DNA of 64,000 bases from positions 1 through 64,000 of the forward strand of contig JACRGQ010000021.1 of NCBI GenBank assembly GCA_016217735.1. Direction: 5' to 3'. A program made the position numbers and the translations under genes. The notes under the pieces were generated by a model, which was not told the DNA's origin, did not search any database, and saw nothing but the letters and a program-made list of their open reading frames with translations. Origin of the DNA: Nitrospinota bacterium. GTDB taxonomy: Bacteria > Nitrospinota_A > UBA7883 > JACRGQ01. Below, piece after piece: positions 1 through 64,000 of the stretch; the stretch's first letter is position 1; each line of letters opens with the position of its first letter.

Positions 1-1
1 C

Positions 2-583
2 AGCGAGCCGCTTTTGGACAAGCGGCTATTTGATTTCTTGCGATACGCACGGGAACAGCTTCCCGGCGCCACGCTGGAGGTCTACTCCAACGGCGATCTG
101 CTGGACTTTGAAAAATTCAAACGGCTGGTGGAGAGCGGCGCGGACTGCATAAAGGTATCGCAACACGACCGCACCCCCTCCCCCGCCTTTATCCAGATGA
201 CAGAGGCGGTGAAAGGCTCGCAATACGCCAAAAACCTCCTGATCTTCGAACGCGACGAGGAGCAGGAGCTTTCCAACCGGGGCGGCGCGGTTTATGTGAA
301 ACACCCCGGCAAGATCAATTACTGCAATTTCAAGCGGCTCACCATCGACGTGGAGGGGAACGTCATCCTCTGTTGCATGGATTACTATTCGAAACACCGG
401 TTCGGCAACGCCGCCGCCGAACGCCTCATCGACATCTGGAACAAAAAGGACTACCTCGATATCCGCCGCCGCTCCTGGTCCGGCCTCTGGCCGTATGAAA
501 TATGCCGGATATGCAGCGGCGATGCCCCCTCCCCCGCATCCCCCGCGGACGTCATGATGCCAAACCGCGAAAATGGAAAGTAG
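2..583 (+). CDS. Radical SAM/SPASM protein, 5'-truncated by window edge
   Basis: Only the C-terminal part is present: an open frame runs from base 2 (S-E-P-L-L-D-K-R-L) without a convincing start, and the aligned SEPL corresponds to GEPL in the next gene, so the N-terminal CX3CX2C half lies outside the window. Visible are the end of a radical-SAM TIM barrel (YSNGDLL, SGADCIKVS), the motif SNRGG, and a SPASM-like cysteine block (NYC, ILCCMDYYS, FGNA, ICRIC) that in this family binds auxiliary Fe-S clusters. It is clearly a paralogue of the following gene and lies 13 bp upstream of it, so the two look co-transcribed. Members of this group modify peptides or sugars; substrate unknown. The TTG at 14 is probably internal. 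Confidence 0.8.
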   Translation, partial: SEPLLDKRLFDFLRYAREQLPGATLEVYSNGDLLDFEKFKRLVESGADCIKVSQHDRTPSPAFIQMTEAVKGSQYAKNLLIFERDEEQELSNRGGAVYVKHPGKINYCNFKRLTIDVEGNVILCCMDYYSKHRFGNAAAERLIDIWNKKDYLDIRRRSWSGLWPYEICRICSGDAPSPASPADVMMPNRENGK

Positions 584-596
584 GGAAAGGCCGGCC

Positions 597-1382
597 ATGT
601 CACTGAAACATTCAAAATTCGCGGCATGGGTGCGGTATGCCGGCGCGCTGATCGGGCCGGTGCGCCCCCCCAAAACGGTGGAGATAGAAACCACCTCGTA
701 CTGCAACCGCAAATGCGTCTACTGCCCCAACTACACGGTCGGCCGCCCCGAAGCGCCGATGGACGAAACGCTGTTTTATAAAATTATCGATTCGCTCTCC
801 CGTTGGGGTTTTGCCGGACGCCTCTCGCCGCATTTCTACGGCGAGCCGCTGACCGACGAGCGGCTGACCGGCTTTATGGCCTACGCGCGAAAAAAACTGC
901 CGAACGCCACAATCGCCATTTACACCAACGGCGATTTCCTCTCAGTGGAAAAATACCTCGCGCTCATGGAGGCCGGGGTGGATTCCTTCCGGATATCGCT
1001 CCATTCCCCGGCGATGCCAAAACTGCTTGCCGATACCTTGGCGTACATCAAGGCGGAAAGGCCGGAACTGTACAAAGTGGAGATCGTCGATTTCCACGGA
1101 ATGTATTACCGCAAAGAAGGGGATATGCTCAACAACCGGGGGGGGCTGGTGGACATCAAACACACGCGCCACCCCTACTGCTTTCTGGTGAACCACCTCA
1201 CCATCGACTACAAAGGGAACGCCGTTCTCTGCTGCAACGATTTCTCCTCATCGGTCACCTTCGGCAACGCGGGGGAAAAAGAGCTGCGCGACATCTGGCT
1301 TGATCCGGCCTACGTCAAGGCCCGCCGCCTGATAAGCAGCGGCATATGGGCGTTCGACATCTGCAAAAACTGCAATCTGTAA
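597..1382 (+). CDS. Radical SAM/SPASM domain protein
   Basis: About 261 residues. The N-terminal part carries CNRKCVYC (CX3CX2C), the ligand set for the SAM-binding 4Fe-4S cluster, followed by the GEPL motif. The C-terminal part has a SPASM-like set (HPYC, AVLCCNDF, FGNAG, ICKNC). The start at 597 (MSLKHSK) is chosen over the ATG at 573 because AGGGAAAGG lies about 6 bp before it and it avoids overlap with the upstream gene. It is a tandem paralogue of the truncated gene before it, sharing (S/N)NRGG and the Cys spacing. With the convergent methyltransferase and the nearby glycosyltransferase, it probably belongs to a glycan or metabolite modification locus; the reaction is not predictable. 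Confidence 0.85.
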   Translation: MSLKHSKFAAWVRYAGALIGPVRPPKTVEIETTSYCNRKCVYCPNYTVGRPEAPMDETLFYKIIDSLSRWGFAGRLSPHFYGEPLTDERLTGFMAYARKKLPNATIAIYTNGDFLSVEKYLALMEAGVDSFRISLHSPAMPKLLADTLAYIKAERPELYKVEIVDFHGMYYRKEGDMLNNRGGLVDIKHTRHPYCFLVNHLTIDYKGNAVLCCNDFSSSVTFGNAGEKELRDIWLDPAYVKARRLISSGIWAFDICKNCNL

Positions 1383-1386
1383 GCCC

Positions 1387-2229
1387 TTACGCGCGGCGGG
1401 AAGCCCCTTTCGGCTTTTGGGCGATAACATACAGGCCCCGGCCGATTAAAAGCCGGTCTTTGAGGTAGCCAAGGAAATACCTGATTGTTGCCATCATGCC
1501 GCGCGGCTCTTCGCCAAAACGGTGGTCGCCGGAAACCTCCCGGACCGCGCACCCGGAATATTTTTCAACCGCCGCCTTGAGCGCGCGCGCCGTGAATTGC
1601 GAAATATGCTCTTCGGGCACCAGCGTCGTCCAGTCCTTTCCATCCCTTTTGGCGGAGTGACTGGAAAAATTGGGAACGCTTATGTAAAGGATTCCCCCCT
1701 CCTTCAACCAGCGGGCCATTTTGCGCAAATAACCGAACGGGTCGTCCAGATGCTCCAGCACATGGGTCATTACGATGACGTCAAAGAAACCCCCGGGAAA
1801 GTCGACATCGACGATATCCTTTACCTCGATGTTTTTTACCCCCCGTGCGCGCGCCTTCGCCACGGCATCTTCGGAAAGCTCGACGCCATAGGCCTCCCAC
1901 CCCATTGTTTCCGCCTCCTCCAGCATATATCCCAGCGAACAGCCCACATCCAGCAGGCGGGCCCGCCGTGGCGCAAACCGGGCGCAAAGCCCCAAAACCC
2001 CCCGCTTTTTCAGGCGCTGCTCCGCTTCGTCGCCATATTGGGCGGCATAGGACTCATCATGATATTTGTGGATCGTCGCCGAGGCCGGCTCGCCCCGCTT
2101 CACATAGGTGCAGGATGGACAGCGGTAAAAATGGAATCCGGCGCTCTCGAACAGAAACCCCATCCCTCCCGCTCCGCACAAGGGGCAGATTACGGGCTTG
2201 CCCGAACCATCCAAAAGCGCTGCATTCAT
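1387..2229 (-). CDS. Zinc-ribbon class I SAM-dependent methyltransferase
   Basis: 280 aa. An N-terminal zinc ribbon (CPLCGAGG ... CPSC) is followed by a Rossmann methyltransferase domain with motif I LLDVGCSLGYML (around residues 90-101), an acidic motif II (YGVELS), and THVLEHLDDPFGYL, typical of the Methyltransf_11/23 families that act on nucleotide sugars or surface glycans. The stop lies 4 bp from the end of the convergent radical-SAM gene; upstream it is divergent from the CgeB-like glycosyltransferase, so the approximately 86 bp between them must hold both promoters. The substrate is unknown; glycan O-methylation is a reasonable inference from context. Confidence 0.82.
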   Translation of the reverse strand: MNAALLDGSGKPVICPLCGAGGMGFLFESAGFHFYRCPSCTYVKRGEPASATIHKYHDESYAAQYGDEAEQRLKKRGVLGLCARFAPRRARLLDVGCSLGYMLEEAETMGWEAYGVELSEDAVAKARARGVKNIEVKDIVDVDFPGGFFDVIVMTHVLEHLDDPFGYLRKMARWLKEGGILYISVPNFSSHSAKRDGKDWTTLVPEEHISQFTARALKAAVEKYSGCAVREVSGDHRFGEEPRGMMATIRYFLGYLKDRLLIGRGLYVIAQKPKGASRRA

Positions 2230-2315
2230 CGCGATATTTTACCTCCGCATCATTGTATCCGCGTCATTGAATTTTGATCCAACCAAACGAAAAAATCATT
2301 TATGATAAATCGATT

Positions 2316-3434
2316 ATGCATATATTGTTTGCCGCCAGTTTCCGCAAGGGCAATTTCGCCGATTTCATATATCACGAGATCAAGCGGATGGGCCACGAAA
2401 TAACGTGGCTTACGCCGGTCGATTGCCCCTACGCGGATTCGATAAAAACCCGGCCTGATGTCGATGTCGCCGCGGCGGCGCGGGATATGCCGCAAAAACC
2501 GGATATTTTCCTTTTTACCGACACCTCGGAGGGGATAGCGTTCCTCCCGCGCGGCGTGGCGGAGTGCGATATCCCGACCGCCTTCTGGGCGCTGGACAAC
2601 CACCTGAACCTGCGGTGGCACAAGGAATACTGCGCCCTGTTCGATTACGCCTTTTTCACGCAATATGACCGGATGGTGCAGACGCGGCGGTTTTACGGCT
2701 ACCCCCACCTGCGCTGGCTGGCCTACTGCTGCGACCCCCAAGCTCACGCCGGTATTGGCGTTGAACGGGACATTGATGTGGGGCACGTCGGCGGCGTCAA
2801 CTCCGACCGGATAAAATTCTTCGCCGCGCTGGAGCGGCAAGGCGTGACCGTCACCACAACGAATATCCCATACTTTGGAAGAGTGGGGCCTTTCTACAGC
2901 CGCTGCAAGATCGTGCTGAACGTCAGCGCCCGGTACGATCTGAACATGCGCAGTTTCGAGGCGCCGGCCGCCGGTGCGCTGGTTATCGGTCAAAAAAGTC
3001 TGGATAGCGGCTTTTACCGCATCTTCACTCCCGGCGTAAACTGCGATGTGCATTGGTTTGACGACGCGGCCGCGGTGGTTAAAAAATATCTGGCGGACGA
3101 CGAATTGCGCCGCCGCATGGCGGAGGCGGGAAAAACGCTGGTGCTGGGCGGGCACACCTACCGCCACCGGCTGGACGATCTGTTAACGGTCTGCGCGGGG
3201 GGCATCACCGAACGCCGCACCGCGTTGCGCGGCACATGGCAAGCGCACCTCAAAATGGCCCTAACGCTTTGGAACCGGCAGTTCAACCAAAAGCAGGAGG
3301 CCTTCCTGGAGTTGAAAAAGGCCTGCGCCCGAAATTCCGCGGGAACTGCGGCCTACCTCGCGCGTTACGGGTTGCTCCGCGCCGGCGAAAAGCTGGAAAA
3401 GCTCCGTGTGCAAATGGGCAAGGCTCCCGTCTAA
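2316..3434 (+). CDS. CgeB-like glycosyltransferase
   Basis: 372 aa from the ATG at 2316 (MHILFAASFRKG); an upstream TTG at 2274 in the same frame is less likely. The protein has the GT-B layout of the CgeB / Glyco_trans_1-like family: an N-terminal Rossmann half, a middle DVGHVGGVNSDRIKFFAAL strand-loop, and a C-terminal donor-site region with NVSARYDLNMRSFEAPAAGALVI (the R-x-FE-A-x-xG signature of this family), then a D-D-A-A...RRRMAEAG helix. CgeB relatives glycosylate spore coat, flagellin or maturation targets. The extra C-terminal approximately 70 residues are helical and basic. Substrate unknown. Confidence 0.75.
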   Translation: MHILFAASFRKGNFADFIYHEIKRMGHEITWLTPVDCPYADSIKTRPDVDVAAAARDMPQKPDIFLFTDTSEGIAFLPRGVAECDIPTAFWALDNHLNLRWHKEYCALFDYAFFTQYDRMVQTRRFYGYPHLRWLAYCCDPQAHAGIGVERDIDVGHVGGVNSDRIKFFAALERQGVTVTTTNIPYFGRVGPFYSRCKIVLNVSARYDLNMRSFEAPAAGALVIGQKSLDSGFYRIFTPGVNCDVHWFDDAAAVVKKYLADDELRRRMAEAGKTLVLGGHTYRHRLDDLLTVCAGGITERRTALRGTWQAHLKMALTLWNRQFNQKQEAFLELKKACARNSAGTAAYLARYGLLRAGEKLEKLRVQMGKAPV

Positions 3435-3440
3435 ACCGTA

Positions 3441-4715
3441 TCAGGCGGGCGGCGGCGTTTGCCCCATCCCCGCCAGCGGCAACACCAGCCCGGCGTCCGG
3501 AAAAACCGCCGCATCGGCCGTTTCCCCCGCGGCGGCGCGGCAGAAGGCGATCCCCTCTTCAAGCGTCCGCACCGGCGTCACCCCCATCCGCCGCGCCTGA
3601 TCCGGCGGAAGCGCCGAGAGCAGCGCCACGCGGCACCGCATGGCCTTTTCCCGCGTGGCCATCGCCGTCTGGCCGTTGATGACGAATGTTTGCCGCAGCG
3701 CGCGATCCATGGCGGCAACGTCAGGATGATCGAACCACCCTGGAAAATCCGGGTTGCCCATCCCCGCCGCGCATTCCGACACCAGCAAAACCGCCCCGCC
3801 GTCTTTTGCCGCGAGGCAGGCGTTATCCAGCCCCTTATGGCTTTGGATGAAATTGATGTCGGACGGAAATCCACCGCACGAGGCGATAACCGCATCGGCC
3901 GGTTTCTTCAGTAACACCCCCTGATACTCCGCCACGAACCGGCACGCGGCCGCGTGGGACAGCTCCAAATCCCCCGCGTTAAGGAAAATTATTTCTCCCG
4001 CCGGGTTCAGCACGGTGTTGACGCAAAAATCGACCCCCACCGCTTTCGCCGCCGCCAGCGCCGCTTCATGCATCGGGTTGCCCGCAAGGATGCCGGGGCC
4101 GATGCGCGGATGCCGCCCCGGCGCATCCGGGTTAAGCGACAGGCGGTGGAGCCGGAGGCAGTCGGCGTAAGATGCGACGCCGGGAACCACCGCTTTCCTG
4201 CCGCCACCGAAGCCGGCGAGATAATGCGCCTTTACCGACCCCATGACGATAATGCCGTCCGCCGCCGCCACAAAAGGATTCAGCGCCGCGCCGCCGCGCA
4301 CAACGCACCCGCCCCGCGCGTTGTGTTCAATACAGCGGTAGCGGCCGAAAACATCCGCCCCCACGATTGAAATCTTCTGTTCATCCGTCTGCGGCGGGTG
4401 GATGCCGGAGGCGAAGACGGCCGTCACCCGCTCCGGTCCGCAACCAAGCCGCTCCAACCGCGCCAGCAACGCGGGAAGCAGCAGATGCGCCCCCGCCTTG
4501 CGGGTGATGTCGGGCACTATGACGGCAACCTTTTCTTTTCCCCTAAAAAGTTCGTCAAACGGCGTTGCGCCCACCGGCGCGTCGAGAAATGCCTCCAGCG
4601 CGGCGGCGGGGTTTTGAAGGGCGGGACGGGGCGGCAACGTGTGCGTGGTGACGCGCCACCTCTCCGGCAACGGCGCCGCCACCTCCCCTTTGCCGTACTT
4701 CAGGCGGATATGCAT
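3441..4715 (-). CDS. larA: LarA-like nickel-pincer-dependent racemase/epimerase
   Basis: 424 aa, full length for the DUF2088/LarA family. The catalytic residues line up with characterised lactate racemase: His106 in SGIHPP, His164 in KAHYLAGF, Lys174 in GGRK (the lysine that carries the pincer cofactor) and His190, and the spacing 164/174/190 equals the family's 174/184/200. PDITR and VVPGVASY are also family motifs. The enzyme would need LarB/C/E to build the Ni-pincer nucleotide; none is in this window. It starts 12 bp after an ABC ATPase of the oligopeptide/nickel class, so the two are probably co-transcribed. LarA homologues use many 2-hydroxyacids, so lactate is not assured. Confidence 0.85.
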   Translation of the reverse strand: MHIRLKYGKGEVAAPLPERWRVTTHTLPPRPALQNPAAALEAFLDAPVGATPFDELFRGKEKVAVIVPDITRKAGAHLLLPALLARLERLGCGPERVTAVFASGIHPPQTDEQKISIVGADVFGRYRCIEHNARGGCVVRGGAALNPFVAAADGIIVMGSVKAHYLAGFGGGRKAVVPGVASYADCLRLHRLSLNPDAPGRHPRIGPGILAGNPMHEAALAAAKAVGVDFCVNTVLNPAGEIIFLNAGDLELSHAAACRFVAEYQGVLLKKPADAVIASCGGFPSDINFIQSHKGLDNACLAAKDGGAVLLVSECAAGMGNPDFPGWFDHPDVAAMDRALRQTFVINGQTAMATREKAMRCRVALLSALPPDQARRMGVTPVRTLEEGIAFCRAAAGETADAAVFPDAGLVLPLAGMGQTPPPA

Positions 4716-4727
4716 GGGAACGCGCGG

Positions 4728-5741
4728 TTAGCGTTCCACCAACAGGCAGGCGACCTTGTGTCCGGCGGAGACTTCATCGAGCGACGGTTCAATCGCCGCG
4801 CAACGCGGCTCTTTCACCGGACAGCGGGTGTGGAAATAACAGCCGGACGGGGGATTTATCGGCGAGGGCAAATCTCCTTTAAGCATTATGGTTTTGCGCC
4901 GCCGGACGGGATCCGGCACCGGCAGCGCCGCCAGTAATGCCTGGGTATAGGGGTGCAGCGGACGGCGGAACAGTTCTTCCCGCGGGGCTTCTTCCACAAT
5001 CTTGCCGAGGTACATTACCGCCACCCTGTCGCTGATGTGGCGGATCACCGACAAGTCGTGCGAAATGAACAGGTAGGCGATGCCGTACCGCTCCTTGAGA
5101 TCCGCCAGCAGGTTGAGCACCTGCGCCTGCACCGAAACGTCGAGCGCCGATACCGGCTCGTCCCCCACGATGAACGACGGATTGAGCGCGACGGAACGGG
5201 CAATGCCGATCCGCTGCCGCTGGCCGCCCGAAAACTCGTGCGGATAGCGGCGGGCGTGCTCAGGCCGCAGCCCCACCTGCTCCATCAGTTGCGCCACGCG
5301 CTCCGCCAGTTCCTTCCCTTTCGCCAGCCCGTGTACATCCAGCGGCTCGGCAATGATATCCCCCGCCGTCATGCGGGGATTGAGCGATGAGTAGGGATCC
5401 TGGAATATGATCTGCATCTTGCGGCGGAAGCGGCGCATCCGTTCGCGCCCGAAGGCGAGGATGTTTTCCCCTTCGAAGCGCACCTCCCCTTCCGTCGGTT
5501 CGACGAGACGGAGGATGGAACGCCCCAGCGTGCTCTTGCCGCAGCCGCTTTCGCCGACGAGGCCAAGCGTTTCGCCCGGCGCGATTGCCAGCGACACGCC
5601 GTCCACCGCGCGTACATGGCCGGCGGCCTTGCCAAACAGCCCGGATTTCACCGGGAACAAGGTGCGCAGCCCCGCGACTTCCAGCAGTTTGCCGTTATTA
5701 TCCACAACCGGATTATAGCGGGTTTCCCCGCGGTTTTGCAT
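4728..5741 (-). CDS. Oligopeptide/dipeptide/nickel-type ABC transporter ATP-binding protein
   Basis: 337 aa. Walker A is GESGCGKST, the ABC signature is [14 protein letters not shown], Walker B is [12 protein letters not shown], and the C-terminal oligo_HPY region ([17 protein letters not shown] plus a Cys cluster [14 protein letters not shown]) identifies it as the OppF/DppF/NikE type. It powers import of peptides, or in some members Ni(II). No permease or binding protein is adjacent, which is odd. Its only operon partner is the nickel-dependent LarA-like gene downstream, so a role in nickel supply is possible but purely inferred from context. Confidence 0.85.
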
Positions 5742-5767
5742 CCGGCGGAGCTAGGCGCAACACAAAC

Positions 5768-5816
5768 CCTTGTGGCCCCTTGGGCCAACGCGGACAGGAG
5801 TGTCCGCGCCACCAAG
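5768..5816. repeat. Two-hairpin element with GGAG loop (copy 1)
   Basis: In the 84-bp gap between amrB and the ABC ATPase. Hairpin 1 is GGCCC-CTT-GGGCC (5774-5786); hairpin 2 is CGCGGACA-GGAG-TGTCCGCG (5789-5808), a perfect 8-bp stem. The same arrangement with different stem sequences recurs at 29,348-29,578 (three tandem copies) and 34,482-34,518. Confidence 0.75.
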
Positions 5817-5825
5817 AAAAAAGAG

Positions 5826-7034
5826 TTACCGGGGAAAAGACATCGCGGCGAAACCGACCACCGCGTCAAAATCGCCTTCCACGCTCTGCCCATATTCGAT
5901 CAGTTCCCCCTTGCGCCCGTCCAGCAGGCCCAGAAGCGTATACAGCGCCGGGTAACCGCACACATGATTCCTCGGATTGACCTCTTTCATATATTCCACG
6001 AAGCCGCGCTTGTCGCCCGCCGCCACAAAAGCGAGCGCCGCGCGGTCTTCCCGCTCGATCTCCTTGAGTTGGCCATCCGACACCCCTTCCGCGTGGCCGA
6101 ACCGCTTGCCGACGTGGCTCATATCGATTCCGGCGATGACGCAGGCTTTGTCCCCCAACCGGTCGATCTGCTTTTTGAGCGCGGCGGTGAAACGATCCAC
6201 CCGCTGGCGGTTGTAAACCGGGTGCGCCAGTTCCTCTATCACTTCGGGAAAGGAGAAGAGAATGGGGACGATGCGGTGCCCGCCGGGGAGCACCTTTTGC
6301 AAAAAAAGCGCCTGGAATTCCACGGAGTGCTCGTGCTTGTGCGCATACATCTGCTGGTAGAGCGGTTCGCCGAAATCCTTTTCAAGCGCCGCGAGAAATT
6401 CGCGGTCAACCGGGCTGATGCCGAGCGGGGTTTCAAAATCCTTGTCGATGCAGGCGAAAAAATCCCCTTCCAGCGCGTGGCCGATGCCGAGGATGACGAA
6501 CGTTTCCGCCGGACCGTTTTTCAGGCGGGCAAAGGCCGCGCCGAAGACCGGCCCTCCGGCCCGCAGGTCGATGTGCGGAGCGACAATGGCGAACGGCGCG
6601 GGGCCGTTTCCTCCGCCGGCGGGAATGAAGCGGTCCAGCGCCGCATGCACGGCGGCCGGGTCGTCCGGATAGCCGCCGCCGGCCAATGCGGCGCGGCGTA
6701 CCGGCTCGGCGGCAAACGCGGCGAACACCTGCCGCTTTTGGAGCGCGAAATTTTCGTTGTCAAGGAGGCGGTTTGTATCCAGGTCCCGCACCAGGCCGCG
6801 CACGGCCTCCGGCTGCGCCGTGCCGCCATACTCCTCCTTGAACGCGGCGCAAATTTCATCAATGGTGCGGCTGCCATCCATATACGTTATCAGCATGAAA
6901 GCGGGCAGGCTCACCGAAAGCCCCTCGGGGGTGTAGTGGAACGGATCGCGGAGATTCACATAGCGCGCCCCCTCATGCTCAAAGGGAACCGGCTCGAAGA
7001 ACCGTACGCGCGGTTTTCGCTCTTCCGTGGTCAT
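5826..7034 (-). CDS. amrB: MEMO1/AmmeMemoRadiSam system protein B with PqqD-like N-terminus
   Basis: 402 aa. The C-terminal approximately 270 residues are a Memo domain: APHIDLRAGGPVFGAAF, GIGHALEGDFFA, a KHEHSVEFQALFLQ block and IAGIDMSHVGKRFG, which in Memo supply metal-binding His/Asp. The N-terminal approximately 110 residues (NLRDPFHYTPEGLSVSL, then helices DEICAAFKEEYGG) resemble a PqqD-type winged helix, a peptide-recognition module usually tied to radical-SAM chemistry. The usual partners amrA and amrS are not adjacent. The function of bacterial AMMECR1/Memo/radical-SAM systems is not settled. A good terminator follows the next gene upstream, so this gene probably has its own promoter near 7035-7110. 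Confidence 0.8.
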   Translation of the reverse strand: MTTEERKPRVRFFEPVPFEHEGARYVNLRDPFHYTPEGLSVSLPAFMLITYMDGSRTIDEICAAFKEEYGGTAQPEAVRGLVRDLDTNRLLDNENFALQKRQVFAAFAAEPVRRAALAGGGYPDDPAAVHAALDRFIPAGGGNGPAPFAIVAPHIDLRAGGPVFGAAFARLKNGPAETFVILGIGHALEGDFFACIDKDFETPLGISPVDREFLAALEKDFGEPLYQQMYAHKHEHSVEFQALFLQKVLPGGHRIVPILFSFPEVIEELAHPVYNRQRVDRFTAALKKQIDRLGDKACVIAGIDMSHVGKRFGHAEGVSDGQLKEIEREDRAALAFVAAGDKRGFVEYMKEVNPRNHVCGYPALYTLLGLLDGRKGELIEYGQSVEGDFDAVVGFAAMSFPR

Positions 7035-7113
7035 GACTTAATTGTACGCCAATCCGGAAACGGCACAACAGGATTAAGAGGCCGCGCGTCCTATTCCCTG
7101 CCGCCGGGAAAAC

Positions 7114-7148
7114 AAAAAAAGCGCCGCCCCGTTACCGGCGGCGGCGCT
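7114..7148 (-). terminator. Rho-independent terminator of the outer-membrane protein gene
   Basis: On the minus strand, a 9-bp stem AGCGCCGCC/GGCGGCGCT with a short loop is followed by a run of T residues, 15 bp after the stop at 7163. Confidence 0.85.
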
Positions 7149-7162
7149 TACAAAAAGACGGG

Positions 7163-8257
7163 TTAGAAACCGATGCTTAATTCCAGCGCGTGGCGGGCAT
7201 CTTCACGCTGCCCGGCATAGGCGCCCACTTCTTCCGTGTAGTACGCATAGTCGAGCTTGAGCAGCCAGAAGTCGAGTCCGGCGCCATAGCTCATGTAGCC
7301 CTGGTTCAAGCCAACGCGCAGGGCGAGGATTTTGGGAAACTTGATTTCGGCCCCCATGTGCAGGCGCTTTCCCTTATCCTTGTCGGTGCCCACGTTCCCG
7401 GCGGCGTCGTTATAGTCGGCCGCGAGGGTGGCCTTGGCGATCCAGATATCCCGGGTGACCGCGGCCCCCAGGTTGATCTGCTGCTTAATCGCGTTGGGTA
7501 TCACCGGCGAAGTGGCGGTCGCCTGGTAATCGCCGAAATTCATGTCGCCAATGTTTTGGATCACCAGCGCGACGCGCGGCTTCCAGTCCTTGTTTTCGAA
7601 CTGGTAGGTGACTCCCACGTCGGCGCCGAACTTGGAAGCGCTCTTCAGGTTATCGTTGAAGTTGTAGCTGGTGTTGCTGTTGGCGAAATCGACCGCGGTG
7701 TACTCCTTGTAGAAACGCTTGCGCTGGATGTACTTGAGGGTAACGCCCATGCGCAGTTGATCTTCCATAAAGGAGTGGCCCAGCGCCACAACGATGCCGA
7801 CATCGTTCTTAAGGTCGGCCTGCAGCACCGGAAACGAGGGTGAGTTGACCTCGGCGTCCAGCACGACCTTTCCCAACACCCCGATTTCGAAATTATGCCG
7901 GGTGTAGTTCGGGAACAGGTCCACCGCCAAATGCTGGTGTTTGCCGATGTATTTACGCATCATGTCCACGGCGGCGACGGTGTCGCCGGTTTTAAGATCG
8001 CTGGCGTCCTTTTGAAAATCAAGCGTGTTGGTGGAAACATCGATCTTTGGATTGATCAGTTCCACCCTGCCTTCTTCCACATACGTCAGGCCGGCCGGAT
8101 TGTAAAACGCCGCGTTTTCGTCGTCCGCCACGGCGGCAAAGGCGTTCCCCATGCCAAACGGCCGGACGCCGGAATAAAGCTTGTCCATCTCGGACGCGCC
8201 GGCGGGGACGGCCCCGATAGCCGTCACGGCGCAAAGAGCCAGCATCATTTTTTTCAT
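7163..8257 (-). CDS. Outer-membrane beta-barrel protein (PorV/FadL-like)
   Basis: 364 aa. An N-terminal signal peptide (MKKMMLALCAVTAIGAVPAGAS, cut after GAS) is followed by SGVRPFGMGNAFAAVADDENAAFYNPAGLTY, the N-terminal hatch motif shared by PorV, OmpP1/FadL and UPF0164-type barrels. The rest alternates short amphipathic strands and ends in ...LSIGF, with the terminal phenylalanine typical of Bam substrates. The SD GGGGAGAA sits before the ATG. The downstream-facing terminator is clear, and the lipoprotein gene lies 34 bp upstream in the same direction, so the two are probably co-transcribed. The transported ligand is unknown. Confidence 0.8.
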   Translation of the reverse strand: MKKMMLALCAVTAIGAVPAGASEMDKLYSGVRPFGMGNAFAAVADDENAAFYNPAGLTYVEEGRVELINPKIDVSTNTLDFQKDASDLKTGDTVAAVDMMRKYIGKHQHLAVDLFPNYTRHNFEIGVLGKVVLDAEVNSPSFPVLQADLKNDVGIVVALGHSFMEDQLRMGVTLKYIQRKRFYKEYTAVDFANSNTSYNFNDNLKSASKFGADVGVTYQFENKDWKPRVALVIQNIGDMNFGDYQATATSPVIPNAIKQQINLGAAVTRDIWIAKATLAADYNDAAGNVGTDKDKGKRLHMGAEIKFPKILALRVGLNQGYMSYGAGLDFWLLKLDYAYYTEEVGAYAGQREDARHALELSIGF

Positions 8258-8291
8258 TAAATCGTTCTCCCCTGATATCCAGCCATCAAAC

Positions 8292-9188
8292 CTATTTCAG
8301 GCAAGCGGCCAAATAGGTTGTTACATCCCCGCCCGCGAAATTCGGCACATAGCCGTCAGGCGCCTTTTGGTTGCAGCGCGCGGGATCGCCAGCCGCAATA
8401 TTGCCGATATTCTGAATGTTCGCGGCGAGGTTGTTGATCGCCTGCGAGGTACTGTTGGTGCTGCTGGCGCTGCCGCCGAAAACACAGACGAGGTCTTTAG
8501 AGGCGGCCACCAGGGCGGTGGCGGCATAATCGGCGTATGTGACAGTGCCGGTGTATATGGCATTCAGCGGCGTCAGGTCGGCGGTGCCGCAATTGCCGTT
8601 GCAGTTTTTCGGCAGGCCGTTGGCGTCAAACCCGCCAAGCTGCGAGCCAATGGCGAGGATCGTGGACGTGGCTTCCGAAATTCCAAGCTGCAGGAGCAGG
8701 CTCTTTTGCTCTTCGGTGTAGCTGGCCAAGCAGCCGGAAGCGGCTTGGCTGACCCCCGCCGCGCCCGCCGGTTTCATCCCCGATGCGGTTTTCTGGTTGC
8801 TGAGAACGGTGGTGGCATTGACGATGGTGTTCAGGTTCGTAACGGTGATAGCGGTCGGCAGCCCCTTCGAAATGGTGGCGAAATCGGAACCGCCGCTTTT
8901 ATTGGTGTCGGCGTTCTTGGCAACCGTCAACACGTCAAGGCCCGCGGCGCCCATGTAGGCGGTGGCCAGTTGCTGGGAAGTCGCATTGTCGGGACACGTG
9001 TTGTTTGGACACTGCGCCTGGAGGATGGTGACGGCCGTCGCGTAATCGCCGTTATTGATGGCGATCTGCGCGGCTTCCTTGGTGGCGGCGCCCGAGTTCT
9101 TATCCGCCAGCGAATCAAACGCGTTCTTGCCGCAGGCGGCCAGCATGAGAGCCGCGGCCAAAGCAATGCCGAATTTTTTGCCGAACAT
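8292..9188 (-). CDS. Secreted lipoprotein, function unknown
   Basis: 298 aa. The N-terminus MFGKKFGIALAAALMLAACGKN is a lipoprotein signal with lipobox LAAC. It is preceded by GAGGAG about 8 bp before the ATG. The mature protein is Ala/Asn/Thr-rich with a TPR-like helical start (AAQIAINNGDYATAVTILQ) and several cysteines (CPNNTCPDN, CNGNCG) that may form disulphides in the periplasm. No enzymatic motif is seen. It precedes the outer-membrane barrel gene by 34 bp and may act with it at the outer membrane; that is inference only. Confidence 0.75.
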   Translation of the reverse strand: MFGKKFGIALAAALMLAACGKNAFDSLADKNSGAATKEAAQIAINNGDYATAVTILQAQCPNNTCPDNATSQQLATAYMGAAGLDVLTVAKNADTNKSGGSDFATISKGLPTAITVTNLNTIVNATTVLSNQKTASGMKPAGAAGVSQAASGCLASYTEEQKSLLLQLGISEATSTILAIGSQLGGFDANGLPKNCNGNCGTADLTPLNAIYTGTVTYADYAATALVAASKDLVCVFGGSASSTNSTSQAINNLAANIQNIGNIAAGDPARCNQKAPDGYVPNFAGGDVTTYLAACLK

Positions 9189-9436
9189 ATAATGATCTCC
9201 TCTAAACCGGATAATTTAAAATCCCACTTATTTCAAAGACAAAGCAAATGCCTGATCTCCAGTTCTCCCCGAAATTCTAATCTCCACCGTAACGAATCGC
9301 AATACTTTTTTAGCAACTCCACGAATACCTTGGGCTTGGCATCATTGGCGGATAAGACGCGCCGCTCCGCATTATCATCATCAGGCCGTTCGTAATTGAG
9401 GAATCGACGCCGATACTGAAGCGGAAAATAAAAAAA

Positions 9437-9517
9437 ATCGGCCGCCTTGGGGGAGGTTAGGGGGGTCTGAGTTCAAGGAGGCTTGGTGGGATCCTTCAAC
9501 TCTACAAGGCGGCCGAT
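9437..9517. repeat. 13-bp inverted repeat enclosing a G-rich 55-nt loop
   Basis: ATCGGCCGCCTTG (9437-9449) pairs perfectly with CAAGGCGGCCGAT (9505-9517). The loop has runs GGGGG and GGGGGG and a small AAGGA/TCCTT stem. An A-run precedes the left arm but no T-run follows the right arm, so it is not a classic plus-strand terminator. On the minus strand the hairpin is followed by T residues, so a minus-strand terminator-like or structured RNA role is possible. Confidence 0.6.
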
Positions 9518-9585
9518 ACTAATTCCAACCTGCCACGGACATTTTCACCCACCCCTCAATTACATTATACGCCTAAAAGCTCCGG

Positions 9586-9614
9586 TTGGTATTGATACCG
9601 AAGTCCGGTATAAT
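9586..9614 (+). promoter_or_regulatory. Sigma70-type promoter of gmhA, apparently leaderless
   Basis: TTGGTA (9586-9591), 17-bp spacer, consensus TATAAT (9609-9614). The -10 box ends only 7 bp before the ATG at 9622, so transcription would begin at or next to the start codon. No Shine-Dalgarno sequence is present. Confidence 0.65.
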
Positions 9615-9621
9615 CCGCCCG

Positions 9622-10203
9622 ATGGAGCATATTTATAAAGAAGCCGTTAGCTCACACATATCGGTTATTCAATTACTTGCGCACGATGCCGCGCTGGCCC
9701 TAGCTGTGGCGGCCATTGGCCGGGCGGCTGCCCAAACGCTTAAAAACGGCGGCAAGGTACTGCTCTGCGGCAACGGCGGCAGCGCCGCCGACTGCCAGCA
9801 CATCGCGGCCGAACTGGTGGGGCGCTTCGGCAAAGACCGCCCGCCGCTTGCCGCCATTGCCCTCACCGTCGACAGTTCCGCCATCACCGCCATCGGCAAC
9901 GATTACGGCTTTAACGCCATTTACGCCAGACAAGTGGAAGGGCTGGGGAAGCCGGGCGACCTCCTGATCGGCATCACCACCAGCGGCAACAGCCCGAACG
10001 TGGTGGAGGCGGTGATGAAAGCCGAATCAATGGGCCTCAAGACCGCCGTCCTCACCGGCGCGAACACGGAATCGAAAATCGCGGCCATAGCCGATGTTTG
10101 TGTCCACATCCCCTCATCCGACACACCGCGGATACAGGAGGCCCACATCCTGATCGGCCACATCATCTGCGCGCAGATCGAACACGAGCTTTTCGGCATC
10201 TGA
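9622..10203 (+). CDS. gmhA: Phosphoheptose isomerase (sedoheptulose-7-phosphate isomerase)
   Basis: 193 aa from MEHIYKEAV; the in-frame upstream ATG at 9586 would overlap the promoter. It is a single SIS domain with GNGGSAADCQHIAAELVGRF, the diagnostic IALTVDSSAITAIGNDYG block (DSS sugar-phosphate site), TTSGNSPNV, and the C-terminal IQEAHILIGHIICAQIE helix containing the catalytic Glu/His. GmhA makes D-glycero-D-manno-heptose-7-phosphate, the first step to ADP-heptose for the LPS inner core. DiaA is the main alternative, but the GNDYG and QEAHILIGH residues favour GmhA. It is convergent with nusA. Confidence 0.92.
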   Translation: MEHIYKEAVSSHISVIQLLAHDAALALAVAAIGRAAAQTLKNGGKVLLCGNGGSAADCQHIAAELVGRFGKDRPPLAAIALTVDSSAITAIGNDYGFNAIYARQVEGLGKPGDLLIGITTSGNSPNVVEAVMKAESMGLKTAVLTGANTESKIAAIADVCVHIPSSDTPRIQEAHILIGHIICAQIEHELFGI

Positions 10204-10211
10204 CGCCGCCT

Positions 10212-10232
10212 CTTTATTCCGTGTGAATAAAG
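10212..10232. terminator. Hairpin between convergent gmhA and nusA
   Basis: CTTTATTC-CGTGT-GAATAAAG, an 8-bp perfect stem in the 33-bp gap between the two stops. It lacks a long T-run, so efficiency is uncertain; it could serve both strands. Confidence 0.55.
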
Positions 10233-10236
10233 CGGG

Positions 10237-11250
10237 TTACTTGACGTTAATGGTCCACCGGGTGAGCCGCGAGGCGAGCCGGATGTTCAGCCCCCCCTTG
10301 CCAACGGCTATCGACTGCTGATCCGGCTCAAGTTCCACGTACGCGGTCATCGCCTGCCAATCGCACCGCACCCTCTTCACTTTCGCCGGCGTCAGCGCCG
10401 CGGCGATCAGCTCTTCCGGATTTTCGGACCAGGGGATGATGTCGATATTCTCCCCTTTGAGTTCCTTGATGATGTTCTTCACCCGCTGTCCCGCCGGCCC
10501 GATGCAGGTGCCAACCGGATCGACGTTCGGTTTGGTGCCGATCACCGCCACCTTGGCCCGGCCGCTGGTATCGCGCGCCAGCGCCTTGATCACCACCACG
10601 CCGTCGGCCACTTCCGGCACCTCGCGGGCGAAGAGGTGGCGCAGCAGGAGCGGGTGCGTGCGCGAAACGGTATACACCGGGTCGTCGCCGCCCGGCTCCG
10701 CGCCGACGATGATGACCTTGATCACCTCGCCGTTGTGGAATGTTTCGCGGAACGCCTGTTCTTTCCGGGAGAGCACCGCCAGCGTTTCCCCCGCCTTCAA
10801 CAGATACTCGTCGCGCTCGCTCTTTCCCACCACGGTGGCCACAATCAGCTTGCCGTAGTCCTGGGCCAGCGCCGCCACCCGCTGTTCCGTCTCCAGTTCA
10901 CGCAAATTTTTGCGCATCACGCCGCGGGTTGTTTGCGCCGCCAGCCGTCCCAGATCGGGAAAATCAAACGGTATCTCCAGCATATCGCCGGCACGGACGT
11001 CTTCCCTCACCGCGCGGGCCTCCGCCAGCGATATCTCGCTGTCGTCCAGCGGCTCGTCCCTCACCGCCAGCACCTGCGCCAGCGAGAAAGTGCCGTCCTC
11101 CGTGTTGAACTTCGCGCGCAGGTTGTGCTCGCCGCTCTTGCGCTGCGCGGCGAGGGCGATGCCGCTTTCGATGGCGGTCACCAGCACGGCGCCGCCGATG
11201 CCCCGCTCGCGCGCCGCTTCCTCTATGATCTCTTTAAGATTCTGTTTCAT
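10237..11250 (-). CDS. nusA: Transcription elongation/termination factor NusA
   Basis: 337 aa. An N-terminal RNAP-binding domain (ESGIALAAQRKSG), then an S1 domain (GKLIVATVVGKSERDEYLLKAG), then KH1 and KH2 with the conserved VDPVGTCIGPAGQRVKNIIKELKGENIDIIPW and AVGKGGLNIRLASRLT. It lacks the C-terminal acidic repeats of the E. coli protein, which is common outside Proteobacteria. Its start overlaps the rimP stop by 4 bp (ATGA), indicating translational coupling. infB, which often follows nusA, is instead at 60-62 kb. Confidence 0.95.
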   Translation of the reverse strand: MKQNLKEIIEEAARERGIGGAVLVTAIESGIALAAQRKSGEHNLRAKFNTEDGTFSLAQVLAVRDEPLDDSEISLAEARAVREDVRAGDMLEIPFDFPDLGRLAAQTTRGVMRKNLRELETEQRVAALAQDYGKLIVATVVGKSERDEYLLKAGETLAVLSRKEQAFRETFHNGEVIKVIIVGAEPGGDDPVYTVSRTHPLLLRHLFAREVPEVADGVVVIKALARDTSGRAKVAVIGTKPNVDPVGTCIGPAGQRVKNIIKELKGENIDIIPWSENPEELIAAALTPAKVKRVRCDWQAMTAYVELEPDQQSIAVGKGGLNIRLASRLTRWTINVK

Positions 11251-11702
11251 TCTTCAAAATCCAGCCTGGCGCGCGCCACGTCGTTATAGGTAAATTCAAC
11301 CGGTTCCCCTTGCGCGGGGACGACCCGGTATTTGCCGCCGCCGGACGCTTCCAGCATGCCGTCGGCCTTGTCCGGCCCGTTAAACCCTTTCCTGAACACC
11401 ACGCGGGCGAAGTTCCCCGCGCTCTTGGCAAAATGTTCCTCTTTGGTCAGCTTGCGGGTAAGCCCCGGCGACGAGACCTCCATCACGTAATGCGCCGCGA
11501 AGAGGTCCTCCACGTCGAGCAGCGCGGAAATATGGTGGCTCACCGTTTCGCAGTGCCCCAAAGTCACGCCGCCGGGCCGGTCGATGTATATCTTCAAATG
11601 CTGGTGGGGGCCGCTGGCGACCACATCGATGTCGTACAGCGTCATCCCTTCGCGCTCAAGCACCGGCGCGAGCATTTCCCGTATCCGTTCTTCCACGCTC
11701 AT
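11247..11702 (-). CDS. rimP: Ribosome maturation factor RimP
   Basis: 151 aa, normal length. It has the N-terminal alpha/beta domain with YDIDVVASGPHQHLKIYIDRPGGVTLGHC and DYV-like VEDLFAAHYVMEVSSPGLTRKLTKEEHFAKSAG, which is the family signature, and a C-terminal SH3-like barrel. It assists 30S subunit maturation. It overlaps nusA downstream (ATGA) and gspM upstream (ATGA). Confidence 0.95.
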   Translation of the reverse strand: MSVEERIREMLAPVLEREGMTLYDIDVVASGPHQHLKIYIDRPGGVTLGHCETVSHHISALLDVEDLFAAHYVMEVSSPGLTRKLTKEEHFAKSAGNFARVVFRKGFNGPDKADGMLEASGGGKYRVVPAQGEPVEFTYNDVARARLDFEE

Positions 11703-12301
11703 TGTTTCGCCTCCGCGTTGGTGTTGGGGGGCAGATACCGCAATCCCGCGATCAGCAGCCGCACCGAAAGGGTCTCGGCCACGTCGTCGGGATAATCCTG
11801 CCGCTGGGAGGCGATCTTCGCCTCCTGTATCTGCATCCGTTTTTGGTCGTTCTCCATCTCCCGCATAAAATCGGCAAGCGCCGCGAGCGGCGCGTTAAAA
11901 GTCACGCTCAAATTGAGGGCGCGGTAGCCGTGGAAATCCGCCGCCTTTTCCGGCTTGCTGGTTCCCAGCGTGATGCCGGCGGCCAGCGCCTTCGCCCGCA
12001 CCAATTCGGCCATCTGCGCGGCGGCCAATGCGTCGGTATCGGCGGTAAAACAGGCATCCTCAACCGATTTCAGGGCGGCCTGATACGCCCCCTGCCGCTG
12101 CCCGTCCGTCCCCGCCCCGGCGACCACCGCGCGGTAGCGCTCCACGCGCTCCGCCAGCCCGGCGATCTCGCCGTCCATCGCGCGGCAGCGGTCCATCAGC
12201 GGTTCCGCCACGGCGAAATAGAGCAGGATGAGGACGATAGCGCCCCCGCCGAAAAACAGCCAAAGCCGTTCGCGCCGGGAAAAACGGGAGAAGTCCATCA
12301 T
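11699..12301 (-). CDS. gspM: GspM/PilO-like secretion assembly-platform protein
   Basis: About 200 aa. The start at 12301 overlaps the gspL stop as ATGA; a GTG at 12307 is also in frame. A short cytoplasmic tail with basic residues (FSRFSRRERLWL) leads into one membrane segment (FFGGGAIVLILLYFAVAEPL), a coiled-coil region, and a periplasmic ferredoxin-like domain (GYRALNLSVTFNAPLAALADFMREMEND). This is the layout of type II secretion GspM or type IV pilus PilO. Position directly after a GspL-like gene supports GspM. No other gsp or pil genes are in the window. Confidence 0.72.
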   Translation of the reverse strand: MMDFSRFSRRERLWLFFGGGAIVLILLYFAVAEPLMDRCRAMDGEIAGLAERVERYRAVVAGAGTDGQRQGAYQAALKSVEDACFTADTDALAAAQMAELVRAKALAAGITLGTSKPEKAADFHGYRALNLSVTFNAPLAALADFMREMENDQKRMQIQEAKIASQRQDYPDDVAETLSVRLLIAGLRYLPPNTNAEAKQ

Positions 12302-13689
12302 TTGCACTCCATCCCCAGTTTGAAGCGTTCCCCGGCGGGGGTGGTCTGCACCGCCGCCAGCATCTGCGCGTTCTTCAATCCGCCGGAACCCTCCATCGCC
12401 TTCAACAGGGACGTGGCATTGGCGGAGACCCCGGCGATAGTGACGGCGCAGGGGCGGAATTCAAGCTCGGTGATGAAGGTGTCGCGCGGCAGCCCGCCGG
12501 TGAGCGCCGCAAGCATTTCAAGGTTGAACGATTTTTGGGCGGCGAATGCGTTCATGCCGTCAAAGTAGGCCTGATACTCCCCCATCCTGAGTTGCAACCC
12601 CTCCCCTTTGCGCACCTCGCTCTTGAGCGCCGCCAGTTCCGTTTCGAGGCGGTGCATCGCCTTCCATCGGACGCCGTAGGCCGTGCCGGCCCACACCACC
12701 ATAAGCGCCGCGATTACCGCCGCCGCGCCGCGCAACAGCCGCCGCACGATATGGTGCCGCAGCCGCCGCTGGGTTTTCGGGATGAAGTTGAACGCCGCGC
12801 CATCATGATAAAACCCGGCCGCGGCGAACGCGGCGGCGGCATATTCCACCCCGTCATTTTCTTTTTCCACGGGAAGCGTCTTTACTTTGGCGCTCTTCAG
12901 TTCGGCCCGCGCGGCAAGGCGGTTTGCCGCCGCTTGCCGCAGCCGCGCCGCGCCGCCGGTGATCGTCAGGTTATCCAGATACTCCGGCAGATTGTCCACC
13001 CCGGACGCCAGCTTAAGACGGTCAAACTCGGCGGCGATCTGATCGGCCACCTGCGGGGCGGGGGTGTCGGCCAAAATGCCGGCGCTGAAAAAATCCCGCT
13101 CGTCCAGCTCCGGCTTGAAGCGGAGCCAGCGTGAATAGACTGTTTTTTTGCCGTGCGCGAGGGTCAGGTCAAAACCGTCCCGCGCGATATCGGCGGATGC
13201 GCGGGGCGCATCCCCCGCCGCCGGCAAAAACGCCGCGGAAAAAAGCGAAACGATATCGGCGTGAAGCCCCGCCGCGCGGGCGGCATCGTAATAGGCGTTG
13301 AAATCTTCCAGCTTGAGCCCCGCGAGGTTCACCGTGTAACCGGCATCCGTCCGCTCCGCCACCGTGTAGGAGTGGACAAGGCGGTCGGCGGGAATGGGGA
13401 AATGGCGCGGCACCTCGAATTCCATCATCCGCGCCAGCATCTCGGCGTCGCGGGCCGGGATATGCGCGGAGGTGAGGTGGAACAGGGAGCGCGGCAAAAG
13501 GAGGATGAGATAATCGGGATCGGGGGAAATCTTGTCGAGCGCCTCTTTCACCTGCGCGGCGGCGGCTTCCCGCAGGAAGGAACCCTTTATCAGGGCGGTT
13601 CCCTTCACCGCCCCCCCTTGCAGCCCTTCGGCATACACGGCGGCGGCGCTGAAGCCGTCCCTGATATCCACAACCGCTATTTCACGCAT
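12298..13689 (-). CDS. gspL: GspL-like (PilM-PilN fused) secretion protein
   Basis: 463 aa. An actin-like cytoplasmic part (residues about 1-300, beginning MREIAVVDIRDGFSAAAVY, with LLLLPRSLFHLTSAHIPARDAEMLARMMEFEVPRHFP) is followed by one membrane segment around 325-350 (GAAAVIAALMVVWAGTAYG), a coiled coil, and a periplasmic ferredoxin-like domain (TFITELEFRPCAVTIAGVSANATSLLKAMEG). This is a PilM-like plus PilN-like fusion, as in GspL of type II secretion. It heads an overlapping operon gspL-gspM-rimP-nusA. Its first 14 codons and 5' leader are duplicated at 14,729-14,824. Confidence 0.78.
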   Translation of the reverse strand: MREIAVVDIRDGFSAAAVYAEGLQGGAVKGTALIKGSFLREAAAAQVKEALDKISPDPDYLILLLPRSLFHLTSAHIPARDAEMLARMMEFEVPRHFPIPADRLVHSYTVAERTDAGYTVNLAGLKLEDFNAYYDAARAAGLHADIVSLFSAAFLPAAGDAPRASADIARDGFDLTLAHGKKTVYSRWLRFKPELDERDFFSAGILADTPAPQVADQIAAEFDRLKLASGVDNLPEYLDNLTITGGAARLRQAAANRLAARAELKSAKVKTLPVEKENDGVEYAAAAFAAAGFYHDGAAFNFIPKTQRRLRHHIVRRLLRGAAAVIAALMVVWAGTAYGVRWKAMHRLETELAALKSEVRKGEGLQLRMGEYQAYFDGMNAFAAQKSFNLEMLAALTGGLPRDTFITELEFRPCAVTIAGVSANATSLLKAMEGSGGLKNAQMLAAVQTTPAGERFKLGMECK

Positions 13690-13744
13690 ATACGGAGGCT
13701 ATTCTAACCTCACTGGCGGGCCAAAACGCAAAACTTTTTCGCGC
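13649..13744. repeat. 96-bp direct repeat, copy A (gspL start region)
   Basis: Aligns without gaps to 14,729-14,824 at a constant offset of 1080 bp with 11 mismatches in 96. It covers the first codons of gspL and its leader. The two copies bracket the ferredoxin-metallohydrolase gene. Confidence 0.9.
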
Positions 13745-13853
13745 GCCGCCTCCACGGCGGCCATGCCCATCCGGCGAAAACGCCACGTAATGACCACAGC
13801 TTTGTATGCGGTGGTACAATTAAATAATAAGGCAGCGCCTATGGAGGCAACTC

Positions 13854-14732
13854 ATGGCCGACCGATCAAAATCGCTCAACGCTAACGTCACTGGCGAGTT
13901 TTTCGTCGATGCCACCTGCATCAACAGCGGCGCGTGCCGCGCCGTGGCTCCGGCCGTCTTTGCCGAGCGCCACGGGCGATCATACGTCCAACGCCAGCCA
14001 ACGAACGATGAGGAGCGCGCGCTGGCGCTGATGGCAAGCGCGGCATGTCCCGCAGGCTCCATCGGCCCGTCGGCGGAAGAGGCGGGGGCGCCGGCCGTCG
14101 AACTCTTTCCGCAAAAGATCGCGGACAATGTGTACTACAACGGCTACAACTCGCCGCTCAGTTTCGGCGCATCGTCATACCTTATCCGGCGGCCGGAAGG
14201 GAACGTGCTTATCGATGCGCCGCGCTTCGAACCGGATCTGGTACGGCGGCTGGAGCAGATGGGGGGCGTGGCGCTGATGTTTCTCACCCACAGGGATGAT
14301 GTGGGGGAACACGAGCGGTTCGCCGCGCATTTCGGCTGCAAACGGATCATGCACCGATCCGACCTGCATCGCGGGTTGACTGCGGTGGAGGTGACGGTGG
14401 AAGGCGTTGAGCCTGTGCGGCTGGCCGGCGACCTGTTGGTGATCCCGGTGCCGGGGCATACCAAAGGCTCCATCTGCCTGTTGCACGGCGCGTTCCTTTT
14501 CACCGGCGACCATCTGGCGCAAAACCCAAACCGCACCCATCCCACGGCTTTCAACAACCATTGCTGGTATTCGCGGCAAGAGCAGACCGCCTCGATGAAA
14601 CGGCTGGCGGCATACGACTTTGAATGGATACTTCCCGGCCACGGCGGCAGGGCGCACTACCCGTTGGGGGAGATGAAACAAAAAATGGCCGAGTGCATCG
14701 CTTGGATGGAAAGCGTACAGGCGCGCACCTGA
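13854..14732 (+). CDS. Metallo-beta-lactamase-fold hydrolase with N-terminal ferredoxin-like domain
   Basis: 292 aa. The N-terminal domain (FVDATCINSGACRAVAPAVF ... SAACPAGSI) resembles the single-cluster ferredoxin fused to this MBL family, but the usual CxxCxxC reads C22-x-x-S25-x-x-C28, with C65, so one ligand is a serine. The hydrolase domain has LTHRDDVGEHERF (the family's variant of HxHxDH), PVPGHTKGSICL, FTGDHLA and LPGHGGR. GGAGG lies 7 bp before the ATG. A candidate promoter is TGACCA-N18-TACAAT just upstream. Its TGA stop at 14,730 is supplied by the first bases of the 96-bp repeat copy B, suggesting the gene's end was formed at the duplication junction. Substrate unknown. Confidence 0.8.
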   Translation: MADRSKSLNANVTGEFFVDATCINSGACRAVAPAVFAERHGRSYVQRQPTNDEERALALMASAACPAGSIGPSAEEAGAPAVELFPQKIADNVYYNGYNSPLSFGASSYLIRRPEGNVLIDAPRFEPDLVRRLEQMGGVALMFLTHRDDVGEHERFAAHFGCKRIMHRSDLHRGLTAVEVTVEGVEPVRLAGDLLVIPVPGHTKGSICLLHGAFLFTGDHLAQNPNRTHPTAFNNHCWYSRQEQTASMKRLAAYDFEWILPGHGGRAHYPLGEMKQKMAECIAWMESVQART

Positions 14733-14824
14733 AGCCGTCCCTGATATCCGCAACCGCTATTTCACGCATTTACGCCGGCCATCCCAACTTTACCGGCGGC
14801 CCAAAACGCAAAACTTTTTCGCGC
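14729..14824. repeat. 96-bp direct repeat, copy B (vestigial gspL start)
   Basis: Second copy of 13,649-13,744. On the minus strand it still encodes MREIAVADIRDGF, then runs antisense into the metallohydrolase gene, so it is a broken gspL start. A clover-leaf element begins 16 bp further on. Confidence 0.9.
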
Positions 14825-14840
14825 CAACCCTCTCCCCTGT

Positions 14841-14899
14841 TGTCATTCCCGCGTAGGCGGGAATCCAGGCTCTGGATGCCCGTCTGCACGGGCATGACA
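14841..14899. mobile_element. Clover-leaf palindromic element, 59 bp, no ORF
   Basis: Reads TGTC, hairpin ATTCCCGC-GTAG-GCGGGAAT, CCAG-GCT-CTGG, hairpin ATGCCCGT-CTGC-ACGGGCAT, GACA. Outer TGTC/GACA and inner CCAG/CTGG pair, giving a three-leaf fold. Same architecture as 46,722-46,798 and the GIY-YIG-bearing copy at 56,940-57,327. Confidence 0.85.
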
Positions 14900-14914
14900 T
14901 CTTTCGGAAACAAA

Positions 14915-16060
14915 TTACAAGGTGAAATTGCTTCCTTTGGGGCGCATTTTACGATCAATCACCATATCAAATTGCAAAACAGCTTTGATTTCTTCAAGAA
15001 GGTGCTCAAATTTATCATTCTTGTAAAGAAGCGCATCGTAGTCGCAAATGCACCTAATTATTCCCTGTTGTTGGAGCACTCTCATACATTCATCAGCGGA
15101 AATATCGAGCCGTTTTGCTAAAGCTTCGACCTTAGCAAAAGGTGGAATATAAGGCTCCTCTTTCCGCCTCAGGACAATAACCCCAGCCACTTTTTCCGCA
15201 AAACAACGGTCAAAAAACATGCCATCATCCTTTCTTGACCAATAGTGCTTCCCATCCCCCGCAAAAATGGCCTCGGCTCCGAAAAGAGCATCACAAATAT
15301 CTATGTCTTGCTTATTGTCTGCTTCCATTGCGATCAGATTGATGCTGTTCTGGCCTGATGGATGGGCAAAGGCTCCGGCAGCGTTCCTGATAGATTTTTT
15401 TATTTGGCCACTATCTTCACCCGTTATGTCCCTTGCTTCCAAGGCGGTCATTCCTCCGGCATATGTCAATTCCAACAATTGTTTTGATGGAACCAAGAAC
15501 CTTACTTCCGCCCGATTGCCCTGGCTGTCAAAATTGTGGATTTGTTCCGCGTCCAACTGGGCTTTTTCTTTGATAAATTCGACAAGTTGCTCAAACATGC
15601 CTTCGTCGAAATCGACTGAAAGAGATAATTCAAACCTCTTTCCGATTTTTATATTTTTTGTTTCTTCCTTGATTCGCATCAAAAATTTGTCGCGTCGGTT
15701 ATCCCATTCCAGCTTAGATAATTTCTTCATCTGGATATTGAAAGTTAAGCTCCCTTTCTTCATTACAAAGTCAATTGGACGTTCTCCTTGATTGGGCGAC
15801 TCGGGTTCATAGGATATGGATATTGAGGGATGTTGCCGACATAATTTTACGGCAAAGTTATGCTCGGCGATGGTATCCCAAAAAGTCTTGCCTCGTGCCT
15901 CCTCAAGCCGCTTGTTAAGCTTATCCATCCCCCGGTTGTGTAATAGGGTCATATTTTCGTCCAATCGACTGATGTCTTTCTCGCTGATTATTCCCCTTGA
16001 AATCAACAAATGATCAACATCCAAGAATATTTGTTTTGCGCTAATTCTAATCATGATCAT
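14915..16060 (-). CDS. Protein of unknown function in a toxin-antitoxin operon, possible PD-(D/E)XK-like fold
   Basis: 381 aa, not recognised. The segment GERPIDFVMKKGSLTFNIQMKKL has the D...QxK spacing seen in restriction-endonuclease-like folds, preceded by a helix with E (DTIAEHNFAVKL), but this is weak evidence. The C-terminal part includes CFAEKVAGVIVLRRKEEPYIPPF and a winged-helix-like tail (VEALAKRLDISADECMRVLQQQ). Its start overlaps the PIN toxin stop by about 14 bp, so it is the third gene of the phd-PIN operon. The gene is visibly more AT-rich than its neighbours, a sign of recent acquisition. Confidence 0.65.
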   Translation of the reverse strand: MIMIRISAKQIFLDVDHLLISRGIISEKDISRLDENMTLLHNRGMDKLNKRLEEARGKTFWDTIAEHNFAVKLCRQHPSISISYEPESPNQGERPIDFVMKKGSLTFNIQMKKLSKLEWDNRRDKFLMRIKEETKNIKIGKRFELSLSVDFDEGMFEQLVEFIKEKAQLDAEQIHNFDSQGNRAEVRFLVPSKQLLELTYAGGMTALEARDITGEDSGQIKKSIRNAAGAFAHPSGQNSINLIAMEADNKQDIDICDALFGAEAIFAGDGKHYWSRKDDGMFFDRCFAEKVAGVIVLRRKEEPYIPPFAKVEALAKRLDISADECMRVLQQQGIIRCICDYDALLYKNDKFEHLLEEIKAVLQFDMVIDRKMRPKGSNFTL

Positions 16061-16478
16061 GTCCGCTGATATTCAAGAAGGCGGCGGGATCGAGAATTTT
16101 AATGCCACTGAAATTTTTCAGGTCTTTCAGGTGTTTGCCGCCGGAGATTATGTAATCGACTTCGCCCGCGACGGCGCACTCAAGAAATATATTGTCATCG
16201 GGATCATCGGCAATAATGTCCAGCTTCGTTTCCGGATTAATAAACTTTCCATATTTCACAAGGCGCAACATCTTTTTGCCGATTTGTTCTGTTGACAAGC
16301 CGTGTTTCTTTTGGAGATGGGGATACGACAAAGTCTTTCTATATTCTTGCAGGATCGGGTGGAAAACCAGTATTTTGATTTTCTTTTCCCTCTCCAGCTT
16401 GAAAATCGCGGCAGGACTCCCCTTTGGATTGAGAATGGCGCTTATAAAGACATTGGTATCAATAACAACCTGCTTCAT
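16047..16478 (-). CDS. PIN-domain toxin (COG1569 type)
   Basis: 143 aa. The PIN nuclease fold is shown by VVIDTNVFISAILNPKGSPA (first acidic residue D7), LVFHPILQEYRKTL with a conserved Glu, IADDPDDNIFLECAVAGEVDYIISGGKHL with the second acidic cluster, and a C-terminal IKILDPAAFL. This is the putative toxin family that pairs with Phd/RHH antitoxins and is expected to cut RNA. It lies 3 bp after the antitoxin stop and overlaps the downstream unknown gene. The region is AT-richer than flanking DNA. Confidence 0.85.
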   Translation of the reverse strand: MKQVVIDTNVFISAILNPKGSPAAIFKLEREKKIKILVFHPILQEYRKTLSYPHLQKKHGLSTEQIGKKMLRLVKYGKFINPETKLDIIADDPDDNIFLECAVAGEVDYIISGGKHLKDLKNFSGIKILDPAAFLNISGHDHD

Positions 16479-16481
16479 GCT

Positions 16482-16769
16482 TCAGTCAGGTTGTTTTCTT
16501 GCCCATGCAACGGCATCCTTAACAAGTCTTTCAATCTCTTTGGGCTTTGTTCCCTTAAATTTTGCCCGCATGTCATCCACCCATGCATAAAACTCCTCAC
16601 GCGCCTCTTCTTCCGATTGCTCCATTCTCTTTAACTCGCCGATAGACACCACCGCCGCAATCGGCTTTCCGGCACGGCTGATAATATATTTGTCGTCTTT
16701 CAAAGCAACTTTGTTAAGCATGTTCCCGAAGTTCTTGCGGGCTTCCATCGCGGTAACCGATTTTTTCAT
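16482..16769 (-). CDS. Phd/YefM-family antitoxin
   Basis: 95 aa. The N-terminal Phd fold MKKSVTAMEARKNFGNMLNKVALKDDKYIISRAGKPIAAVVSI binds DNA and autoregulates in this family; the acidic helical C-terminal tail (EQSEEEAREEFYAWVDDM) would wrap the PIN toxin. A GGGGGT SD precedes the ATG. The 180-bp AT-rich upstream gap contains the palindrome TCAATTGA (16,789-16,796), a candidate operator. First gene of a three-gene operon. Confidence 0.85.
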   Translation of the reverse strand: MKKSVTAMEARKNFGNMLNKVALKDDKYIISRAGKPIAAVVSIGELKRMEQSEEEAREEFYAWVDDMRAKFKGTKPKEIERLVKDAVAWARKQPD

Positions 16770-16977
16770 TTACATACCCCCAATTAAGTCAATTGATATA
16801 ATCAGCATAATGATCCTGAAAGGATAACTCAAGGCTTTTTGATCGCATAACGTGGACGGGCATTGGCTGGAGATGGCCCTGCGCCCCGGGAACTTGCCAG
16901 GAGACACTGATTATTCAACCTATTATGAGTCAACAAGGTAATTTGGTAAAATGGAGGTAAAGGGAAAGGAGTGCATC

Positions 16978-17187
16978 ATGACAAAAAACGAGATTGAGGA
17001 GTTCACCAAAGCGCTGGCCGTCGATTCCCCGTACAAGCTAAGCACGAAGGAAGATATTTTACGAACCATCCATGTCAGGAACATCCAGCTTTCCGAGTGG
17101 AATAGCGACTGCTTCCGCCGCTACCGCAACTGCACGAACGAGTTTTGCGCATGGTTCAAGGAATGCATGACGGCTCCTGAATCCTGA
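16978..17187 (+). CDS. Small cysteine-containing protein, unknown
   Basis: 69 aa from MTKNEIEEF; the start is fixed by AAAGGAG 5-6 bp before the ATG at 16,978 (an ATG at 16,951 has no SD). The N-terminal half is acidic/helical; the C-terminal half has four cysteines (C-x6-C-x4-C-x5-C within DCFRRYRNCTNEFCAWFKEC), a possible metal or disulphide site. No signal peptide. It is monocistronic between the toxin-antitoxin module and the rubredoxin gene. Function unknown. Confidence 0.6.
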   Translation: MTKNEIEEFTKALAVDSPYKLSTKEDILRTIHVRNIQLSEWNSDCFRRYRNCTNEFCAWFKECMTAPES

Positions 17188-17332
17188 ACCCGGCGGACTG
17201 AACTGCATTGCCCCCTTCGGGGACAACCGCAGGATGAATCCCGCGGTACCAACCTGAGACCCATTCCCGGTTCACAAACGCCAAAATAATACGCTATGAT
17301 GGGGCCGTTCCCTTAAACTAGGAGAATCGGCA

Positions 17333-17974
17333 ATGGAAAAATTTCAATGCAGCGTATGCGGATACATATACGATCCCGAAAAAGGGGATCCAATAGGCGG
17401 CGCGGCCCCCGGCACCCCGTTTGAGGCGCTTCCGCACTCGTGGGCCTGCCCCCGGTGCAACGCGCGGAAAGACAAATTCTACCCCGGCGTAACGATGCCA
17501 AAAAAGCCGTCGGTGCTGGCCCGGCTTTACTTCACCGAAGACATCGCCTACTACTTCATAGCCTTCATCCTCTTTTTCTCGGCGGCGGCGCTCATCGGCA
17601 TCGCGGTGATGCACCTGGCCAAAGGGCTTACCACCATCAATATCCTCAACGTGGTGAACGACGTGCTGCTGGTGGTCATCATTCTGGAGATATTCAGCAC
17701 GGTGCTGCTCTACCTCACGGAGCGGCGCATCTCGCTCACGCCGTTTATCCTCATCGGCGTTATCTCATCCATCCGGCGCATCCTGATGGTGAGCGCCATG
17801 ATGAGCGTGCAGGACCCCATGAGCGCCGAGTTCTTCGACCGCTCCATCAAGGAACTGGTGGTGAGCACCGGCATAGTGGTCGCCCTTATCGCCGCCTACT
17901 ATCTGCTGACCAAGGTGCTTCCCCAAGCGGAACGCTGCGTGGGGTGCCTGGGGAAAGAACGGCGGGAAGAGTAG
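17333..17974 (+). CDS. Rubredoxin fused to PsiE-like membrane domain
   Basis: 213 aa. Residues 1-50 are a complete rubredoxin: Cys6-x-x-Cys9-[11 protein letters not shown], and Cys39-P-x-Cys42, matching standard rubredoxin numbering. Residues about 68-195 hold four hydrophobic helices ([74 protein letters not shown]), similar to the PsiE family of small inner-membrane proteins. The C-terminus has a further CVGC. AGGAGA precedes the ATG. It may tether a one-electron Fe centre to the membrane; partners are unknown. Confidence 0.78.
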
Positions 17975-17979
17975 CCCGG

Positions 17980-18044
17980 CCATCCTAGGCCTGCCGAAGC
18001 ATCTCTTGCCGGAAAGGGATTCTTCGCCGTTGGCTCAGAATGAC
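17980..18044. repeat. Degenerate GTCAT...ATGAC palindromic repeat
   Basis: Contains GAAGCATCTC, the GCCGGAAAGGGATTCTTCG core and GCTCAGAATGAC; the left end is eroded. Related to repeats at 34,384-34,461, 50,000-50,065 and 53,293-53,358. Confidence 0.75.
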
Positions 18045-18076
18045 ATGCATAAATGGTTTTTCAATGAACTTTTAGG

Positions 18077-18907
18077 TCAGCCGGGGTAAAAGGCGACCGG
18101 CGCGAAGGCATGCACCACCTGATGCTTGTGCGCCAGTTCCAGAAAGAGCCGCAGCCCCTTCACATCGGCGTCCGTGAGGTCGTAGCGGATGCGGTTCATC
18201 AGGTAATCGCGGCACTCCCCCACCGTTATCCCCGCGCGCGCGGCGGAAGCGCGGCAGATTTCGTCCAGCACCCCCATCCCCACCTCCTTGGCCCGCCGCA
18301 ACGCCGCCACCGCGGCATGCGCTTCGCATCCCGGCGCCACGCAGAGCACCGCGAAAACGAACGGCAGGCCGGTGAAACGGTGCCATAGCTCCGACAGGTC
18401 GTACACATGCCGCCCATGCGCGTCGCGGAACGATTCGTCGCCGATCACCAGCGTGGCGTCCTCCGCCGCGTCGAGAAAACCGTGGACGTCGCGCGTGATG
18501 GCGAACTCCACCTCTTTTTTGTAAAACTCCGCCATCAGCACCCGCAGCAGCGAAACGGACGTCCGGCTGCGGTGATCCACCGCCACGGTGTCAATTTCTT
18601 CTATCCTGTGCTTTGAGAAAAGGAGCACCGTTTGCACCGGCCCCAGCGCGGCGATGGAAAAGCCGGGAACAATGCGCAGCCCGTGGATGCGGGCGTATTC
18701 CACGGCGGGGATGAACGCCAGGTCGAGCGCGCCGTCCTTCAGCATGTCGGCCAAGTCGCCGGGCGGCGCGAAAACGGTTTCAAACGGCGTATCGACCAGC
18801 CCCTCTTTTATCGGGTAGACAATCGGCTGCGAATTGAGAAAATCGTGGCAGCCGAATTTCAGCCGGTACCCGGCCTGATATTGCGCGGCGAGATTGGTCA
18901 GCGGCAT
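18077..18907 (-). CDS. mqnA: Chorismate dehydratase (menaquinone, futalosine pathway)
   Basis: 276 aa, normal length. The periplasmic-binding-protein-like fold of MqnA is shown by FGCHDFLNSQPIVYPIKEGLVD, PGDLADMLKDGALDLAFIPAVEYAR, VAVDHRSRTSVSLLRVLMAEFY, VIGDESFRDA and a YDLSELWHRFTGLPFVFAVL block. It converts chorismate to 3-enolpyruvylbenzoate, the first step of the futalosine route. It starts 10 bp after mqnE in the same direction, so the two form an operon. Confidence 0.92.
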   Translation of the reverse strand: MPLTNLAAQYQAGYRLKFGCHDFLNSQPIVYPIKEGLVDTPFETVFAPPGDLADMLKDGALDLAFIPAVEYARIHGLRIVPGFSIAALGPVQTVLLFSKHRIEEIDTVAVDHRSRTSVSLLRVLMAEFYKKEVEFAITRDVHGFLDAAEDATLVIGDESFRDAHGRHVYDLSELWHRFTGLPFVFAVLCVAPGCEAHAAVAALRRAKEVGMGVLDEICRASAARAGITVGECRDYLMNRIRYDLTDADVKGLRLFLELAHKHQVVHAFAPVAFYPG

Positions 18908-18917
18908 GTGCGCCGCC

Positions 18918-20027
18918 TCACGCCGAAACCGCGGCGGGTTCCCGCTCCGGCGCGGCGCCGGCGGAATTGTACAGGGTATCGCGCCTGAACGGCTCGAAGC
19001 CGGCCTCGCGTATCAGCTCCACCAGCCGCGCCTCGGTGAACGCCTTGCCGCTCTGCGCCCCGGCGGCGGCGGTGATCTTTTCCTCTATCACCGTGCCGTC
19101 CACGTCGTCCGCGCCGAAAAAGAGCGACATCTGCGAAATTTGCGGCGATATCATGATCCAAAACGCCTTGATGTGATCGAAGTTGTCCAGCATCAGGCGC
19201 GATACCGCCAGCATCCGTATGTCGAGCTGGCCGGTGGTGAAATGCCGCTCGTCGAAATCGGTGTTGAGCGGGTGGAACGCCAGCGGAATGAAGGCGAGGA
19301 AGCCGCCGGTGCGGTCCTGCTGCCCGCGCAGTTGTATGAGGTGATCCACGCGGTGCTCCGGCGATTCGATGTGGCCATAGAGCATGGTGGCGTTGGACCG
19401 CATACCGGCGCGGTGCGCGGCCCCATGCACCTCCAGCCACCGCTCGCCGGAAATTTTGTCAGGACAGATTTTTTTGCGTATGACGGGATCGAAAATCTCC
19501 GCCCCTCCGCCCGGCAGCGAGCCGAGGCCCGCATCCTTGAGGTCGCGCAGGGTCTCTTCCATACCCATGTTGCCGATGCGGGCGAAGTAGTCTATCTCCA
19601 CGGCGGTGAACGCCTGCAAATGAACATCGGGATACGCCTGATGCAGCGCGGCGATCATGCCGCGGTAGTAACTGTACGGCAGGCCGGGGTGCAGGCCGCC
19701 GACGATGTGGAATTCCGACACGCCGGGAGCCCAGCCGCCCCTCGCCTCCTCCATCACCGTTTCAAGGCTCATGGCGTAGGCTCCCTCCTCCTCCGCGCCG
19801 CGCTGGAAGGCGCAGAAGCGGCACTTGTTCACGCAGATGTTGGTGTGATTGATGTGCGCGTTGACGATGTAGTGGGCGCGGCGGCCGTTTTTGCGGCGGC
19901 GGACGATATCGGCGATGGCGCCGATCTCGAGCAGATCGGGGGAGGTCATCAGGAAAACGCCGTCCTCGAACGAAAGGCGCAGGCCGGCCGCCACCTTCTC
20001 CCGGATGTTTTTCAGATCAATCGCCAT
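18918..20027 (-). CDS. mqnE: Aminodeoxyfutalosine synthase (radical SAM)
   Basis: 369 aa from MAIDLKN at 20,027. The radical-SAM cluster motif is CVNKCRFCAF; GGLHPGLPYSYY, LGSLPGGGAEIFD and the SNATMLYGHIE block are diagnostic of MqnE/MqnC, and co-location with mqnA indicates MqnE. It joins 3-enolpyruvylbenzoate to SAM. The start at 20,027 is preferred to an upstream in-frame ATG (20,063) because a consensus TATAAT lies only 6 bp upstream, within that extension; there is no SD. Confidence 0.92.
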   Translation of the reverse strand: MAIDLKNIREKVAAGLRLSFEDGVFLMTSPDLLEIGAIADIVRRRKNGRRAHYIVNAHINHTNICVNKCRFCAFQRGAEEEGAYAMSLETVMEEARGGWAPGVSEFHIVGGLHPGLPYSYYRGMIAALHQAYPDVHLQAFTAVEIDYFARIGNMGMEETLRDLKDAGLGSLPGGGAEIFDPVIRKKICPDKISGERWLEVHGAAHRAGMRSNATMLYGHIESPEHRVDHLIQLRGQQDRTGGFLAFIPLAFHPLNTDFDERHFTTGQLDIRMLAVSRLMLDNFDHIKAFWIMISPQISQMSLFFGADDVDGTVIEEKITAAAGAQSGKAFTEARLVELIREAGFEPFRRDTLYNSAGAAPEREPAAVSA

Positions 20028-20033
20028 ACGATG

Positions 20034-20063
20034 ATTATAGCCGCGGGGCCGCGCGGGCCGCAA
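20034..20063 (-). promoter_or_regulatory. Candidate leaderless promoter of mqnE-mqnA
   Basis: TATAAT (20,039-20,034 on the minus strand) ends 6 bp before the ATG; an upstream TTGCGG is 18 bp away. Geometry matches the gmhA promoter. Confidence 0.5.
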
Positions 20064-20075
20064 ACGCCGCCGGAG

Positions 20076-20630
20076 TCAGAGCCCTTCGCGGAGCTTGTCC
20101 TTGTTGGCCTCGTACAGCGCCATCGCGTCGCGCACCATCTGGATGGCGCCGTCGCGGTGGTAGAAGTCCTCTATCTTCACCGCCTTGTTCTCCAGCTTTT
20201 TATAATCCTCGAAAAACTTGCGCAGTTCCGCCAGCAGGAACTTCGGCAGCTCGCTGATGTCGTTGTATTGCGCGAAACCCGGGTCGCCGGGGAACACCGC
20301 GATGATCTTGTCGTCTTCCGCGCCGCCGTCGATCATCGCCATGGAACCGATCACCTTCGCCTCCATGATGGTGCGGGGCAACACCTCTTCCTGGCAGAGC
20401 ACCAGAATATCCAGCGGGTCATTGTCCTCGCAGTAGGTCCGCGGGATAAACCCGTAGTTGGCCGGATAATAGACCGCGCCGTACAGCACGCGGTCGACCA
20501 CCATCAGGCCGCTTTTTTTATCCAGCTCATATTTCACTTTCGACCCCATCGGGATTTCGATAAGCGCGTTGACGGTGGCAGGGGCGTTTTCGCCCGTTTC
20601 AAGGGAATGCCAGGGATTGAAATGTCTCAT
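20076..20630 (-). CDS. ppa: Inorganic pyrophosphatase (family I)
   Basis: 184 aa. Family I signatures: IEIPMGSKVKYELDKKSG, DRVLYGAVYYPANYGFIPRT, and the metal-binding EDNDPLDILVL, then GSMAMIDGGAEDDKIIAVF and a terminal FFEDYKKLE helix. It hydrolyses PPi from biosynthetic reactions in the cytoplasm. A promoter TTGATT-N17-TACATT lies about 50-80 bp upstream. mqnE follows 48 bp downstream but appears to have its own promoter. Confidence 0.95.
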   Translation of the reverse strand: MRHFNPWHSLETGENAPATVNALIEIPMGSKVKYELDKKSGLMVVDRVLYGAVYYPANYGFIPRTYCEDNDPLDILVLCQEEVLPRTIMEAKVIGSMAMIDGGAEDDKIIAVFPGDPGFAQYNDISELPKFLLAELRKFFEDYKKLENKAVKIEDFYHRDGAIQMVRDAMALYEANKDKLREGL

Positions 20631-20680
20631 TGCAAAAAATCCTCAAGTTAAAAGATGCGGGCGCGGGTATTAACGGAAAG

Positions 20681-20709
20681 AATGTAACGGATAACCAATT
20701 ATAAATCAA
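20681..20709 (-). promoter_or_regulatory. Sigma70-like promoter of ppa
   Basis: On the minus strand TTGATT (20,709-20,704), 17-bp spacer, TACATT (20,686-20,681), in an AT-rich 128-bp divergent intergenic region. Confidence 0.55.
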
Positions 20710-20758
20710 TATTACGCGGCAAATTAAAATAGTTATCTTTAGGCAAGGATTTGATAAA

Positions 20759-21223
20759 ATGCCACTGGTTAACAGGAGGCCGCGTGTCGTTACGGCGGAA
20801 ACCATTTTAGGGGCTTGGGCGGATATGCCAGGAACATTTGAAGGTCTGAAGGCGCTCGCCGTCGACGACTACGAAAATACCCGCAAAAAGCTGGTGGTTA
20901 TCCTTCAACAGTTGGGCATCAGCGTGCTGGAAGCGGCCAACGGCGTGGAGGCCCTCGAAGTCCTGCGCACGAGCAAGGTCGACCTCATCTTCACCGACAT
21001 CGTCATGCCGGAGATGGACGGCTTCGAGCTGTGCATTGAAATACGCAAAATCCCCGAATTGCGCGCCCTGCCGATCGTGGTGGTCTCCACGCATGTGGAC
21101 GGCAACTACATCATCAAGGGGCTGCGCACCGGCGCCGACGACTACATTGCAAAACCGATAGAACGGGACCTGGTGGAAAAGGTGATCGCGCGGATCACCG
21201 CCACCGTGCTCCCCCCGGCATAG
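20759..21223 (+). CDS. CheY-like single-domain response regulator
   Basis: 154 aa from the ATG at 20,759 (AAGGA 9 bp before it); an ATG at 20,825 (MPGTFEGLK) is an alternative that removes an unstructured 22-residue lead. Receiver motifs are AVDDY, phosphoacceptor Asp80 in LIFTDIVMPEMDGF, VVVSTH (Thr/Ser position) and the Lys of IAKPIE. No output domain. It lies 14 bp before the CheA-like kinase and is its likely phosphorylation target. Confidence 0.88.
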   Translation: MPLVNRRPRVVTAETILGAWADMPGTFEGLKALAVDDYENTRKKLVVILQQLGISVLEAANGVEALEVLRTSKVDLIFTDIVMPEMDGFELCIEIRKIPELRALPIVVVSTHVDGNYIIKGLRTGADDYIAKPIERDLVEKVIARITATVLPPA

Positions 21224-21237
21224 GAAAGCGGGAGACC

Positions 21238-23370
21238 ATGGCGGAAAAACACGGCCAGGCCGAAAACATGCTGGTAAAGCTGGAAAACCTCGACCAGCTG
21301 CTGACGCTGGCCGGCGAGGTGATCATCACCTCCAGCAACCTCGACCTCACCTACAAGCACCTGCAGCAACTCCACGACCACAAAACGCCGGTTCCCCGCG
21401 AAACGGTGGACGGGGCGAAGGACCTCGCCGGCACCTCCGCCATCATCTCGTCGAATCTGCACCATCTGGTGCAGGCCATCCGCACCGTGGACCTGACAGA
21501 CCTCTCGTTCCGCACCCGCCGCCTCGTGCGCGACATCGCCCGCAAGACCGGCAAGCGGGTCCGCTTCGAGTTCGAGGGGGAATCGACCACCGTGGACAAA
21601 ACCATTGTGGAAAAGCTTTACGACCCGATATCGCACCAGCTGCGCAACGCCATCGACCACGGCATCGAAGACACGCTCACCCGCCAACGCGCCGGCAAGC
21701 CGGAGGAGGGGGTGGTATCGTTGCGCGCCTCCAACAGCGAGAACGAAACCTTCATCGAAATCGAAGACGACGGCAAAGGGGTGGATATCCAGGCATTGCG
21801 GCACAAAGCCGTCAGCATGGGGATCATCGCGCAGGAAGACCCCTTCACCGAAGACGACGCGCTGGAGATCATGTGCATGCCGGGGGTCTCCACCACCGCC
21901 GCGGTTTCCGAAGTTTCGGGGCGCGGCGTGGGAATGGACGTGGTGCGCGAGCAGATCACCGGCATGGGGGGCATCGTCACCTTCCGCAGCACGCCCGGCA
22001 AGGGAAGTCTCTTCACCTTCCGCGTGCCGCTGATCTCCGCCGTCAACATACTGGACGCGCTGGTGGTCCGCTCGGGCAATTACTTTTTCGCCTTCCCCAT
22101 CAACAGCGTGGTCACCACCATTTCGGTGGAACGCAAAGACCTGCATACCACGCTGCAAAAGGGGGAGATGATCCAGTATCTGGGACACCTCCTGCCGCTG
22201 TACAGCCTCAACGAAGTCATCGACAAGGGGCCGCTGGAAGACACCGGCGGCCTGGTGCAGGTGCTGGTGGTCGACCACAAAGGGTTCAGCGTCGCCCTGA
22301 AAATATCGGAGTTCTTTTCGCCGCAAAAGCTGGTCATCATCCCCTTCAACGGCGCCCTTGCCGTGGAAGGGCTTTCCGGCACCACCATCCTGGGCGGGCG
22401 GAAGCTGGGATTCATCATCGACGTGCCGTCGCTCATCGACCGCGCCATCGGCAAGCGGGGTGTGCGGGGACTGCGCAAAACGGCCGAACCGGGCAAGAAA
22501 GCCGGAGCGATGGCGGCGGAAACCTCAGCCGCCGCGGAAACCCCGGAGGGAGGGGAATACCATGCCGCGGCCGAACCCGCAACCAGCGCCGCCGCGCTTG
22601 CCGAAACCGGCGAAATCCGGGTCGAAGACGCCGCGGCCGCCACGCAGGAATTCATCGTGGAAATAGAAAAACTGATGCCCGCGCTCAACGAATCACTCTT
22701 CGCGCTGGAATCGGATACGGGCAACGCCGACCACATCAACAAGGCGTTCCGCATGTACCACACCATCAAGGGGAACTTCATCATGATCGGCTTCGCCAAG
22801 GGGGGGGCCACCATTCACAGCGTGGAATCGGTGCTGGATCGCGTGCGCGGCGGCAAAGCGCCGATGAGCGCCGAAGTGATGGACATCCTGATGGACGGCG
22901 TGGCCTACATCGAAGAGGTGGTCCGCTCCAGCAAAGCCGGACAGTGGACCGACCAGCCCTCCACCGCCATCCTCGAGGCAAGCGCGAAAATCCTGCCGGA
23001 CGAAAAGCCGCAGACCCGCCGCGAAACCGACGTGACCGCCGAAGCGGTGCAACTCTCGCACGAAGCCTGGTACCGCGCCAACAAATACAAAAAAGAAATG
23101 ATCCCCACCTACATGGCCTACATCGAATTCGACGCGGGCAAACAACCCCCGTTCCTCGCGGCCTGCCTCATCTACAAGCGCTTCACCGAAATCGGCGACG
23201 TGCTGGGAACCGTGCCGCCGCTGGAAGACATAGAAAAAGGGTTCATGTACGGAAAAATAAAAGTCCTTTTCGCCAGCGCCGCGGACGCGGGCATTCTGGA
23301 AGAAGCCCTGGTGCGGATATCGACGCGACACTACGGGGCGCAGGTGGTCAAATTCAGCCGGTTTGAATGA
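21238..23370 (+). CDS. CheA-family histidine kinase with circularly permuted domain order
   Basis: 710 aa. Order seen: dimerisation helices (about 5-85), HATPase_c (about 110-265; N-box HQLRNAIDHGIED, G boxes DDGKGVD and GRGVGMDVV, GKGSLFTFRVPL), CheW-like domain (about 266-405), an Ala/Glu-rich linker, a C-terminal Hpt domain with His508 in MYHTIKGNF, and a C-terminal domain (about 600-710) with the strand-helix look of a P2-like module. Canonical CheA is Hpt-P2-dimer-ATPase-CheW, so this is P3-P4-P5-P1-P2. Neighbours are two receiver proteins; no MCP, cheW, cheR or cheB is present. Confidence 0.85.
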   Translation: MAEKHGQAENMLVKLENLDQLLTLAGEVIITSSNLDLTYKHLQQLHDHKTPVPRETVDGAKDLAGTSAIISSNLHHLVQAIRTVDLTDLSFRTRRLVRDIARKTGKRVRFEFEGESTTVDKTIVEKLYDPISHQLRNAIDHGIEDTLTRQRAGKPEEGVVSLRASNSENETFIEIEDDGKGVDIQALRHKAVSMGIIAQEDPFTEDDALEIMCMPGVSTTAAVSEVSGRGVGMDVVREQITGMGGIVTFRSTPGKGSLFTFRVPLISAVNILDALVVRSGNYFFAFPINSVVTTISVERKDLHTTLQKGEMIQYLGHLLPLYSLNEVIDKGPLEDTGGLVQVLVVDHKGFSVALKISEFFSPQKLVIIPFNGALAVEGLSGTTILGGRKLGFIIDVPSLIDRAIGKRGVRGLRKTAEPGKKAGAMAAETSAAAETPEGGEYHAAAEPATSAAALAETGEIRVEDAAAATQEFIVEIEKLMPALNESLFALESDTGNADHINKAFRMYHTIKGNFIMIGFAKGGATIHSVESVLDRVRGGKAPMSAEVMDILMDGVAYIEEVVRSSKAGQWTDQPSTAILEASAKILPDEKPQTRRETDVTAEAVQLSHEAWYRANKYKKEMIPTYMAYIEFDAGKQPPFLAACLIYKRFTEIGDVLGTVPPLEDIEKGFMYGKIKVLFASAADAGILEEALVRISTRHYGAQVVKFSRFE

Positions 23371-24287
23371 CTATGAACGCATACTTCATCACCAGCGGCA
23401 AATACCGGCCCGACCCTTCCCTCGCAACGCTGCTGGAACCCCACGAAATTCCCGCCGAAGAGGTGGAAATCGCCCACGACGCCGAAGCGGTGATTCCGCT
23501 GTTCAAGGACCGCGACCCCGGCATCGTCTTCATCCCGCCGGTATGGGACGACCTTTTCTGCGTGAAGGTGATCAACAACTTCGAAACGCTGCGCACGCCG
23601 TTTGAAACCGTTATCGCCGACCAACACCCGGTTGTCCCGAATCTGGTGGCGGCATACAACGCGGGCCTTGCCGCGTTTGTGGAACTGCCGGTGAACGCCG
23701 ACCTTTTTCAGCAGGCAATAACCCGCTGCCGCGGCCGTCTGGAAAAGAAGATGGCCGCCTTGGTCGCCGGCAACCGGCTGCGGGCTTACGAACGGGACGC
23801 CGCCCCCAACGTCTTCTCACCCCAGATTCTGGAGCGGGATCAACTGCTCTCCCAGGCCTTCATGGATATCATCCAGCGCAAGGGTCCGTTGCTGGGAAAC
23901 AGCGTCCGGTTGTTGCTGGTCTCCTCCTCCGAGGCCCAACGGCAGCGGTTCGAAACATTTCTGCGCTCCATCGGCCTCCAGATTGCCGCCGCCAACGACA
24001 TGCGGGAAGCCCTGCGGGCCGTGGAAAACAGCGGCCCCTTCGCCATCGTCATCTCCGACAACATCCTGCCGGATGGCGATGCCTTCGGGCTGGTGAACGC
24101 GATGCGCAAAAGCCTGAAGGATAAAATGCCCCGCTTCATCGTGATGACCGGCTCGCCGGACAAGGCATACGACCTGCTGCGCCCCGAATCGCATATCGAC
24201 GACGTTATCCTCAAACCGGGACCCGGCCACGGCATCGAGATGATCCTCCCCGCCGTCATATCCGGCATCTACCAGATTCGCGGGTAG
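23367..24287 (+). CDS. Two-domain receiver-like protein
   Basis: 306 aa; its ATG overlaps the kinase stop (ATGA). The N-terminal approximately 130 residues form a degenerate receiver-like or unknown alpha/beta domain (AYFITSGKYRPDPSL ... FIPPVWDDLFCVKV). The C-terminal half (about 180-300) is a receiver: LLLVSSSEAQRQRFETFLRSIG, candidate phosphoacceptor Asp231 in IVISDNILPDGDAFG, FIVMTGSPDKA and the Lys of VILKPG. The usual first acidic pair (DD) is replaced by SSS/E, so phosphorylation is doubtful. It closes the receiver-CheA-receiver operon. Confidence 0.72.
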   Translation: MTMNAYFITSGKYRPDPSLATLLEPHEIPAEEVEIAHDAEAVIPLFKDRDPGIVFIPPVWDDLFCVKVINNFETLRTPFETVIADQHPVVPNLVAAYNAGLAAFVELPVNADLFQQAITRCRGRLEKKMAALVAGNRLRAYERDAAPNVFSPQILERDQLLSQAFMDIIQRKGPLLGNSVRLLLVSSSEAQRQRFETFLRSIGLQIAAANDMREALRAVENSGPFAIVISDNILPDGDAFGLVNAMRKSLKDKMPRFIVMTGSPDKAYDLLRPESHIDDVILKPGPGHGIEMILPAVISGIYQIRG

Positions 24288-24399
24288 CGGCACCTTACGC
24301 GCGGCGTTGTTTTTTTTCATGAACCCTTTTCTTCCTATCCGCGTCTAAATGGGGATAGAGTATTTTTTATTCCGGCTGTTTTAATGTGAAGGAGAAATC

Positions 24400-24819
24400 G
24401 TGGATCAAGACAATTCAATCGCGCCGAAATGGATAAAGCCCGTTTCCATCTTCGCGGCGATATTCGGACTGGCGACAATAAAAGCGGGAGGATCGGTTCT
24501 GTTTTCCGAAGCCGCCCGCCAAGCCGCCGGCAATTATGTTCCATTCGTCGTCTGGTTTAATTTCATGGCCGGTTTTGCGTACATCGCGGCCGGAATCGGA
24601 ATCTGGAAATCGGCGCCGTGGGCAGGCGCGCTTTCCGCGGCCATCGCCATCACGACCGTGGCGGTGTTTGCCGCTTTCGGCGTTACCATACTGATGGGCG
24701 GCGCCTATGAAATGCGCACCGTCGTCGCCATGACGTTCCGGTTTGGTTTCTGGGCCGCCGTGTCGTATGCCTACTGCACGTTTAAAAAGCGGTGCGGCTC
24801 CAAAACCGTTGCGGCCTGA
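24400..24819 (+). CDS. Small integral membrane protein, unknown
   Basis: 139 aa, GTG start with AAGGAG 6 bp upstream. Four hydrophobic helices are evident (VSIFAAIFGLATIKAGGSVLF, FVVWFNFMAGFAYIAAGIGIW, GALSAAIAITTVAVFAAFGV, TFRFGFWAAVSYAYC). The tail is short and basic with a CTFKKRC motif. It is convergent with the arsM gene and separated from it by a strong hairpin. No function can be assigned. Confidence 0.65.
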   Translation: MDQDNSIAPKWIKPVSIFAAIFGLATIKAGGSVLFSEAARQAAGNYVPFVVWFNFMAGFAYIAAGIGIWKSAPWAGALSAAIAITTVAVFAAFGVTILMGGAYEMRTVVAMTFRFGFWAAVSYAYCTFKKRCGSKTVAA

Positions 24820-24823
24820 CGTA

Positions 24824-24859
24824 TAAAATAAAAAGCGTGAAGGGAACATCCCTTCACGC
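24824..24859 (-). terminator. Rho-independent terminator of arsR-arsM
   Basis: GCGTGAAGGGA-ACA-TCCCTTCACGC, a perfect 11-bp stem, followed on the minus strand by TTTTTATTTT. Lies 23 bp after the arsM stop. Confidence 0.9.
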
Positions 24860-24882
24860 ATATTGAAAACGCGCGGTAAAAT

Positions 24883-25725
24883 TCAGGCGCGCTTTTTCGG
24901 CTTCACCGCCTGGATGTTCGCCGATACCACATATTCCTCCACCCGGCGGCCCGGCGCCCAGGCGCGGATAAGCTCGCGGCTCTCTTCCTTCGCGGTGACG
25001 CGGACATCTTCGAATCCCGTTTCTCCCAGCATCCGTTCGATGTCGTCGATGGAGGCGGCCCCGGCGATGCAGCCGCTCAGCATCTTGAGGTCGTTCAACA
25101 CCTCGTCCGGCAACTGCGCGGTGGCCACCACGTCGGAAACCGCCAGCCGTCCGCCCGGCTTCAGCGCGCGGAACGCCTCGCGGAACACCTGCGCCTTGTC
25201 GGGCGACAGATTGATGACGCAGTTGGAGATAATCACGTCCGCCGTGTTGTCCGAAACCGGCAGGTGCTCAAGCTCCCCCAGCCGGAATTCCACGTTGGCG
25301 GCATTCAGCGTTACGGCGTTTTTACGGGCCTTGCTTATCATCTCCGGCGTCATGTCCACCCCGATCACCCTGCCCGACGGGCCGGTCTGGCGCATGGCGA
25401 GGAACGCGTCGAACCCGCCGCCGGAGCCGAGGTCTAGCACCATTTCGCCGGGGCGGATGGAAGCTATCGCCTGCGGATTGCCGCAGCCGAGCCCCATGTT
25501 CGCCCCTTCCGGCAGACCCTCGAGATCGGCGGCGCTGTAACCCATCGCCAGCGATGCCATCCTTGCGTGCTCCGCCGCCGCGTCGTCATTGGTGCCACAG
25601 CAGGAAGAGGCCGCGCTGTCGGCCGGCGAGCAGCCGCAGCCGCCCGTGTTGCCGAAGCGGGCCACCTCGGCGTAATTGGCGCGCACGCTTTGGCGCACCG
25701 CGTCGTGTTTCACTTCTTTTTCCAT
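24883..25725 (-). CDS. arsM: Arsenite S-adenosylmethionine methyltransferase
   Basis: 280 aa. Methyltransferase motif I is VLDLGSGGGFDAFLA; the family's NMGLGCGNP and ISNCVINLSPDK blocks are present, as is the late conserved Cys in LSGCIAGA. Additional Cys near the N-terminus (GGCGCSP, SSCCGTN) are typical of bacterial ArsM. It methylates As(III) to volatile or excretable forms. It overlaps the upstream ArsR-type regulator by 16 bp, so it is under that regulator's control. Confidence 0.92.
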   Translation of the reverse strand: MEKEVKHDAVRQSVRANYAEVARFGNTGGCGCSPADSAASSCCGTNDDAAAEHARMASLAMGYSAADLEGLPEGANMGLGCGNPQAIASIRPGEMVLDLGSGGGFDAFLAMRQTGPSGRVIGVDMTPEMISKARKNAVTLNAANVEFRLGELEHLPVSDNTADVIISNCVINLSPDKAQVFREAFRALKPGGRLAVSDVVATAQLPDEVLNDLKMLSGCIAGAASIDDIERMLGETGFEDVRVTAKEESRELIRAWAPGRRVEEYVVSANIQAVKPKKRA

Positions 25726-26084
25726 CGCTTCAGCTCCTTATCAGCTTTGTTGATACCCGCGCCGGTTGCCGCCGCAAACAGGGCCGCCAGTTCGGCCACC
25801 CGCTCCGGCTCCACGCGGCATTCGATGTTTTTACCGCGCCGCGTCACGCTGATGAGTCCGGCGGTACGCAGCTCCTTGATGTGGTGCGAAAGGGTGGACG
25901 GCGCGATGCCGAGCCCCTTCCCCAATTCTCCAACGCACAGCGCCGCCTCGCCGCTGTCGATGGAACAGGCGGTTCCGGGCGGACAGCAATCCAGCAGGCG
26001 GAGAAACGCCTCCAGCCGATGGGGATTGGAGAGCGCCCCGAAGGCGGCGGCGATCTTTCCGAGCTTACTTCCATACTTCGACAT
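25710..26084 (-). CDS. arsR: ArsR-family metalloregulator
   Basis: 124 aa from MSKYGSKLGKI at 26,084; an ATG at 26,120 is in frame but weaker. Winged helix: LSNPHRLEAFLRLL, CVGELGKGLGIAPSTLSHHIKELRTAGLISVTRRGKNIECRVEPERV. Cysteines in DCCPPGTAC and ALCVGEL could form an As(III)/Sb(III) site. It overlaps arsM and probably represses the operon, with release by arsenite. Its promoter would lie in the AT-rich 26,085-26,110 stretch. Confidence 0.88.
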   Translation of the reverse strand: MSKYGSKLGKIAAAFGALSNPHRLEAFLRLLDCCPPGTACSIDSGEAALCVGELGKGLGIAPSTLSHHIKELRTAGLISVTRRGKNIECRVEPERVAELAALFAAATGAGINKADKELKRWKKK

Positions 26085-26364
26085 AATTAGAAATATAAGG
26101 GCAGCACGCCATTTTGTCAAGCTCCTCCGCCTGCCACGCGGAATTTAACCCCTAACCGGCGTTCTCCCCCTTTCTCCGCGTGTTCCTTCAATTCCTTCAA
26201 ATCCGCCACGATGCATCAAGCGCGCCAATCCCCCCACGCCGCCCCCGCCAGATACGCCAAATTGTTCACCGGCGGAAAAATGCGCCAAATCCCCCAAAAC
26301 ACCCAACAGCCCTTGCCCCCATCCAAAAAAGCCAGCACGGGAAATGGTATGAGAGAATAGAAAC

Positions 26365-27078
26365 ATGGGATGGATCATTGTCCGATGGCATGCCTCGATC
26401 TTCTTCCTGCTCCTTATTGTGCCCGCCGGCGCGCGGGCCAATGATTATTCCGCCGAACGGAATGGCATGGTGGAAAACCAGATCATCGGCAACGGCATTC
26501 AGTACCCCACAGTCATCGATGCGATGAGAACGGTTCCGCGGCACAAGTTCGTCCCGCCGTCGATCATGCCGTCGGCCTATGAGGACACGCCGTTACCGAT
26601 AGGCGAAGGGCAAACGATATCGCAGCCTTTTATCGTGGCGTTCATGAGCGAGCTTATGGAATTAAAGGGCAACGAGCGGGTACTTGAAATAGGCACCGGC
26701 TCAGGTTATCAGGCGGCAGTTCTATCCCGCCTGTGCAACGAAGTTTACACCATAGAGATAAAGCCGGTTCTTTACCAACGGAGCGCCGCCCGTTTTAAAG
26801 AGGACGGCTATAAAAACATCCATACGCGGCTGGGGGACGGCTATTACGGATGGGAGGAGAAGGGGCCATTCGACGCGATAATGATAACCGCGGCGGCAAA
26901 CCACATCCCCCCGCCCCTGATCAAACAGTTGAAGGATGGCGGACGGTTGATACTGCCCCTTTCAAGGTCGTTCCATTTCCAGACGCTGGCGATTGTCACC
27001 AAGAAAGGGGACAAGGTGGAAATACGCTACTCCCTCCCCGTCAGGTTCGTTCCTATGACCGGCAGGGTCATGAAGTGA
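26365..27078 (+). CDS. pcm: Secreted protein-L-isoaspartate O-methyltransferase
   Basis: 237 aa. The N-terminus (WHASIFFLLLIVPAGARA) looks like a signal peptide, which is unusual because PCMT uses SAM in the cytoplasm; periplasmic-predicted PCMTs are known in some delta-type lineages. Family motifs are present: VPRHKFVPPSIMPSAYEDTPLPIGEGQTISQPFIVAFM, VLEIGTGSGYQAAVLS, and FDAIMITAAANHIPPPLIKQL. It repairs isoaspartyl damage. The stop overlaps the GTG of the next gene, so they are coupled. 244 bp of C-rich upstream DNA holds no gene. Confidence 0.85.
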   Translation: MGWIIVRWHASIFFLLLIVPAGARANDYSAERNGMVENQIIGNGIQYPTVIDAMRTVPRHKFVPPSIMPSAYEDTPLPIGEGQTISQPFIVAFMSELMELKGNERVLEIGTGSGYQAAVLSRLCNEVYTIEIKPVLYQRSAARFKEDGYKNIHTRLGDGYYGWEEKGPFDAIMITAAANHIPPPLIKQLKDGGRLILPLSRSFHFQTLAIVTKKGDKVEIRYSLPVRFVPMTGRVMK

Positions 27079-29324
27079 GCGGCAAAACGCTTGCCGGGGT
27101 CTTCCTGATAACCCTTTCCACGCTGCTCTTTGAAATCAACCTTGCCTCCATGTTCGTCATCACCACCGGGCACCACTTTGCCTCGCTGGTCGTTTCCACC
27201 GCCCTGCTCGGCATCGGCGGCGCGGGAGTTTTCCTCCGCCTCTTTCCCGCTATCGCGGAAAAAATAAAATGGGAACATGGCGCGCTCCTTCTGGGACTCT
27301 CATACCCGGTATCGATGGCCTTGTCCGGCCTTGTATCGTTCGACCCCGTTCAGCTTGAATGGAATATAAAAGAACTCCTTCACCTTATCGCGTATTACCC
27401 GCTTTTTGGCGTTCCTTTTTTCCTGTCGTCGCTCGTCATCACCGGCATAATGAAACGGCATGCCGCCTTCGCGGGAAAAATATATTTCGCGGATATGGCC
27501 GGCGCGGCGGCGGGGGGCGCGCTCTGGCTTTTAGCCTCTTCCCATAAGAACCTTGCAACGGCCGTATGCGTATGTGCGGCGGTTGCCTCCTCGCTGCTGC
27601 TGGGACGAACGGCCTCGGCAAAGTGGAAGGTGCCGCTGGGGATCGCGACGCTGCTTTTGCTGTTCCCCTTCCTCGCCCCGCCCCTCTCGCCGTACAAAGA
27701 CCTTGCCCAGTACGAAATGTTCGGCGAGTTCAAAACGTTGGATTCATCGTGGGGGCCCGAGGGGAGGGTCGATACCGTCGCCTCTCCCTACCTGCGGCAC
27801 GCTCCCGGCCTCGATCCCGCTTTTGGAGAAGCCGTGCCGGCCGGCACGGGGATATTCTTCAATGGCGGACTTCATGCGGTGATACCAACCGCGCCGTCCG
27901 AATACGTGCTGCACCTCCCCGTGACCTTGCCGTACCAGTTCCAAAAGCCGGGAACTGTCCTGATCATCGGCGCGAACGGCATCACGGAGGCCGAGGCCGC
28001 CATCCGCCTTGGGGCGGGCTCCGTACAAGTCCTGGAAGAGAAGAAGCTCCTTTTTAATGCGATAGGGAAGGTCGGCAACAGCCGGTATGAACTGATAGGC
28101 GCAAACCCAAGACTCCACCTCCACGGTTCCGGCAGGTATGACCTCATATCCGTGCCGCTGGCGGGCGGGCCGGAGGGCGTGGGCACAAGCGTGCTTTCGG
28201 AGAACTATCTTCTCACCACCCAGTTCATGCGCCTGTGCCTCGAGCGGTTGAGCGGCGGCGGTATCCTTGCCGCTTCGATCCCGCTTCTTCCGCCGCCACG
28301 GGGCGAGACCCGCCTCTTGCGCCTCATTGCCGAGATGGAACCTTCGGGGTGGCAAAACGTGGCGGCGTACCGGTCGTGGGGGACATTCCATGTCATCTAT
28401 AAAAAAGGGGGCTTTACCGGCAACGACCTGCAAACCCTGACATCGGTTGCGGAAGAACTTTCGTTGGACCCGGTTTACCGTCCCGGCCTGCGGAAGGAGG
28501 AAACGAACCGCCATAACGTATTCGCCGAACCGGTCTACTACAACATGGTCCGCTCAATGCTTGCCGGCGGGGAAACGCTGTTCAACACATCTCCCCCCTC
28601 CATCGATTCGCCATTTTTCGACAACTACATCCGCATTTCAAAAATTACCGATACCGTGCGCGCGCTGGAAGGCCGATGGTTGCCGGTACTTACCGGCGGC
28701 GGAATGGATTTTGTCATCCTTCTTCAGGCGGGGCTTTTCTCGCTCATCATGCTCATCCTGCCGCTGGCGGCCATGAAGCGGGAGGGAGAAACAACCGGGG
28801 CCGGCCACCTTTTTTACTTCCTGACGCTGGGAGCCGGGTTCATGATGGTCGAGGTGGCTTTTATCCAGAAAGGGATACTCTATCTGGGTGGAGCCGTAAA
28901 TGCCGCCGCGCTCGTCATACCGTTCCTCCTTGGCGCATCGGCGCTGGGAGGGCTTTTCAGCAAAAGATTGAACCCGGGATTTTTTGTTCCGGCGGTGGCC
29001 GCCGGACTGGTCTGCCTTGCCGCCGTCTGTTTTAAATACTGGGGCTATGCAACCACAGGGTCGGCAATGGGCGACGGCATGATTTTTCTTTTGGTCATCT
29101 CCGTTTGCGGATTTTCCATGGGCATCCCCTATCCGCTGGGGCTTCGGGTGATCGGGGAGAAGTCGAACCCGTCCCTCCCCTGGTGCATGGGGGCCAACGG
29201 TTTTGCATCGGTTGTCGGCGCGGCATCCGCCCCGCTGCTTGCGCTGACGGCCGGCTTCAGCGGCGCGCTGTTGGCGGCGTCCCTTCTGTACCTTGCGGCG
29301 GCTCTGTTGATGCCCGGCCGGTAG
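27075..29324 (+). CDS. Polytopic membrane protein with spermidine-synthase-like domain
   Basis: 749 aa from the GTG at 27,075 that overlaps the pcm stop (the open frame extends upstream antiparallel to nothing but is covered by pcm). About six N-terminal membrane helices (FLITLSTLLFEINLASMFV..., LLLGLSYPVSMALSGL) precede a soluble Rossmann-like domain (GTVLIIGANGITEAEAAIRLGAGSVQVLE) similar to SpeE-type aminopropyl/methyl transferases, with a weakened SAM-site (IIGANGI in place of DGGDG), then further helices (FVILLQAGLFSLIMLILPL ...). This TM-SpeE-TM layout is known but uncharacterised. No polyamine function can be assumed. Confidence 0.75.
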   Translation: MSGKTLAGVFLITLSTLLFEINLASMFVITTGHHFASLVVSTALLGIGGAGVFLRLFPAIAEKIKWEHGALLLGLSYPVSMALSGLVSFDPVQLEWNIKELLHLIAYYPLFGVPFFLSSLVITGIMKRHAAFAGKIYFADMAGAAAGGALWLLASSHKNLATAVCVCAAVASSLLLGRTASAKWKVPLGIATLLLLFPFLAPPLSPYKDLAQYEMFGEFKTLDSSWGPEGRVDTVASPYLRHAPGLDPAFGEAVPAGTGIFFNGGLHAVIPTAPSEYVLHLPVTLPYQFQKPGTVLIIGANGITEAEAAIRLGAGSVQVLEEKKLLFNAIGKVGNSRYELIGANPRLHLHGSGRYDLISVPLAGGPEGVGTSVLSENYLLTTQFMRLCLERLSGGGILAASIPLLPPPRGETRLLRLIAEMEPSGWQNVAAYRSWGTFHVIYKKGGFTGNDLQTLTSVAEELSLDPVYRPGLRKEETNRHNVFAEPVYYNMVRSMLAGGETLFNTSPPSIDSPFFDNYIRISKITDTVRALEGRWLPVLTGGGMDFVILLQAGLFSLIMLILPLAAMKREGETTGAGHLFYFLTLGAGFMMVEVAFIQKGILYLGGAVNAAALVIPFLLGASALGGLFSKRLNPGFFVPAVAAGLVCLAAVCFKYWGYATTGSAMGDGMIFLLVISVCGFSMGIPYPLGLRVIGEKSNPSLPWCMGANGFASVVGAASAPLLALTAGFSGALLAASLLYLAAALLMPGR

Positions 29325-29347
29325 GATACGCATTGGCGCAAGACGCT

Positions 29348-29578
29348 CTGTTGCCGCTGGCGTGGCAATGGGCGGCAGGAGTGCCGCCCCTGCCGGGAGC
29401 TTTGGGCACATCATGACGCAGCATGACGCGCTGTTGCCGCTGACGCGGCAATGGGCGGCAGGAGTGCCGCCCCTACCGGGAGCATTGGGCACATCATGGC
29501 GCAGATATGCCGCCCTGTTGCCGCGCGCACGGCAATGGGCGGCAGGAGTGCCGCCCCTGCCGGGAGCTTTGAATACCC
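29348..29578. repeat. Tandem array: three 83-84-bp units, each a two-hairpin GGAG element
   Basis: Units start at 29,348, 29,431 and 29,515 (third is shortened). Each has hairpin 1 TTGCC.../...GGCAA and hairpin 2 GGGCGGCA-GGAG-TGCCGCCC (29,370-29,389; 29,453-29,472; 29,537-29,556). Sits between convergent genes, so it may also terminate both. Confidence 0.9.
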
Positions 29579-29580
29579 GG

Positions 29581-30102
29581 TTATTTCAACACATGCACGT
29601 GGGATGTGTGATCCATGCTTGCCAGCCGGGCGGCGGCCTTGAAATCCGCGAGCATTTTTTCCTCATCGCCGGTAGAGTACCAAACGACGCCCCGCTGGAA
29701 ATAGGCCTCCGAAGAATCAGGATTCAGCTCTATCACCTTGGAAAAATCCTCAATGGCGCTCAGGTCGGCGCCAAGCCGGTACAGCGCCTTTCCCCGTTTA
29801 AAGTAGGCTTCCACAAGTTTGGGGTCCAACGCTATTGCCTGGGTATATACCGGCAAGGAGTCCTCGAATTGCCCCGCGTTGCACATTGCGTCGGCCTTTT
29901 TTAAAAAACCCATTGCTTCCTTTTGTTGCGGGGTTTTGGCCGATTCTTTTGCATGCCCGGCATGATCCATATGTTCCATGTGGTCCATATTTTCCATGTT
30001 GTGGTCCGCCGGTTTCTTGGCATGGCCTTCGGAAACGGCGAGAAGCAGCGCGGCCATGAATGCAACGCCAACCAATGAAATGGAAACGGTATTTTTATTC
30101 AT
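29581..30102 (-). CDS. Exported TPR protein with His/Met-rich segment
   Basis: 173 aa. A signal peptide (MNKNTVSISLVGVAFMAALLLAVSEGHA) precedes a His/Met-rich stretch (DHNMENMDHMEHMDHAGHA) that could bind Cu or other soft metals in the periplasm, then about three TPR units (AMGFLKKADAMCNAGQFEDSLPVYTQAIALDP, KLVEAYFKRGKALYRLGADLSAIEDFSKVIELNP, DSSEAYFQRGVVWYSTGDEEKMLADFKAA). It ends in HTSHVHVLK. It is convergent with the membrane SpeE-like gene. The metal role is inferred. Confidence 0.75.
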   Translation of the reverse strand: MNKNTVSISLVGVAFMAALLLAVSEGHAKKPADHNMENMDHMEHMDHAGHAKESAKTPQQKEAMGFLKKADAMCNAGQFEDSLPVYTQAIALDPKLVEAYFKRGKALYRLGADLSAIEDFSKVIELNPDSSEAYFQRGVVWYSTGDEEKMLADFKAAARLASMDHTSHVHVLK

Positions 30103-30182
30103 CTGTTTTCTCCACTACTTTCAATCTTAGGCCAGAAACGCAATAAGTCAAGGCGGCGATCCGGAGAGCTTTGATAATGTGA

Positions 30183-30211
30183 CTGGGTGCCGGGTCAAGC
30201 CCGGCATGGCA
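30183..30211. repeat. Right-half remnant of the clover-leaf element
   Basis: CTGG then hairpin GTGCCGGG-TCAAG-CCCGGCAT then GGCA, matching the right half of the copy at 46,770-46,798. Confidence 0.75.
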
Positions 30212-30220
30212 AGTTAGCGG

Positions 30221-32116
30221 TCAGGGAATTTTGCGGGAGAGGGGGATGACGAAGCGGACGGTGGTGCCCTTTCCCGGTTCGCTTTCGACCTTAATGCCGC
30301 CGCGGTGCGCGATGATGATGTGCTTCACGATGGAAAGCCCCAGCCCGGTGCCGCCGCGTTCGCGCGAGCGGTCGCGGTCGACGCGGAAGAAACGCTCCAT
30401 CAGGCGGGGAATGGCGTGGGCGGGAATGCCCTCGCCGGTGTCGGTGACGAACCATTCCACAAAGCGGCGGCTCCACTCCTCCTCCGTTTCGGGCAGGAGC
30501 GGATTGCCGTCCAGCGAGGGGTAGTCGAAAGCGGCGGCGCTGTGCCGGTCAACCGTGAGCGTGCGGCAGCGGGCGGTCACTTTGCCGCCGGCGGGCGTGT
30601 ACTTGATGGCGTTGTCGAGCAGGTTGACGAAGACCTGCATCAGCCGGTCTTTATCGGCCTCGAACGGCGCGGTTCCGTCTTCCACGGTCCAATCGAGCGT
30701 CACCCCCTGGTTCGCGGCGGCCTGCGCGAACATCTGCGCCGCGTTTTTGATGAGCGGTTCGGCCCGCATCGGGAGGAACTCGAACTTCTCTTTTTCCAGC
30801 TCGATGTTGGAGAGCGCCAGAAGGTCGTCGATCAGGCGGCCGAGCCGCCCGGTCTGCCGCTGGATGATCCCCAGCATGTGGCGCGCGGTCTCCGGCTCGT
30901 CCACCGCGCCGTCAACCATCGTCTCCACATAGCCGCTGATGGCGGTGAGCGGCGTGCGCAGTTCGTGCGACGCGTTCGCCACGAAATCGACGCGCATCTC
31001 TTCCAGCTTTTTCTGCTGGGTGACATCGTAGATCATCAGCAGTGTGCGGGCGCTGCCGGCATCCCGCTCCGCCACGATGCGGACCGGGATGTCCCGTAAC
31101 GCGGGACTTTCGCGTTTCAGCGGCGCGGCGGAGGCCAGCAGATGCCGCGTGGGGGGAACGCCGAGGGCGATCTCCCGCTTGACGGTCTTATGCGTGGAGC
31201 GGTGCAGCGCCAGCAGGTCGAGCAGCGCGGGGTTGCGCACCGTTTCGGCTATCGGCTTCCCGTCGAGAGTCCGTTGCGGCAGGCCGAAGAGCGCTAAAAA
31301 CGCGGCGTTGTGCAGAAGGATATTGCCGTCCGCGTCCAGCAGCAGCACGCCGTCTTCCATGTATTCGATGATGGCGCGCACCCGTTCGCGCTCTTCGCGC
31401 AGCATGGCCGCCGTTTCCGCCGCCTGCCCCGCGACGGCGCCGGCCTTCGCGCCGATGCGGTCGAAATCGTCGCCGAACACGCGGGGCGCATGGGCCGGGG
31501 CGGCATCCCCCGCTCCCGCTTCCAGATAATCCGAAATCGTCCGCACCCGCCGCCGCAGCGACCGCGCCATGAGATAGCTGAGCAGGCCGGCCGCCGCCAG
31601 CGCAATAGCGGTGAAGGCCGTCGCCTTGACGGCGGTTCCGCCCCCGGCCCCCGCCATCCGCTCCGGATCGACCATGAAGTGGAGCGCCCCGGCCGGCGCA
31701 TCGCCCGCGCGGAGCGGATAGGCAATAAAATAGGCGTCTTTCTTGAGGAGATTGCTGAACCGGAATTCCACCGCCTCTTCGCCGCGCAACGCGGCGGCGA
31801 CCTCCGGCAGCGCGGCGAAATCCTGCCGCGCCTCCCCTTCGCTCCGGTAAGTGGCGAATGACTCGCCGCCGGGGCGGACAAAGGCGGCCTCAACCTCCAC
31901 CATCCGCCCCAGCGCCCGCAGCCGGGGAAGCGGGTCGTCCCCCGTCAGCGGCATCTCCGCCTGAAACGACGCGGCCAAGGGGCGGAATATGTTTTGCACC
32001 TCCGCCGCCCGCTGGTTTTGGCGGTCCTTTGAATGGATTGCGGAAAGCGCGATGACGAGTGAAATGACAAGGATGGCGAAGGCCCCGAAAATTTTCCAGC
32101 CGAATCCCCGTATCAC
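30221..32116 (-). CDS. phoR: Phosphate-regulon sensor histidine kinase
   Basis: 631 aa, long for PhoR. An N-terminal membrane segment (FGAFAILVISLVIALS), a periplasmic sensor of about 150 residues, a second membrane segment (ATAFTAIALAAAGLLSYLMA), a HAMP-like linker, a PAS domain (RAIIEYMEDGVLLLDADGNILLHNAAFLALFG), HisKA with His384 (ANASHELRTPLTAISGY) and HATPase_c (NLLDNAIKYTPAGG, DTGEGIP, GLGLSIVKHI). The large periplasmic loop differs from E. coli PhoR, which has none. The start lies 3 bp after the phoB stop; last gene of the pst-pho cluster. Confidence 0.9.
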   Translation of the reverse strand: MIRGFGWKIFGAFAILVISLVIALSAIHSKDRQNQRAAEVQNIFRPLAASFQAEMPLTGDDPLPRLRALGRMVEVEAAFVRPGGESFATYRSEGEARQDFAALPEVAAALRGEEAVEFRFSNLLKKDAYFIAYPLRAGDAPAGALHFMVDPERMAGAGGGTAVKATAFTAIALAAAGLLSYLMARSLRRRVRTISDYLEAGAGDAAPAHAPRVFGDDFDRIGAKAGAVAGQAAETAAMLREERERVRAIIEYMEDGVLLLDADGNILLHNAAFLALFGLPQRTLDGKPIAETVRNPALLDLLALHRSTHKTVKREIALGVPPTRHLLASAAPLKRESPALRDIPVRIVAERDAGSARTLLMIYDVTQQKKLEEMRVDFVANASHELRTPLTAISGYVETMVDGAVDEPETARHMLGIIQRQTGRLGRLIDDLLALSNIELEKEKFEFLPMRAEPLIKNAAQMFAQAAANQGVTLDWTVEDGTAPFEADKDRLMQVFVNLLDNAIKYTPAGGKVTARCRTLTVDRHSAAAFDYPSLDGNPLLPETEEEWSRRFVEWFVTDTGEGIPAHAIPRLMERFFRVDRDRSRERGGTGLGLSIVKHIIIAHRGGIKVESEPGKGTTVRFVIPLSRKIP

Positions 32117-32119
32117 CGG

Positions 32120-32812
32120 CTATGGCTCCACGCCGAAGATATAGCCGAACCCGCGGACGGTCTGGATATAGAAAGGTTTTTTAGGGTCTTTTTCAATAAG
32201 CGCCCGCAGGCGGCGGATATGCACATCAACGGTGCGGGGCTGTACGAAGGCGTCGTCCTTCCAGACGTTGGCAAGCAGGTCTTCGCGCGACCAGGCGCGG
32301 CCGGGGTGCAACGCCAAAAAGCCGAGTATCCTGAACTCATAAGGGCTGAGGTGAACCGGCTTGCCGTTGAGCTTGACGCTGACGGAATCGAAATCGATGG
32401 CGAGTCCCTTGCAGGCGAACAGCTTCGGGCCGGTTTCCGGCGCGGCGGCGCGGCGCAGCACCGCTTTCACGCGGGAGGCCAGCTCTTTCACGCTGAACGG
32501 CTTCATCACATAGTCGTCGGCCCCTATTTCGAGGCCGATGATGCGGTCCGTCTCGGAGGCCTTGGCGGAGACGATGATGACCGGCGCATGTTTCAACCGG
32601 TCGTCCCCTTTCATGCGGCGGAGCACATCCAGCCCCTGCATGCCGGGGAGCATGAGATCGAGCACCACCAATTCCGGCTTGAAGACGCGCGCCTGCGCCA
32701 GCCCCTCCTCGCCGTTGTGGCTGACCGCCAGGTGATGCCCCTCTTTTTCGAGGTTGTAGCGGATGAGGCCGCTGATGTCCCGTTCGTCCTCTATGACCAG
32801 TATGCGCGCCAT
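32120..32812 (-). CDS. phoB: Phosphate-regulon response regulator
   Basis: 230 aa. Receiver with DE pair (IEDERD), phosphoacceptor Asp52 (VVLDLMLPG), SAKAS and KPF; C-terminal OmpR-type winged helix (KPVHLSPYEFRILGFLALHPGRAWSREDLLANVWKD, RTVDVHIRRLRALIEKDPKKPFYIQTVRGFGYIF). It binds Pho boxes such as the one upstream of pstS. Lies 13 bp after phoU and 3 bp before phoR. Confidence 0.93.
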   Translation of the reverse strand: MARILVIEDERDISGLIRYNLEKEGHHLAVSHNGEEGLAQARVFKPELVVLDLMLPGMQGLDVLRRMKGDDRLKHAPVIIVSAKASETDRIIGLEIGADDYVMKPFSVKELASRVKAVLRRAAAPETGPKLFACKGLAIDFDSVSVKLNGKPVHLSPYEFRILGFLALHPGRAWSREDLLANVWKDDAFVQPRTVDVHIRRLRALIEKDPKKPFYIQTVRGFGYIFGVEP

Positions 32813-32825
32813 GCCTCTCCGCGGC

Positions 32826-33509
32826 CTATTTGGCGGGCGGCATGTCCGGCTCGGTGTGCCGGACGATGCGCCCCTCGACCATGTAGATCACCATCTCGGC
32901 GATGTTGGTGGAATGGTCGGCGATCCGCTCGATGTACTTGGCGATGAACATGATGCGGGTGGCGCGGGCGATGGTGTGCGGGTCTTCCATCATGTAGGAC
33001 AGCAGCTCGCGGAAAATCTGGTGCGTCAGCGCGTCCACCTGGTCGTCCTCGGCGCGCACCTGCTGGGCCAGCGCGGTGTTGCTGGTGACGAACGCGTCCA
33101 GCGCGTTTTTCAGCATGGAGGTGCAGCACTCGCCCATGCGGGGAATATCCAGGTACGCCTTCAGGCGCGGCTCGGAGGCCAGCTCCAGCACCCGCTCGGA
33201 GATGTTGACCGCCATGTCGCCCATCCGCTCGAGGTTGTCCACGATCTTGATGGCGGTGGTGACGAAGCGGAGGTCGGCCCCCATCGGCTGGCGGCGGGCC
33301 AACAGGTCGATGCACATTTCATCGATCTCCACTTCGGTCTTGTTCACCAGGTGGTCGCGGCTGATGGTCTGGTTCGCCAACTCGATGTTGTGATCCATCA
33401 ATGCGGCGATGGCGTTGGAAACCTGCTCTTCGACGATGCCGCCGAGCCGGAGCACGCTCTCCTTGAGCGTCTGCAGTTCCTTGTCGAAGTGTCTGTCGTA
33501 GTGTGGCAT
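32826..33509 (-). CDS. phoU: Phosphate transport accessory/regulatory protein PhoU
   Basis: 227 aa. Two three-helix bundles with the duplicated metal motif: EVEIDEMCIDLLARRQPMGADLRFVTTAIKIVDNLERMGDMAVNI and a second TRIMFIAKYIERIADHSTNIAEMVIYMVEG. It links Pst transport to PhoR signalling. Lies 19 bp after pstB. Confidence 0.95.
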   Translation of the reverse strand: MPHYDRHFDKELQTLKESVLRLGGIVEEQVSNAIAALMDHNIELANQTISRDHLVNKTEVEIDEMCIDLLARRQPMGADLRFVTTAIKIVDNLERMGDMAVNISERVLELASEPRLKAYLDIPRMGECCTSMLKNALDAFVTSNTALAQQVRAEDDQVDALTHQIFRELLSYMMEDPHTIARATRIMFIAKYIERIADHSTNIAEMVIYMVEGRIVRHTEPDMPPAK

Positions 33510-33528
33510 TGTTGAACTTTCCTTTATC

Positions 33529-34323
33529 TCAGCCGAATTTGCCGGTAATGTAGTCTTCCGTGTCTTTCACGGAAGGTTTCTGGAATATCCTGCCCGTCAC
33601 GTCCATCTCAAGCAGCTTTCCCATGTAGAAAAAGGCGGTGTAATCCGAACAGCGGGCCGCCTGCTGCAGGTTATGGGTCACGATCACGATGGTGTAATGC
33701 TCCTTCAGCACCTGTATGGTCTCCTCAATCTTCGCCGTGGAGATCGGGTCGAGCGCGCTGGCCGGTTCGTCCATCAGGATTATTTCGGGGTCGTTGGCCA
33801 GCGTGCGGGCGATGCAGAGGCGCTGCTGCTGGCCGCCCGACAGGTCGAGCGCCGATTTTCCCAGCCGGTCCTTCACTTCTTTCCAGAGGTCGGCCTGCTT
33901 GAGCGAGCGCTCCACGATTCCGGCAAGCGTTGCCTTGTCCTTCATGCCGCGCATCCGGGGGCCGAAAGCGACGTTGTCGAAAATCGTCATCGGGAACGGA
34001 TTGCTCCTTTGGAACACCATGCCGACGCGCTTCCGCAGGGCCTCCAGCCGGACTCCTTCCCTGTAGATGTCCGAACCGTTGATGAGGATGTCCCCCTCCA
34101 TGCGGGTGTTGAGGATCACGTCGTTCATCCGGTTGAGGCAGCGCAGCAGCGTGCTCTTGCCGCAGCCGGACGGGCCGATGAAGGCGGTCACCTTCTGGCG
34201 GCGGATGTCCATGCTGATGTCATACAGCGCCTGCTGGGACTGGTTGTAATAAAAGCTCAGCTTGCGCACATGCACGGCGACATCGCCGGCGGCATCAACC
34301 GGCGCGGTTATCGGTATATCCAT
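33529..34323 (-). CDS. pstB: Phosphate ABC transporter ATP-binding protein
   Basis: 264 aa. Walker [20 protein letters not shown], the PstB-specific [23 protein letters not shown], signature [16 protein letters not shown], Walker [14 protein letters not shown] and [26 protein letters not shown] 222-bp gap holding two repeat elements separates it from pstA, so it may have an extra promoter or processing site. Confidence 0.96.
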
Positions 34324-34383
34324 ATGTCCCTATTATCCACGATTCCCGATGTTAAATGAAGAAAACGGCGTGCTGGCGGCTTT

Positions 34384-34461
34384 GTCATGCTGAGCCAACG
34401 GCGAAGCATCTCTTTCCCTTCTTTTTTCCGGAAAGGGATTCTTCACTACGCTCAGAATGAC
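34384..34461. repeat. GTCAT...ATGAC palindromic repeat (family A)
   Basis: Ends GTCATGCTGAGC / CTCAGAATGAC are imperfect inverted copies; core has TTCCGGAAAGGGATTCTTC. Same family as 50,000-50,065 and 53,293-53,358. Confidence 0.85.
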
Positions 34462-34481
34462 AAAACCCGCGCCAATTCCGT

Positions 34482-34518
34482 CGGCCCCGCGGGCCGATGA
34501 CACACAGGAATGTGTGTC
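34482..34518. repeat. Two-hairpin element with GGAA loop
   Basis: Hairpin 1 CGGCCC-CGC-GGGCCG (34,482-34,496), hairpin 2 GACACACA-GGAA-TGTGTGTC (34,499-34,518). Stem sequence differs from other copies but architecture and loop are kept. Lies between pstA and pstB. Confidence 0.75.
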
Positions 34519-34545
34519 TTACCGCCCCGCAGCATCGCCGCCGGT

Positions 34546-36201
34546 TCACAGCGCGGCCCCCTTGTAGGTCTTCCGCAGCCGGTTCCGCAGCACTATCGCC
34601 ATGAGGTTCAGCGCCACCACGATGACGAGCAGCAGGCCGGTGGTTGTATACACCATCGGCTTGGCCGCTTCCACGTTGGGGCTTTGGAAACCGACATCGT
34701 AAATGTGGAAGCCGAGGTGCATGAACTTGCGGTCGAGGTGCAAAAAAGGCCAGCCGGCGTCCACCGGCAACTCGGCCACCAGCTTCACCACGCCGGTAAT
34801 CATCAGCGGGGCCACCTCGCCGGTGGCGCGGCTGATGGCCAGAATAACGCCGGTGAGTATCCCCGGCATCGAGTTCGGCAGCACCACGTTCCACAGCATC
34901 TGCCATTTGGTGCTGCCCAGCGCCAACGCCCCCTCGCGGTTGGCGCGCGGCACCGCGGCCAGCCCCTCCAGCGTGGCGACCACCACCACCGGCACCGTCA
35001 ACAGCGCCAGCGTGAGGGATGCCCAGAGAATGCCGCCGGTGCCATACGTCGGCTCCGGCAGCTTATCGGCGAAGAAAACCCGGTCGATGCCGCCGCCGAC
35101 GAAGTAGATGAAGAAACCGAGGCCGAAAATGCCGAAGACGATGGAGGGAACTCCCGCCAGGTTGTTCACCCCCAGCCGGACGAGATTCAGGAACGGCCCC
35201 GGCTTTGCATATTCGTTCATATACAGGGCCGCCATCACGCCGAACGGCGCGCCGGCCAGCACCATGATAAACACCATCATCACGGTGCCGAATATGGCGG
35301 GGAACACGCCCCCCTCGGTGTTCGATTCGCGCGGCCAGGTCCAGAGAAAATCCCACACCTTGCCGGCGTAATGCCCCGCCTTGGCGAACAAACCCATCCG
35401 GTTCGGCAGGTAAAAGGCGCGCACATCCTTGAGCGGCAGTTTCTTCACCTGTCCGCCGGCAAGCATCACCTCAATCGCGCCGGCATCCTGCTCCGTCCGC
35501 AACGCCGCCAGCCGCTGTTCGGGAACGGTGATCGCATCCCCCAGCTTCAGCGTCAGCGCGTCATATTCCTTGTTGAGCCTTTCCAGTTTCAGTTCCGCCT
35601 CGGGGGTGCCGGCTTCGGGGCCGTCCTCCAGAAGGCGGATGTCCACTTCCAGCTTTGCCAGCGGCTGGCGGGCGTGCTCCACCTCCCCGGCGGCTTTTTT
35701 TATTTCCCCCTTAAGCTCCGCGGCGCGAGCGATCTTTTTCTCCAGCAGGGGATAAAAATCCAGCCCGGCGCGCACGATGGCCGTATCCCCCTCCCGCAGC
35801 GCTTGTATAAAACCGTGCAGATCGCCGTATTCGTTCCGTTCCAGCACGGCGGCGTCTTCGGGATACCCGCGCTTCTCGACGGCGGCATCGTCCACCCAGC
35901 GGAAATCGAGGCCGTACACATCGCGGTTGCCGATCTTGAGGAGCGAACGGGTGGCGGCGCCGGTTCCGGCGGCATGGAAAACGGTCTCGGTCTCCATCAC
36001 CGGCCCCATCAGGCTGGAGCCGCCTTTCAGCGAAACCTGCGCCATCGGGGCGGGCCAGAAGTGCGTGGCCCCCTTGGCGAAAATAAGCCCCAGGAAACCG
36101 GTAACAATCACCAGCAGCGCCAGCACGGCCATGCCGCTGATCCAGATGAACGGCACCCCTTCGGCCCAGAATCCGCGATGGTATTCGTTCCGCTCTTCCA
36201 T
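34546..36201 (-). CDS. pstA: Phosphate ABC transporter permease PstA, long form
   Basis: 551 aa, against about 300 for the classic protein. An N-terminal membrane segment (WISGMAVLALLVIVTGFLGLIF) is followed by an approximately 250-residue periplasmic insertion with a long coiled coil (KIARAAELKGEIKKAAGEVEHARQ), then the usual six-helix permease with EYAKPGPFLNLVRLGVNNLAGVPSIVFGIFGLGFF and the EAA loop (EGLAAVPRANREGALALGSTKWQM). Long PstA/PstC forms are known in Gammaproteobacteria such as Pseudomonas. Its start overlaps the pstC stop by 1 bp. Confidence 0.92.
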   Translation of the reverse strand: MEERNEYHRGFWAEGVPFIWISGMAVLALLVIVTGFLGLIFAKGATHFWPAPMAQVSLKGGSSLMGPVMETETVFHAAGTGAATRSLLKIGNRDVYGLDFRWVDDAAVEKRGYPEDAAVLERNEYGDLHGFIQALREGDTAIVRAGLDFYPLLEKKIARAAELKGEIKKAAGEVEHARQPLAKLEVDIRLLEDGPEAGTPEAELKLERLNKEYDALTLKLGDAITVPEQRLAALRTEQDAGAIEVMLAGGQVKKLPLKDVRAFYLPNRMGLFAKAGHYAGKVWDFLWTWPRESNTEGGVFPAIFGTVMMVFIMVLAGAPFGVMAALYMNEYAKPGPFLNLVRLGVNNLAGVPSIVFGIFGLGFFIYFVGGGIDRVFFADKLPEPTYGTGGILWASLTLALLTVPVVVVATLEGLAAVPRANREGALALGSTKWQMLWNVVLPNSMPGILTGVILAISRATGEVAPLMITGVVKLVAELPVDAGWPFLHLDRKFMHLGFHIYDVGFQSPNVEAAKPMVYTTTGLLLVIVVALNLMAIVLRNRLRKTYKGAAL

Positions 36202-38525
36202 TAGAACCTCGAATATTTCCGCCGCAGCCGGTTGCTGATCAACCCGGCCAGCGTGTTAATGGCGAAGGTGAAGACAAACAGAATGAAGCCGACGAGAAAA
36301 AGGATGCGGTACAGGCTCCCCCCCACCGGCGCTTCGGGCATTTCCACCGCGATGGCGGCCGACATCGCCCGCATGCCGTTGAAAATGCTCCAATCCATGA
36401 TCGGCGTGTTGCCGGTGGCCATCAGCACGATCATCGTTTCCCCCACCGCGCGGCCAAGCCCCAGCATGATGGCGGCGAAGATGCCGGGGCTGGCGGCGGG
36501 GAGCACCACATGGATGGCGGTCTGCCAGCGCGAGGCGGCCAGCGCGAACGAAGCCGACGTGAGCGACGGCGGCACAGCCGTGAGCGCGTCCTCGGAAATG
36601 GTGAAGATGATCGGTATCACGGCAAAACCGAGCGCGAAGCCGACCACCACGCAGTTGCGCGGATCGTATGCCAGCGTGAACGCATGATAGAGCCAGCTTT
36701 TAATGTCGCCGCCGAAAACGCCGGACTCCACGGCGGGGGCCAGCGCGATGCCGAGCGCGATCCCCGCGGCAAGCACCGGCAGAAGGCAGAGCAGTTCATA
36801 GCGCCCGCTGATGTCCGGCCGCTTGTGCCACGGCACGGCCCACATGGCCGCCACAAAAGCGAACCATGCCGCCGGCAGCGAGAACAGCACCATGAAAAAT
36901 GCCATCAGGTGACGATCCATCAACGGCGAAAGCCACAGCCCCGCCAGAAAGCCGACCACCACCGAAGGAATCGCCGCCATCAGTTCGATGACCGGCTTTA
37001 CGATATTGCGCAGGCCCGCCGGGGCGAGCTGCGACAGGTAGAGCGCCCCCAGCAGCGCGATCGGCACCGAAAAGACCATCGCATAGAGCGTTCCTTTCAG
37101 CGTGCCGAAGATAAGGGGCCAGATCGAAAACTTGGGTTCAAAATCGTCGGTGCCGCCGGTGGATTGCCACACGTGCGCGGGACCGGGGTACCCTTCGTAC
37201 CACACCTTGCTGAACAGGGTATTGAACGTGACATCCGGATGATGCGCCCGCAACGCATAGTCGTACAGCACGCCATCCCCTTGCAGCGCGATAATGCCGT
37301 CGGATTTCGGCGTGAAGGCCGCCAAAGGCTTGCCGTTTTGCAACGCCGCCACGGGATAGCTTTTCCCGGTGGTGGAGTAGTGGTACGTCAGGCCATTGGC
37401 CGCGGCGGTGACAAACCCCTTGTCGCGCGGCGAGGGGGCGATGGCCGCCACCGCCGCGCCGTGCGGGGCGAACCCGCGCACCTTCAGGTATCGCATCCCC
37501 ACGGGGGCAAAGGAGACATCCGGATTGGCGCCGCGCTGGCCGGCGTAATTGCGGTCGATGATTTCCCGTTCTTCGCCGGGCTTAAGAATGACGCCGTGCG
37601 CGCGATCCAGCGCCACCTTCTCCGCGCCGCCGTTTTTGGCGATGATGTGGCGCACGGGGAACCACTCGGATACATCCCCTTTTTCATCGCCGATAACCAG
37701 CGCTTCGTCCCCGTTCAAAAAGCCGAGCGCGGTAATGGCGGCGGCGGAAGCCTTGAAATTTTCGGCGTTGCGCGGCTGCCCGTTTTCAATGTCGAAGACG
37801 TAGACCATGCCGTCGGCCGCGCCGGCGATAAGCTGCCGTCCGGTGGTCCTCATGGCGAGGGCCGTGATCCGCGCCCCCCCCGCGTCGGCGGGCGCGATGT
37901 TGGAATCGCCGTTTTCGCCCACGGACAGCAGAACCAGCGCGCCGTCGTCTTTCACGGCGGCGATGCCGATGCCGCCGTTTTCGTCCACCGCGCCCGCGGC
38001 AAGGCGCACCGGACGCCGCGCGGGATCGATTTGGTAAAGCTGTTCGCCGTTGCGCACGCTGTGGGTGACGGCCCGCGCCGCGCCGCTGAAATCGGCGGCA
38101 TAGCGCACTTCGGTCGTTCCCGCCTTGCCGTCGGCGGTGCCGAAGGCAATCCAGTTGCGTTTGAGCGCGCGGCTGGCGGCGGTAATTTTGTTTCCGGCCA
38201 GCGCGGGGTTCGGAATGCTTTTCAGCGCTTCGCCCGTCTTGAGGGAAAGAAAATCGACCGCGCCGGTCTCGTTCAGCCGGAATGCGGTCTCGCGGTATTC
38301 ATCGGCGCCGACGGCCATGCCCGCCGCGGGGGAAAGGCGCTGGCTGGCCGCCCATTGGGAGGAAACCTCCGCCTCGGGGGCATAAAACAGGGGCAGCATC
38401 TCGAAAAAAATGAAAAGCATGATCGCCGCGACCGAAAGAATGACCGTCATCCCGCCCGCCGTTATCAGATAACGGGCGATGCGGTCTTTCAGCAGAACCG
38501 TTTTTTCGTGCTTATCCGGACTCAT
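36201..38525 (-). CDS. pstC: Phosphate ABC transporter permease PstC, long form with propeller-like insert
   Basis: 774 aa. A first membrane segment (ARYLITAGGMTVILSVAAIMLFIFF) leads into about 400 periplasmic residues with WD-like repeats (MVYVFDIENGQPRNAENF, ALVIGDEKGDVSEWFPV, NGLTYHYSTTGKSYPVAAL) suggesting a beta-propeller. The permease part follows: LIFGTLKGTLYAMVFSVPIALLGALYLSQLAP, LMAAIPSVVVGFLAGLWL, and an EAA-type loop (ALTAVPPSLTSASFALAASRWQTAIHVVLP). It overlaps pstA by 1 bp; a strong hairpin separates it from pstS. Confidence 0.92.
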   Translation of the reverse strand: MSPDKHEKTVLLKDRIARYLITAGGMTVILSVAAIMLFIFFEMLPLFYAPEAEVSSQWAASQRLSPAAGMAVGADEYRETAFRLNETGAVDFLSLKTGEALKSIPNPALAGNKITAASRALKRNWIAFGTADGKAGTTEVRYAADFSGAARAVTHSVRNGEQLYQIDPARRPVRLAAGAVDENGGIGIAAVKDDGALVLLSVGENGDSNIAPADAGGARITALAMRTTGRQLIAGAADGMVYVFDIENGQPRNAENFKASAAAITALGFLNGDEALVIGDEKGDVSEWFPVRHIIAKNGGAEKVALDRAHGVILKPGEEREIIDRNYAGQRGANPDVSFAPVGMRYLKVRGFAPHGAAVAAIAPSPRDKGFVTAAANGLTYHYSTTGKSYPVAALQNGKPLAAFTPKSDGIIALQGDGVLYDYALRAHHPDVTFNTLFSKVWYEGYPGPAHVWQSTGGTDDFEPKFSIWPLIFGTLKGTLYAMVFSVPIALLGALYLSQLAPAGLRNIVKPVIELMAAIPSVVVGFLAGLWLSPLMDRHLMAFFMVLFSLPAAWFAFVAAMWAVPWHKRPDISGRYELLCLLPVLAAGIALGIALAPAVESGVFGGDIKSWLYHAFTLAYDPRNCVVVGFALGFAVIPIIFTISEDALTAVPPSLTSASFALAASRWQTAIHVVLPAASPGIFAAIMLGLGRAVGETMIVLMATGNTPIMDWSIFNGMRAMSAAIAVEMPEAPVGGSLYRILFLVGFILFVFTFAINTLAGLISNRLRRKYSRF

Positions 38526-38571
38526 GCCACCCCTTTTTCAACCACGCTTATACCTCAGACCGCAAAACAAC

Positions 38572-38606
38572 ACAACGCCGGCGGCCTCGCGGCCCCGGCG
38601 TTGTGC
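38572..38606 (-). terminator. Attenuator-like hairpin between pstS and pstC
   Basis: CACAACGCCGG pairs with CCGGCGTTGTG (11 bp) and an inner GGCC-TCGC-GGCC extends the stem; on the minus strand it is followed by TTGTTTTG. It probably reduces read-through so pstS mRNA exceeds the permease mRNA. Confidence 0.75.
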
Positions 38607-38620
38607 GCGGCTGTTCTTAC

Positions 38621-39607
38621 TTACTTAAGCTGCTTGAGCATCTCCTGCGCCATTTCGTACGGCAGCGGCAGGAAGCCGTCTTTTATCACTATCTCCTGCC
38701 CTTCCCTGCTAAACACAAAGCGGAGGAACTCCTTCGCCACCGGGTCAAGCCCCTTCTTGGGGTCTTTCGCCACATAGACGTTGAGGTAGCGGGCCAGCGG
38801 GTATTTGCCGCTGTAGACGTTATCGGCCGAGGTGTCATACACCGGATCGCCGTCCTTCACCGCCAGCGGCACAGCGCGCACGCCGGAGGTCACATAGCCG
38901 ATGCCGCTGTAGCCGATGGCGAAGCGGTCTTCGCTCACCCCTTGCACCACCGAGGCGGAGCCGGGCTGTTCTTTCACGGAATCCTTGAAATCGCCTTTAT
39001 CAAGCGCATGCTCCTTGAAGTAGCCGTAGGTGCCGGACGCGCTGTTGCGGCCGAACATCACGATAGGCTTGCCGGCATATTGGCCGGCGAGACCGATCTG
39101 GCCCCACGAGGTGATATCGGCCGCCGCGCCCCGCTTGCGGGACTTGCCGAAAATGGCGTCCACCTGCATCAGGGTGAGGCTCTTGACCGGGTTATCCTTG
39201 TTCACGAATAACGCCAGACCGTCCACCGCCACTTTAAAACCGGTCGGCTTGAACCCGCGCTTGGCTTCAAAATCGTCCGTCTCCTTCGATTTCATGTCGC
39301 GGCTCATCGGCCCAAGCTGGGCCACCCCTTCGGTGAGGGCGGGCGGCGCGGTGCTGGAACCTTTGCCTTCGATCTGGATATTCACATCCATGTATTGCTT
39401 TTTAAAACCTTCCGCCCAAAAGGTCATCAGGTTGTTCAGCGTGTCGGAACCGACGGAGTTCAGGTTTCCCTTGATCCCCTTCGCCTTGTGATAGGCCGTA
39501 TAGCGGCTGTCCACCTTCACCGGTTCGGCATGCGCCGCCGGAGCCGTCAATACGATACCACCAGCGACGGCGACCGCCATCGCGACACCTTTCAGAATCC
39601 GTTTCAT
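38621..39607 (-). CDS. pstS: Periplasmic phosphate-binding protein
   Basis: 328 aa. Signal peptide MKRILKGVAMAVAVAGGIVLTAPAAHA. Phosphate-site motifs include NSVGSDTLNNLMTFWAEGF, GKGSSTAPPALTEGVAQLGPMSRDMK and FGRNSASGTYGYFKEHAL. It delivers phosphate to PstCA. First gene of the pst-pho cluster, preceded by a Pho box. Confidence 0.95.
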   Translation of the reverse strand: MKRILKGVAMAVAVAGGIVLTAPAAHAEPVKVDSRYTAYHKAKGIKGNLNSVGSDTLNNLMTFWAEGFKKQYMDVNIQIEGKGSSTAPPALTEGVAQLGPMSRDMKSKETDDFEAKRGFKPTGFKVAVDGLALFVNKDNPVKSLTLMQVDAIFGKSRKRGAAADITSWGQIGLAGQYAGKPIVMFGRNSASGTYGYFKEHALDKGDFKDSVKEQPGSASVVQGVSEDRFAIGYSGIGYVTSGVRAVPLAVKDGDPVYDTSADNVYSGKYPLARYLNVYVAKDPKKGLDPVAKEFLRFVFSREGQEIVIKDGFLPLPYEMAQEMLKQLK

Positions 39608-39942
39608 TCAGGCTTCCTCCATAAGGTTTTTGGCCGGGGGTCATTCCCCACGCTCTTCCGTCCCGCGGTGCGGTTCGGCATGGCGCCAACTCTACCGGAG
39701 CGCGATTACACCCTTGTTAACGAAATATTAAGATTCCGTTAAGATGCATCGGCCATAACGCTTTATTATCCAACAAGTAATAATGACGCCTATGCCGCCA
39801 ATCGGCCCAACGAGCCGGAAAGCGGGAGTGGGAAAAACTTGCCGGTTTGACGCGGGGGATAAGGCAAAGTAGTCTATCAAGTGAAAAGAAGCGCCGCCCG
39901 ATACGTTTATGTAACAGCGGAATTTATTAAGAAGGTAACCAA
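39608..39942. other. 335-bp intergenic region with pst promoter
   Basis: Holds the Pho box and a TGTAAT -10-like box for pstS on the minus strand; the remainder, upstream of the plus-strand gene at 39,943, is AT-rich around 39,760-39,785 with no other clear signal. Confidence 0.6.
39713..39745 (-). promoter_or_regulatory. Pho box upstream of pstS
   Basis: Three consecutive 11-bp direct repeats on the minus strand: ATCTTAACGGA, ATCTTAATATT, TCGTTAACAAG, each with a TTAA core. A TGTAAT -10-like box follows 2-3 bp downstream. The 11-bp periodicity matches PhoB sites. Confidence 0.75.
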
Positions 39943-40380
39943 ATGAAAATAGATGGTATCAATCCCACGGGCAAACCGGGCCAGGAACCGAAAAAAACCG
40001 ATAAAGTATCGGGCGAGGCGTTCGACTCATTTCTGAAAAGCGCCATGGGAACGGGCCAGGCCGCGCAGGCCAAACCGGTAACCGGCCCCGCGCCGGTGAT
40101 GCACCCGCAGTTGGTGATGGGGCAGACCCAGAACCCCTTCCAGACCGAAGCGGTGCGCCAGCTCGACGCCGCGCTGGGCGATCTGGAACTCTACCGCAAT
40201 ACGCTGGGGAACCCCGACGTGCCGGCAAAGCAACTGGCCCCGATGGCCGACATGCTGATGCAGAAGAAGGATGCGCTGGTGGCGCTGATGGGCAAGACCG
40301 ACGACCCGAAGTTGAAAGAGCTCATCTCGCAGACCGCCGCGGTCATCCTGAACGAAAACTCCCGCCTCTATTCCAACTAA
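39943..40380 (+). CDS. Conserved-looking hypothetical protein
   Basis: 145 aa, no signal peptide or membrane segment. The N-terminus MKIDGINPTGKPGQEPKK...FDSFLKSAM is disordered with a short helix, reminiscent of N-termini of small flagellar-assembly proteins, but no homologue is recognised. The C-terminal half is helical (TEAVRQLDAALGDLELYRNTLG, AKQLAPMADMLMQKKDALVALM). AAGAAGGT lies 6 bp before the ATG. Flanked by the pst regulon and the DGR remnant; role unknown. Confidence 0.65.
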   Translation: MKIDGINPTGKPGQEPKKTDKVSGEAFDSFLKSAMGTGQAAQAKPVTGPAPVMHPQLVMGQTQNPFQTEAVRQLDAALGDLELYRNTLGNPDVPAKQLAPMADMLMQKKDALVALMGKTDDPKLKELISQTAAVILNENSRLYSN

Positions 40381-40389
40381 ACCCACTTT

Positions 40390-40497
40390 CCTCCCCTTTT
40401 CAAGGGGAGGTGCAGGAGGGGTTGAGGTATCTTTCACCAAGCCTGATTTATCAGGACAACGGCTATTACTTTAACCCCGCATCAATCCTCCCCTTTT
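40390..40497. repeat. Composite inverted repeat with CCTCCCC ends
   Basis: Left part CCTCCCCTT-TTC-AAGGGGAGG then GTGCAGGAGGGGTT; right part AACCCCGCATCAATCCTCCCC is an approximate inverted copy. The last approximately nine codons of the truncated RT gene lie in the right part. A related piece is at 43,776-43,810. Confidence 0.75.
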
Positions 40498-41316
40498 AAA
40501 GCGAAGGCTCGGGATGGCGTTCGGTTTCAGACGCAACCGCAACCCATGCAGTTCAGGCTCTATCTCGCGGCACGCTTTCCAGAGCATGTCCTTTGATTCG
40601 CCGAAAAGCGCCATATCATCCATGTAGCGGATGTACCCGCTCCCCGGAAAACGGGACTTGATGAAATGGTCAATAACGCTCAAATAAATGTTGGCGAAAA
40701 GCTGACTGGCCAGATTTCCGATTGGAATCCCCCTGCGCCTCTCAAAAGGAGTAAAGAGCGTATCGCCTGGAAAGTGAAAACCAGCCTCGTCCTGGGCGTT
40801 TGAAGTGTCTATGATAAGGTCGATAAGCCAGAGGGTTTTGGGGCATTTTATTTTTCGCCGTATTGCGGCCTTCAGCAATGCGTGGTCTATCGAGGGGAAA
40901 TACTTCCTCATATCCAGTTTCAGAACATATGGATATTTCCGCGCATATTCGGTAAAGCGCGCAACGGCGCGGTGTGTGCCCTTGCCCTTCCGGCAGGCAT
41001 AACTGTCAAAAATGTGCGTCCTGTCGAAAATTGGCTCTATCACCGCGCACAGTGCATGTTGCGCCACCCGGTCGCGGAACGGGGCGGCGCTGATTGTGCG
41101 CGGCTTCGGCTCATAGATGGTGAACTCGAAATACGGCCCCGGACGGTACTGCATGGATTCGAGATCGTGTTTCAGGCGCAACAACTCGTTTTCAAGGTTG
41201 TATTCAAACCGCGCAACCGGGTTGGCGAACCTCTTTCCGCGCCGCGCCCGGCGGCTGGCCTCCAGCAAGGAACGGAAGGAAACAATTTCCTCAAAGAGAT
41301 TGCCGTGCCGTTTCAT
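40471..41316 (-). pseudogene. DGR-type reverse transcriptase, C-terminally truncated
   Basis: 281 aa. The DGR RT lineage is clear from [95 protein letters not shown], the DGR-specific [16 protein letters not shown] and the catalytic YMDD. After [13 protein letters not shown] the protein ends abruptly in FKRGGLMRG, encoded by a palindromic repeat, so the thumb domain (typically some 80-120 residues) is missing. It lies with an avd gene and a lectin-fold target. Probably non-functional. Confidence 0.85.
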
Positions 41317-41340
41317 TCTATTTTCATTCCCTAAAGATTT

Positions 41341-41452
41341 ATCCGCAGATTACACAGATGTACGCAGATTTAATTGCAGCCCCTCCGCGCTCCTCCCACA
41401 CCCATTACGAAAGTATCTTCCCAATCAGCGACAATCAGCGTAATCTGCGGAT
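41341..41452. repeat. 112-bp inverted-repeat element in the RT-avd gap
   Basis: Perfect terminal arms ATCCGCAGATTAC (41,341-41,353) and GTAATCTGCGGAT (41,440-41,452), with weaker pairing further in. It fills the 141-bp gap where a DGR template repeat is usually found. Confidence 0.8.
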
Positions 41453-41457
41453 AGATA

Positions 41458-41883
41458 CTACTGTTTCCCCGTTTTCTTCAGCCAGCCGCCGATGTACACT
41501 CCGATGCCGTTGATGGCCTCCGCCGCGTACTCGTATCGCCTGAAATCCAAAAGCTTAGGGAGCGGCGGAAGAGTATTGCCGCAATGGAGCGAAGCGGAAT
41601 CAGCGGCGTGCAAACCGCCGCGGAAACCCGCTGTAGCGGGGAGGTCTTTGCACAACCGCACCATATAGCGAAGCTTTTCAAGTTCGATATTGGCGGTCTT
41701 AAGAATTTCCCGCTTCTCCTTGCTGAATCGTGCCTCAATAAGTTGACCGCAGACATCCAGAAGGCAGTTCTGCATCCGGTCACCAAGAATGAACCGATAA
41801 TCGCGGGGGAATTTCCCGATATGCGGAAACAACCAGAGCATGAGGTCATAGGTTTTGGTTAGCGCGTCTTCCTTCTCGCCCAT
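41458..41883 (-). CDS. avd: DGR accessory variability determinant (bAvd-like) with in-frame insertion
   Basis: 141 aa. The four-helix bundle of bAvd is recognisable: KTYDLMLWLFPHIGKFPRDYRFILGDRMQNCLLDVCGQLIEA, KREILKTANIELEKLRYMVRLCKDL, and RRYEYAAEAINGIGVYIGGWLK. Between CKDL and KLLDFRRYE lie about 28 extra residues (82-109) rich in Ala, Gly, Cys and Pro, encoded at 41,557-41,640 by a sequence that resembles the palindromic element near 42,060. Without it the length (113) would be normal. Avd normally forms a pentamer that binds the RT; this insertion falls before the last helix and may break it. Confidence 0.78.
   Translation of the reverse strand: MGEKEDALTKTYDLMLWLFPHIGKFPRDYRFILGDRMQNCLLDVCGQLIEARFSKEKREILKTANIELEKLRYMVRLCKDLPATAGFRGGLHAADSASLHCGNTLPPLPKLLDFRRYEYAAEAINGIGVYIGGWLKKTGKQ
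41557..41640. repeat. Palindromic insertion inside avd
   Basis: Contains ATCAGCGGCGT, a CCGCCGCGGAAA block and the hairpin CCCGCT-GT-AGCGGG; the intergenic copy at about 42,060-42,106 shares ATCAGCGGCGT ... CCGCGGCGGAAAT and a CCCC...GGGG hairpin. Length is a multiple of three, keeping the frame. Confidence 0.65.
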
Positions 41884-42140
41884 AACATCCCCAAAAAAAA
41901 CCGCTGTCGGCCCGGGAACGCGGGCTTCCAGCCCGCAAAGGAGCGGGCAAGATGCCCGCGCTCCCAGGAAAAAAATCCGAGGCCCTTACGGGCCGGTAGA
42001 ATAAACTAAAACGTAAGGAGCCGCGGAACAACAAAAGCCGCATGCCATGCAAAGCATGGCATCAGCGGCGTACTCTCCGCGGCGGAAATCCCCTTCAAGG
42101 GGAAAAGGGTAAAAGGGTAAGGGTGCAAAGTGTAAGGAGA
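41884..42140. repeat. Hairpin-rich intergenic region between DGR target and avd
   Basis: No gene. Holds CGGGCTTCCAGCCCG- and GAGCGGGC/GCCCGCGCTC-type hairpins (41,915-41,970), the perfect ATGCCATGC-AAA-GCATGGCAT hairpin (about 42,042-42,062) and the ATCAGCGGCGT element. At 42,013-42,032 GTAAGGAG and GGAACAAC recur, as they do at 42,132-42,157 around the end of the variable region; a template-repeat remnant is possible but weakly supported. Confidence 0.55.
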
Positions 42141-42262
42141 TTAGTACTGGGAACAACGGAACCCGATATAGTTGTACCGAATGACGGGGTCGTAGTTGAA
42201 CCGGAGGGCGGCGCGGAGATAAAACGCACTAGCGAACCACGAACCGCCGCGAAGAACGCGGT
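42141..42262 (-). other. DGR variable region (VR)
   Basis: C-terminal codons from RVLRGGSW to IGFRCSQY. The hypervariable positions (codons 42,236 down to 42,168) read F-A-S-A-F-Y, L, F-N-Y, V-I, Y-N-Y where DGR templates usually encode Asn. Fourteen of these 15 codons end in C or T, as expected if they derive from AAY codons by adenine mutagenesis. Invariant LRAA, R, DP and IGFR residues separate them. Confidence 0.75.
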
Positions 42263-43472
42263 ACTTCTTGCTGTCATCGTACCAACTATCCGTCCACTCC
42301 CACACGTTACCGCTCATGTCATACAACCCCAAGCCATTAGGCTTCTTCCCCCCCACAGGGTACGTCTTATTACCGGAGTTTTTATCGTACCAGGCATAGT
42401 CGCCCAGTTCACTTTCATTGCTCGTCCCGGCATATACGTTCTTCCCACCTTCGCTCGCCGCGTATTCCCACTCCTTCTCCGTCGGCAGACGTTTCCCAAC
42501 ATTCTGGCAATAGGCTACCGCTTCATCCCAATTCACCAGTTCCACCGGGCAAGTCGGACATCCTTTAAAATTCGAGGGGTTGCTTCCTATAACCCGCTCG
42601 TACGCCTCCTGCGTTACCTCCGTCTTGTCCATATAAAAACCGCCATCCCCCTGTTTCACGAAGACCATTCCGGGATGCTTCGTCTCTTCTTCAGCGGTCG
42701 CCTTCTCTGCGGCCACCTTGTCCGCAGCCGCTTTCTCAGCAGCAATCTGCGCAGGGGTTTTCTCCATCCGCCGCTTCGCCAATGGTGCAAATGTCCCTTT
42801 AGGATAGGATTCCAGATATGCGGCGAAATCAGCCGCATTTGTACTGTCCTTAATGCTGTTCCAGAAGGCAATCTCCGCATCATTGCCGCCCGCCCCCTTG
42901 GCCGCTTGCGTAGCCGCCGCTTCCACGGCAGGCTGGGCGGCCCCGCCGCCCGCAAGCGTCTGGAGCAATCCCATCACTTTAAACTCATTGCATCCTTCAC
43001 AGGGTTTCTGCTCGGCAAATACGGACTTTTCCTCTATGACGTCATTAATGGTAAGGGAAATTGAATACCCGCCGCCGGTCTTCCGTATATTAGCGATTGC
43101 CACAAACGGATAGCCCTCTTTCGTCTGGAACGCCAGCGCCACATCCTGAAGGCACTTTGTCTCGTCGCACTCTTTGCCCGCCTTCGCTTCGGCGCTACGC
43201 TTCTTGTAGACATCATTCACCTTTTCCAAAACCTTCTGGCCGGAGTAGACCACATACTTCTCGGAAAGGCTTTTAACCAGCGCCGCCTCATACTGCGTCA
43301 TCTCATCCTGCGGAATGTCCTTCGTCGGCCTCAGCGGCATTAGCACCACCGCATCCTTCATTTCCTTTTTCACTTCCTTTGCCGCCGCCTTTTTCTCCGC
43401 CGCGTAAGAAGAAAGTGTCAACAGCGGCAGCAAAAGCACAATCAGCGCGAACACACGCCAAACGCTCTTCAT
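42141..43472 (-). CDS. DGR target: secreted FGE-sulfatase/C-type-lectin-fold protein
   Basis: 443 aa from MKSVWRVFALIV (43,472; GGAGA 5 bp upstream). A signal peptide ending SSYAA is followed by a TolB-N/FlgO-like domain (DAVVLMPLRPTKDIPQDEMTQYEAALVKSLSEKYVVY) and a Lys/Ala-rich helical spacer (AEKAAADKVAAEKATAEEET). The C-terminal approximately 170 residues form the formylglycine-generating-enzyme-like CLec fold: KTEVTQEAYERVIGSNPSNF, PVELVNWDEAVAYC, KRLPTEKEWEYAA, NGLGLYDMSGNVWEWTDSW. It ends in RVLRGGSW...IGFRCSQY, the standard position of a variable region. It is the presumed ligand-binding or attachment protein diversified by the adjacent RT. Confidence 0.85.
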   Translation of the reverse strand: MKSVWRVFALIVLLLPLLTLSSYAAEKKAAAKEVKKEMKDAVVLMPLRPTKDIPQDEMTQYEAALVKSLSEKYVVYSGQKVLEKVNDVYKKRSAEAKAGKECDETKCLQDVALAFQTKEGYPFVAIANIRKTGGGYSISLTINDVIEEKSVFAEQKPCEGCNEFKVMGLLQTLAGGGAAQPAVEAAATQAAKGAGGNDAEIAFWNSIKDSTNAADFAAYLESYPKGTFAPLAKRRMEKTPAQIAAEKAAADKVAAEKATAEEETKHPGMVFVKQGDGGFYMDKTEVTQEAYERVIGSNPSNFKGCPTCPVELVNWDEAVAYCQNVGKRLPTEKEWEYAASEGGKNVYAGTSNESELGDYAWYDKNSGNKTYPVGGKKPNGLGLYDMSGNVWEWTDSWYDDSKKYRVLRGGSWFASAFYLRAALRFNYDPVIRYNYIGFRCSQY

Positions 43473-43841
43473 CTTTTCTCCATAATTATTTCGTAACATA
43501 TTACAGGATGGGTTGCACCGGTGTCCAATAGATGCGGGATATTTTCGAAAGACCAGCGGCACGAACCACTGCCGGGTGCGACAGCGGCCTACAGGCCATC
43601 TCCGGCGCGGATAGTAAGAGCAATTCCGCGCCTCCCATCTTGTCGCACGTTGGCGCAACGCGCCAAACAGGGTCGGCCCTCATCACGGGCGCGTATTCCC
43701 ATGCCCTTGGCGGAGTCTCTTAGAGGACTCCGCCGGGAAAGAACAAGAGCAGGGGGCAAGCCCCCTGCTCCCCGAACCCCACCTCAATCCTCCCCTCACA
43801 TGAGGGGAGGAAAGAAATCCGGGTTCAGGGAAACTGTTTTT
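43473..43841. other. 369-bp intergenic region with serial hairpins
   Basis: No convincing gene. It contains TTGGCGC-AAC-GCGCCAA (near 43,655), GGCGGAGTC/GACTCCGCC (43,709-43,734), GAGCAGGGGG-CAAG-CCCCCTGCTC (43,747-43,770), and CCTCCCCTCA-CA-TGAGGGGAGG (43,789-43,810). The last two lie downstream of pckA's stop on the minus strand and upstream of the DGR target promoter side; one may act as terminator, but no T-run is adjacent. Confidence 0.65.
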
Positions 43842-45620
43842 TTATAGCGGGCACTTCAGGGCGGCGCGGAGCGCGCCGATGACCTTTTCGTCGATGCTGT
43901 TCTTTTCCATGTGGTCGATGCGCCACTTCAGCCGTGCGTGGAACAGCGCCTGGTGGCTTCCCCGGTGTTCCTTCGCCAGGACGAACTTTTTATCGTAGCC
44001 GGGATAGAACTCCTCCATGCTCCCCGGCGCGGGTATCTTGGCTCCCGGCAGCATATCCCAATCCACCCACTTGATTTTGTTCGCGGCGATCAGCGGGTAG
44101 AGGATGATGGAAAGCTCTTTCGGGATGTCGGTCTCTTCTTTGCGCGCCTCCGCCTCATCGTTGATGAAAAAGCCGCCGGTGTTGAGCAGCAGCCCCTTGA
44201 TCTTGTGCTTGTTCACGCACTGGAGGAACACCGCGCATTCCTTGCTGTGCGGCCAGATGCCGAAGGGATTCGCGCCCGGCGAGATTTTCAGCTTGCCCAG
44301 TTCGGCCAGCGAGATGTTCTCGGCGGCGGTGCTTTTGGTGGAGAGGGTGATGTAAAGCGCCGCCTGCAGGTACGGGTCCTCGATCAGCGTCAGCGGCCCG
44401 AAGGTGTTGTCCTTCTGGATGGTGCAGATGTACGACGGGGCGGGGGTATCCAGCCGCAGCGGGTCGGCCCCCGGCAGGTGGTGGCGGTTGCTGATGCAGC
44501 GGCCGTTCTTTGTGTACACATCCATGTAGTACGGGATGCGCTCGCCATGCTGATTCACGATGACGAGGGCGTTCTCGGCGCTTTGCACCGTCTTTTCCCA
44601 AAAGCTGCCCGGCTTGTATTCGTCGGTCTTGTTGTAAAGCGAGCTTTCAAGGCCGCTGGTCTCGTTCGCGTCCATCTGCACCACGATGGCGTCGTCGTTC
44701 CCCAGTTCGGTATCCTTCAGCCACCCTTTTTCTATGAACTCCTTATGATAGGCGTTGCCGAGCGACGACTTGCCGGAGCCGGAAAGGCCGATGGTGACGA
44801 ACGACACTTTTTTGCCGTCCGGCAGGACGAGGCTCTTGCTGCTGCCGTGTATCGGCATGCCGATACCCTTGCTGAGGAACGCGCTCCAGATGAGGGAGAG
44901 CGCCCCCTTCTTGCATTCGCCGAAGTAGTAGTTCCCCAAAAGGAAAGCGACGTTGTTCTCGGCGTCGAAGATCATCTTGATGCGGGGCGGCTCGGGGTCG
45001 CGCTTGACCTGCTCCCTGTCGTGCGGATTCACCCGGTTTTTCCACGACAGCCAATCGGGGTTCACCCAGTCGGGATGCGAGATGACCCTGATGTTCTTGA
45101 ATCCGAGCGGCTTGCTTTCGCGATACACGCGGCGCGCCTCGTCGCTCGCCGGCACGAAGTTCAGGACGAAATCGAGCGCGTGCTTGGCATACTTCGACGG
45201 CACGAGAAAATCGCATTCCCCCATCGCGTTTTTGCTCCGGCCGAAGTAGCAGCGCACCGCCAGCATGTCAATGGGGAGCATCTCGCGCACCACGTTCTTT
45301 ATCAAACGGGTGATCGACTCCATCTCGTCGGCGTTGCGCTTGTCCATCACGATGCGGGCCCAGGGCGAGCGGCCGGTATCCTGCCCGGTGATGCTGACGA
45401 GTATCTTGTTGTTGGTCGGAAAAAGCCCGACCCCTTCCACGTCGGACATCAACGCATCGGTCACCACGGTATTCGGCTGCTGGCAGGCCAATTCGTAGGC
45501 GATGTTGATGCCGCCATGCCGGGTGTGCGGCGAACTGAAAAGCTGTATGGCGGCGGCCTCGAGGACGCTGCCGACGTTGATAAGTCCCTGTTCGTCGATC
45601 TTCGTGGAAATGGTGCTCAT
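43842..45620 (-). CDS. pckA: Divergent ATP-type phosphoenolpyruvate carboxykinase
   Basis: 592 aa, longer than the usual approximately 530-540. PEPCK motifs: GNYYFGECKKGALSLIWSAFLSKG (oxaloacetate/metal site), the P-loop TIGLSGSGKSSLGN, a kinase-2-like NDDAIVVQMDANETSGLESSLYNKT, and NTGGFFINDEAEARKEETDIPKELSIILYPLIAANKIKW. It interconverts oxaloacetate and PEP. The residues around the P-loop deviate from E. coli PckA (GLSGTGKTT), placing it in the divergent group; the reaction is inferred. AAGGAG precedes the ATG by about 12 bp. Confidence 0.82.
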   Translation of the reverse strand: MSTISTKIDEQGLINVGSVLEAAAIQLFSSPHTRHGGINIAYELACQQPNTVVTDALMSDVEGVGLFPTNNKILVSITGQDTGRSPWARIVMDKRNADEMESITRLIKNVVREMLPIDMLAVRCYFGRSKNAMGECDFLVPSKYAKHALDFVLNFVPASDEARRVYRESKPLGFKNIRVISHPDWVNPDWLSWKNRVNPHDREQVKRDPEPPRIKMIFDAENNVAFLLGNYYFGECKKGALSLIWSAFLSKGIGMPIHGSSKSLVLPDGKKVSFVTIGLSGSGKSSLGNAYHKEFIEKGWLKDTELGNDDAIVVQMDANETSGLESSLYNKTDEYKPGSFWEKTVQSAENALVIVNQHGERIPYYMDVYTKNGRCISNRHHLPGADPLRLDTPAPSYICTIQKDNTFGPLTLIEDPYLQAALYITLSTKSTAAENISLAELGKLKISPGANPFGIWPHSKECAVFLQCVNKHKIKGLLLNTGGFFINDEAEARKEETDIPKELSIILYPLIAANKIKWVDWDMLPGAKIPAPGSMEEFYPGYDKKFVLAKEHRGSHQALFHARLKWRIDHMEKNSIDEKVIGALRAALKCPL

Positions 45621-45685
45621 GGTACTTTTACTCTCCTTTTGGCAACAATGACGGCGCTATCACGGTAAACCCGCTGGCGCCCAGT

Positions 45686-46609
45686 TTATTCCATATCCGC
45701 GCCGGACGCCAAATTATCGTCTTCCTGCGCCCAGCCGTTTTCCAGCCCGCTGGCCGCCAGAATGCCCAGCGCGGCCCCCGCTTCGTCGGCGCTTAGGCGG
45801 CGGTTGATCGGGAAAAACCGCGATGCCTTGTGGGCGGGAAAGTATTGCGTCATGAAGCTCACGGTGGCCGCCGGCCCGAACCGCCGGCGTATCCGGTCAA
45901 GGATCAAACGGGTTTCCTCCAGATGCCCCGGCATCACCAGATGCCGGATGATGACCCCCCGTTCGCCGCTGAAAGGCCCCACCTGGCGCAGCATCTCATC
46001 GATAACCGGTTCGATGAGGGCGGGGTAATCCTCCGCGCGGGAATACCGCTTGGCCAGCGCCGGGGAAATATAGCGGTAATCGCAAAGGTAGATGTCCACG
46101 AACCCTTCCAGCAGCCGGAGCGTCTCCAGCCGTTCGTAGCCCGACGTGTTCCAGACCACCGGAATGGAAAGCTCCTTGCGGCGGGCGAGGTACACGGCGT
46201 GGGCCGCCTGCGCCGCGTAATGGGTGGGGGTTACGAAGTTGACATTGTGCGCCCCCTCTTTTTGCAGGCGCAGCATTCCGTCGGCAAGCTGGGCGGCCGT
46301 CATGTCCCGCCCCACCTGCATCCGCGAAATCGGACAGTTTTGGCAAAAGACACAGCGCATGTTGCAGTTGCTGAAAAACACGGTGCCGCTGCCGCGTGTG
46401 CCGCTGATCGGCGGCTCTTCCCCGAAATGGCGGGTGATGCTGGCCACGCGGGGGCGGACGCCGGAGCGGCAGACTCCCCGCGCGCCGCGTGTACGGCGGG
46501 TGGCGCATTCGCGCGGGCAAAGGCGGCACTCCCCCATCAGGCGGTAGAGCGCTTTCACACGCATTCGCGCTTCGGCTTTTTGCGGCGGTTGTATGACGGT
46601 GCTTGGCAT
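45686..46609 (-). CDS. PflX-like radical SAM protein (COG1313 type)
   Basis: About 307 aa from MPSTVIQPPQ at 46,609 (46,663 is an upstream alternative). The N-terminal CRLCPRECATRRTRGARGVCRSG is the hallmark cysteine block of this family; the SAM cluster motif is FFSNCNMRCVFCQNCPIS, then NVNFVTPTHYAAQ and a C-terminal FMTQYFPAHKASRFFPINRRLS. Related proteins resemble pyruvate formate-lyase activases but no glycyl-radical partner is nearby. It is divergent from fmt. Function unknown. Confidence 0.85.
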   Translation of the reverse strand: MPSTVIQPPQKAEARMRVKALYRLMGECRLCPRECATRRTRGARGVCRSGVRPRVASITRHFGEEPPISGTRGSGTVFFSNCNMRCVFCQNCPISRMQVGRDMTAAQLADGMLRLQKEGAHNVNFVTPTHYAAQAAHAVYLARRKELSIPVVWNTSGYERLETLRLLEGFVDIYLCDYRYISPALAKRYSRAEDYPALIEPVIDEMLRQVGPFSGERGVIIRHLVMPGHLEETRLILDRIRRRFGPAATVSFMTQYFPAHKASRFFPINRRLSADEAGAALGILAASGLENGWAQEDDNLASGADME

Positions 46610-46721
46610 ATTACAATCTTTTAGAATGAACGAGATGATACCCCATTTCCCCGCCGCACCCAAGGGGAGCGGCGCGGGGGTTGTGGCTCAACCCCAAATT
46701 AAATCAGCAATACGCAAAAAT

Positions 46722-46798
46722 TGTCATTCCCGCGAAAGCGGGAATCCAGAAAGTTTTAAGGAAAAAACACTGGGTGCCGGGTCAAGCTCGGCATGACA
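46722..46798. mobile_element. Clover-leaf palindromic element, 77 bp, no ORF
   Basis: TGTC, hairpin ATTCCCGC-GAAA-GCGGGAAT, CCAG, 20-nt A-rich loop, CTGG, hairpin GTGCCGGG-TCAAG-CTCGGCAT (two G.U pairs), GACA. Lies in the fmt leader, 14 bp before the fmt ATG. Confidence 0.85.
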
Positions 46799-46812
46799 AA
46801 GGGAGGCGGAGC

Positions 46813-47751
46813 ATGAAGATAATTTTTTTGGGTACGCCAGAGTTTGCGGTCCCCACATTGGAAAAGCTGCACGCGGAGGGGCATAAGATACTCCTCGCGG
46901 TTTCGCAGCCGGATCGCCCCGCCGGCCGCGGCCAAAAAGTGCGTCCAACCCCGGTGGCGGTGAAGGCGGCGGCGCTGGAAATTCCGGTCTACCAGCCGGA
47001 AGACGTCAACGCCGAAGAAGCGTTGAAAAAAATCGGCGCGCTGAAACCCGACGTTATCGTGGTGGCCGCCTTCGGGCAGTTTTTGAAAAAGCGGTTCCGC
47101 GAGCTGGCTCCGCGCGGCTGTCTCAACGTTCACGCCTCGCTGCTGCCGAAGCTGCGCGGCGCCGCACCGATCAACCGCGCGGTGATGGGAGGGCACACCA
47201 CGGCGGGGGTGACCATCATGAAGATTGAAGCGAAAATGGACACCGGCGATATGTACCTGAGAGGGGAAGCCCCCATTGGCCCGGAAACCACGGCGGGGGA
47301 ACTTCATGACCGGCTGGCGGTCATCGGCGCGAATCTGATGGCCGAAACGCTCCGGCGCATCGAGGCCGGAACCATATACCCCGTGCCGCAAAACGAAGCC
47401 GAAGCGACCCACGCCCCGAAGATCGCGCCGGAAGAGCGGCGGATCGACTGGAGCCTTCCCGCCACCGCGGTGGACCAAAAAATCCGCGGCCTCTCCCCCG
47501 CGCCGGGCGCATTCACTTTTTACAAGGGAGCGCGGCTGCAAATCCTCCGCTCCCACCTTGCGGCGGAGGGGGCGCGGAAGGCGTCCGGCACGGTGACGGC
47601 GCTGAAATCCGGCTATTTTGAAGTGTCCGCCGGAAATGGTACAGTGGCGCTTCTTGAAGTGCGCGCCGAGGGAAAAAAGGCGATGAACGCCGCCGAGTGG
47701 GCGCGCGGGGCGCGAATCCAAATTGGGGACCTTTTTGAGCATGGCCTGTAA
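46813..47751 (+). CDS. fmt: Methionyl-tRNA formyltransferase
   Basis: 312 aa from MKIIFLGTPEFAV; GGAGGCGGAG directly upstream fixes the start (the frame is open back to 46,681 through a repeat element). Catalytic N-terminal domain: SQPDRPAGRGQ, NVHASLLPKLRGAAPINRAVMGG (Asn/His of the formyl-transfer site) and MKMDTGDM-like KIEAKMDTGDMYL; C-terminal OB-type domain ends in IQIGDLFEHGL. A clover-leaf element lies immediately upstream of the SD. ugd follows 6 bp downstream. Confidence 0.95.
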   Translation: MKIIFLGTPEFAVPTLEKLHAEGHKILLAVSQPDRPAGRGQKVRPTPVAVKAAALEIPVYQPEDVNAEEALKKIGALKPDVIVVAAFGQFLKKRFRELAPRGCLNVHASLLPKLRGAAPINRAVMGGHTTAGVTIMKIEAKMDTGDMYLRGEAPIGPETTAGELHDRLAVIGANLMAETLRRIEAGTIYPVPQNEAEATHAPKIAPEERRIDWSLPATAVDQKIRGLSPAPGAFTFYKGARLQILRSHLAAEGARKASGTVTALKSGYFEVSAGNGTVALLEVRAEGKKAMNAAEWARGARIQIGDLFEHGL

Positions 47752-47757
47752 CCGCAT

Positions 47758-49068
47758 ATGAACATCTGCGTAATCGGCACGGGATACGTCGGCCTGGTGA
47801 CCGGCACGATATTCGCCGAACTGGGCAACGACGTCATCGGCGTGGACAAAATCGCGGAGAAGATAGACCTGCTTAACCGCAACGTCATGCCGATCTACGA
47901 GCCGGGGCTTGAAGAGCTGGTGGAGCGCAACCGGAACGAGGGGCGCCTGAAGTTCACCACCGACCTCAAAACGGCCGTCGAGAACAGCGAGATCATCTTT
48001 ATCTGCGTCGGCACGCCGCAAAAGAACGATGGCGAGACCGACCTTTCGTTCGTCGAGTCCGCCGCCGCGGAGATCGCGCGGCACATGAACGGCTACAAAA
48101 TCATCGTGAACAAAAGTACGGTGCCGGTCGGCACCGGCGACCTCGTGAGCCGCATCGTCAAAGGCGCATGCAAGGCGGGGCACAGCTTCGACGTCGTCTC
48201 CAACCCCGAGTTTCTGCGGGAAGGGCAGGCGGTGCAGGACGCGCTGAACCCCGACCGCATCGTGATCGGCGCGCCGCGCAAGGAGGTGGCCTTCAAGCTG
48301 CTGGAACTGTACGCCTCGCTGCAGGCGCCGATGCTAATCACCGACGTGTGCAGCGCGGAGATCATCAAATACGCCTCCAACGGTTTTTTGGCGATGAAGA
48401 TATCGTTCATCAACGCCATCGCCAACCTCTGCGAAACGGCGGGGGCGGACGTGGACGACGTGGCCAACGGCATCGGGCGCGACCACCGTATCGGCCGCGC
48501 GTTTTTGAATTCCGGCCTCGGCTACGGCGGCTCGTGCTTTCCCAAGGACGTGAAGAGCCTCATTCACACATCGTCGAAGCTCGGTTACGAATTTGACCTC
48601 CTCAAGGACGTGGTGGCGGTCAACGAGGGCCGGGTGGACCGCTTCCTCGCGATGGTGACGCGCCGCTTCCCGGATATGAAGGGAAGAACCTTCGCCGTGC
48701 TCGGCCTCGCCTTCAAGCCGAACACCGACGACATGCGCGAGGCGAAGTCCATCGAGATCGTCGCCAAGCTTCTGGCCGCAGGCGCGAAGGTGAAGGCATT
48801 CGACCCGGTGGCGATGAACGCGGCGAAACCGCTGCTGCCGGCGGCGGTGGAGTACTGCCAAAACGCCTACGATGCGTGCGCGGGAGCCGATGCCCTGCTG
48901 GTGGTGACCGAGTGGCGCGAATTCAAGTTCCTCAACCTGGAGCGGGTCAAAGGCTCCATGAAACATCCGGTTATTTTTGACGGGCGGAGCATGTACGACC
49001 CCGCCCGCAAGGAGCGGCTGGGCTTTGAGTACTACCGGCTTGGAAAAGGCAAATGGCCAAAATCCTGA
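47758..49068 (+). CDS. ugd: UDP-glucose 6-dehydrogenase
   Basis: 436 aa. NAD site GTGYVGLVTGTIFAELGNDV, then ICVGTPQKNDGETDLSFV, STVPVGTGD, NPEFLREGQAVQD, and the catalytic-Cys motif LGYGGSCFPKDVKSL; C-terminal domain LGLAFKPNTDDMREAKSIEI. It oxidises UDP-glucose to UDP-glucuronate. Overlaps uxs by 16 bp, giving a two-step pathway in one operon. Confidence 0.95.
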   Translation: MNICVIGTGYVGLVTGTIFAELGNDVIGVDKIAEKIDLLNRNVMPIYEPGLEELVERNRNEGRLKFTTDLKTAVENSEIIFICVGTPQKNDGETDLSFVESAAAEIARHMNGYKIIVNKSTVPVGTGDLVSRIVKGACKAGHSFDVVSNPEFLREGQAVQDALNPDRIVIGAPRKEVAFKLLELYASLQAPMLITDVCSAEIIKYASNGFLAMKISFINAIANLCETAGADVDDVANGIGRDHRIGRAFLNSGLGYGGSCFPKDVKSLIHTSSKLGYEFDLLKDVVAVNEGRVDRFLAMVTRRFPDMKGRTFAVLGLAFKPNTDDMREAKSIEIVAKLLAAGAKVKAFDPVAMNAAKPLLPAAVEYCQNAYDACAGADALLVVTEWREFKFLNLERVKGSMKHPVIFDGRSMYDPARKERLGFEYYRLGKGKWPKS

Positions 49069-49988
49069 TCACCGGCGCCGCCGGCTTCCTCGGTTCGCAC
49101 TTCACCGGCCGGATGCTGGCCGACGGCCACACCGTGACGGGGGTGGACAATTTCATCACCGGCGGCCGGCGGAATCTCGCGCACCTGCACAACGATCCGC
49201 GCTTCGATTTCATTGAACACGACATCACCAAAGGTCTCGATATCGCCGGAGACGTCGACTGCGTGGTGAACATGGCTTCGCTGGCCAGCCCCGTCGATTA
49301 CTCCAACCATCCGCTTGAAACGCTGCTGGTTGGTTCCGCCGGTTCCCATCACTGCCTCGAACTGGCCAAGCGCAAGGCGGCGGTCTATTTCTTCACCTCC
49401 ACGTCGGAAGTGTACGGCGATCCGGACATTTCGCCCCAGCCGGAAAGCTACTGGGGAAACGTGAACCCGGTTGGGGTACGCTCCTGCTACGACGAATCGA
49501 AACGGTACGGCGAAGCGCTGACGATGACATACTTGCGCAAGGGATGGGTGGATACGCGCATCGTGCGCATCTTTAACACCTTTGGCCCGCGCATGCGGGC
49601 CAACGACGGGCGGGCCGTGCCGAACTTCATCATGCAGGCGCTGCACAACAAACCGCTCACCGTCTACGGCGACGGCTCGCAAACCCGCAGCTTCTGTTAT
49701 GTGGACGACCTGGTGGACGGCATGGCCCGCCTGCTTTTCTCGAAGGTCACGCAACCGGTGAACATCGGCAACCCTAACGAAATGACCATCCTGCAAATGG
49801 CGCGGCAGATCAAGGAAACACTCGGCTCAAAAAGCGAGATCGTTTTCAACCCGCTGCCGGGGGACGACCCCAAACAGCGCCGCCCCGATATTACCCTGGC
49901 CCGTTCGCTGCTCGGCTTCGAGCCGAAGTGGACGCTGGCGGACGGCTTGGCGAAAACCATCGAGTTTTTCCGCGCCGCGGCCCGCTGA
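49053..49988 (+). CDS. uxs: UDP-glucuronate decarboxylase (UDP-xylose synthase)
   Basis: 311 aa. Extended SDR: TGAAGFLGSHFTGRML, TSTSEVYGDPDISPQPESYWGNVNPVGVRSCYDESKRYGEAL (YxxxK and the UXS-specific block), RIFNTFGPRMRANDGRAVPNFIMQAL, VYGDGSQTRSFCYVDDLV. It makes UDP-xylose from UDP-glucuronate for surface polysaccharide. Start overlaps the ugd end. Confidence 0.93.
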   Translation: MAKILITGAAGFLGSHFTGRMLADGHTVTGVDNFITGGRRNLAHLHNDPRFDFIEHDITKGLDIAGDVDCVVNMASLASPVDYSNHPLETLLVGSAGSHHCLELAKRKAAVYFFTSTSEVYGDPDISPQPESYWGNVNPVGVRSCYDESKRYGEALTMTYLRKGWVDTRIVRIFNTFGPRMRANDGRAVPNFIMQALHNKPLTVYGDGSQTRSFCYVDDLVDGMARLLFSKVTQPVNIGNPNEMTILQMARQIKETLGSKSEIVFNPLPGDDPKQRRPDITLARSLLGFEPKWTLADGLAKTIEFFRAAAR

Positions 49989-49999
49989 TAACGCGCGCT

Positions 50000-50065
50000 G
50001 TCATCCTGAGCACCGCGAAGAATCCCTTTCCGGAAAGGGATTCTTCGCCTATGGCTCAGAATGAC
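50000..50065. repeat. GTCAT...ATGAC palindromic repeat (family A)
   Basis: GTCATCCTGAGC ... CTTTCCGGAAAGG ... GGCTCAGAATGAC. Lies between convergent uxs and the hybrid kinase and overlaps the last bases before the kinase stop. Confidence 0.88.
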
Positions 50066-50069
50066 CGCG

Positions 50070-53000
50070 TCAGGGAAAATATTTTCTGATGCCGGGGAGC
50101 AGTTCGGCGGAGACATCTTTTTTCGTCATGAAGACGTCCGCGCCCAACGCCACGGCGCGATCCCGCTCCTCGACGGCGGCGCCGGTGAGGGCGATGACCG
50201 GAATGGCGCGCGATGACGGCGCCGACTTGAGCGCTTTAATCAACGCAAAGCCGTCCATGCCCGGCATATAGAGATCCACAATAACGAGATGGGGCGGCCG
50301 CTCGGCGATTTTCTCCATCGCTTCCCCGCCATTGGCGGCGGCCTCCACCTTCACCCGCGTTTTCCGCAGAACCTCCCTGACCAGTTCAATCCCGTTGGGG
50401 TCGTCGTCCACCACCAGCACAACCGGATCGGGCATGGGAAGAACGATCGAAAAAACGCTTCCCCGCCCCACGGCCGATTCCACGCGGAGGTCTCCCCCGT
50501 GGGCCGTGGCGATGTCCTTGCACAGCGGCAATCCGAGGCCGGTTCCCGTTTCGCCCCCGGTTCCGGCGGTCGATGTCTTGGCCTCGTAACTGAACAGCGT
50601 TTCAATGGCGGCGGCGGGAATTCCCACGCCGGTATCGGTTACGGCAATCACGGCGGGATTCCCCGGCGTGAAGCCGACGGTGGCCGAGCCCCCCGCGCGG
50701 GTGAACTTGACGGCGTTGGTGAGGAGGTTCAGCAGCGCCTGATATAGCAGCGGCTCGTCGGCGTATACACGCGCCCCTTCCGGCACGTTATTGACGACGG
50801 CCACCCCTTTTGCCCGGGCGGCATGGGCCACGGCCCCGGCCGCTTTCGCGGCAAGGGGGCGCAACGGCAAGAACGCGGCATACAGCATAAAACGTCCGCT
50901 TTTCAGGCGGCTGGCGCTCAGCAACTCGTCGATCATGCCGGCCATTTCACGGTTGCCGTCGAGAAGTACCGTCAGGATTTCCCGTGTGTGCTGATCCATC
51001 GCCGCCGTCCCGTCCTCCAGCAGGAGTTTCAGGTGCCCCCCGGCGATAACCAATGGGCCGCGCAGATCATGCGATACCAGCGAGACGAACTTGTCCTTCA
51101 TCTCCGTCGCTTTTTCGGCGCGCTCCTTCGCCTCCACCAGCGCCCGCTCGGCCTCCTTGCGGGCCGAGAGGTCGCGCATGGCCACCATCCGCATCTGTTT
51201 TCCGCGGTAATTGATGTAGCGCCCCCGCACCTCGCTGGGGAAAGGCGTGCCGTCGGCCTTTAAGCCGGTAAGCTCGAACGGGCGGGAAACCGGCGCCTTG
51301 AGTTGTTTGATAACGGTCTCATGGGATTCCTTGGCCAAAAGATCAAGCACATGCTTGCCGATCAGCTCCCGCTCCGGGTATCCGGCCATGGCGTGGGCGG
51401 CGGGATTGGCGTCCACGATGACCCCGCCGTCGTGAATCACCATCCCCTCGAACGACCCGTCAAAGAAATGCCGCAGCCGCTCTTCCTGCAACCTGATTAT
51501 TTCTTCGGCCCGCAATTGTTCCGATATGTCGCGGAACACCACCATCATCGCCGGACTTCCCTGATACGAGAACGGCATCGCGGCCACCTCCACATCAATG
51601 GGCGTGCCGTCAAGTTTCAGGAACTTCTCGCGGATAAGCGGCAATGCCTTCTCGCCGGACTGCATGGCGCGGATCCGCTGCTTCACCAACGGACGGTCAT
51701 CGGGATGGACGAAATCCATCAATTGCCGCCCTTCCAGTTCGGCGGGACTTTCGGCGCCAAACACTTTCGCGGCGGCATCGTTGACAAAGCGGACGTAACC
51801 GCCCGAATGCACCACCAGCGGATCGGGGAGAAGCGATACCAGCGTGCGGTAGCGTTCCTCGTTTTCCGTCAACGCCGCTTCGGCCAAATTGCGCGCGGTG
51901 ACGTCATGCACGGTGGAGTGTATGAGGGAACGTCCCCCCACGGTGACCGGGCTGCTGTAAACCTCCACATCGCGGATTTCGCCGCTGGCAAGCCGGTGCT
52001 TAAAATGGAAGCAGGCGCGCCGCTCTTTTTTGGCGCGCTCCGCTTCCGCCTTCGCCTCATCCGGGGAGAGGGTGTTGATGTAGCTGATCTTCATCTGCCG
52101 CAGGTCGTCTTGCGGGTAGCCGTAAAATTCGGCGGCGGCCTGGTTGGCGTCGATGATCCCGGCGGTGGCCGGGTCCGTCAACAGGTTCACCATTCCGTTC
52201 CGCTCGAACATCTGGCGGTAGAGATCTTCGCTCAGGCGCAACGCGGCCTCGTATTCCTCGCGGGCCGCCGCATCGCGGAAAACCACCTTCATGATTTTTT
52301 TGCCGCCGTATTCCACCACCGCCAGGGTGAGGTCAACCGGCAGGCGGGCGCCGTCTTTGCGCAACAGGGAGAGCCTGTTGACATAACCGCCGCCGCCGCG
52401 TTCAACATGGCTTACCGCGTTCATGATGCGCGGCAGTTCTTCTTCCGGGTGGATTTGGAGCATCCGCATCCGGAACAGTTCATCGCGCGTATAGCCCAGC
52501 GTTTTAAGCGCCTTTTTGTTGGCCTCGATGAAGACGCCGTCCATCTCCGCCAGCAGGATGATGTCCCCCGCGTTGTCCACGATCATCCGGTATTTCTCTT
52601 CGCTTGCGCGCAAGGCGGCTCCGGCCAACTCGCGCTCTTTCAGAAGGGCAAGCAGCCATTCGGCGCGCCGCATTTCCATTGGCGCTTCCCCTTTCACGGA
52701 GGGAGCGGGGAAGTTCCCGAAAAGCACCCCTTCATATACCAGCCGGGGGTGGCGGGCGATGGCATTGAAAATAACCTCGGCGGAGCAGCCGTCCAACCGG
52801 TATTGGCACATGCCGGCGGCATGGTGCGCGCGCAGAAACGCGTCCATCCGCTGAAAGCCGCCATCCGCGCCGCCGCCCAGGCATTGGAAAAAATCGCCGG
52901 TGATCCGGATGCCGATATAGCCGGCGTCCTTGGCCTCTTCCAGCGCCCTTTCCAAAACCCCCGCGGGGGAATCACCGGAAACCTGAAAGCCGCCGCTGTT

Positions 53001-53252
53001 TTTAATGACCAGTCCGCCCGCGCGGTGCGCCTCTTTCAACTCCGGGGCGCGTTGGATCAACTCGGCCAAAACCGCTTCCGCCGGGGACTCGCCGGTTATC
53101 AAAAGACAGCGCTCGCGCCGCTCCAGGCCGATTTTCAGGAAAGGGACAACCGCATCGTACATCTCCGCTTCGGCGCGGTAAAAAAGGCCGAGATGTTCGT
53201 ATCCCTCAACCCCCCGCAGGGCGGTGCAAAGTCCGGCGTTATCCGTCCCCAT
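50070..53252 (-). CDS. Hybrid histidine kinase: MEDS, four PAS, HisKA, HATPase, receiver
   Basis: 1060 aa from MGTDNAGLC (53,252, SD AGAGGG); the longer frame to 53,297 runs into a repeat. MEDS-type sensory domain (about 15-180: HLGLFYRAEAEMYDAVVPFLKIGLERRERCLLIT ... QCQYRLDG-like), four PAS units (YRMIVDNAGDIILLAEMDG; LYRQMFERNGMVNLLTD; YRTLVSLLPDPLVV; LRHFFDGSFEGMVIHDG), HisKA with His728 (SLVSHDLRGPLVIAGG), HATPase (NLLTNAVKFTRAGG, DTGVGIP, GTGLGLPLCKDI), and a C-terminal receiver with Asp993 (LVIVDLYMPGMDG). Soluble; the signal is unknown. MEDS domains were first described in methylotroph/methanogen sensors. Confidence 0.88.
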   Translation of the reverse strand: MGTDNAGLCTALRGVEGYEHLGLFYRAEAEMYDAVVPFLKIGLERRERCLLITGESPAEAVLAELIQRAPELKEAHRAGGLVIKNSGGFQVSGDSPAGVLERALEEAKDAGYIGIRITGDFFQCLGGGADGGFQRMDAFLRAHHAAGMCQYRLDGCSAEVIFNAIARHPRLVYEGVLFGNFPAPSVKGEAPMEMRRAEWLLALLKERELAGAALRASEEKYRMIVDNAGDIILLAEMDGVFIEANKKALKTLGYTRDELFRMRMLQIHPEEELPRIMNAVSHVERGGGGYVNRLSLLRKDGARLPVDLTLAVVEYGGKKIMKVVFRDAAAREEYEAALRLSEDLYRQMFERNGMVNLLTDPATAGIIDANQAAAEFYGYPQDDLRQMKISYINTLSPDEAKAEAERAKKERRACFHFKHRLASGEIRDVEVYSSPVTVGGRSLIHSTVHDVTARNLAEAALTENEERYRTLVSLLPDPLVVHSGGYVRFVNDAAAKVFGAESPAELEGRQLMDFVHPDDRPLVKQRIRAMQSGEKALPLIREKFLKLDGTPIDVEVAAMPFSYQGSPAMMVVFRDISEQLRAEEIIRLQEERLRHFFDGSFEGMVIHDGGVIVDANPAAHAMAGYPERELIGKHVLDLLAKESHETVIKQLKAPVSRPFELTGLKADGTPFPSEVRGRYINYRGKQMRMVAMRDLSARKEAERALVEAKERAEKATEMKDKFVSLVSHDLRGPLVIAGGHLKLLLEDGTAAMDQHTREILTVLLDGNREMAGMIDELLSASRLKSGRFMLYAAFLPLRPLAAKAAGAVAHAARAKGVAVVNNVPEGARVYADEPLLYQALLNLLTNAVKFTRAGGSATVGFTPGNPAVIAVTDTGVGIPAAAIETLFSYEAKTSTAGTGGETGTGLGLPLCKDIATAHGGDLRVESAVGRGSVFSIVLPMPDPVVLVVDDDPNGIELVREVLRKTRVKVEAAANGGEAMEKIAERPPHLVIVDLYMPGMDGFALIKALKSAPSSRAIPVIALTGAAVEERDRAVALGADVFMTKKDVSAELLPGIRKYFP

Positions 53253-53264
53253 ATTTCCCTCTTT

Positions 53265-53358
53265 GTCATTCTGAAAGCGCGTCAGCGACTCTGTCATCCT
53301 GAGCCGCAGGCGAAGGATCTCTTTCCGGAAAGGGATTCTTCGCTACGCTCAGAATGAC
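53265..53358. repeat. GTCAT...ATGAC palindromic repeat plus an extra half copy (family A)
   Basis: The full copy spans 53,293-53,358 (GTCATCCTGAGC ... GCTCAGAATGAC); another GTCATTCTGA half lies at 53,265. Between the hybrid-kinase start and the mfd end. Confidence 0.85.
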
Positions 53359-53434
53359 AAGCATAAATAGTCTTTCAGTGCGCGGCGGCCAGCGCCAATC
53401 GTTCGCGCCTATTCTAGCATGCCGGGAACGGGTA

Positions 53435-56400
53435 TTATTCCCTGCGCGCGGCGGCGTCCGTGGCGCAGTGGGAGAGGTAGGCGGCGACGGCGGCGGGGAT
53501 TTTTTCGGGGGCCATGCCGGTGATTTCAATCCGGATGCGGTTCTCGGCTCCGGCGGCGATTTTACCCTTAAAAAACTTCGGGGCGTTGGCGGCCAGCAGC
53601 GGCGCGGGGTTCGGCTCTTTGGGAAAGGCCATGCGAAGCTGGTTTCCGGTCAATTCCACCTTTTCCAAGCCCAGCTTTATCCCGGCCATCCGTATCGTTA
53701 CCGCTTCCACCAGCTTCTGGGCCTTGTCCGGCGGCGAGCCGAAGCGGTCGGCCATCTCCTCGGCCACCTGCTGTATCTCGTCGGTGTTCTTGGCCCGGTA
53801 AAGGCGGCTGTAAAAATTCATGCGCTGGTCCAGCGGCGGGATGTAGGCGGCGTCAAGCTTGCCGGTGAATTCAAGCGCGAGGGCGCATTCCGCCGCGGCG
53901 GGAGGTTTGCCGGTGCGCAGCTCCTGCACCGCCTCTTCCATCATCCGGAGGTAGGTCTCGAAACCGACGGCGGTGATCTGGCCGCTCTGCTGCGGCCCCA
54001 GCAGGTTGCCGGTGCCGCGTATCTCCATGTCGCGCGCCGCCAGCTTGAAGCCGGAGCCAAGCTCGCTCAGTTCCTCCATCGCCTTGATCCGTTTTTTCGC
54101 CAGCGGCGCGAGCGTATCGGGCACCAGCAGATAGGCGTACGCGCGGTGGCGGTCGCGGCCCACGCGGCCCCGCAGCTGATACAGCTGCCCCAGGCCGAAC
54201 TTGTCGGCGCGGTTGATGATGATGGTGTTGGCGTTGGGGATGTCCAGCCCGCTTTCCACGATGGTGGTGCATACCAGCATGTCTATCTTGTGGCGGATGA
54301 AGCGGTCCATCTTTCCCGAAAGTTCGTGCGCGCCCATCTGCCCGTGGGCCGCCTCCGCCCGCACGCCGGGAACAAGCTGCTTGAGGTACCGCGCCATGTT
54401 TTCGAGCGACCGCACGGAATTGTGCAGGAAAAATATCTGGCCGCCGCGGCTCAGCTCGCGGTTGATGGCTTCAACGATGGTCGGCTCGTTGAACTTGCGT
54501 ATCAGCGTCTTGATGGAGAGCCGGTTGGCGGGCGGGGTGTTGATGACGCTGATATCGCGGATGCCGGAAATCGCCATGTGCAGCGTGCGGGGGATCGGCG
54601 TGGCGGTGAGCGTCAGCACGTCCACCGTCTCGCGCAGCTTTTTCAGCTTCTCCTTATGCGCCACGCCGAACTTCTGCTCCTCGTCGATAATGACCAGCCC
54701 AAGCGAGGGGAAGTGTACGTCTTTTTGCAGCAGGCGGTGCGTGCCGATCACGACGTCGATTTCGCCGGCGGCGATCCGTTGCACCGCTTCTTTCTGTTCC
54801 GCCGGCGTCACGAAGCGGCTCAGCATCGCCACCTTCACGCCGAACGGCTCCATGCGCCGCTTGAAATTTTCAAAGTGCTGGTTCACCAGCAGCGTGGTGG
54901 GGGCCAGCAGCGCGGTCTGCTTGCCGTTCACCGCCGCCTTGAACGCGGCGCGGATGGCCACCTCGGTCTTGCCGTACCCCACGTCGCCGCAGACCAGACG
55001 GTCCATCGGCTTCGGCGCCTCCATGTCGGCGATCACGTCGGCTATCGCCTGCGCCTGATCCGGCGTTTCAAGGTAGCCGAACGAATCGGCGAATTCGCGC
55101 TCGTGGTGCGCCTCCTTGCCGTGGGCGTAGGCCTCGCCGGTCTTGCGGCGGGCGTAAAGCTCCAGCAGTTCCTTCGCCATCCGCATGATCCCCTTCTTCA
55201 CCTTCTCCTGGGTCTTGGCCCACGTCTTTCCCCCCATCCGGTCGAGCACCGGCTTCGCCCCGCCACCACCGGAAAATTTTTCCAGCAGGTGGATGGAGGA
55301 GATGGGAAGAAAGAGCCGCTGGTCTTCGGCGTATTCGATTTCGAGGTACTCCTCCGCCGCCCCCCCGGAGCTGATCGATTTGAGGCCGTGGTACTGCCCC
55401 ACGCCGTGATCGCGGTGCACCACATAGTCGCCCGGCTTTACATCGGCGAAATCGGTGATGAATACGGGGGCCTTTTTCCGCGCGGCGCGGCGCGGTTCGG
55501 CGTGGCGGCCAAAGATTTCCTCTTCCGTAACGGCGGCGAGCTTGATCGCGTCGAAAGTGAATCCTTCGGGGAGCGGTGCGGCGGCGGCGAACAATACGGG
55601 GGGTATCTGTTCGCCGGAGGCAAGCCGGAGGATGAGCTGCGGCACCTCCGGCGCGGGAAGGCGCGCAAGCCCCATCTCTTCCTCGGCCAGCAGCTTTTCC
55701 ACGCGAGCGATGGTCTCTTCGCCGCTGGCGGCCAAAAGCGTGGTGATGCCGCGCGCGCTCCGCTCGCGGCAGTCGTAAATGAAGCGGCTGAACGCGCCCC
55801 GCAGCCGGTCCGCCTCGCGGGTGGCCACGGTGACGCAGCGTTCGCTTTCCGGCTCGTCGGCTATCTCGTGAAAATCGAGGCCGTCGGCCGCCTCCAGCAG
55901 CAGTTCCAGCTCTTCGCGCGGCGCGTAAAGCAGGGCGGGAGGCGGAAAAATATCCCCCCGTTCCTTCGCTTCGGCGTATCCGCTTTGTATCTCTTTCCCA
56001 AAAAGGTCGAGACGCTCTTGTATCTTCTCCGGTTCGCAGACGATGACCAGCGCGTCCGGCGGCAGATGCGCCAGCGGGGCGGCGGCATCGGGGTGGAAAA
56101 ACGGCAGGTAGTGCTCCATCGCGGGGAAGAACTGCGCGTTGAGCACGCGGCTTTTGAGAAGATCGAGCTTTACGTTGTTCTCTTTTTCGTATTGTTCGAT
56201 GTTCGCGGCCACCTCTTCCGGCTTGACCGACAGATAGTGGGTATCCTTCACGGCGGTCAGCAGGGCGCTCTCGGCCTGTCCGAGCGAGCGTTGCGAATCG
56301 GAATCGAAGCGGCGGATGCCCTCCACCTCGTCGTCGAAAAACTCGATGCGCAACGGCGCGGCCTCGTGTGGCGGGTAGCAATCCAAAATGCCGCCGCGGA

Positions 56401-56887
56401 ATGCGAACTGTCCCGGCTCCTGCACCGGGTCGGTATGGGCGTAACCGGCGAGCGTTAAAAAGTTTCCCAGCCGGTCACGGTCGGCGGTTTCCCCCACGCG
56501 CAAGGAAAAAACGCTTTCGCGCGCCACGCGCGGCGGCGGGGCTTTTTGCAGCAGGGCGGCGGCGGTGGTGACGGTGATGGCCGGCGCGCCGGAGGCAAGC
56601 CGGTGGAGCGCCAATGCGCGCGCGGCGGCGATCTCGGGAAGGTGCGAGAGCGGCTCGTACGGCAACGTTTCCCACTGCGGCAGGTAGAGCAGGTCGTCCC
56701 GCCCCGCGAGGTGGAAATCGAGGGCAGCGGTAAAACGCTCCGCCTCCGCATTATCCGCCGTGATTATCACGATGTGCCGCTTGCGCTTGAGGAAGAGTGC
56801 GGCGGCGCAGAGCGCCTGCGCGGCGGCGGTAAGCCCCTGCAGCCGTTTGCGGGCGCGGCCCGGTTCAAGTATCGCTAAAAGGGACAT
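53435..56887 (-). CDS. mfd: Transcription-repair coupling factor
   Basis: 1150 aa, normal length. UvrB-like N-terminal region (QWETLPYEPLSHLPEIAAARALAL), RNAP-interacting CarD-type domain (FADVKPGDYVVHRDHGVGQYHGL), translocase motor with GDVGYGKTEVAIRAAFKA, APTTLLVNQHFENFKRRM, VIIDEEQKFGV (DEEQ), LTLTATPIPRTLHMA, and the C-terminal TRCF domain (EFTGKLDAAYIPPLDQRMNFYSRLYRA). It removes stalled RNAP and recruits UvrA. The start codon region is duplicated beyond the GIY-YIG cassette. Confidence 0.96.
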   Translation of the reverse strand: MSLLAILEPGRARKRLQGLTAAAQALCAAALFLKRKRHIVIITADNAEAERFTAALDFHLAGRDDLLYLPQWETLPYEPLSHLPEIAAARALALHRLASGAPAITVTTAAALLQKAPPPRVARESVFSLRVGETADRDRLGNFLTLAGYAHTDPVQEPGQFAFRGGILDCYPPHEAAPLRIEFFDDEVEGIRRFDSDSQRSLGQAESALLTAVKDTHYLSVKPEEVAANIEQYEKENNVKLDLLKSRVLNAQFFPAMEHYLPFFHPDAAAPLAHLPPDALVIVCEPEKIQERLDLFGKEIQSGYAEAKERGDIFPPPALLYAPREELELLLEAADGLDFHEIADEPESERCVTVATREADRLRGAFSRFIYDCRERSARGITTLLAASGEETIARVEKLLAEEEMGLARLPAPEVPQLILRLASGEQIPPVLFAAAAPLPEGFTFDAIKLAAVTEEEIFGRHAEPRRAARKKAPVFITDFADVKPGDYVVHRDHGVGQYHGLKSISSGGAAEEYLEIEYAEDQRLFLPISSIHLLEKFSGGGGAKPVLDRMGGKTWAKTQEKVKKGIMRMAKELLELYARRKTGEAYAHGKEAHHEREFADSFGYLETPDQAQAIADVIADMEAPKPMDRLVCGDVGYGKTEVAIRAAFKAAVNGKQTALLAPTTLLVNQHFENFKRRMEPFGVKVAMLSRFVTPAEQKEAVQRIAAGEIDVVIGTHRLLQKDVHFPSLGLVIIDEEQKFGVAHKEKLKKLRETVDVLTLTATPIPRTLHMAISGIRDISVINTPPANRLSIKTLIRKFNEPTIVEAINRELSRGGQIFFLHNSVRSLENMARYLKQLVPGVRAEAAHGQMGAHELSGKMDRFIRHKIDMLVCTTIVESGLDIPNANTIIINRADKFGLGQLYQLRGRVGRDRHRAYAYLLVPDTLAPLAKKRIKAMEELSELGSGFKLAARDMEIRGTGNLLGPQQSGQITAVGFETYLRMMEEAVQELRTGKPPAAAECALALEFTGKLDAAYIPPLDQRMNFYSRLYRAKNTDEIQQVAEEMADRFGSPPDKAQKLVEAVTIRMAGIKLGLEKVELTGNQLRMAFPKEPNPAPLLAANAPKFFKGKIAAGAENRIRIEITGMAPEKIPAAVAAYLSHCATDAAARRE

Positions 56888-56931
56888 GGGGATAAAGAAT
56901 AGCAGGAAGCGCCGTTCCCGGCGAAAAAATC
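56882..56931. repeat. Direct repeat, copy 1 (mfd start/leader)
   Basis: GGACAT ... AGCAGGAAGCGCCG ... CGGCGAAAAAAT; matches 57,333-57,380 at roughly 80% with a 1-bp gap. The CAT at 56,885-56,887 is the mfd start codon. The small internal hairpin is kept in both copies by compensating changes. Confidence 0.8.
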
Positions 56932-56939
56932 TCTTTTCC

Positions 56940-57327
56940 TGTCATCCCCGCGCAGGCGGGGATCCAGTCATAATTTCAAAGCTGTTCTTCCCCAACCTAC
57001 ATAAGCCCGTCATACAGGTCTTTCCAATCCGGATTCCCTTGCTCAATAAGCCGCAGCTTCCACTTCCTCTCCCATTTCTTGAGCTGCTTTTCCCGCATGA
57101 TCGCACCATGCACGCTGCCGGTGTGTTCATAATAAACAAGTATCGTTATCCCATATCGCTTCGAGAACCCTTCCACCATCCCGTTTTTGTGTTCATAGAC
57201 TCTTCGCGCAAGATTATTGGTCATGCCAATGTACAAAGTGCCATTACGCTTGCTGGCCATGATATAGACGAAATACTGCTTCATCAGTAGTCAAGAATAC
57301 TGGATTCCCGCATGCGCGGGAATGACA
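56940..57327. mobile_element. GIY-YIG endonuclease cassette with clover-leaf ends
   Basis: Left end: TGTC, hairpin ATCCCCGC-GCAG-GCGGGGAT, CCAG. Right end: CTGG, hairpin ATTCCCGC-ATGC-GCGGGAAT, GACA. Ends are inverted copies (about 26 of 29 positions). The GIY-YIG gene occupies the centre. Same ends as the ORF-less elements at 14,841 and 46,722. Flanked 8 bp and 5 bp outside by an approximately 50-bp direct repeat of the mfd start. Confidence 0.85.
56997..57284 (-). CDS. Stand-alone GIY-YIG endonuclease
   Basis: 95 aa, the size of the COG2827 single-domain family. Motifs: VYIMASKRNGTLYIGMTNNLARRVYEH (Tyr7, the YIG at 18-20, catalytic Arg27, His32) and the catalytic Glu in GAIMREKQLKKWERKWK. 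It would cleave or nick DNA. It is encoded wholly inside a clover-leaf palindromic element (56,940-57,327), which suggests it serves the element's mobility rather than host repair, although that is inference. No promoter or SD stands out. Confidence 0.9.
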   Translation of the reverse strand: MKQYFVYIMASKRNGTLYIGMTNNLARRVYEHKNGMVEGFSKRYGITILVYYEHTGSVHGAIMREKQLKKWERKWKLRLIEQGNPDWKDLYDGLM

Positions 57328-57332
57328 AGAAA

Positions 57333-57380
57333 GGACATAGAAATAAGAATAACAGGAAGCGCCGCCAGCGGCGAAAAAAA
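57333..57380. repeat. Direct repeat, copy 2 (duplicated mfd start/leader)
   Basis: GGACAT ... AACAGGAAGCGCCG ... CGGCGAAAAAAAT; second copy of 56,882-56,931, 5 bp outside the cassette. Confidence 0.8.
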
Positions 57381-57399
57381 TGAGCGGTGGAAAAGATTT

Positions 57400-57506
57400 A
57401 ACCACGAATATCACGAAGGACACGAATGGGAAAATGCGAAATGAATTATGGGGTTATTATTCTTGCTTGCTTCCATCCCCACCATTTCTTCGTGCTATTC
57501 GTGGTT
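57400..57506. repeat. 107-bp long inverted repeat
   Basis: Arms AACCACGAATATCACGAAG (57,400-57,418) and CTTCGTGCTATTCGTGGTT (57,488-57,506), 18 of 19 complementary, around a 69-nt loop without an ORF. Lies just after the mutS2 stop. Confidence 0.85.
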
Positions 57507-57530
57507 GAAAGAAAATGAAGTGAGTAGTGG

Positions 57531-59870
57531 TCAGTCTTTCAGTTCGGCGAGGGTGACGGCGTCGCCCCCCTCGGCGGCGGCGCCGGGGCCGTACCCCTTC
57601 ACATATGAACAGGTCTTGAGGTAGTCCAGCACCCTGCCGCGGACGATGGCGCGGCCATGGACGATCTTCACCCGCTCGGCCCCCGCGAGAAGTTGGGAAT
57701 CGAGGAATTTGTCCAGCGCTTCGCAGGCGTCCTCGCCGGTCATGCCGATCAGGTTTATTTCGGGGGCCTCTTCGGCGGCGGGGAGCATCATGCGGCGCGC
57801 GGGGGCGGCGTCCAGCGCGGCCTTCTCCTTTATGCCGATGACCTCGTCGCGCCCCAGCGTCATGCGGAGTCCCCGGCAGAACACTTCCACTTTTCCGTCG
57901 TCGGTGATCTTCGCCAGTTGCGCTTCGCGGTCCAGCGGGAGAATCCAAACGGCATCCCCCTGTTTGAGATGTTCCAGCGGCACCGAATCAGGGCGTTTGA
58001 TGGCCGCCACCATTTCGGTTTCCATCTCCTTCAGACGGCGGGCGGCTTCCTCTTTTGCTTTGGTGTCCTGCGTGCGGGTTTCTTCCAGCATGGCACGCAA
58101 CTCGGCGCGGGCCTTCGCCACTTCGTCCTTCAGCCGCTGTTTTTTATCCCGCTCGAAAGCATCCTTGGCCCGTTCGGCCGCTTCCCGCTCGCGTTGCAAA
58201 CGGGCGCGTTCGGCTTCGGCCCCCGCCTTCTCTTGTTCAAGCTCCGCCACGCGGCGGCGCATCTCGTCCGATTTCTTTTGAAGGTCCAGAAGGGCCACCT
58301 GATAAATATCGTGCGTGCTGGAAAGGAGGCTCTTTGCTTTTTCCATGACCGAGGCGGAGATGCCGATGGCGGCCGCCACGTCGAGCGGATGGCTGACGCC
58401 GGGGTGTCCTTTGGCAAGGTGGAACGTGGGGCGGCCATCGGCCCCGAACCCCATCGCGGCGTTGACCAGCGCGGGGTTTTCCTGCGCGGCGACTTTAAGC
58501 TGCGGCAGGTGGGTGGAAACAAAAACGCGGCAATCCTTCGCCGCGAGATCCTCCAGTACCGCCTGCGCGAGGGCCGACGCCTGCGCCGGGTCGGTGCCGT
58601 TCAATATTTCGTCGATGATGACCCATGTACCCGGCCCGGCGGTTTCGAGCGCCTCCTTGATGCCGCGCAACTGCGCCGAGAAGGTCGATTCACCCTCGGC
58701 GATGGATTGCTCGTCGCCGGCGATGGCGTGGAGTTTTTCCACAAACGGGAAGCGCGAGCCTTCCCCCACCGGCGGCAATACGCCGCTTTGGGCCAACAAC
58801 GCGGCCAGCCCCACCGATTTCAGCATCACCGTCTTGCCCCCCGCGTTGGGGCCGGATATCACCAGCACCTTTTCCTGTTGGGTCATCAACAGGTCGTTGG
58901 GCAGCGGTTTCTCCCCCGCCAGCAGCATCAGCGGGTGACGCACGGCGCGCATGGCGATGCCGCCGGGGGCGAAGGCGGGCCGCGTTCCCCCTATCGCCAG
59001 CGACACGGCGGCCTTGGCCGCAACCGCATCCAGCCGCGCCATAGCGGCGTGGCAGGCGGTGATGGTATCGGCGTTTTCGCGCAGCATGGCGGCGGCTTCG
59101 CGCAGCAGGCGGTAGATTTCCTCATCGCGCTCGGCGGCGGCCTCGCGCAGGGCGTTGTTCTCCTTCACCAGTTCCTGCGGCTCCATGAAAACCGTTTTGT
59201 CGGTGGCTGATATGCCGTGGATGATGCCGGGAAAAACGTTTTTGAATTCCGCTTTCACCGGCAGCACCACGCGGTCGTTGCGGATGGTGACATAGGTATC
59301 CTGAAAACGCCCCTCCAGCCCGGCCCGCGTGAGCATCTCCTCGGCCTTTTTGTGGATGCGCCCGCGCAACGCCGCGATGCGCGATTCCAGCTCCATGAGC
59401 AGCGCGGTGGCGTCCGGCTTCACGCCGCCGTCTTCGGAAAAAGTCCTGCTGAAAAAAGCCGTGATCTCCTCCAGCGAAACGAAACCGGCGGCGGCGGCGT
59501 GCAGCGCCGCTTTGTCCGGGTTGTCCCGCAAAAATTCATCCAGCCGTTCGGCCCCGCGCAGGAAGCGCCACATGATCTTGCAGTCGTCTTTTTCGGGGAC
59601 GGCCCCCCGCTTCACGCGGGCCAGCGCGGGAGCGGGATCGGGTATCGCGTTGGGAAACAGCAGGCCGCCCCCCTTGAGCAGCGGCAGCATCTCCACCGTT
59701 TCGTCGAGCAGATGTTCGGCCTCTTCGCGCGCGGCGGCGGGCAGCAGTTCGCGGCAGAGGCCGGCCCCGGCCTCGGTGCGGCAGTGCGCGGCGAGCGCGT
59801 CGCGCAGCAGGCCGAATTCCAGCGCCTTGGCGGCGCGCGTGGCGCCGGATGCGCGCGGTTTTTGCGTCAT
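57531..59870 (-). CDS. mutS2: Endonuclease MutS2
   Basis: 779 aa. N-terminal clamp/lever region (GLLRDALAAHCRTEAGAGLCREL), ATPase with Walker A ISGPNAGGKTVMLKSVGLAALLAQSG, AGDEQSIAEGESTFSAQLRGIKEAL, and WVIIDEILNGTDPAQASALAQAVL; a long coiled coil (EMRRRVAELEQEKAGAEAERARLQ); KOW-like stretch; C-terminal Smr domain with EINLIGMTGEDACEALDKFLDSQLLAGAERVKIVHGR. In the Smr domain the usual LDLRG reads INLIG and HGKG reads HGRA, so nuclease activity may be changed. It may act in ribosome rescue or recombination control. Confidence 0.92.
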   Translation of the reverse strand: MTQKPRASGATRAAKALEFGLLRDALAAHCRTEAGAGLCRELLPAAAREEAEHLLDETVEMLPLLKGGGLLFPNAIPDPAPALARVKRGAVPEKDDCKIMWRFLRGAERLDEFLRDNPDKAALHAAAAGFVSLEEITAFFSRTFSEDGGVKPDATALLMELESRIAALRGRIHKKAEEMLTRAGLEGRFQDTYVTIRNDRVVLPVKAEFKNVFPGIIHGISATDKTVFMEPQELVKENNALREAAAERDEEIYRLLREAAAMLRENADTITACHAAMARLDAVAAKAAVSLAIGGTRPAFAPGGIAMRAVRHPLMLLAGEKPLPNDLLMTQQEKVLVISGPNAGGKTVMLKSVGLAALLAQSGVLPPVGEGSRFPFVEKLHAIAGDEQSIAEGESTFSAQLRGIKEALETAGPGTWVIIDEILNGTDPAQASALAQAVLEDLAAKDCRVFVSTHLPQLKVAAQENPALVNAAMGFGADGRPTFHLAKGHPGVSHPLDVAAAIGISASVMEKAKSLLSSTHDIYQVALLDLQKKSDEMRRRVAELEQEKAGAEAERARLQREREAAERAKDAFERDKKQRLKDEVAKARAELRAMLEETRTQDTKAKEEAARRLKEMETEMVAAIKRPDSVPLEHLKQGDAVWILPLDREAQLAKITDDGKVEVFCRGLRMTLGRDEVIGIKEKAALDAAPARRMMLPAAEEAPEINLIGMTGEDACEALDKFLDSQLLAGAERVKIVHGRAIVRGRVLDYLKTCSYVKGYGPGAAAEGGDAVTLAELKD

Positions 59871-59894
59871 AGGGCGCGGCGGAGAGCGTGGAGG

Positions 59895-60053
59895 TTACGG
59901 TTCATCGGGCTTGGTCGCCGCCTCTTTTTCGCGCCGGGCGCGCAGACGGCGTTCGCGGTTCTGGCCATAAGTGAACCAATTGACCCAACTGGTTATCCGC
60001 GCGGCGATGAGCACTCCCGCCCCCAGGATGAGGAGCGGGACCCACCACGCCAT
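59895..60053 (-). CDS. Small single-pass membrane protein
   Basis: 52 aa, too short for usual ORF cut-offs: MAWWVPLLILGAGVLIAARI membrane segment, SWVNWFTYGQ, then a highly charged tail (NRERRLRARREKEAATKPDEP). It starts 4 bp after the infB stop and ends 24 bp before mutS2, in the same direction, so it is probably an infB-mutS2 operon member. No clear SD, perhaps coupled to infB termination. Function unknown. Confidence 0.6.
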   Translation of the reverse strand: MAWWVPLLILGAGVLIAARITSWVNWFTYGQNRERRLRARREKEAATKPDEP

Positions 60054-60057
60054 GGGA

Positions 60058-62424
60058 TCAGACGTTGGCGGTCTGCGCCGCCTCTTCCTTCACGAACAGT
60101 TCGATGATGTCGCCCACCTTCACGTCGTTGTAGTTTTCGAGGCCGATGCCGCATTCGTAGCCGCTGGCCACTTCGCGCGCGTCGTCCTTGAACCGCTTGA
60201 GCGATGAGACGGTGCCGGTGTAAATCACCACGTTATCGCGTATCAGGCGGCACTGCGCGTTGCGGCGGATGAGGCCGTCGCGCACCATGCTGCCGGCGAT
60301 GGTGCCGACATTGGAAACCCTGAAGGTGTTGCGCACCTCGGCGCGGCCGAGGGTTCGTTCCACTATCTTGGGCTTCAGCATCCCCTTGACGGCGAGACTG
60401 ATGTCGTCGGCCACTTCGTAGATGATGTTGTACAGCCGCATATCGATCTTTTCCCGGGCGGCCAGCGTCTTGGCCTTTTCCGTCGGGCGGATGTTGAAGC
60501 CGATGATGATGGCGTCGGATGCGTCAGCCAGCATGACGTCGGTCTCGGTGATCGCCCCGACGCCGGAGTGGATCACCTGCAGCTTCACGGTTTCGAAAGA
60601 GAGCTTGCCAAGCAGTTCGGCCACGGCATCGCCGGAGCCTTGCGTATCGGCCTTTATGACCAGCTTGAGATCCATCATTTCGCCTTCGTGCAGGCTTTCC
60701 AGCACGTTGTCGAGGCGGACATGCTGCTTCACGGCCATCTTCTTGTCGCGGGCGGCATCCTGCCGGGCCTGGCTGATCTGGCGGGCCTTGCGGTCGCTCT
60801 CCACCACGGCCAGCAGTTCGCCGGGAGGGCAGGCATCGGCGGCGCCGAGCATTTCCACCGGCATGGAGGGGCCGGCGTCCTTGACATTCTCCCCCTTGTC
60901 GTTGACGAGGGCGCGCACGCGTCCCTGAAACTGACCGGCGACGAAGATGTCGCCCAGCTTGAGCGTTCCTTTATTGACGATAAGGGAAAGAACCGGCCCG
61001 CGGCTTCTGTCGAGCCGCGATTCGATGACGGTGGCGACGGCCATTTGATCCGGCTCGGCGCGAAGGTCGAGCACTTCGGCCTGCAGGCCGAGCATTTCGA
61101 GAAGCTGATCCAGCCCTTGCCCGGTCTTGGCGGAGACCGGGATGAATATCGTCTGGCCGCCCCATTCTTCGGCCACGAGGCCGTAGTTGAGCAGGTCTTT
61201 TTTCACTTTTTCCGGATTGGCGCCCGGCTTGTCGATCTTGTTCACCGCCACGATGATGGCGACGTTGGCCGCCTTGGCGTGGTTGATCGCCTCGACGGTC
61301 TGCGGCATCACGCCGTCATCCGCCGCCACCACCAACACCACGATATCGGTCACCTTGGCGCCGCGGGCGCGCAGGGCGGTGAACGCCTCGTGGCCGGGAG
61401 TATCGATAAATGTGACGGTTCCCTTGCCGTAATGGACGCTGTACGCGCCGATGTGCTGCGTGATGCCGCCAGCTTCGCCGCTGGCAACCTTGGTTTTGCG
61501 AATGGCGTCCAGCAAAGAGGTTTTGCCGTGGTCGACGTGCCCCATGATGGTGATCACCGGGGGGCGTATCGGCAGGTGCGAGGTGTCGGCCACCACGGCC
61601 TTGATCTTATCCAGCGCGAGGGCTTCCTTCACCTTGACGGTGTAGCCCATTTCCTTTGCGAGGTTGATGGCCACTTCCACGCCGAGGGTTTGGTTCACGG
61701 TGACGGCGGTTCCCTTCATGAAGAGGCGCTTGATGACTTCGGCCACCGGCACGTTAAGCCGTTCGGCGAATTCCTTGACGATCATCGCCTCTTCGATAAC
61801 AACCGACCGGGCGGCTTCTTCCACCTTCTTGCGGTCTTCATCGGCGACCTGGCGCTCCAGGGCGCGCATTTCGTCTTCCTCCTTGCGGCGGCGGCGCTCG
61901 TCGTCCTTGCGCTTTTTCTCATCGGCCTTGCGGCGCTGGGCCTCTTCGGTGCGGCGGCGGTCTTCGTCGGCGCGGCGCTTGGCGTCTTCGGATTTTTTCT
62001 TGTCTTCGACCACCTTGCGGGCCGCGTCTTCCGTTTTCTTTTTTTCCGCGGCAACCTTGGCGGCGGCGTCCGCTTCGGCCTTTTTGCGTTTTTCCGCCGC
62101 TTCGTCGGCCTGTTTTTCAGCCGCCGTGGCCGCGCCGGCTTCAACGCCGGCGGACGGCGCTTTTTCCTTGGCGGCCACTGGCGCCTTTTCCGGCGCTTTT
62201 TCCTTGGCGGATCCCCGTTTTTTGGCAAGCTTGAGCGTCTTTTCGCGCTCTTCCTTGCGCGCCGCGGCCGGCATGTTCCCCACCGCTTTTCTTATCTTCT
62301 CGGCATTGGTTGGATCAATCGCGGAAGAGGCGGTTTTCTTTCCCGCCACGCCCATCTTCGCCAGCGCGTCGATGATGAACGCGCTGGTTATGTCCAGTTC
62401 CGATGCCAGTTCGCTTATTCTCAT
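60058..62424 (-). CDS. infB: Translation initiation factor IF-2
   Basis: 788 aa. IF2_N ([26 protein letters not shown]), a long charged Lys/Glu/Ala linker (about 60-215), G domain with [33 protein letters not shown] and [12 protein letters not shown], then domains II-IV ending in [22 protein letters not shown]. GTPase that places fMet-tRNA on the 30S subunit. Separated from rimP-nusA, its usual neighbours, which lie at 10-12 kb. Confidence 0.96.
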
Positions 62425-62738
62425 TAAAATCTCCTATAAGCGGGTTACTATATCACACTTGCGGGAACGTGCGCGCCCAACGCGGTTTTTTTCGCCGGGG
62501 AGGGCGCGGGCATACATTCACGGCGTCCCATTCCAATTTTTCAGGATAGCGCCGCCCCGCCGCCGGCAAAGTGAAAAACCGCCATTTCCCGGGAATTGGC
62601 CGTTCCAACAATTAACACTTCGGGGTTATAGCCAGTTCTTGCTTTATAAAGTAATCTTATAGTCATTAGAGGGGAATCGAATACCGGCCGGCCATAAACA
62701 ACATGGTCAACCAAATCCATGGCGTGGAGGAGGGACTG
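62425..62738. other. 314-bp divergent intergenic region
   Basis: Between infB (minus) and a PAS sensor (plus). It holds the palindrome CTTTATAAAG (about 62,642-62,651) and a possible TTCTTG-N16-TATAGT promoter for the sensor. No gene seen. Confidence 0.5.
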
Positions 62739-64000
62739 ATGTCTGGACATAACCAGCTTCCGCTGGACATCTTTAATTCATTTGAGGATGGGGTCTATAT
62801 TGTCGGCCAGCAGCATGACATCGAATACATCAATCCCGTTATTGAACGGGAATTCGGCAAGGTTGATGGGCGCAAATGCCATGAATATTTCCATGGCCGC
62901 GCGGAAATGTGCCCCTGGTGCGGGAGCAGCGAGGCATTTGCGGGCAAATCCGTAAAATGGGAATGGTGTTCGACCGATAACGGCAGGCACTACGAACTTC
63001 TGGCCTTCCCCATCCCGAACGCCGGCGGCGGCATATCAAAGCTGGAAATACGCCGTGATGTTACCCGGCAGAAGAGTTCCGAGGAGCGGATGCGGCTGCT
63101 GCAAAACGCCATGGAACATGCGGACGAAACGCTCATCATCACCGACGCCGAAGGCATAATCGAATACGCCAACCCCGCCGCCGAAAAAAGATCCGGCTAT
63201 CCCATCGCGCACCTCCTGGGGAAAAAACCGAGCGTCTTTAAAAGCGGTCTCCACGACGCATCGTTTTACGGGAACCTCTGGAACACCATCAAGGCCGGCC
63301 GGATATGGAAGGGAAACATCGTCAACCGCAAAGCCGACGGCTCCCATTACGAGGAGAACGTCACCATCAGCCCGGTGCCGGGGGCTGGCGGAGCGATCAC
63401 CCATTTCGTCTCCATCCGCCGCGATATCAGCGAACAAAAACATCTGCGGCAACAGCTTTACCAAACCGAGAAACTCTCCTCCGATCTCAAACAGCGGGAA
63501 AAGAACATCTCCTTCGAGATGCACGAACTTAAGAAAATCGTGGAATCCAACACCGACACGTTCTATGCGATCAACCCCGAAGGGAGGCTGATCAAGTGGA
63601 ACAGGACGCTGGAAACGCTTACCGGCCTTCCCCCCCAAGAACTGATGCTCAAACCGGCGGTGGAATTCTTCCATGAAGAGGACAGGCCGCTTATTTCCCA
63701 AAAAATACGGGAAGTGTTCGAAAAAGGGTACAGCGATGTCGAGGCCCGGTTTATCAAAGGGGATGGAACCTTCGCCTGGCATCTATGTAACGGCTATTTG
63801 CTCAAGGACGCAAATGGCGCCGTCACCGGCTTTGCCGGCACCGGCCGCGACATCTCCGAGCGCAAACGGATGGAAGAGACGATGCGGCGGAGCGAGGAGC
63901 GTTACCGCGAGCTTTTCGAGAACGCAAGCGATTATGTATATACAAACGATCTGTCCGGCTTGTTCACCTCGGTGAACAAGTCTCTATGCGAACGGAGCGG
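62739..64000 (+). CDS. Multi-PAS sensor protein, 3'-truncated by window edge
   Basis: At least 420 aa. The start MSGHNQLPLDIF is chosen because GGAGGAGGG lies about 4-7 bp before the ATG at 62,739 (an ATG at 62,703 is in frame without SD). PAS-like N-terminal domain with a CPWCG motif (GRAEMCPWCGSSEAFAG), a second PAS/PAC (LLQNAMEHADETLIITDAEGIIEYANPAAEKRSGYPI ... VSIRRDISEQK), a third (IVESNTDTFYAINPEGRLIKWNRTLETLTGL ... GTGRDISERKRME), and the start of a fourth (YRELFENASDYVYTNDLSG). A kinase or GGDEF output probably follows outside the window. CPWC may bind metal or haem, not certain. Confidence 0.82.
   Translation, partial: MSGHNQLPLDIFNSFEDGVYIVGQQHDIEYINPVIEREFGKVDGRKCHEYFHGRAEMCPWCGSSEAFAGKSVKWEWCSTDNGRHYELLAFPIPNAGGGISKLEIRRDVTRQKSSEERMRLLQNAMEHADETLIITDAEGIIEYANPAAEKRSGYPIAHLLGKKPSVFKSGLHDASFYGNLWNTIKAGRIWKGNIVNRKADGSHYEENVTISPVPGAGGAITHFVSIRRDISEQKHLRQQLYQTEKLSSDLKQREKNISFEMHELKKIVESNTDTFYAINPEGRLIKWNRTLETLTGLPPQELMLKPAVEFFHEEDRPLISQKIREVFEKGYSDVEARFIKGDGTFAWHLCNGYLLKDANGAVTGFAGTGRDISERKRMEETMRRSEERYRELFENASDYVYTNDLSGLFTSVNKSLCERS

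Follow-up and report, generated by a model that had tools for sequence, protein, structure and literature searches.

A probable remnant of a decayed Avd-type diversity-generating retroelement and its orphan targets in a Nitrospinota genome

Described retroelements and their degraded forms

The closest described counterparts of the locus reported here are the cyanobacterial diversity-generating retroelements (DGRs) of the Avd type with FGE/CLec targets, which have been surveyed (PMC7517822). For instance, plasmid pn2 of Nostoc sp. UHCC 0926 (L120) carries such a DGR, in which the FGE target or targets, avd and the reverse transcriptase (RT) follow the same order as in our locus, and its RT, 56% identical to ours, is the nearest to it in the tree. 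The Nostoc RT is full length and its avd has no insert, whereas our RT is truncated and our assembly holds no template repeat (TR). The DGR of Bordetella phage BPP-1 (mtd-avd-TR-brt) has a homologous RT and the same order of target, avd and RT, but it differs in having its TR between avd and RT, a full-length RT, and a phage tail protein as its target.

Degraded forms have also been reported. Isolates of Treponema denticola contain DGR remnants in which targets lack the RT and TR core machinery (PMC4891356); sister isolates hold intact DGRs, whereas we found no intact version of our DGR in 24 genomes of the phylum. A degraded cassette has been described in Anabaena sp. 90, and the same survey reports a paralogue with remnant TR-VR homology and no proximal RT (PMC7517822). 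In Thiohalocapsa PB-PSB1, arrays of MITE-like repeats stand in place of the RT or TR at some DGR loci, and activity in trans as well as strain variants with intact parts have been documented (PMC10907252). These replacements resemble the repeat-like sequences at the end of our RT and within our avd, but several Thiohalocapsa loci still undergo diversification within the population. Decayed DGRs and orphan targets are already known, and the present locus is a further example.

We analysed a 64,000-nucleotide stretch (hereafter, the window) of a 77-kb contig from a Nitrospinota bacterium, whose genome is a 76-contig assembly of about 95% completeness. The initial annotation had read the cassette as a DGR; its DGR origin and its footprint are upheld, but a complete working element is not supported, as avd is broken by an insert and neither the RT end nor a TR is present, all of which that reading had overlooked. 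The cassette is probably the remnant of a decayed Avd-type DGR that left orphan diversified targets. According to this proposal, an intact RT, Avd and TR would once have produced adenine-mutagenised cDNA, which would have overwritten the 3′ end of the gene for a secreted FGE/CLec-fold protein and the corresponding ends of homologous genes. Subsequently, the template and the 3′ portion of the RT would have been lost, repeat-like sequence would have entered avd, and the target would persist in a form that was diversified earlier and is now frozen. If so, the locus would plainly show a DGR in the course of decay, in which the diversified target genes outlive the machine.

Layout of the cassette

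The target, avd and RT genes lie on the minus strand in this order of transcription, which is the usual one in DGRs (Table 1). The arrangement of RT, bAvd-like gene and FGE/CLec-fold protein had been proposed in the initial annotation, and profile matches to RVT_1, bAvd/DivGenRetAVD and FGE-sulfatase bear it out.

Table 1. Features of the cassette and its surroundings, in window coordinates.
Feature	Position	Strand	Basis or remark
Target (variable protein) gene, 443 aa	42141..43472	-	ORF; FGE-sulfatase 8.8e-42; TvpA 2y3c is the best PDB relative
FGE-sulfatase / C-type-lectin-fold domain, target residues 278-440	42153..42641	-	Profile match; without the cysteine pair of catalytic FGEs
Variable region (VR), target residues 404-442	42147..42263	-	In-frame alignment with relatives' VR/TR; codon-position reversal among homologues
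avd (accessory variability determinant), 141 aa, with in-frame interruption	41458..41883	-	NF033474 over cut-off; phrog_3206, Avd protein of DGR
84-nt in-frame insert within avd, dispersed-repeat-like	41557..41640		Between profile positions 77 and 78
DGR-type RT, 281 aa, 3′-truncated	40471..41316	-	IPIGNLASQ and YMDD kept; C-terminal ~90-115 residues of relatives missing
End of the RT frame without homology, lying in repeat-like sequence	40471..40521	-	Site of the lost RT end, presumably of the lost TR too
22-nt repeat AACCCCGCATCAATCCTCCCCT, copy 1, at the truncated RT end	40473..40494	+	
22-nt repeat AACCCCGCATCAATCCTCCCCT, copy 2, same orientation, past the 5′ end of the target	43775..43796	+	

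A truncated reverse transcriptase of the DGR clade

The RT matches Pfam RVT_1 (2.6e-19) and the PHROG reverse transcriptase family (5e-99), and among solved structures the RT of 8ub7 is its best relative (4.8e-47). Relatives were taken from whole genomes, genome contigs, IMG/VR, and phage and plasmid records, and were scanned for TR/VR pairs, that is, near-repeats with mismatches falling on A in one copy. Such pairs were found in L048, L049, L050, L052, L053, L055, L056 and L057, as well as in L114-L118, L028 and L029; the scan found none in L051 and L054, so its sensitivity is imperfect. In the tree, our RT forms a group with the Nostoc plasmid RT and those of L048 and L049 (support 83/89), and the wider group, which includes the BPP-1 RT, is split from the group II intron RTs at 100/100. 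The RT thus belongs to the DGR clade: a placement outside it, which the initial annotation had named as the outcome that would speak against its proposal, is not what the tree gives, since the RT falls among those of DGRs, many of which have demonstrable TR/VR pairs, and apart from group II. Its end branch is long (0.69 vs 0.25-0.36 in its sisters). A group II intron RT or maturase was also considered and rejected, given a score of 114 bits against an NCBI cut-off of 300 and a position outside the group II clade.

The RT is not full length. Its homology stops at residue 256-278 of 281, and the RTs of relatives run 86-116 residues beyond its last homologous position. No further RT sequence was found downstream of the truncation as far as window position 38001, the search for a lost end in another frame included, and the assembled genome contains no second RT at E<=10. 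We infer that the truncation ended the activity of the DGR. Counting against a relic, the RT and avd frames are still open and free of internal stops; therefore, the decay is recent or not total.

Short-read assemblies may break or collapse at TR/VR repeats. This, together with the fact that the sequence closing the RT frame recurs past the opposite end of the cassette (Table 1), might suggest that the truncation and the missing TR are artefacts of assembly and that the organism has an intact DGR at this locus. We regard this as very improbable, as the truncation sits in the middle of the contig, with an intact ORF (39943-40380) after it, and no other contig carries the lost RT end or the TR.

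An interrupted avd gene

The Avd assignment rests on matches to Pfam bAvd (1.8e-15) and to NCBIfam DivGenRetAVD (NF033474; 96.6 bits, where 80 is required), a cut-off that no other avd within the family exceeds. The accessory protein is therefore represented, though with an insert of 28 residues: it aligns to profile positions 4-77 and 78-104, and exactly 84 nt separate the two parts. The insert is missing from six relatives, and similar sequence occurs at 11 further sites in the genome.

Loss of the template repeat

A TR, identical to the VR apart from its adenines, was found neither in the window nor in the assembled genome, which is about 95% complete; the space between avd and RT, the avd insert and the rest of the window were all searched. 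The TR of L048, L049, L052, L053 and L055 is located where the RT frame ends or immediately after it, and that of L050 some 400 bp beyond. The lost TR of our cassette presumably sat beside the RT end as well, but its former place stays an inference because in L056 and L057 the TR is upstream of the RT. If our cassette once had its TR after the RT in this way, a single deletion took the RT end together with the TR. A TR or a second RT could also be absent from the data because of the 76 contigs and 95% completeness of the assembly. In IMG/VR we found no TR or VR matching ours, and two contigs there with an all-AAY pattern hold their own, more distant DGR.

A probable binding fold rather than an enzyme

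The C-terminal part of the target is an FGE-sulfatase domain (Pfam, 8.8e-42), and its best solved relative is TvpA (2y3c, 4.8e-37), a DGR variable protein of T. denticola. By inspection only, the N-terminus bears a putative Sec signal peptide, which is followed by an N-terminal domain of unknown function. The cysteine pair in the LCHDSYC motif of FGE is catalytic. In the alignment, our target has FASAFY at the place of the LCHDSYC of bacterial FGE, for which reason its sequence is probably that of a binding fold and not of an enzyme; a catalytic formylglycine-generating enzyme was rejected because the C-terminal cysteine pair is missing. The target is probably a periplasmic or surface protein that would bind a ligand.

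The footprint of adenine mutagenesis

As in a former DGR target, the VR lies at the C-terminus of the CLec-fold domain, in frame with the VR/TR of relatives. Twelve variable codons, chosen without reference to the codons of the window, are AAY in the templates of relatives. The initial annotation had counted 14 of 15 variable codons as NNY and had taken this as the footprint of adenine mutagenesis. On recount, all 15 marked codons are NNY, including the 12 defined by templates, but the number alone does not carry the argument: at the same columns of FGE paralogues without VR-type variation, NNY reaches 37/48, 45/60 and 22/24 (75-92%), so NNY codons by themselves are weak evidence, and we discarded their count as proof of DGR action.

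What does carry it is the comparison of codon positions among eight homologous genes, namely the target in the window, a second one in the same genome (contig C46), two in G001, three in G010, and one in G007. At the 12 AAY-derived codons, identity at bases 1, 2 and 3 is 0.32, 0.28 and 0.90, whereas domain codons upstream in the same genes give 0.76, 0.74 and 0.50. This reversal was matched by 0 of 100,000 resamplings, and between the window and C46 alone the values are 0.17, 0.25 and 1.00. A conserved third base beside scrambled first and second bases is the footprint of adenine mutagenesis, and we attribute it to A being replaced in the first two positions of AAY codons, as selection on amino acids would not keep silent third bases while altering the two before them. 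Thus, the footprint claimed in the initial annotation stands, on grounds other than the NNY count. The lack of an A-to-N pattern against any template was the other outcome that the initial annotation had named against its proposal; with no template in the assembly, the pattern was sought among the homologues, and this template-free comparison shows it.

The frequency of NNY in control paralogues could be taken to mean that no DGR ever acted here, and that an ordinary FGE domain came under amino-acid selection at hypervariable positions, with NNY as a mere preference for certain residues. We give this almost no credence. Such selection would not keep base 3 while scrambling bases 1 and 2, and the sites compared behave in the opposite way: upstream columns of low amino-acid identity in the same eight homologues give 0.50, 0.46 and 0.41, and two control FGE families keep the usual order of codon positions (0.79, 0.92 and 0.44; 0.68, 0.72 and 0.50).

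The reversed divergence of codon positions among homologues shows that no template is needed to recognise adenine mutagenesis. Diversified targets of this kind would be missed by surveys that need an RT or a TR, and a codon-position test would let them be counted.

Orphan targets in the same and related genomes

The C46 gene (L002, 443-1693) is a second target-like gene with the same C-terminal pattern and without avd or RT nearby; by inspection, PIN-domain-like and antitoxin-like ORFs adjoin it. Among 24 genomes of the phylum, an RT of the window type (E<=1e-25) was found only in the window's own genome, and none was found in G001, G010 or G007, which hold the footprint-bearing homologues. 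A weaker, different DGR occurs in the same family (G004 C8; L056, 4267-5507), with a TR/VR pair whose mismatches fall on A only; its RT is cut by the contig end and has a TGA in the matched frame.

The three targets of G010 (L059, L069 and L103, on C71, C72 and C12) are three different FGE genes. At VR framework codons for the same amino acid, their third bases agree at 16/18, 17/19 and 17/17 sites, compared with 62/102, 24/50 and 21/46 in the upstream parts, and C72 and C12 share 28 of 29 third bases in their last codons while the rest of the genes are far apart. Since agreement at silent sites is far higher in the frameworks than in the upstream parts, one template overwrote these three genes, which also speaks against the view that no DGR acted. 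No RT or TR was found in the G010 assembly.

The same does not hold for the window and C46, whose third bases agree at 14/19 sites in the VR framework and 66/104 in the rest of the gene (p=0.28), a result that does not support recent writing of both VRs from one template. With frameworks that resemble each other no more closely than other parts of the two genes do, their last common template is old or the templates were separate. C46, G001 C40 and G007 C245 have frameworks that are common across genera (p=0.004-0.054, uncorrected, 11 pairs tested).

These comparisons bear on whether the target in the window might still undergo diversification in trans, with the TR and RT located on a plasmid or phage that was not binned, in an assembly gap, or in other strains of the population. 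The G010 genes, overwritten by one template in an assembly where neither RT nor TR was found, would fit this idea, as would the incompleteness of our assembly and the trans activity and intact-part strain variants documented in Thiohalocapsa (PMC10907252). Nevertheless, we hold it to be unlikely, since 95% of the genome has yielded no TR and no second RT, IMG/VR has no matching VR or TR, and the window and C46 lack the shared framework seen in G010. Loss of the machine, with the target left frozen, remains our preferred explanation. A bolder and still less likely extension is that a mobile TR and RT, unstable in the chromosome, visits genomes of the family and rewrites resident FGE/CLec targets in trans. 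If true, it would explain the template-like frameworks common within G010 and between C46, G001 C40 and G007 C245, as well as the almost constant absence of RT and TR from these genomes.

Surroundings of the cassette

In G002, by inspection, the PEPCK-like gene that flanks the cassette in the window directly adjoins a phoR-phoB-phoU-pstB-pstA block, without a DGR. In the window (region 30227-43842), the pho/pst block beside the PEPCK-like gene is inverted relative to G002, and at the boundary lie the remnant of the DGR and a small ORF (39943-40380). Given this inversion and the lack of a DGR in G002, the cassette is at a rearrangement boundary.

Hairpins occur after some VRs. About 80 bp past the VR stop, the window has a perfect 9-bp palindrome with an AAA loop (42042-42062), which could recall them but is probably a dispersed repeat, as its sequence recurs elsewhere in the genome (L016). 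In the gap between avd and RT (41337-41456) there are two inverted copies (79%) of ATCCGCAGATTAC-type sequence, which is unrelated to the VR.
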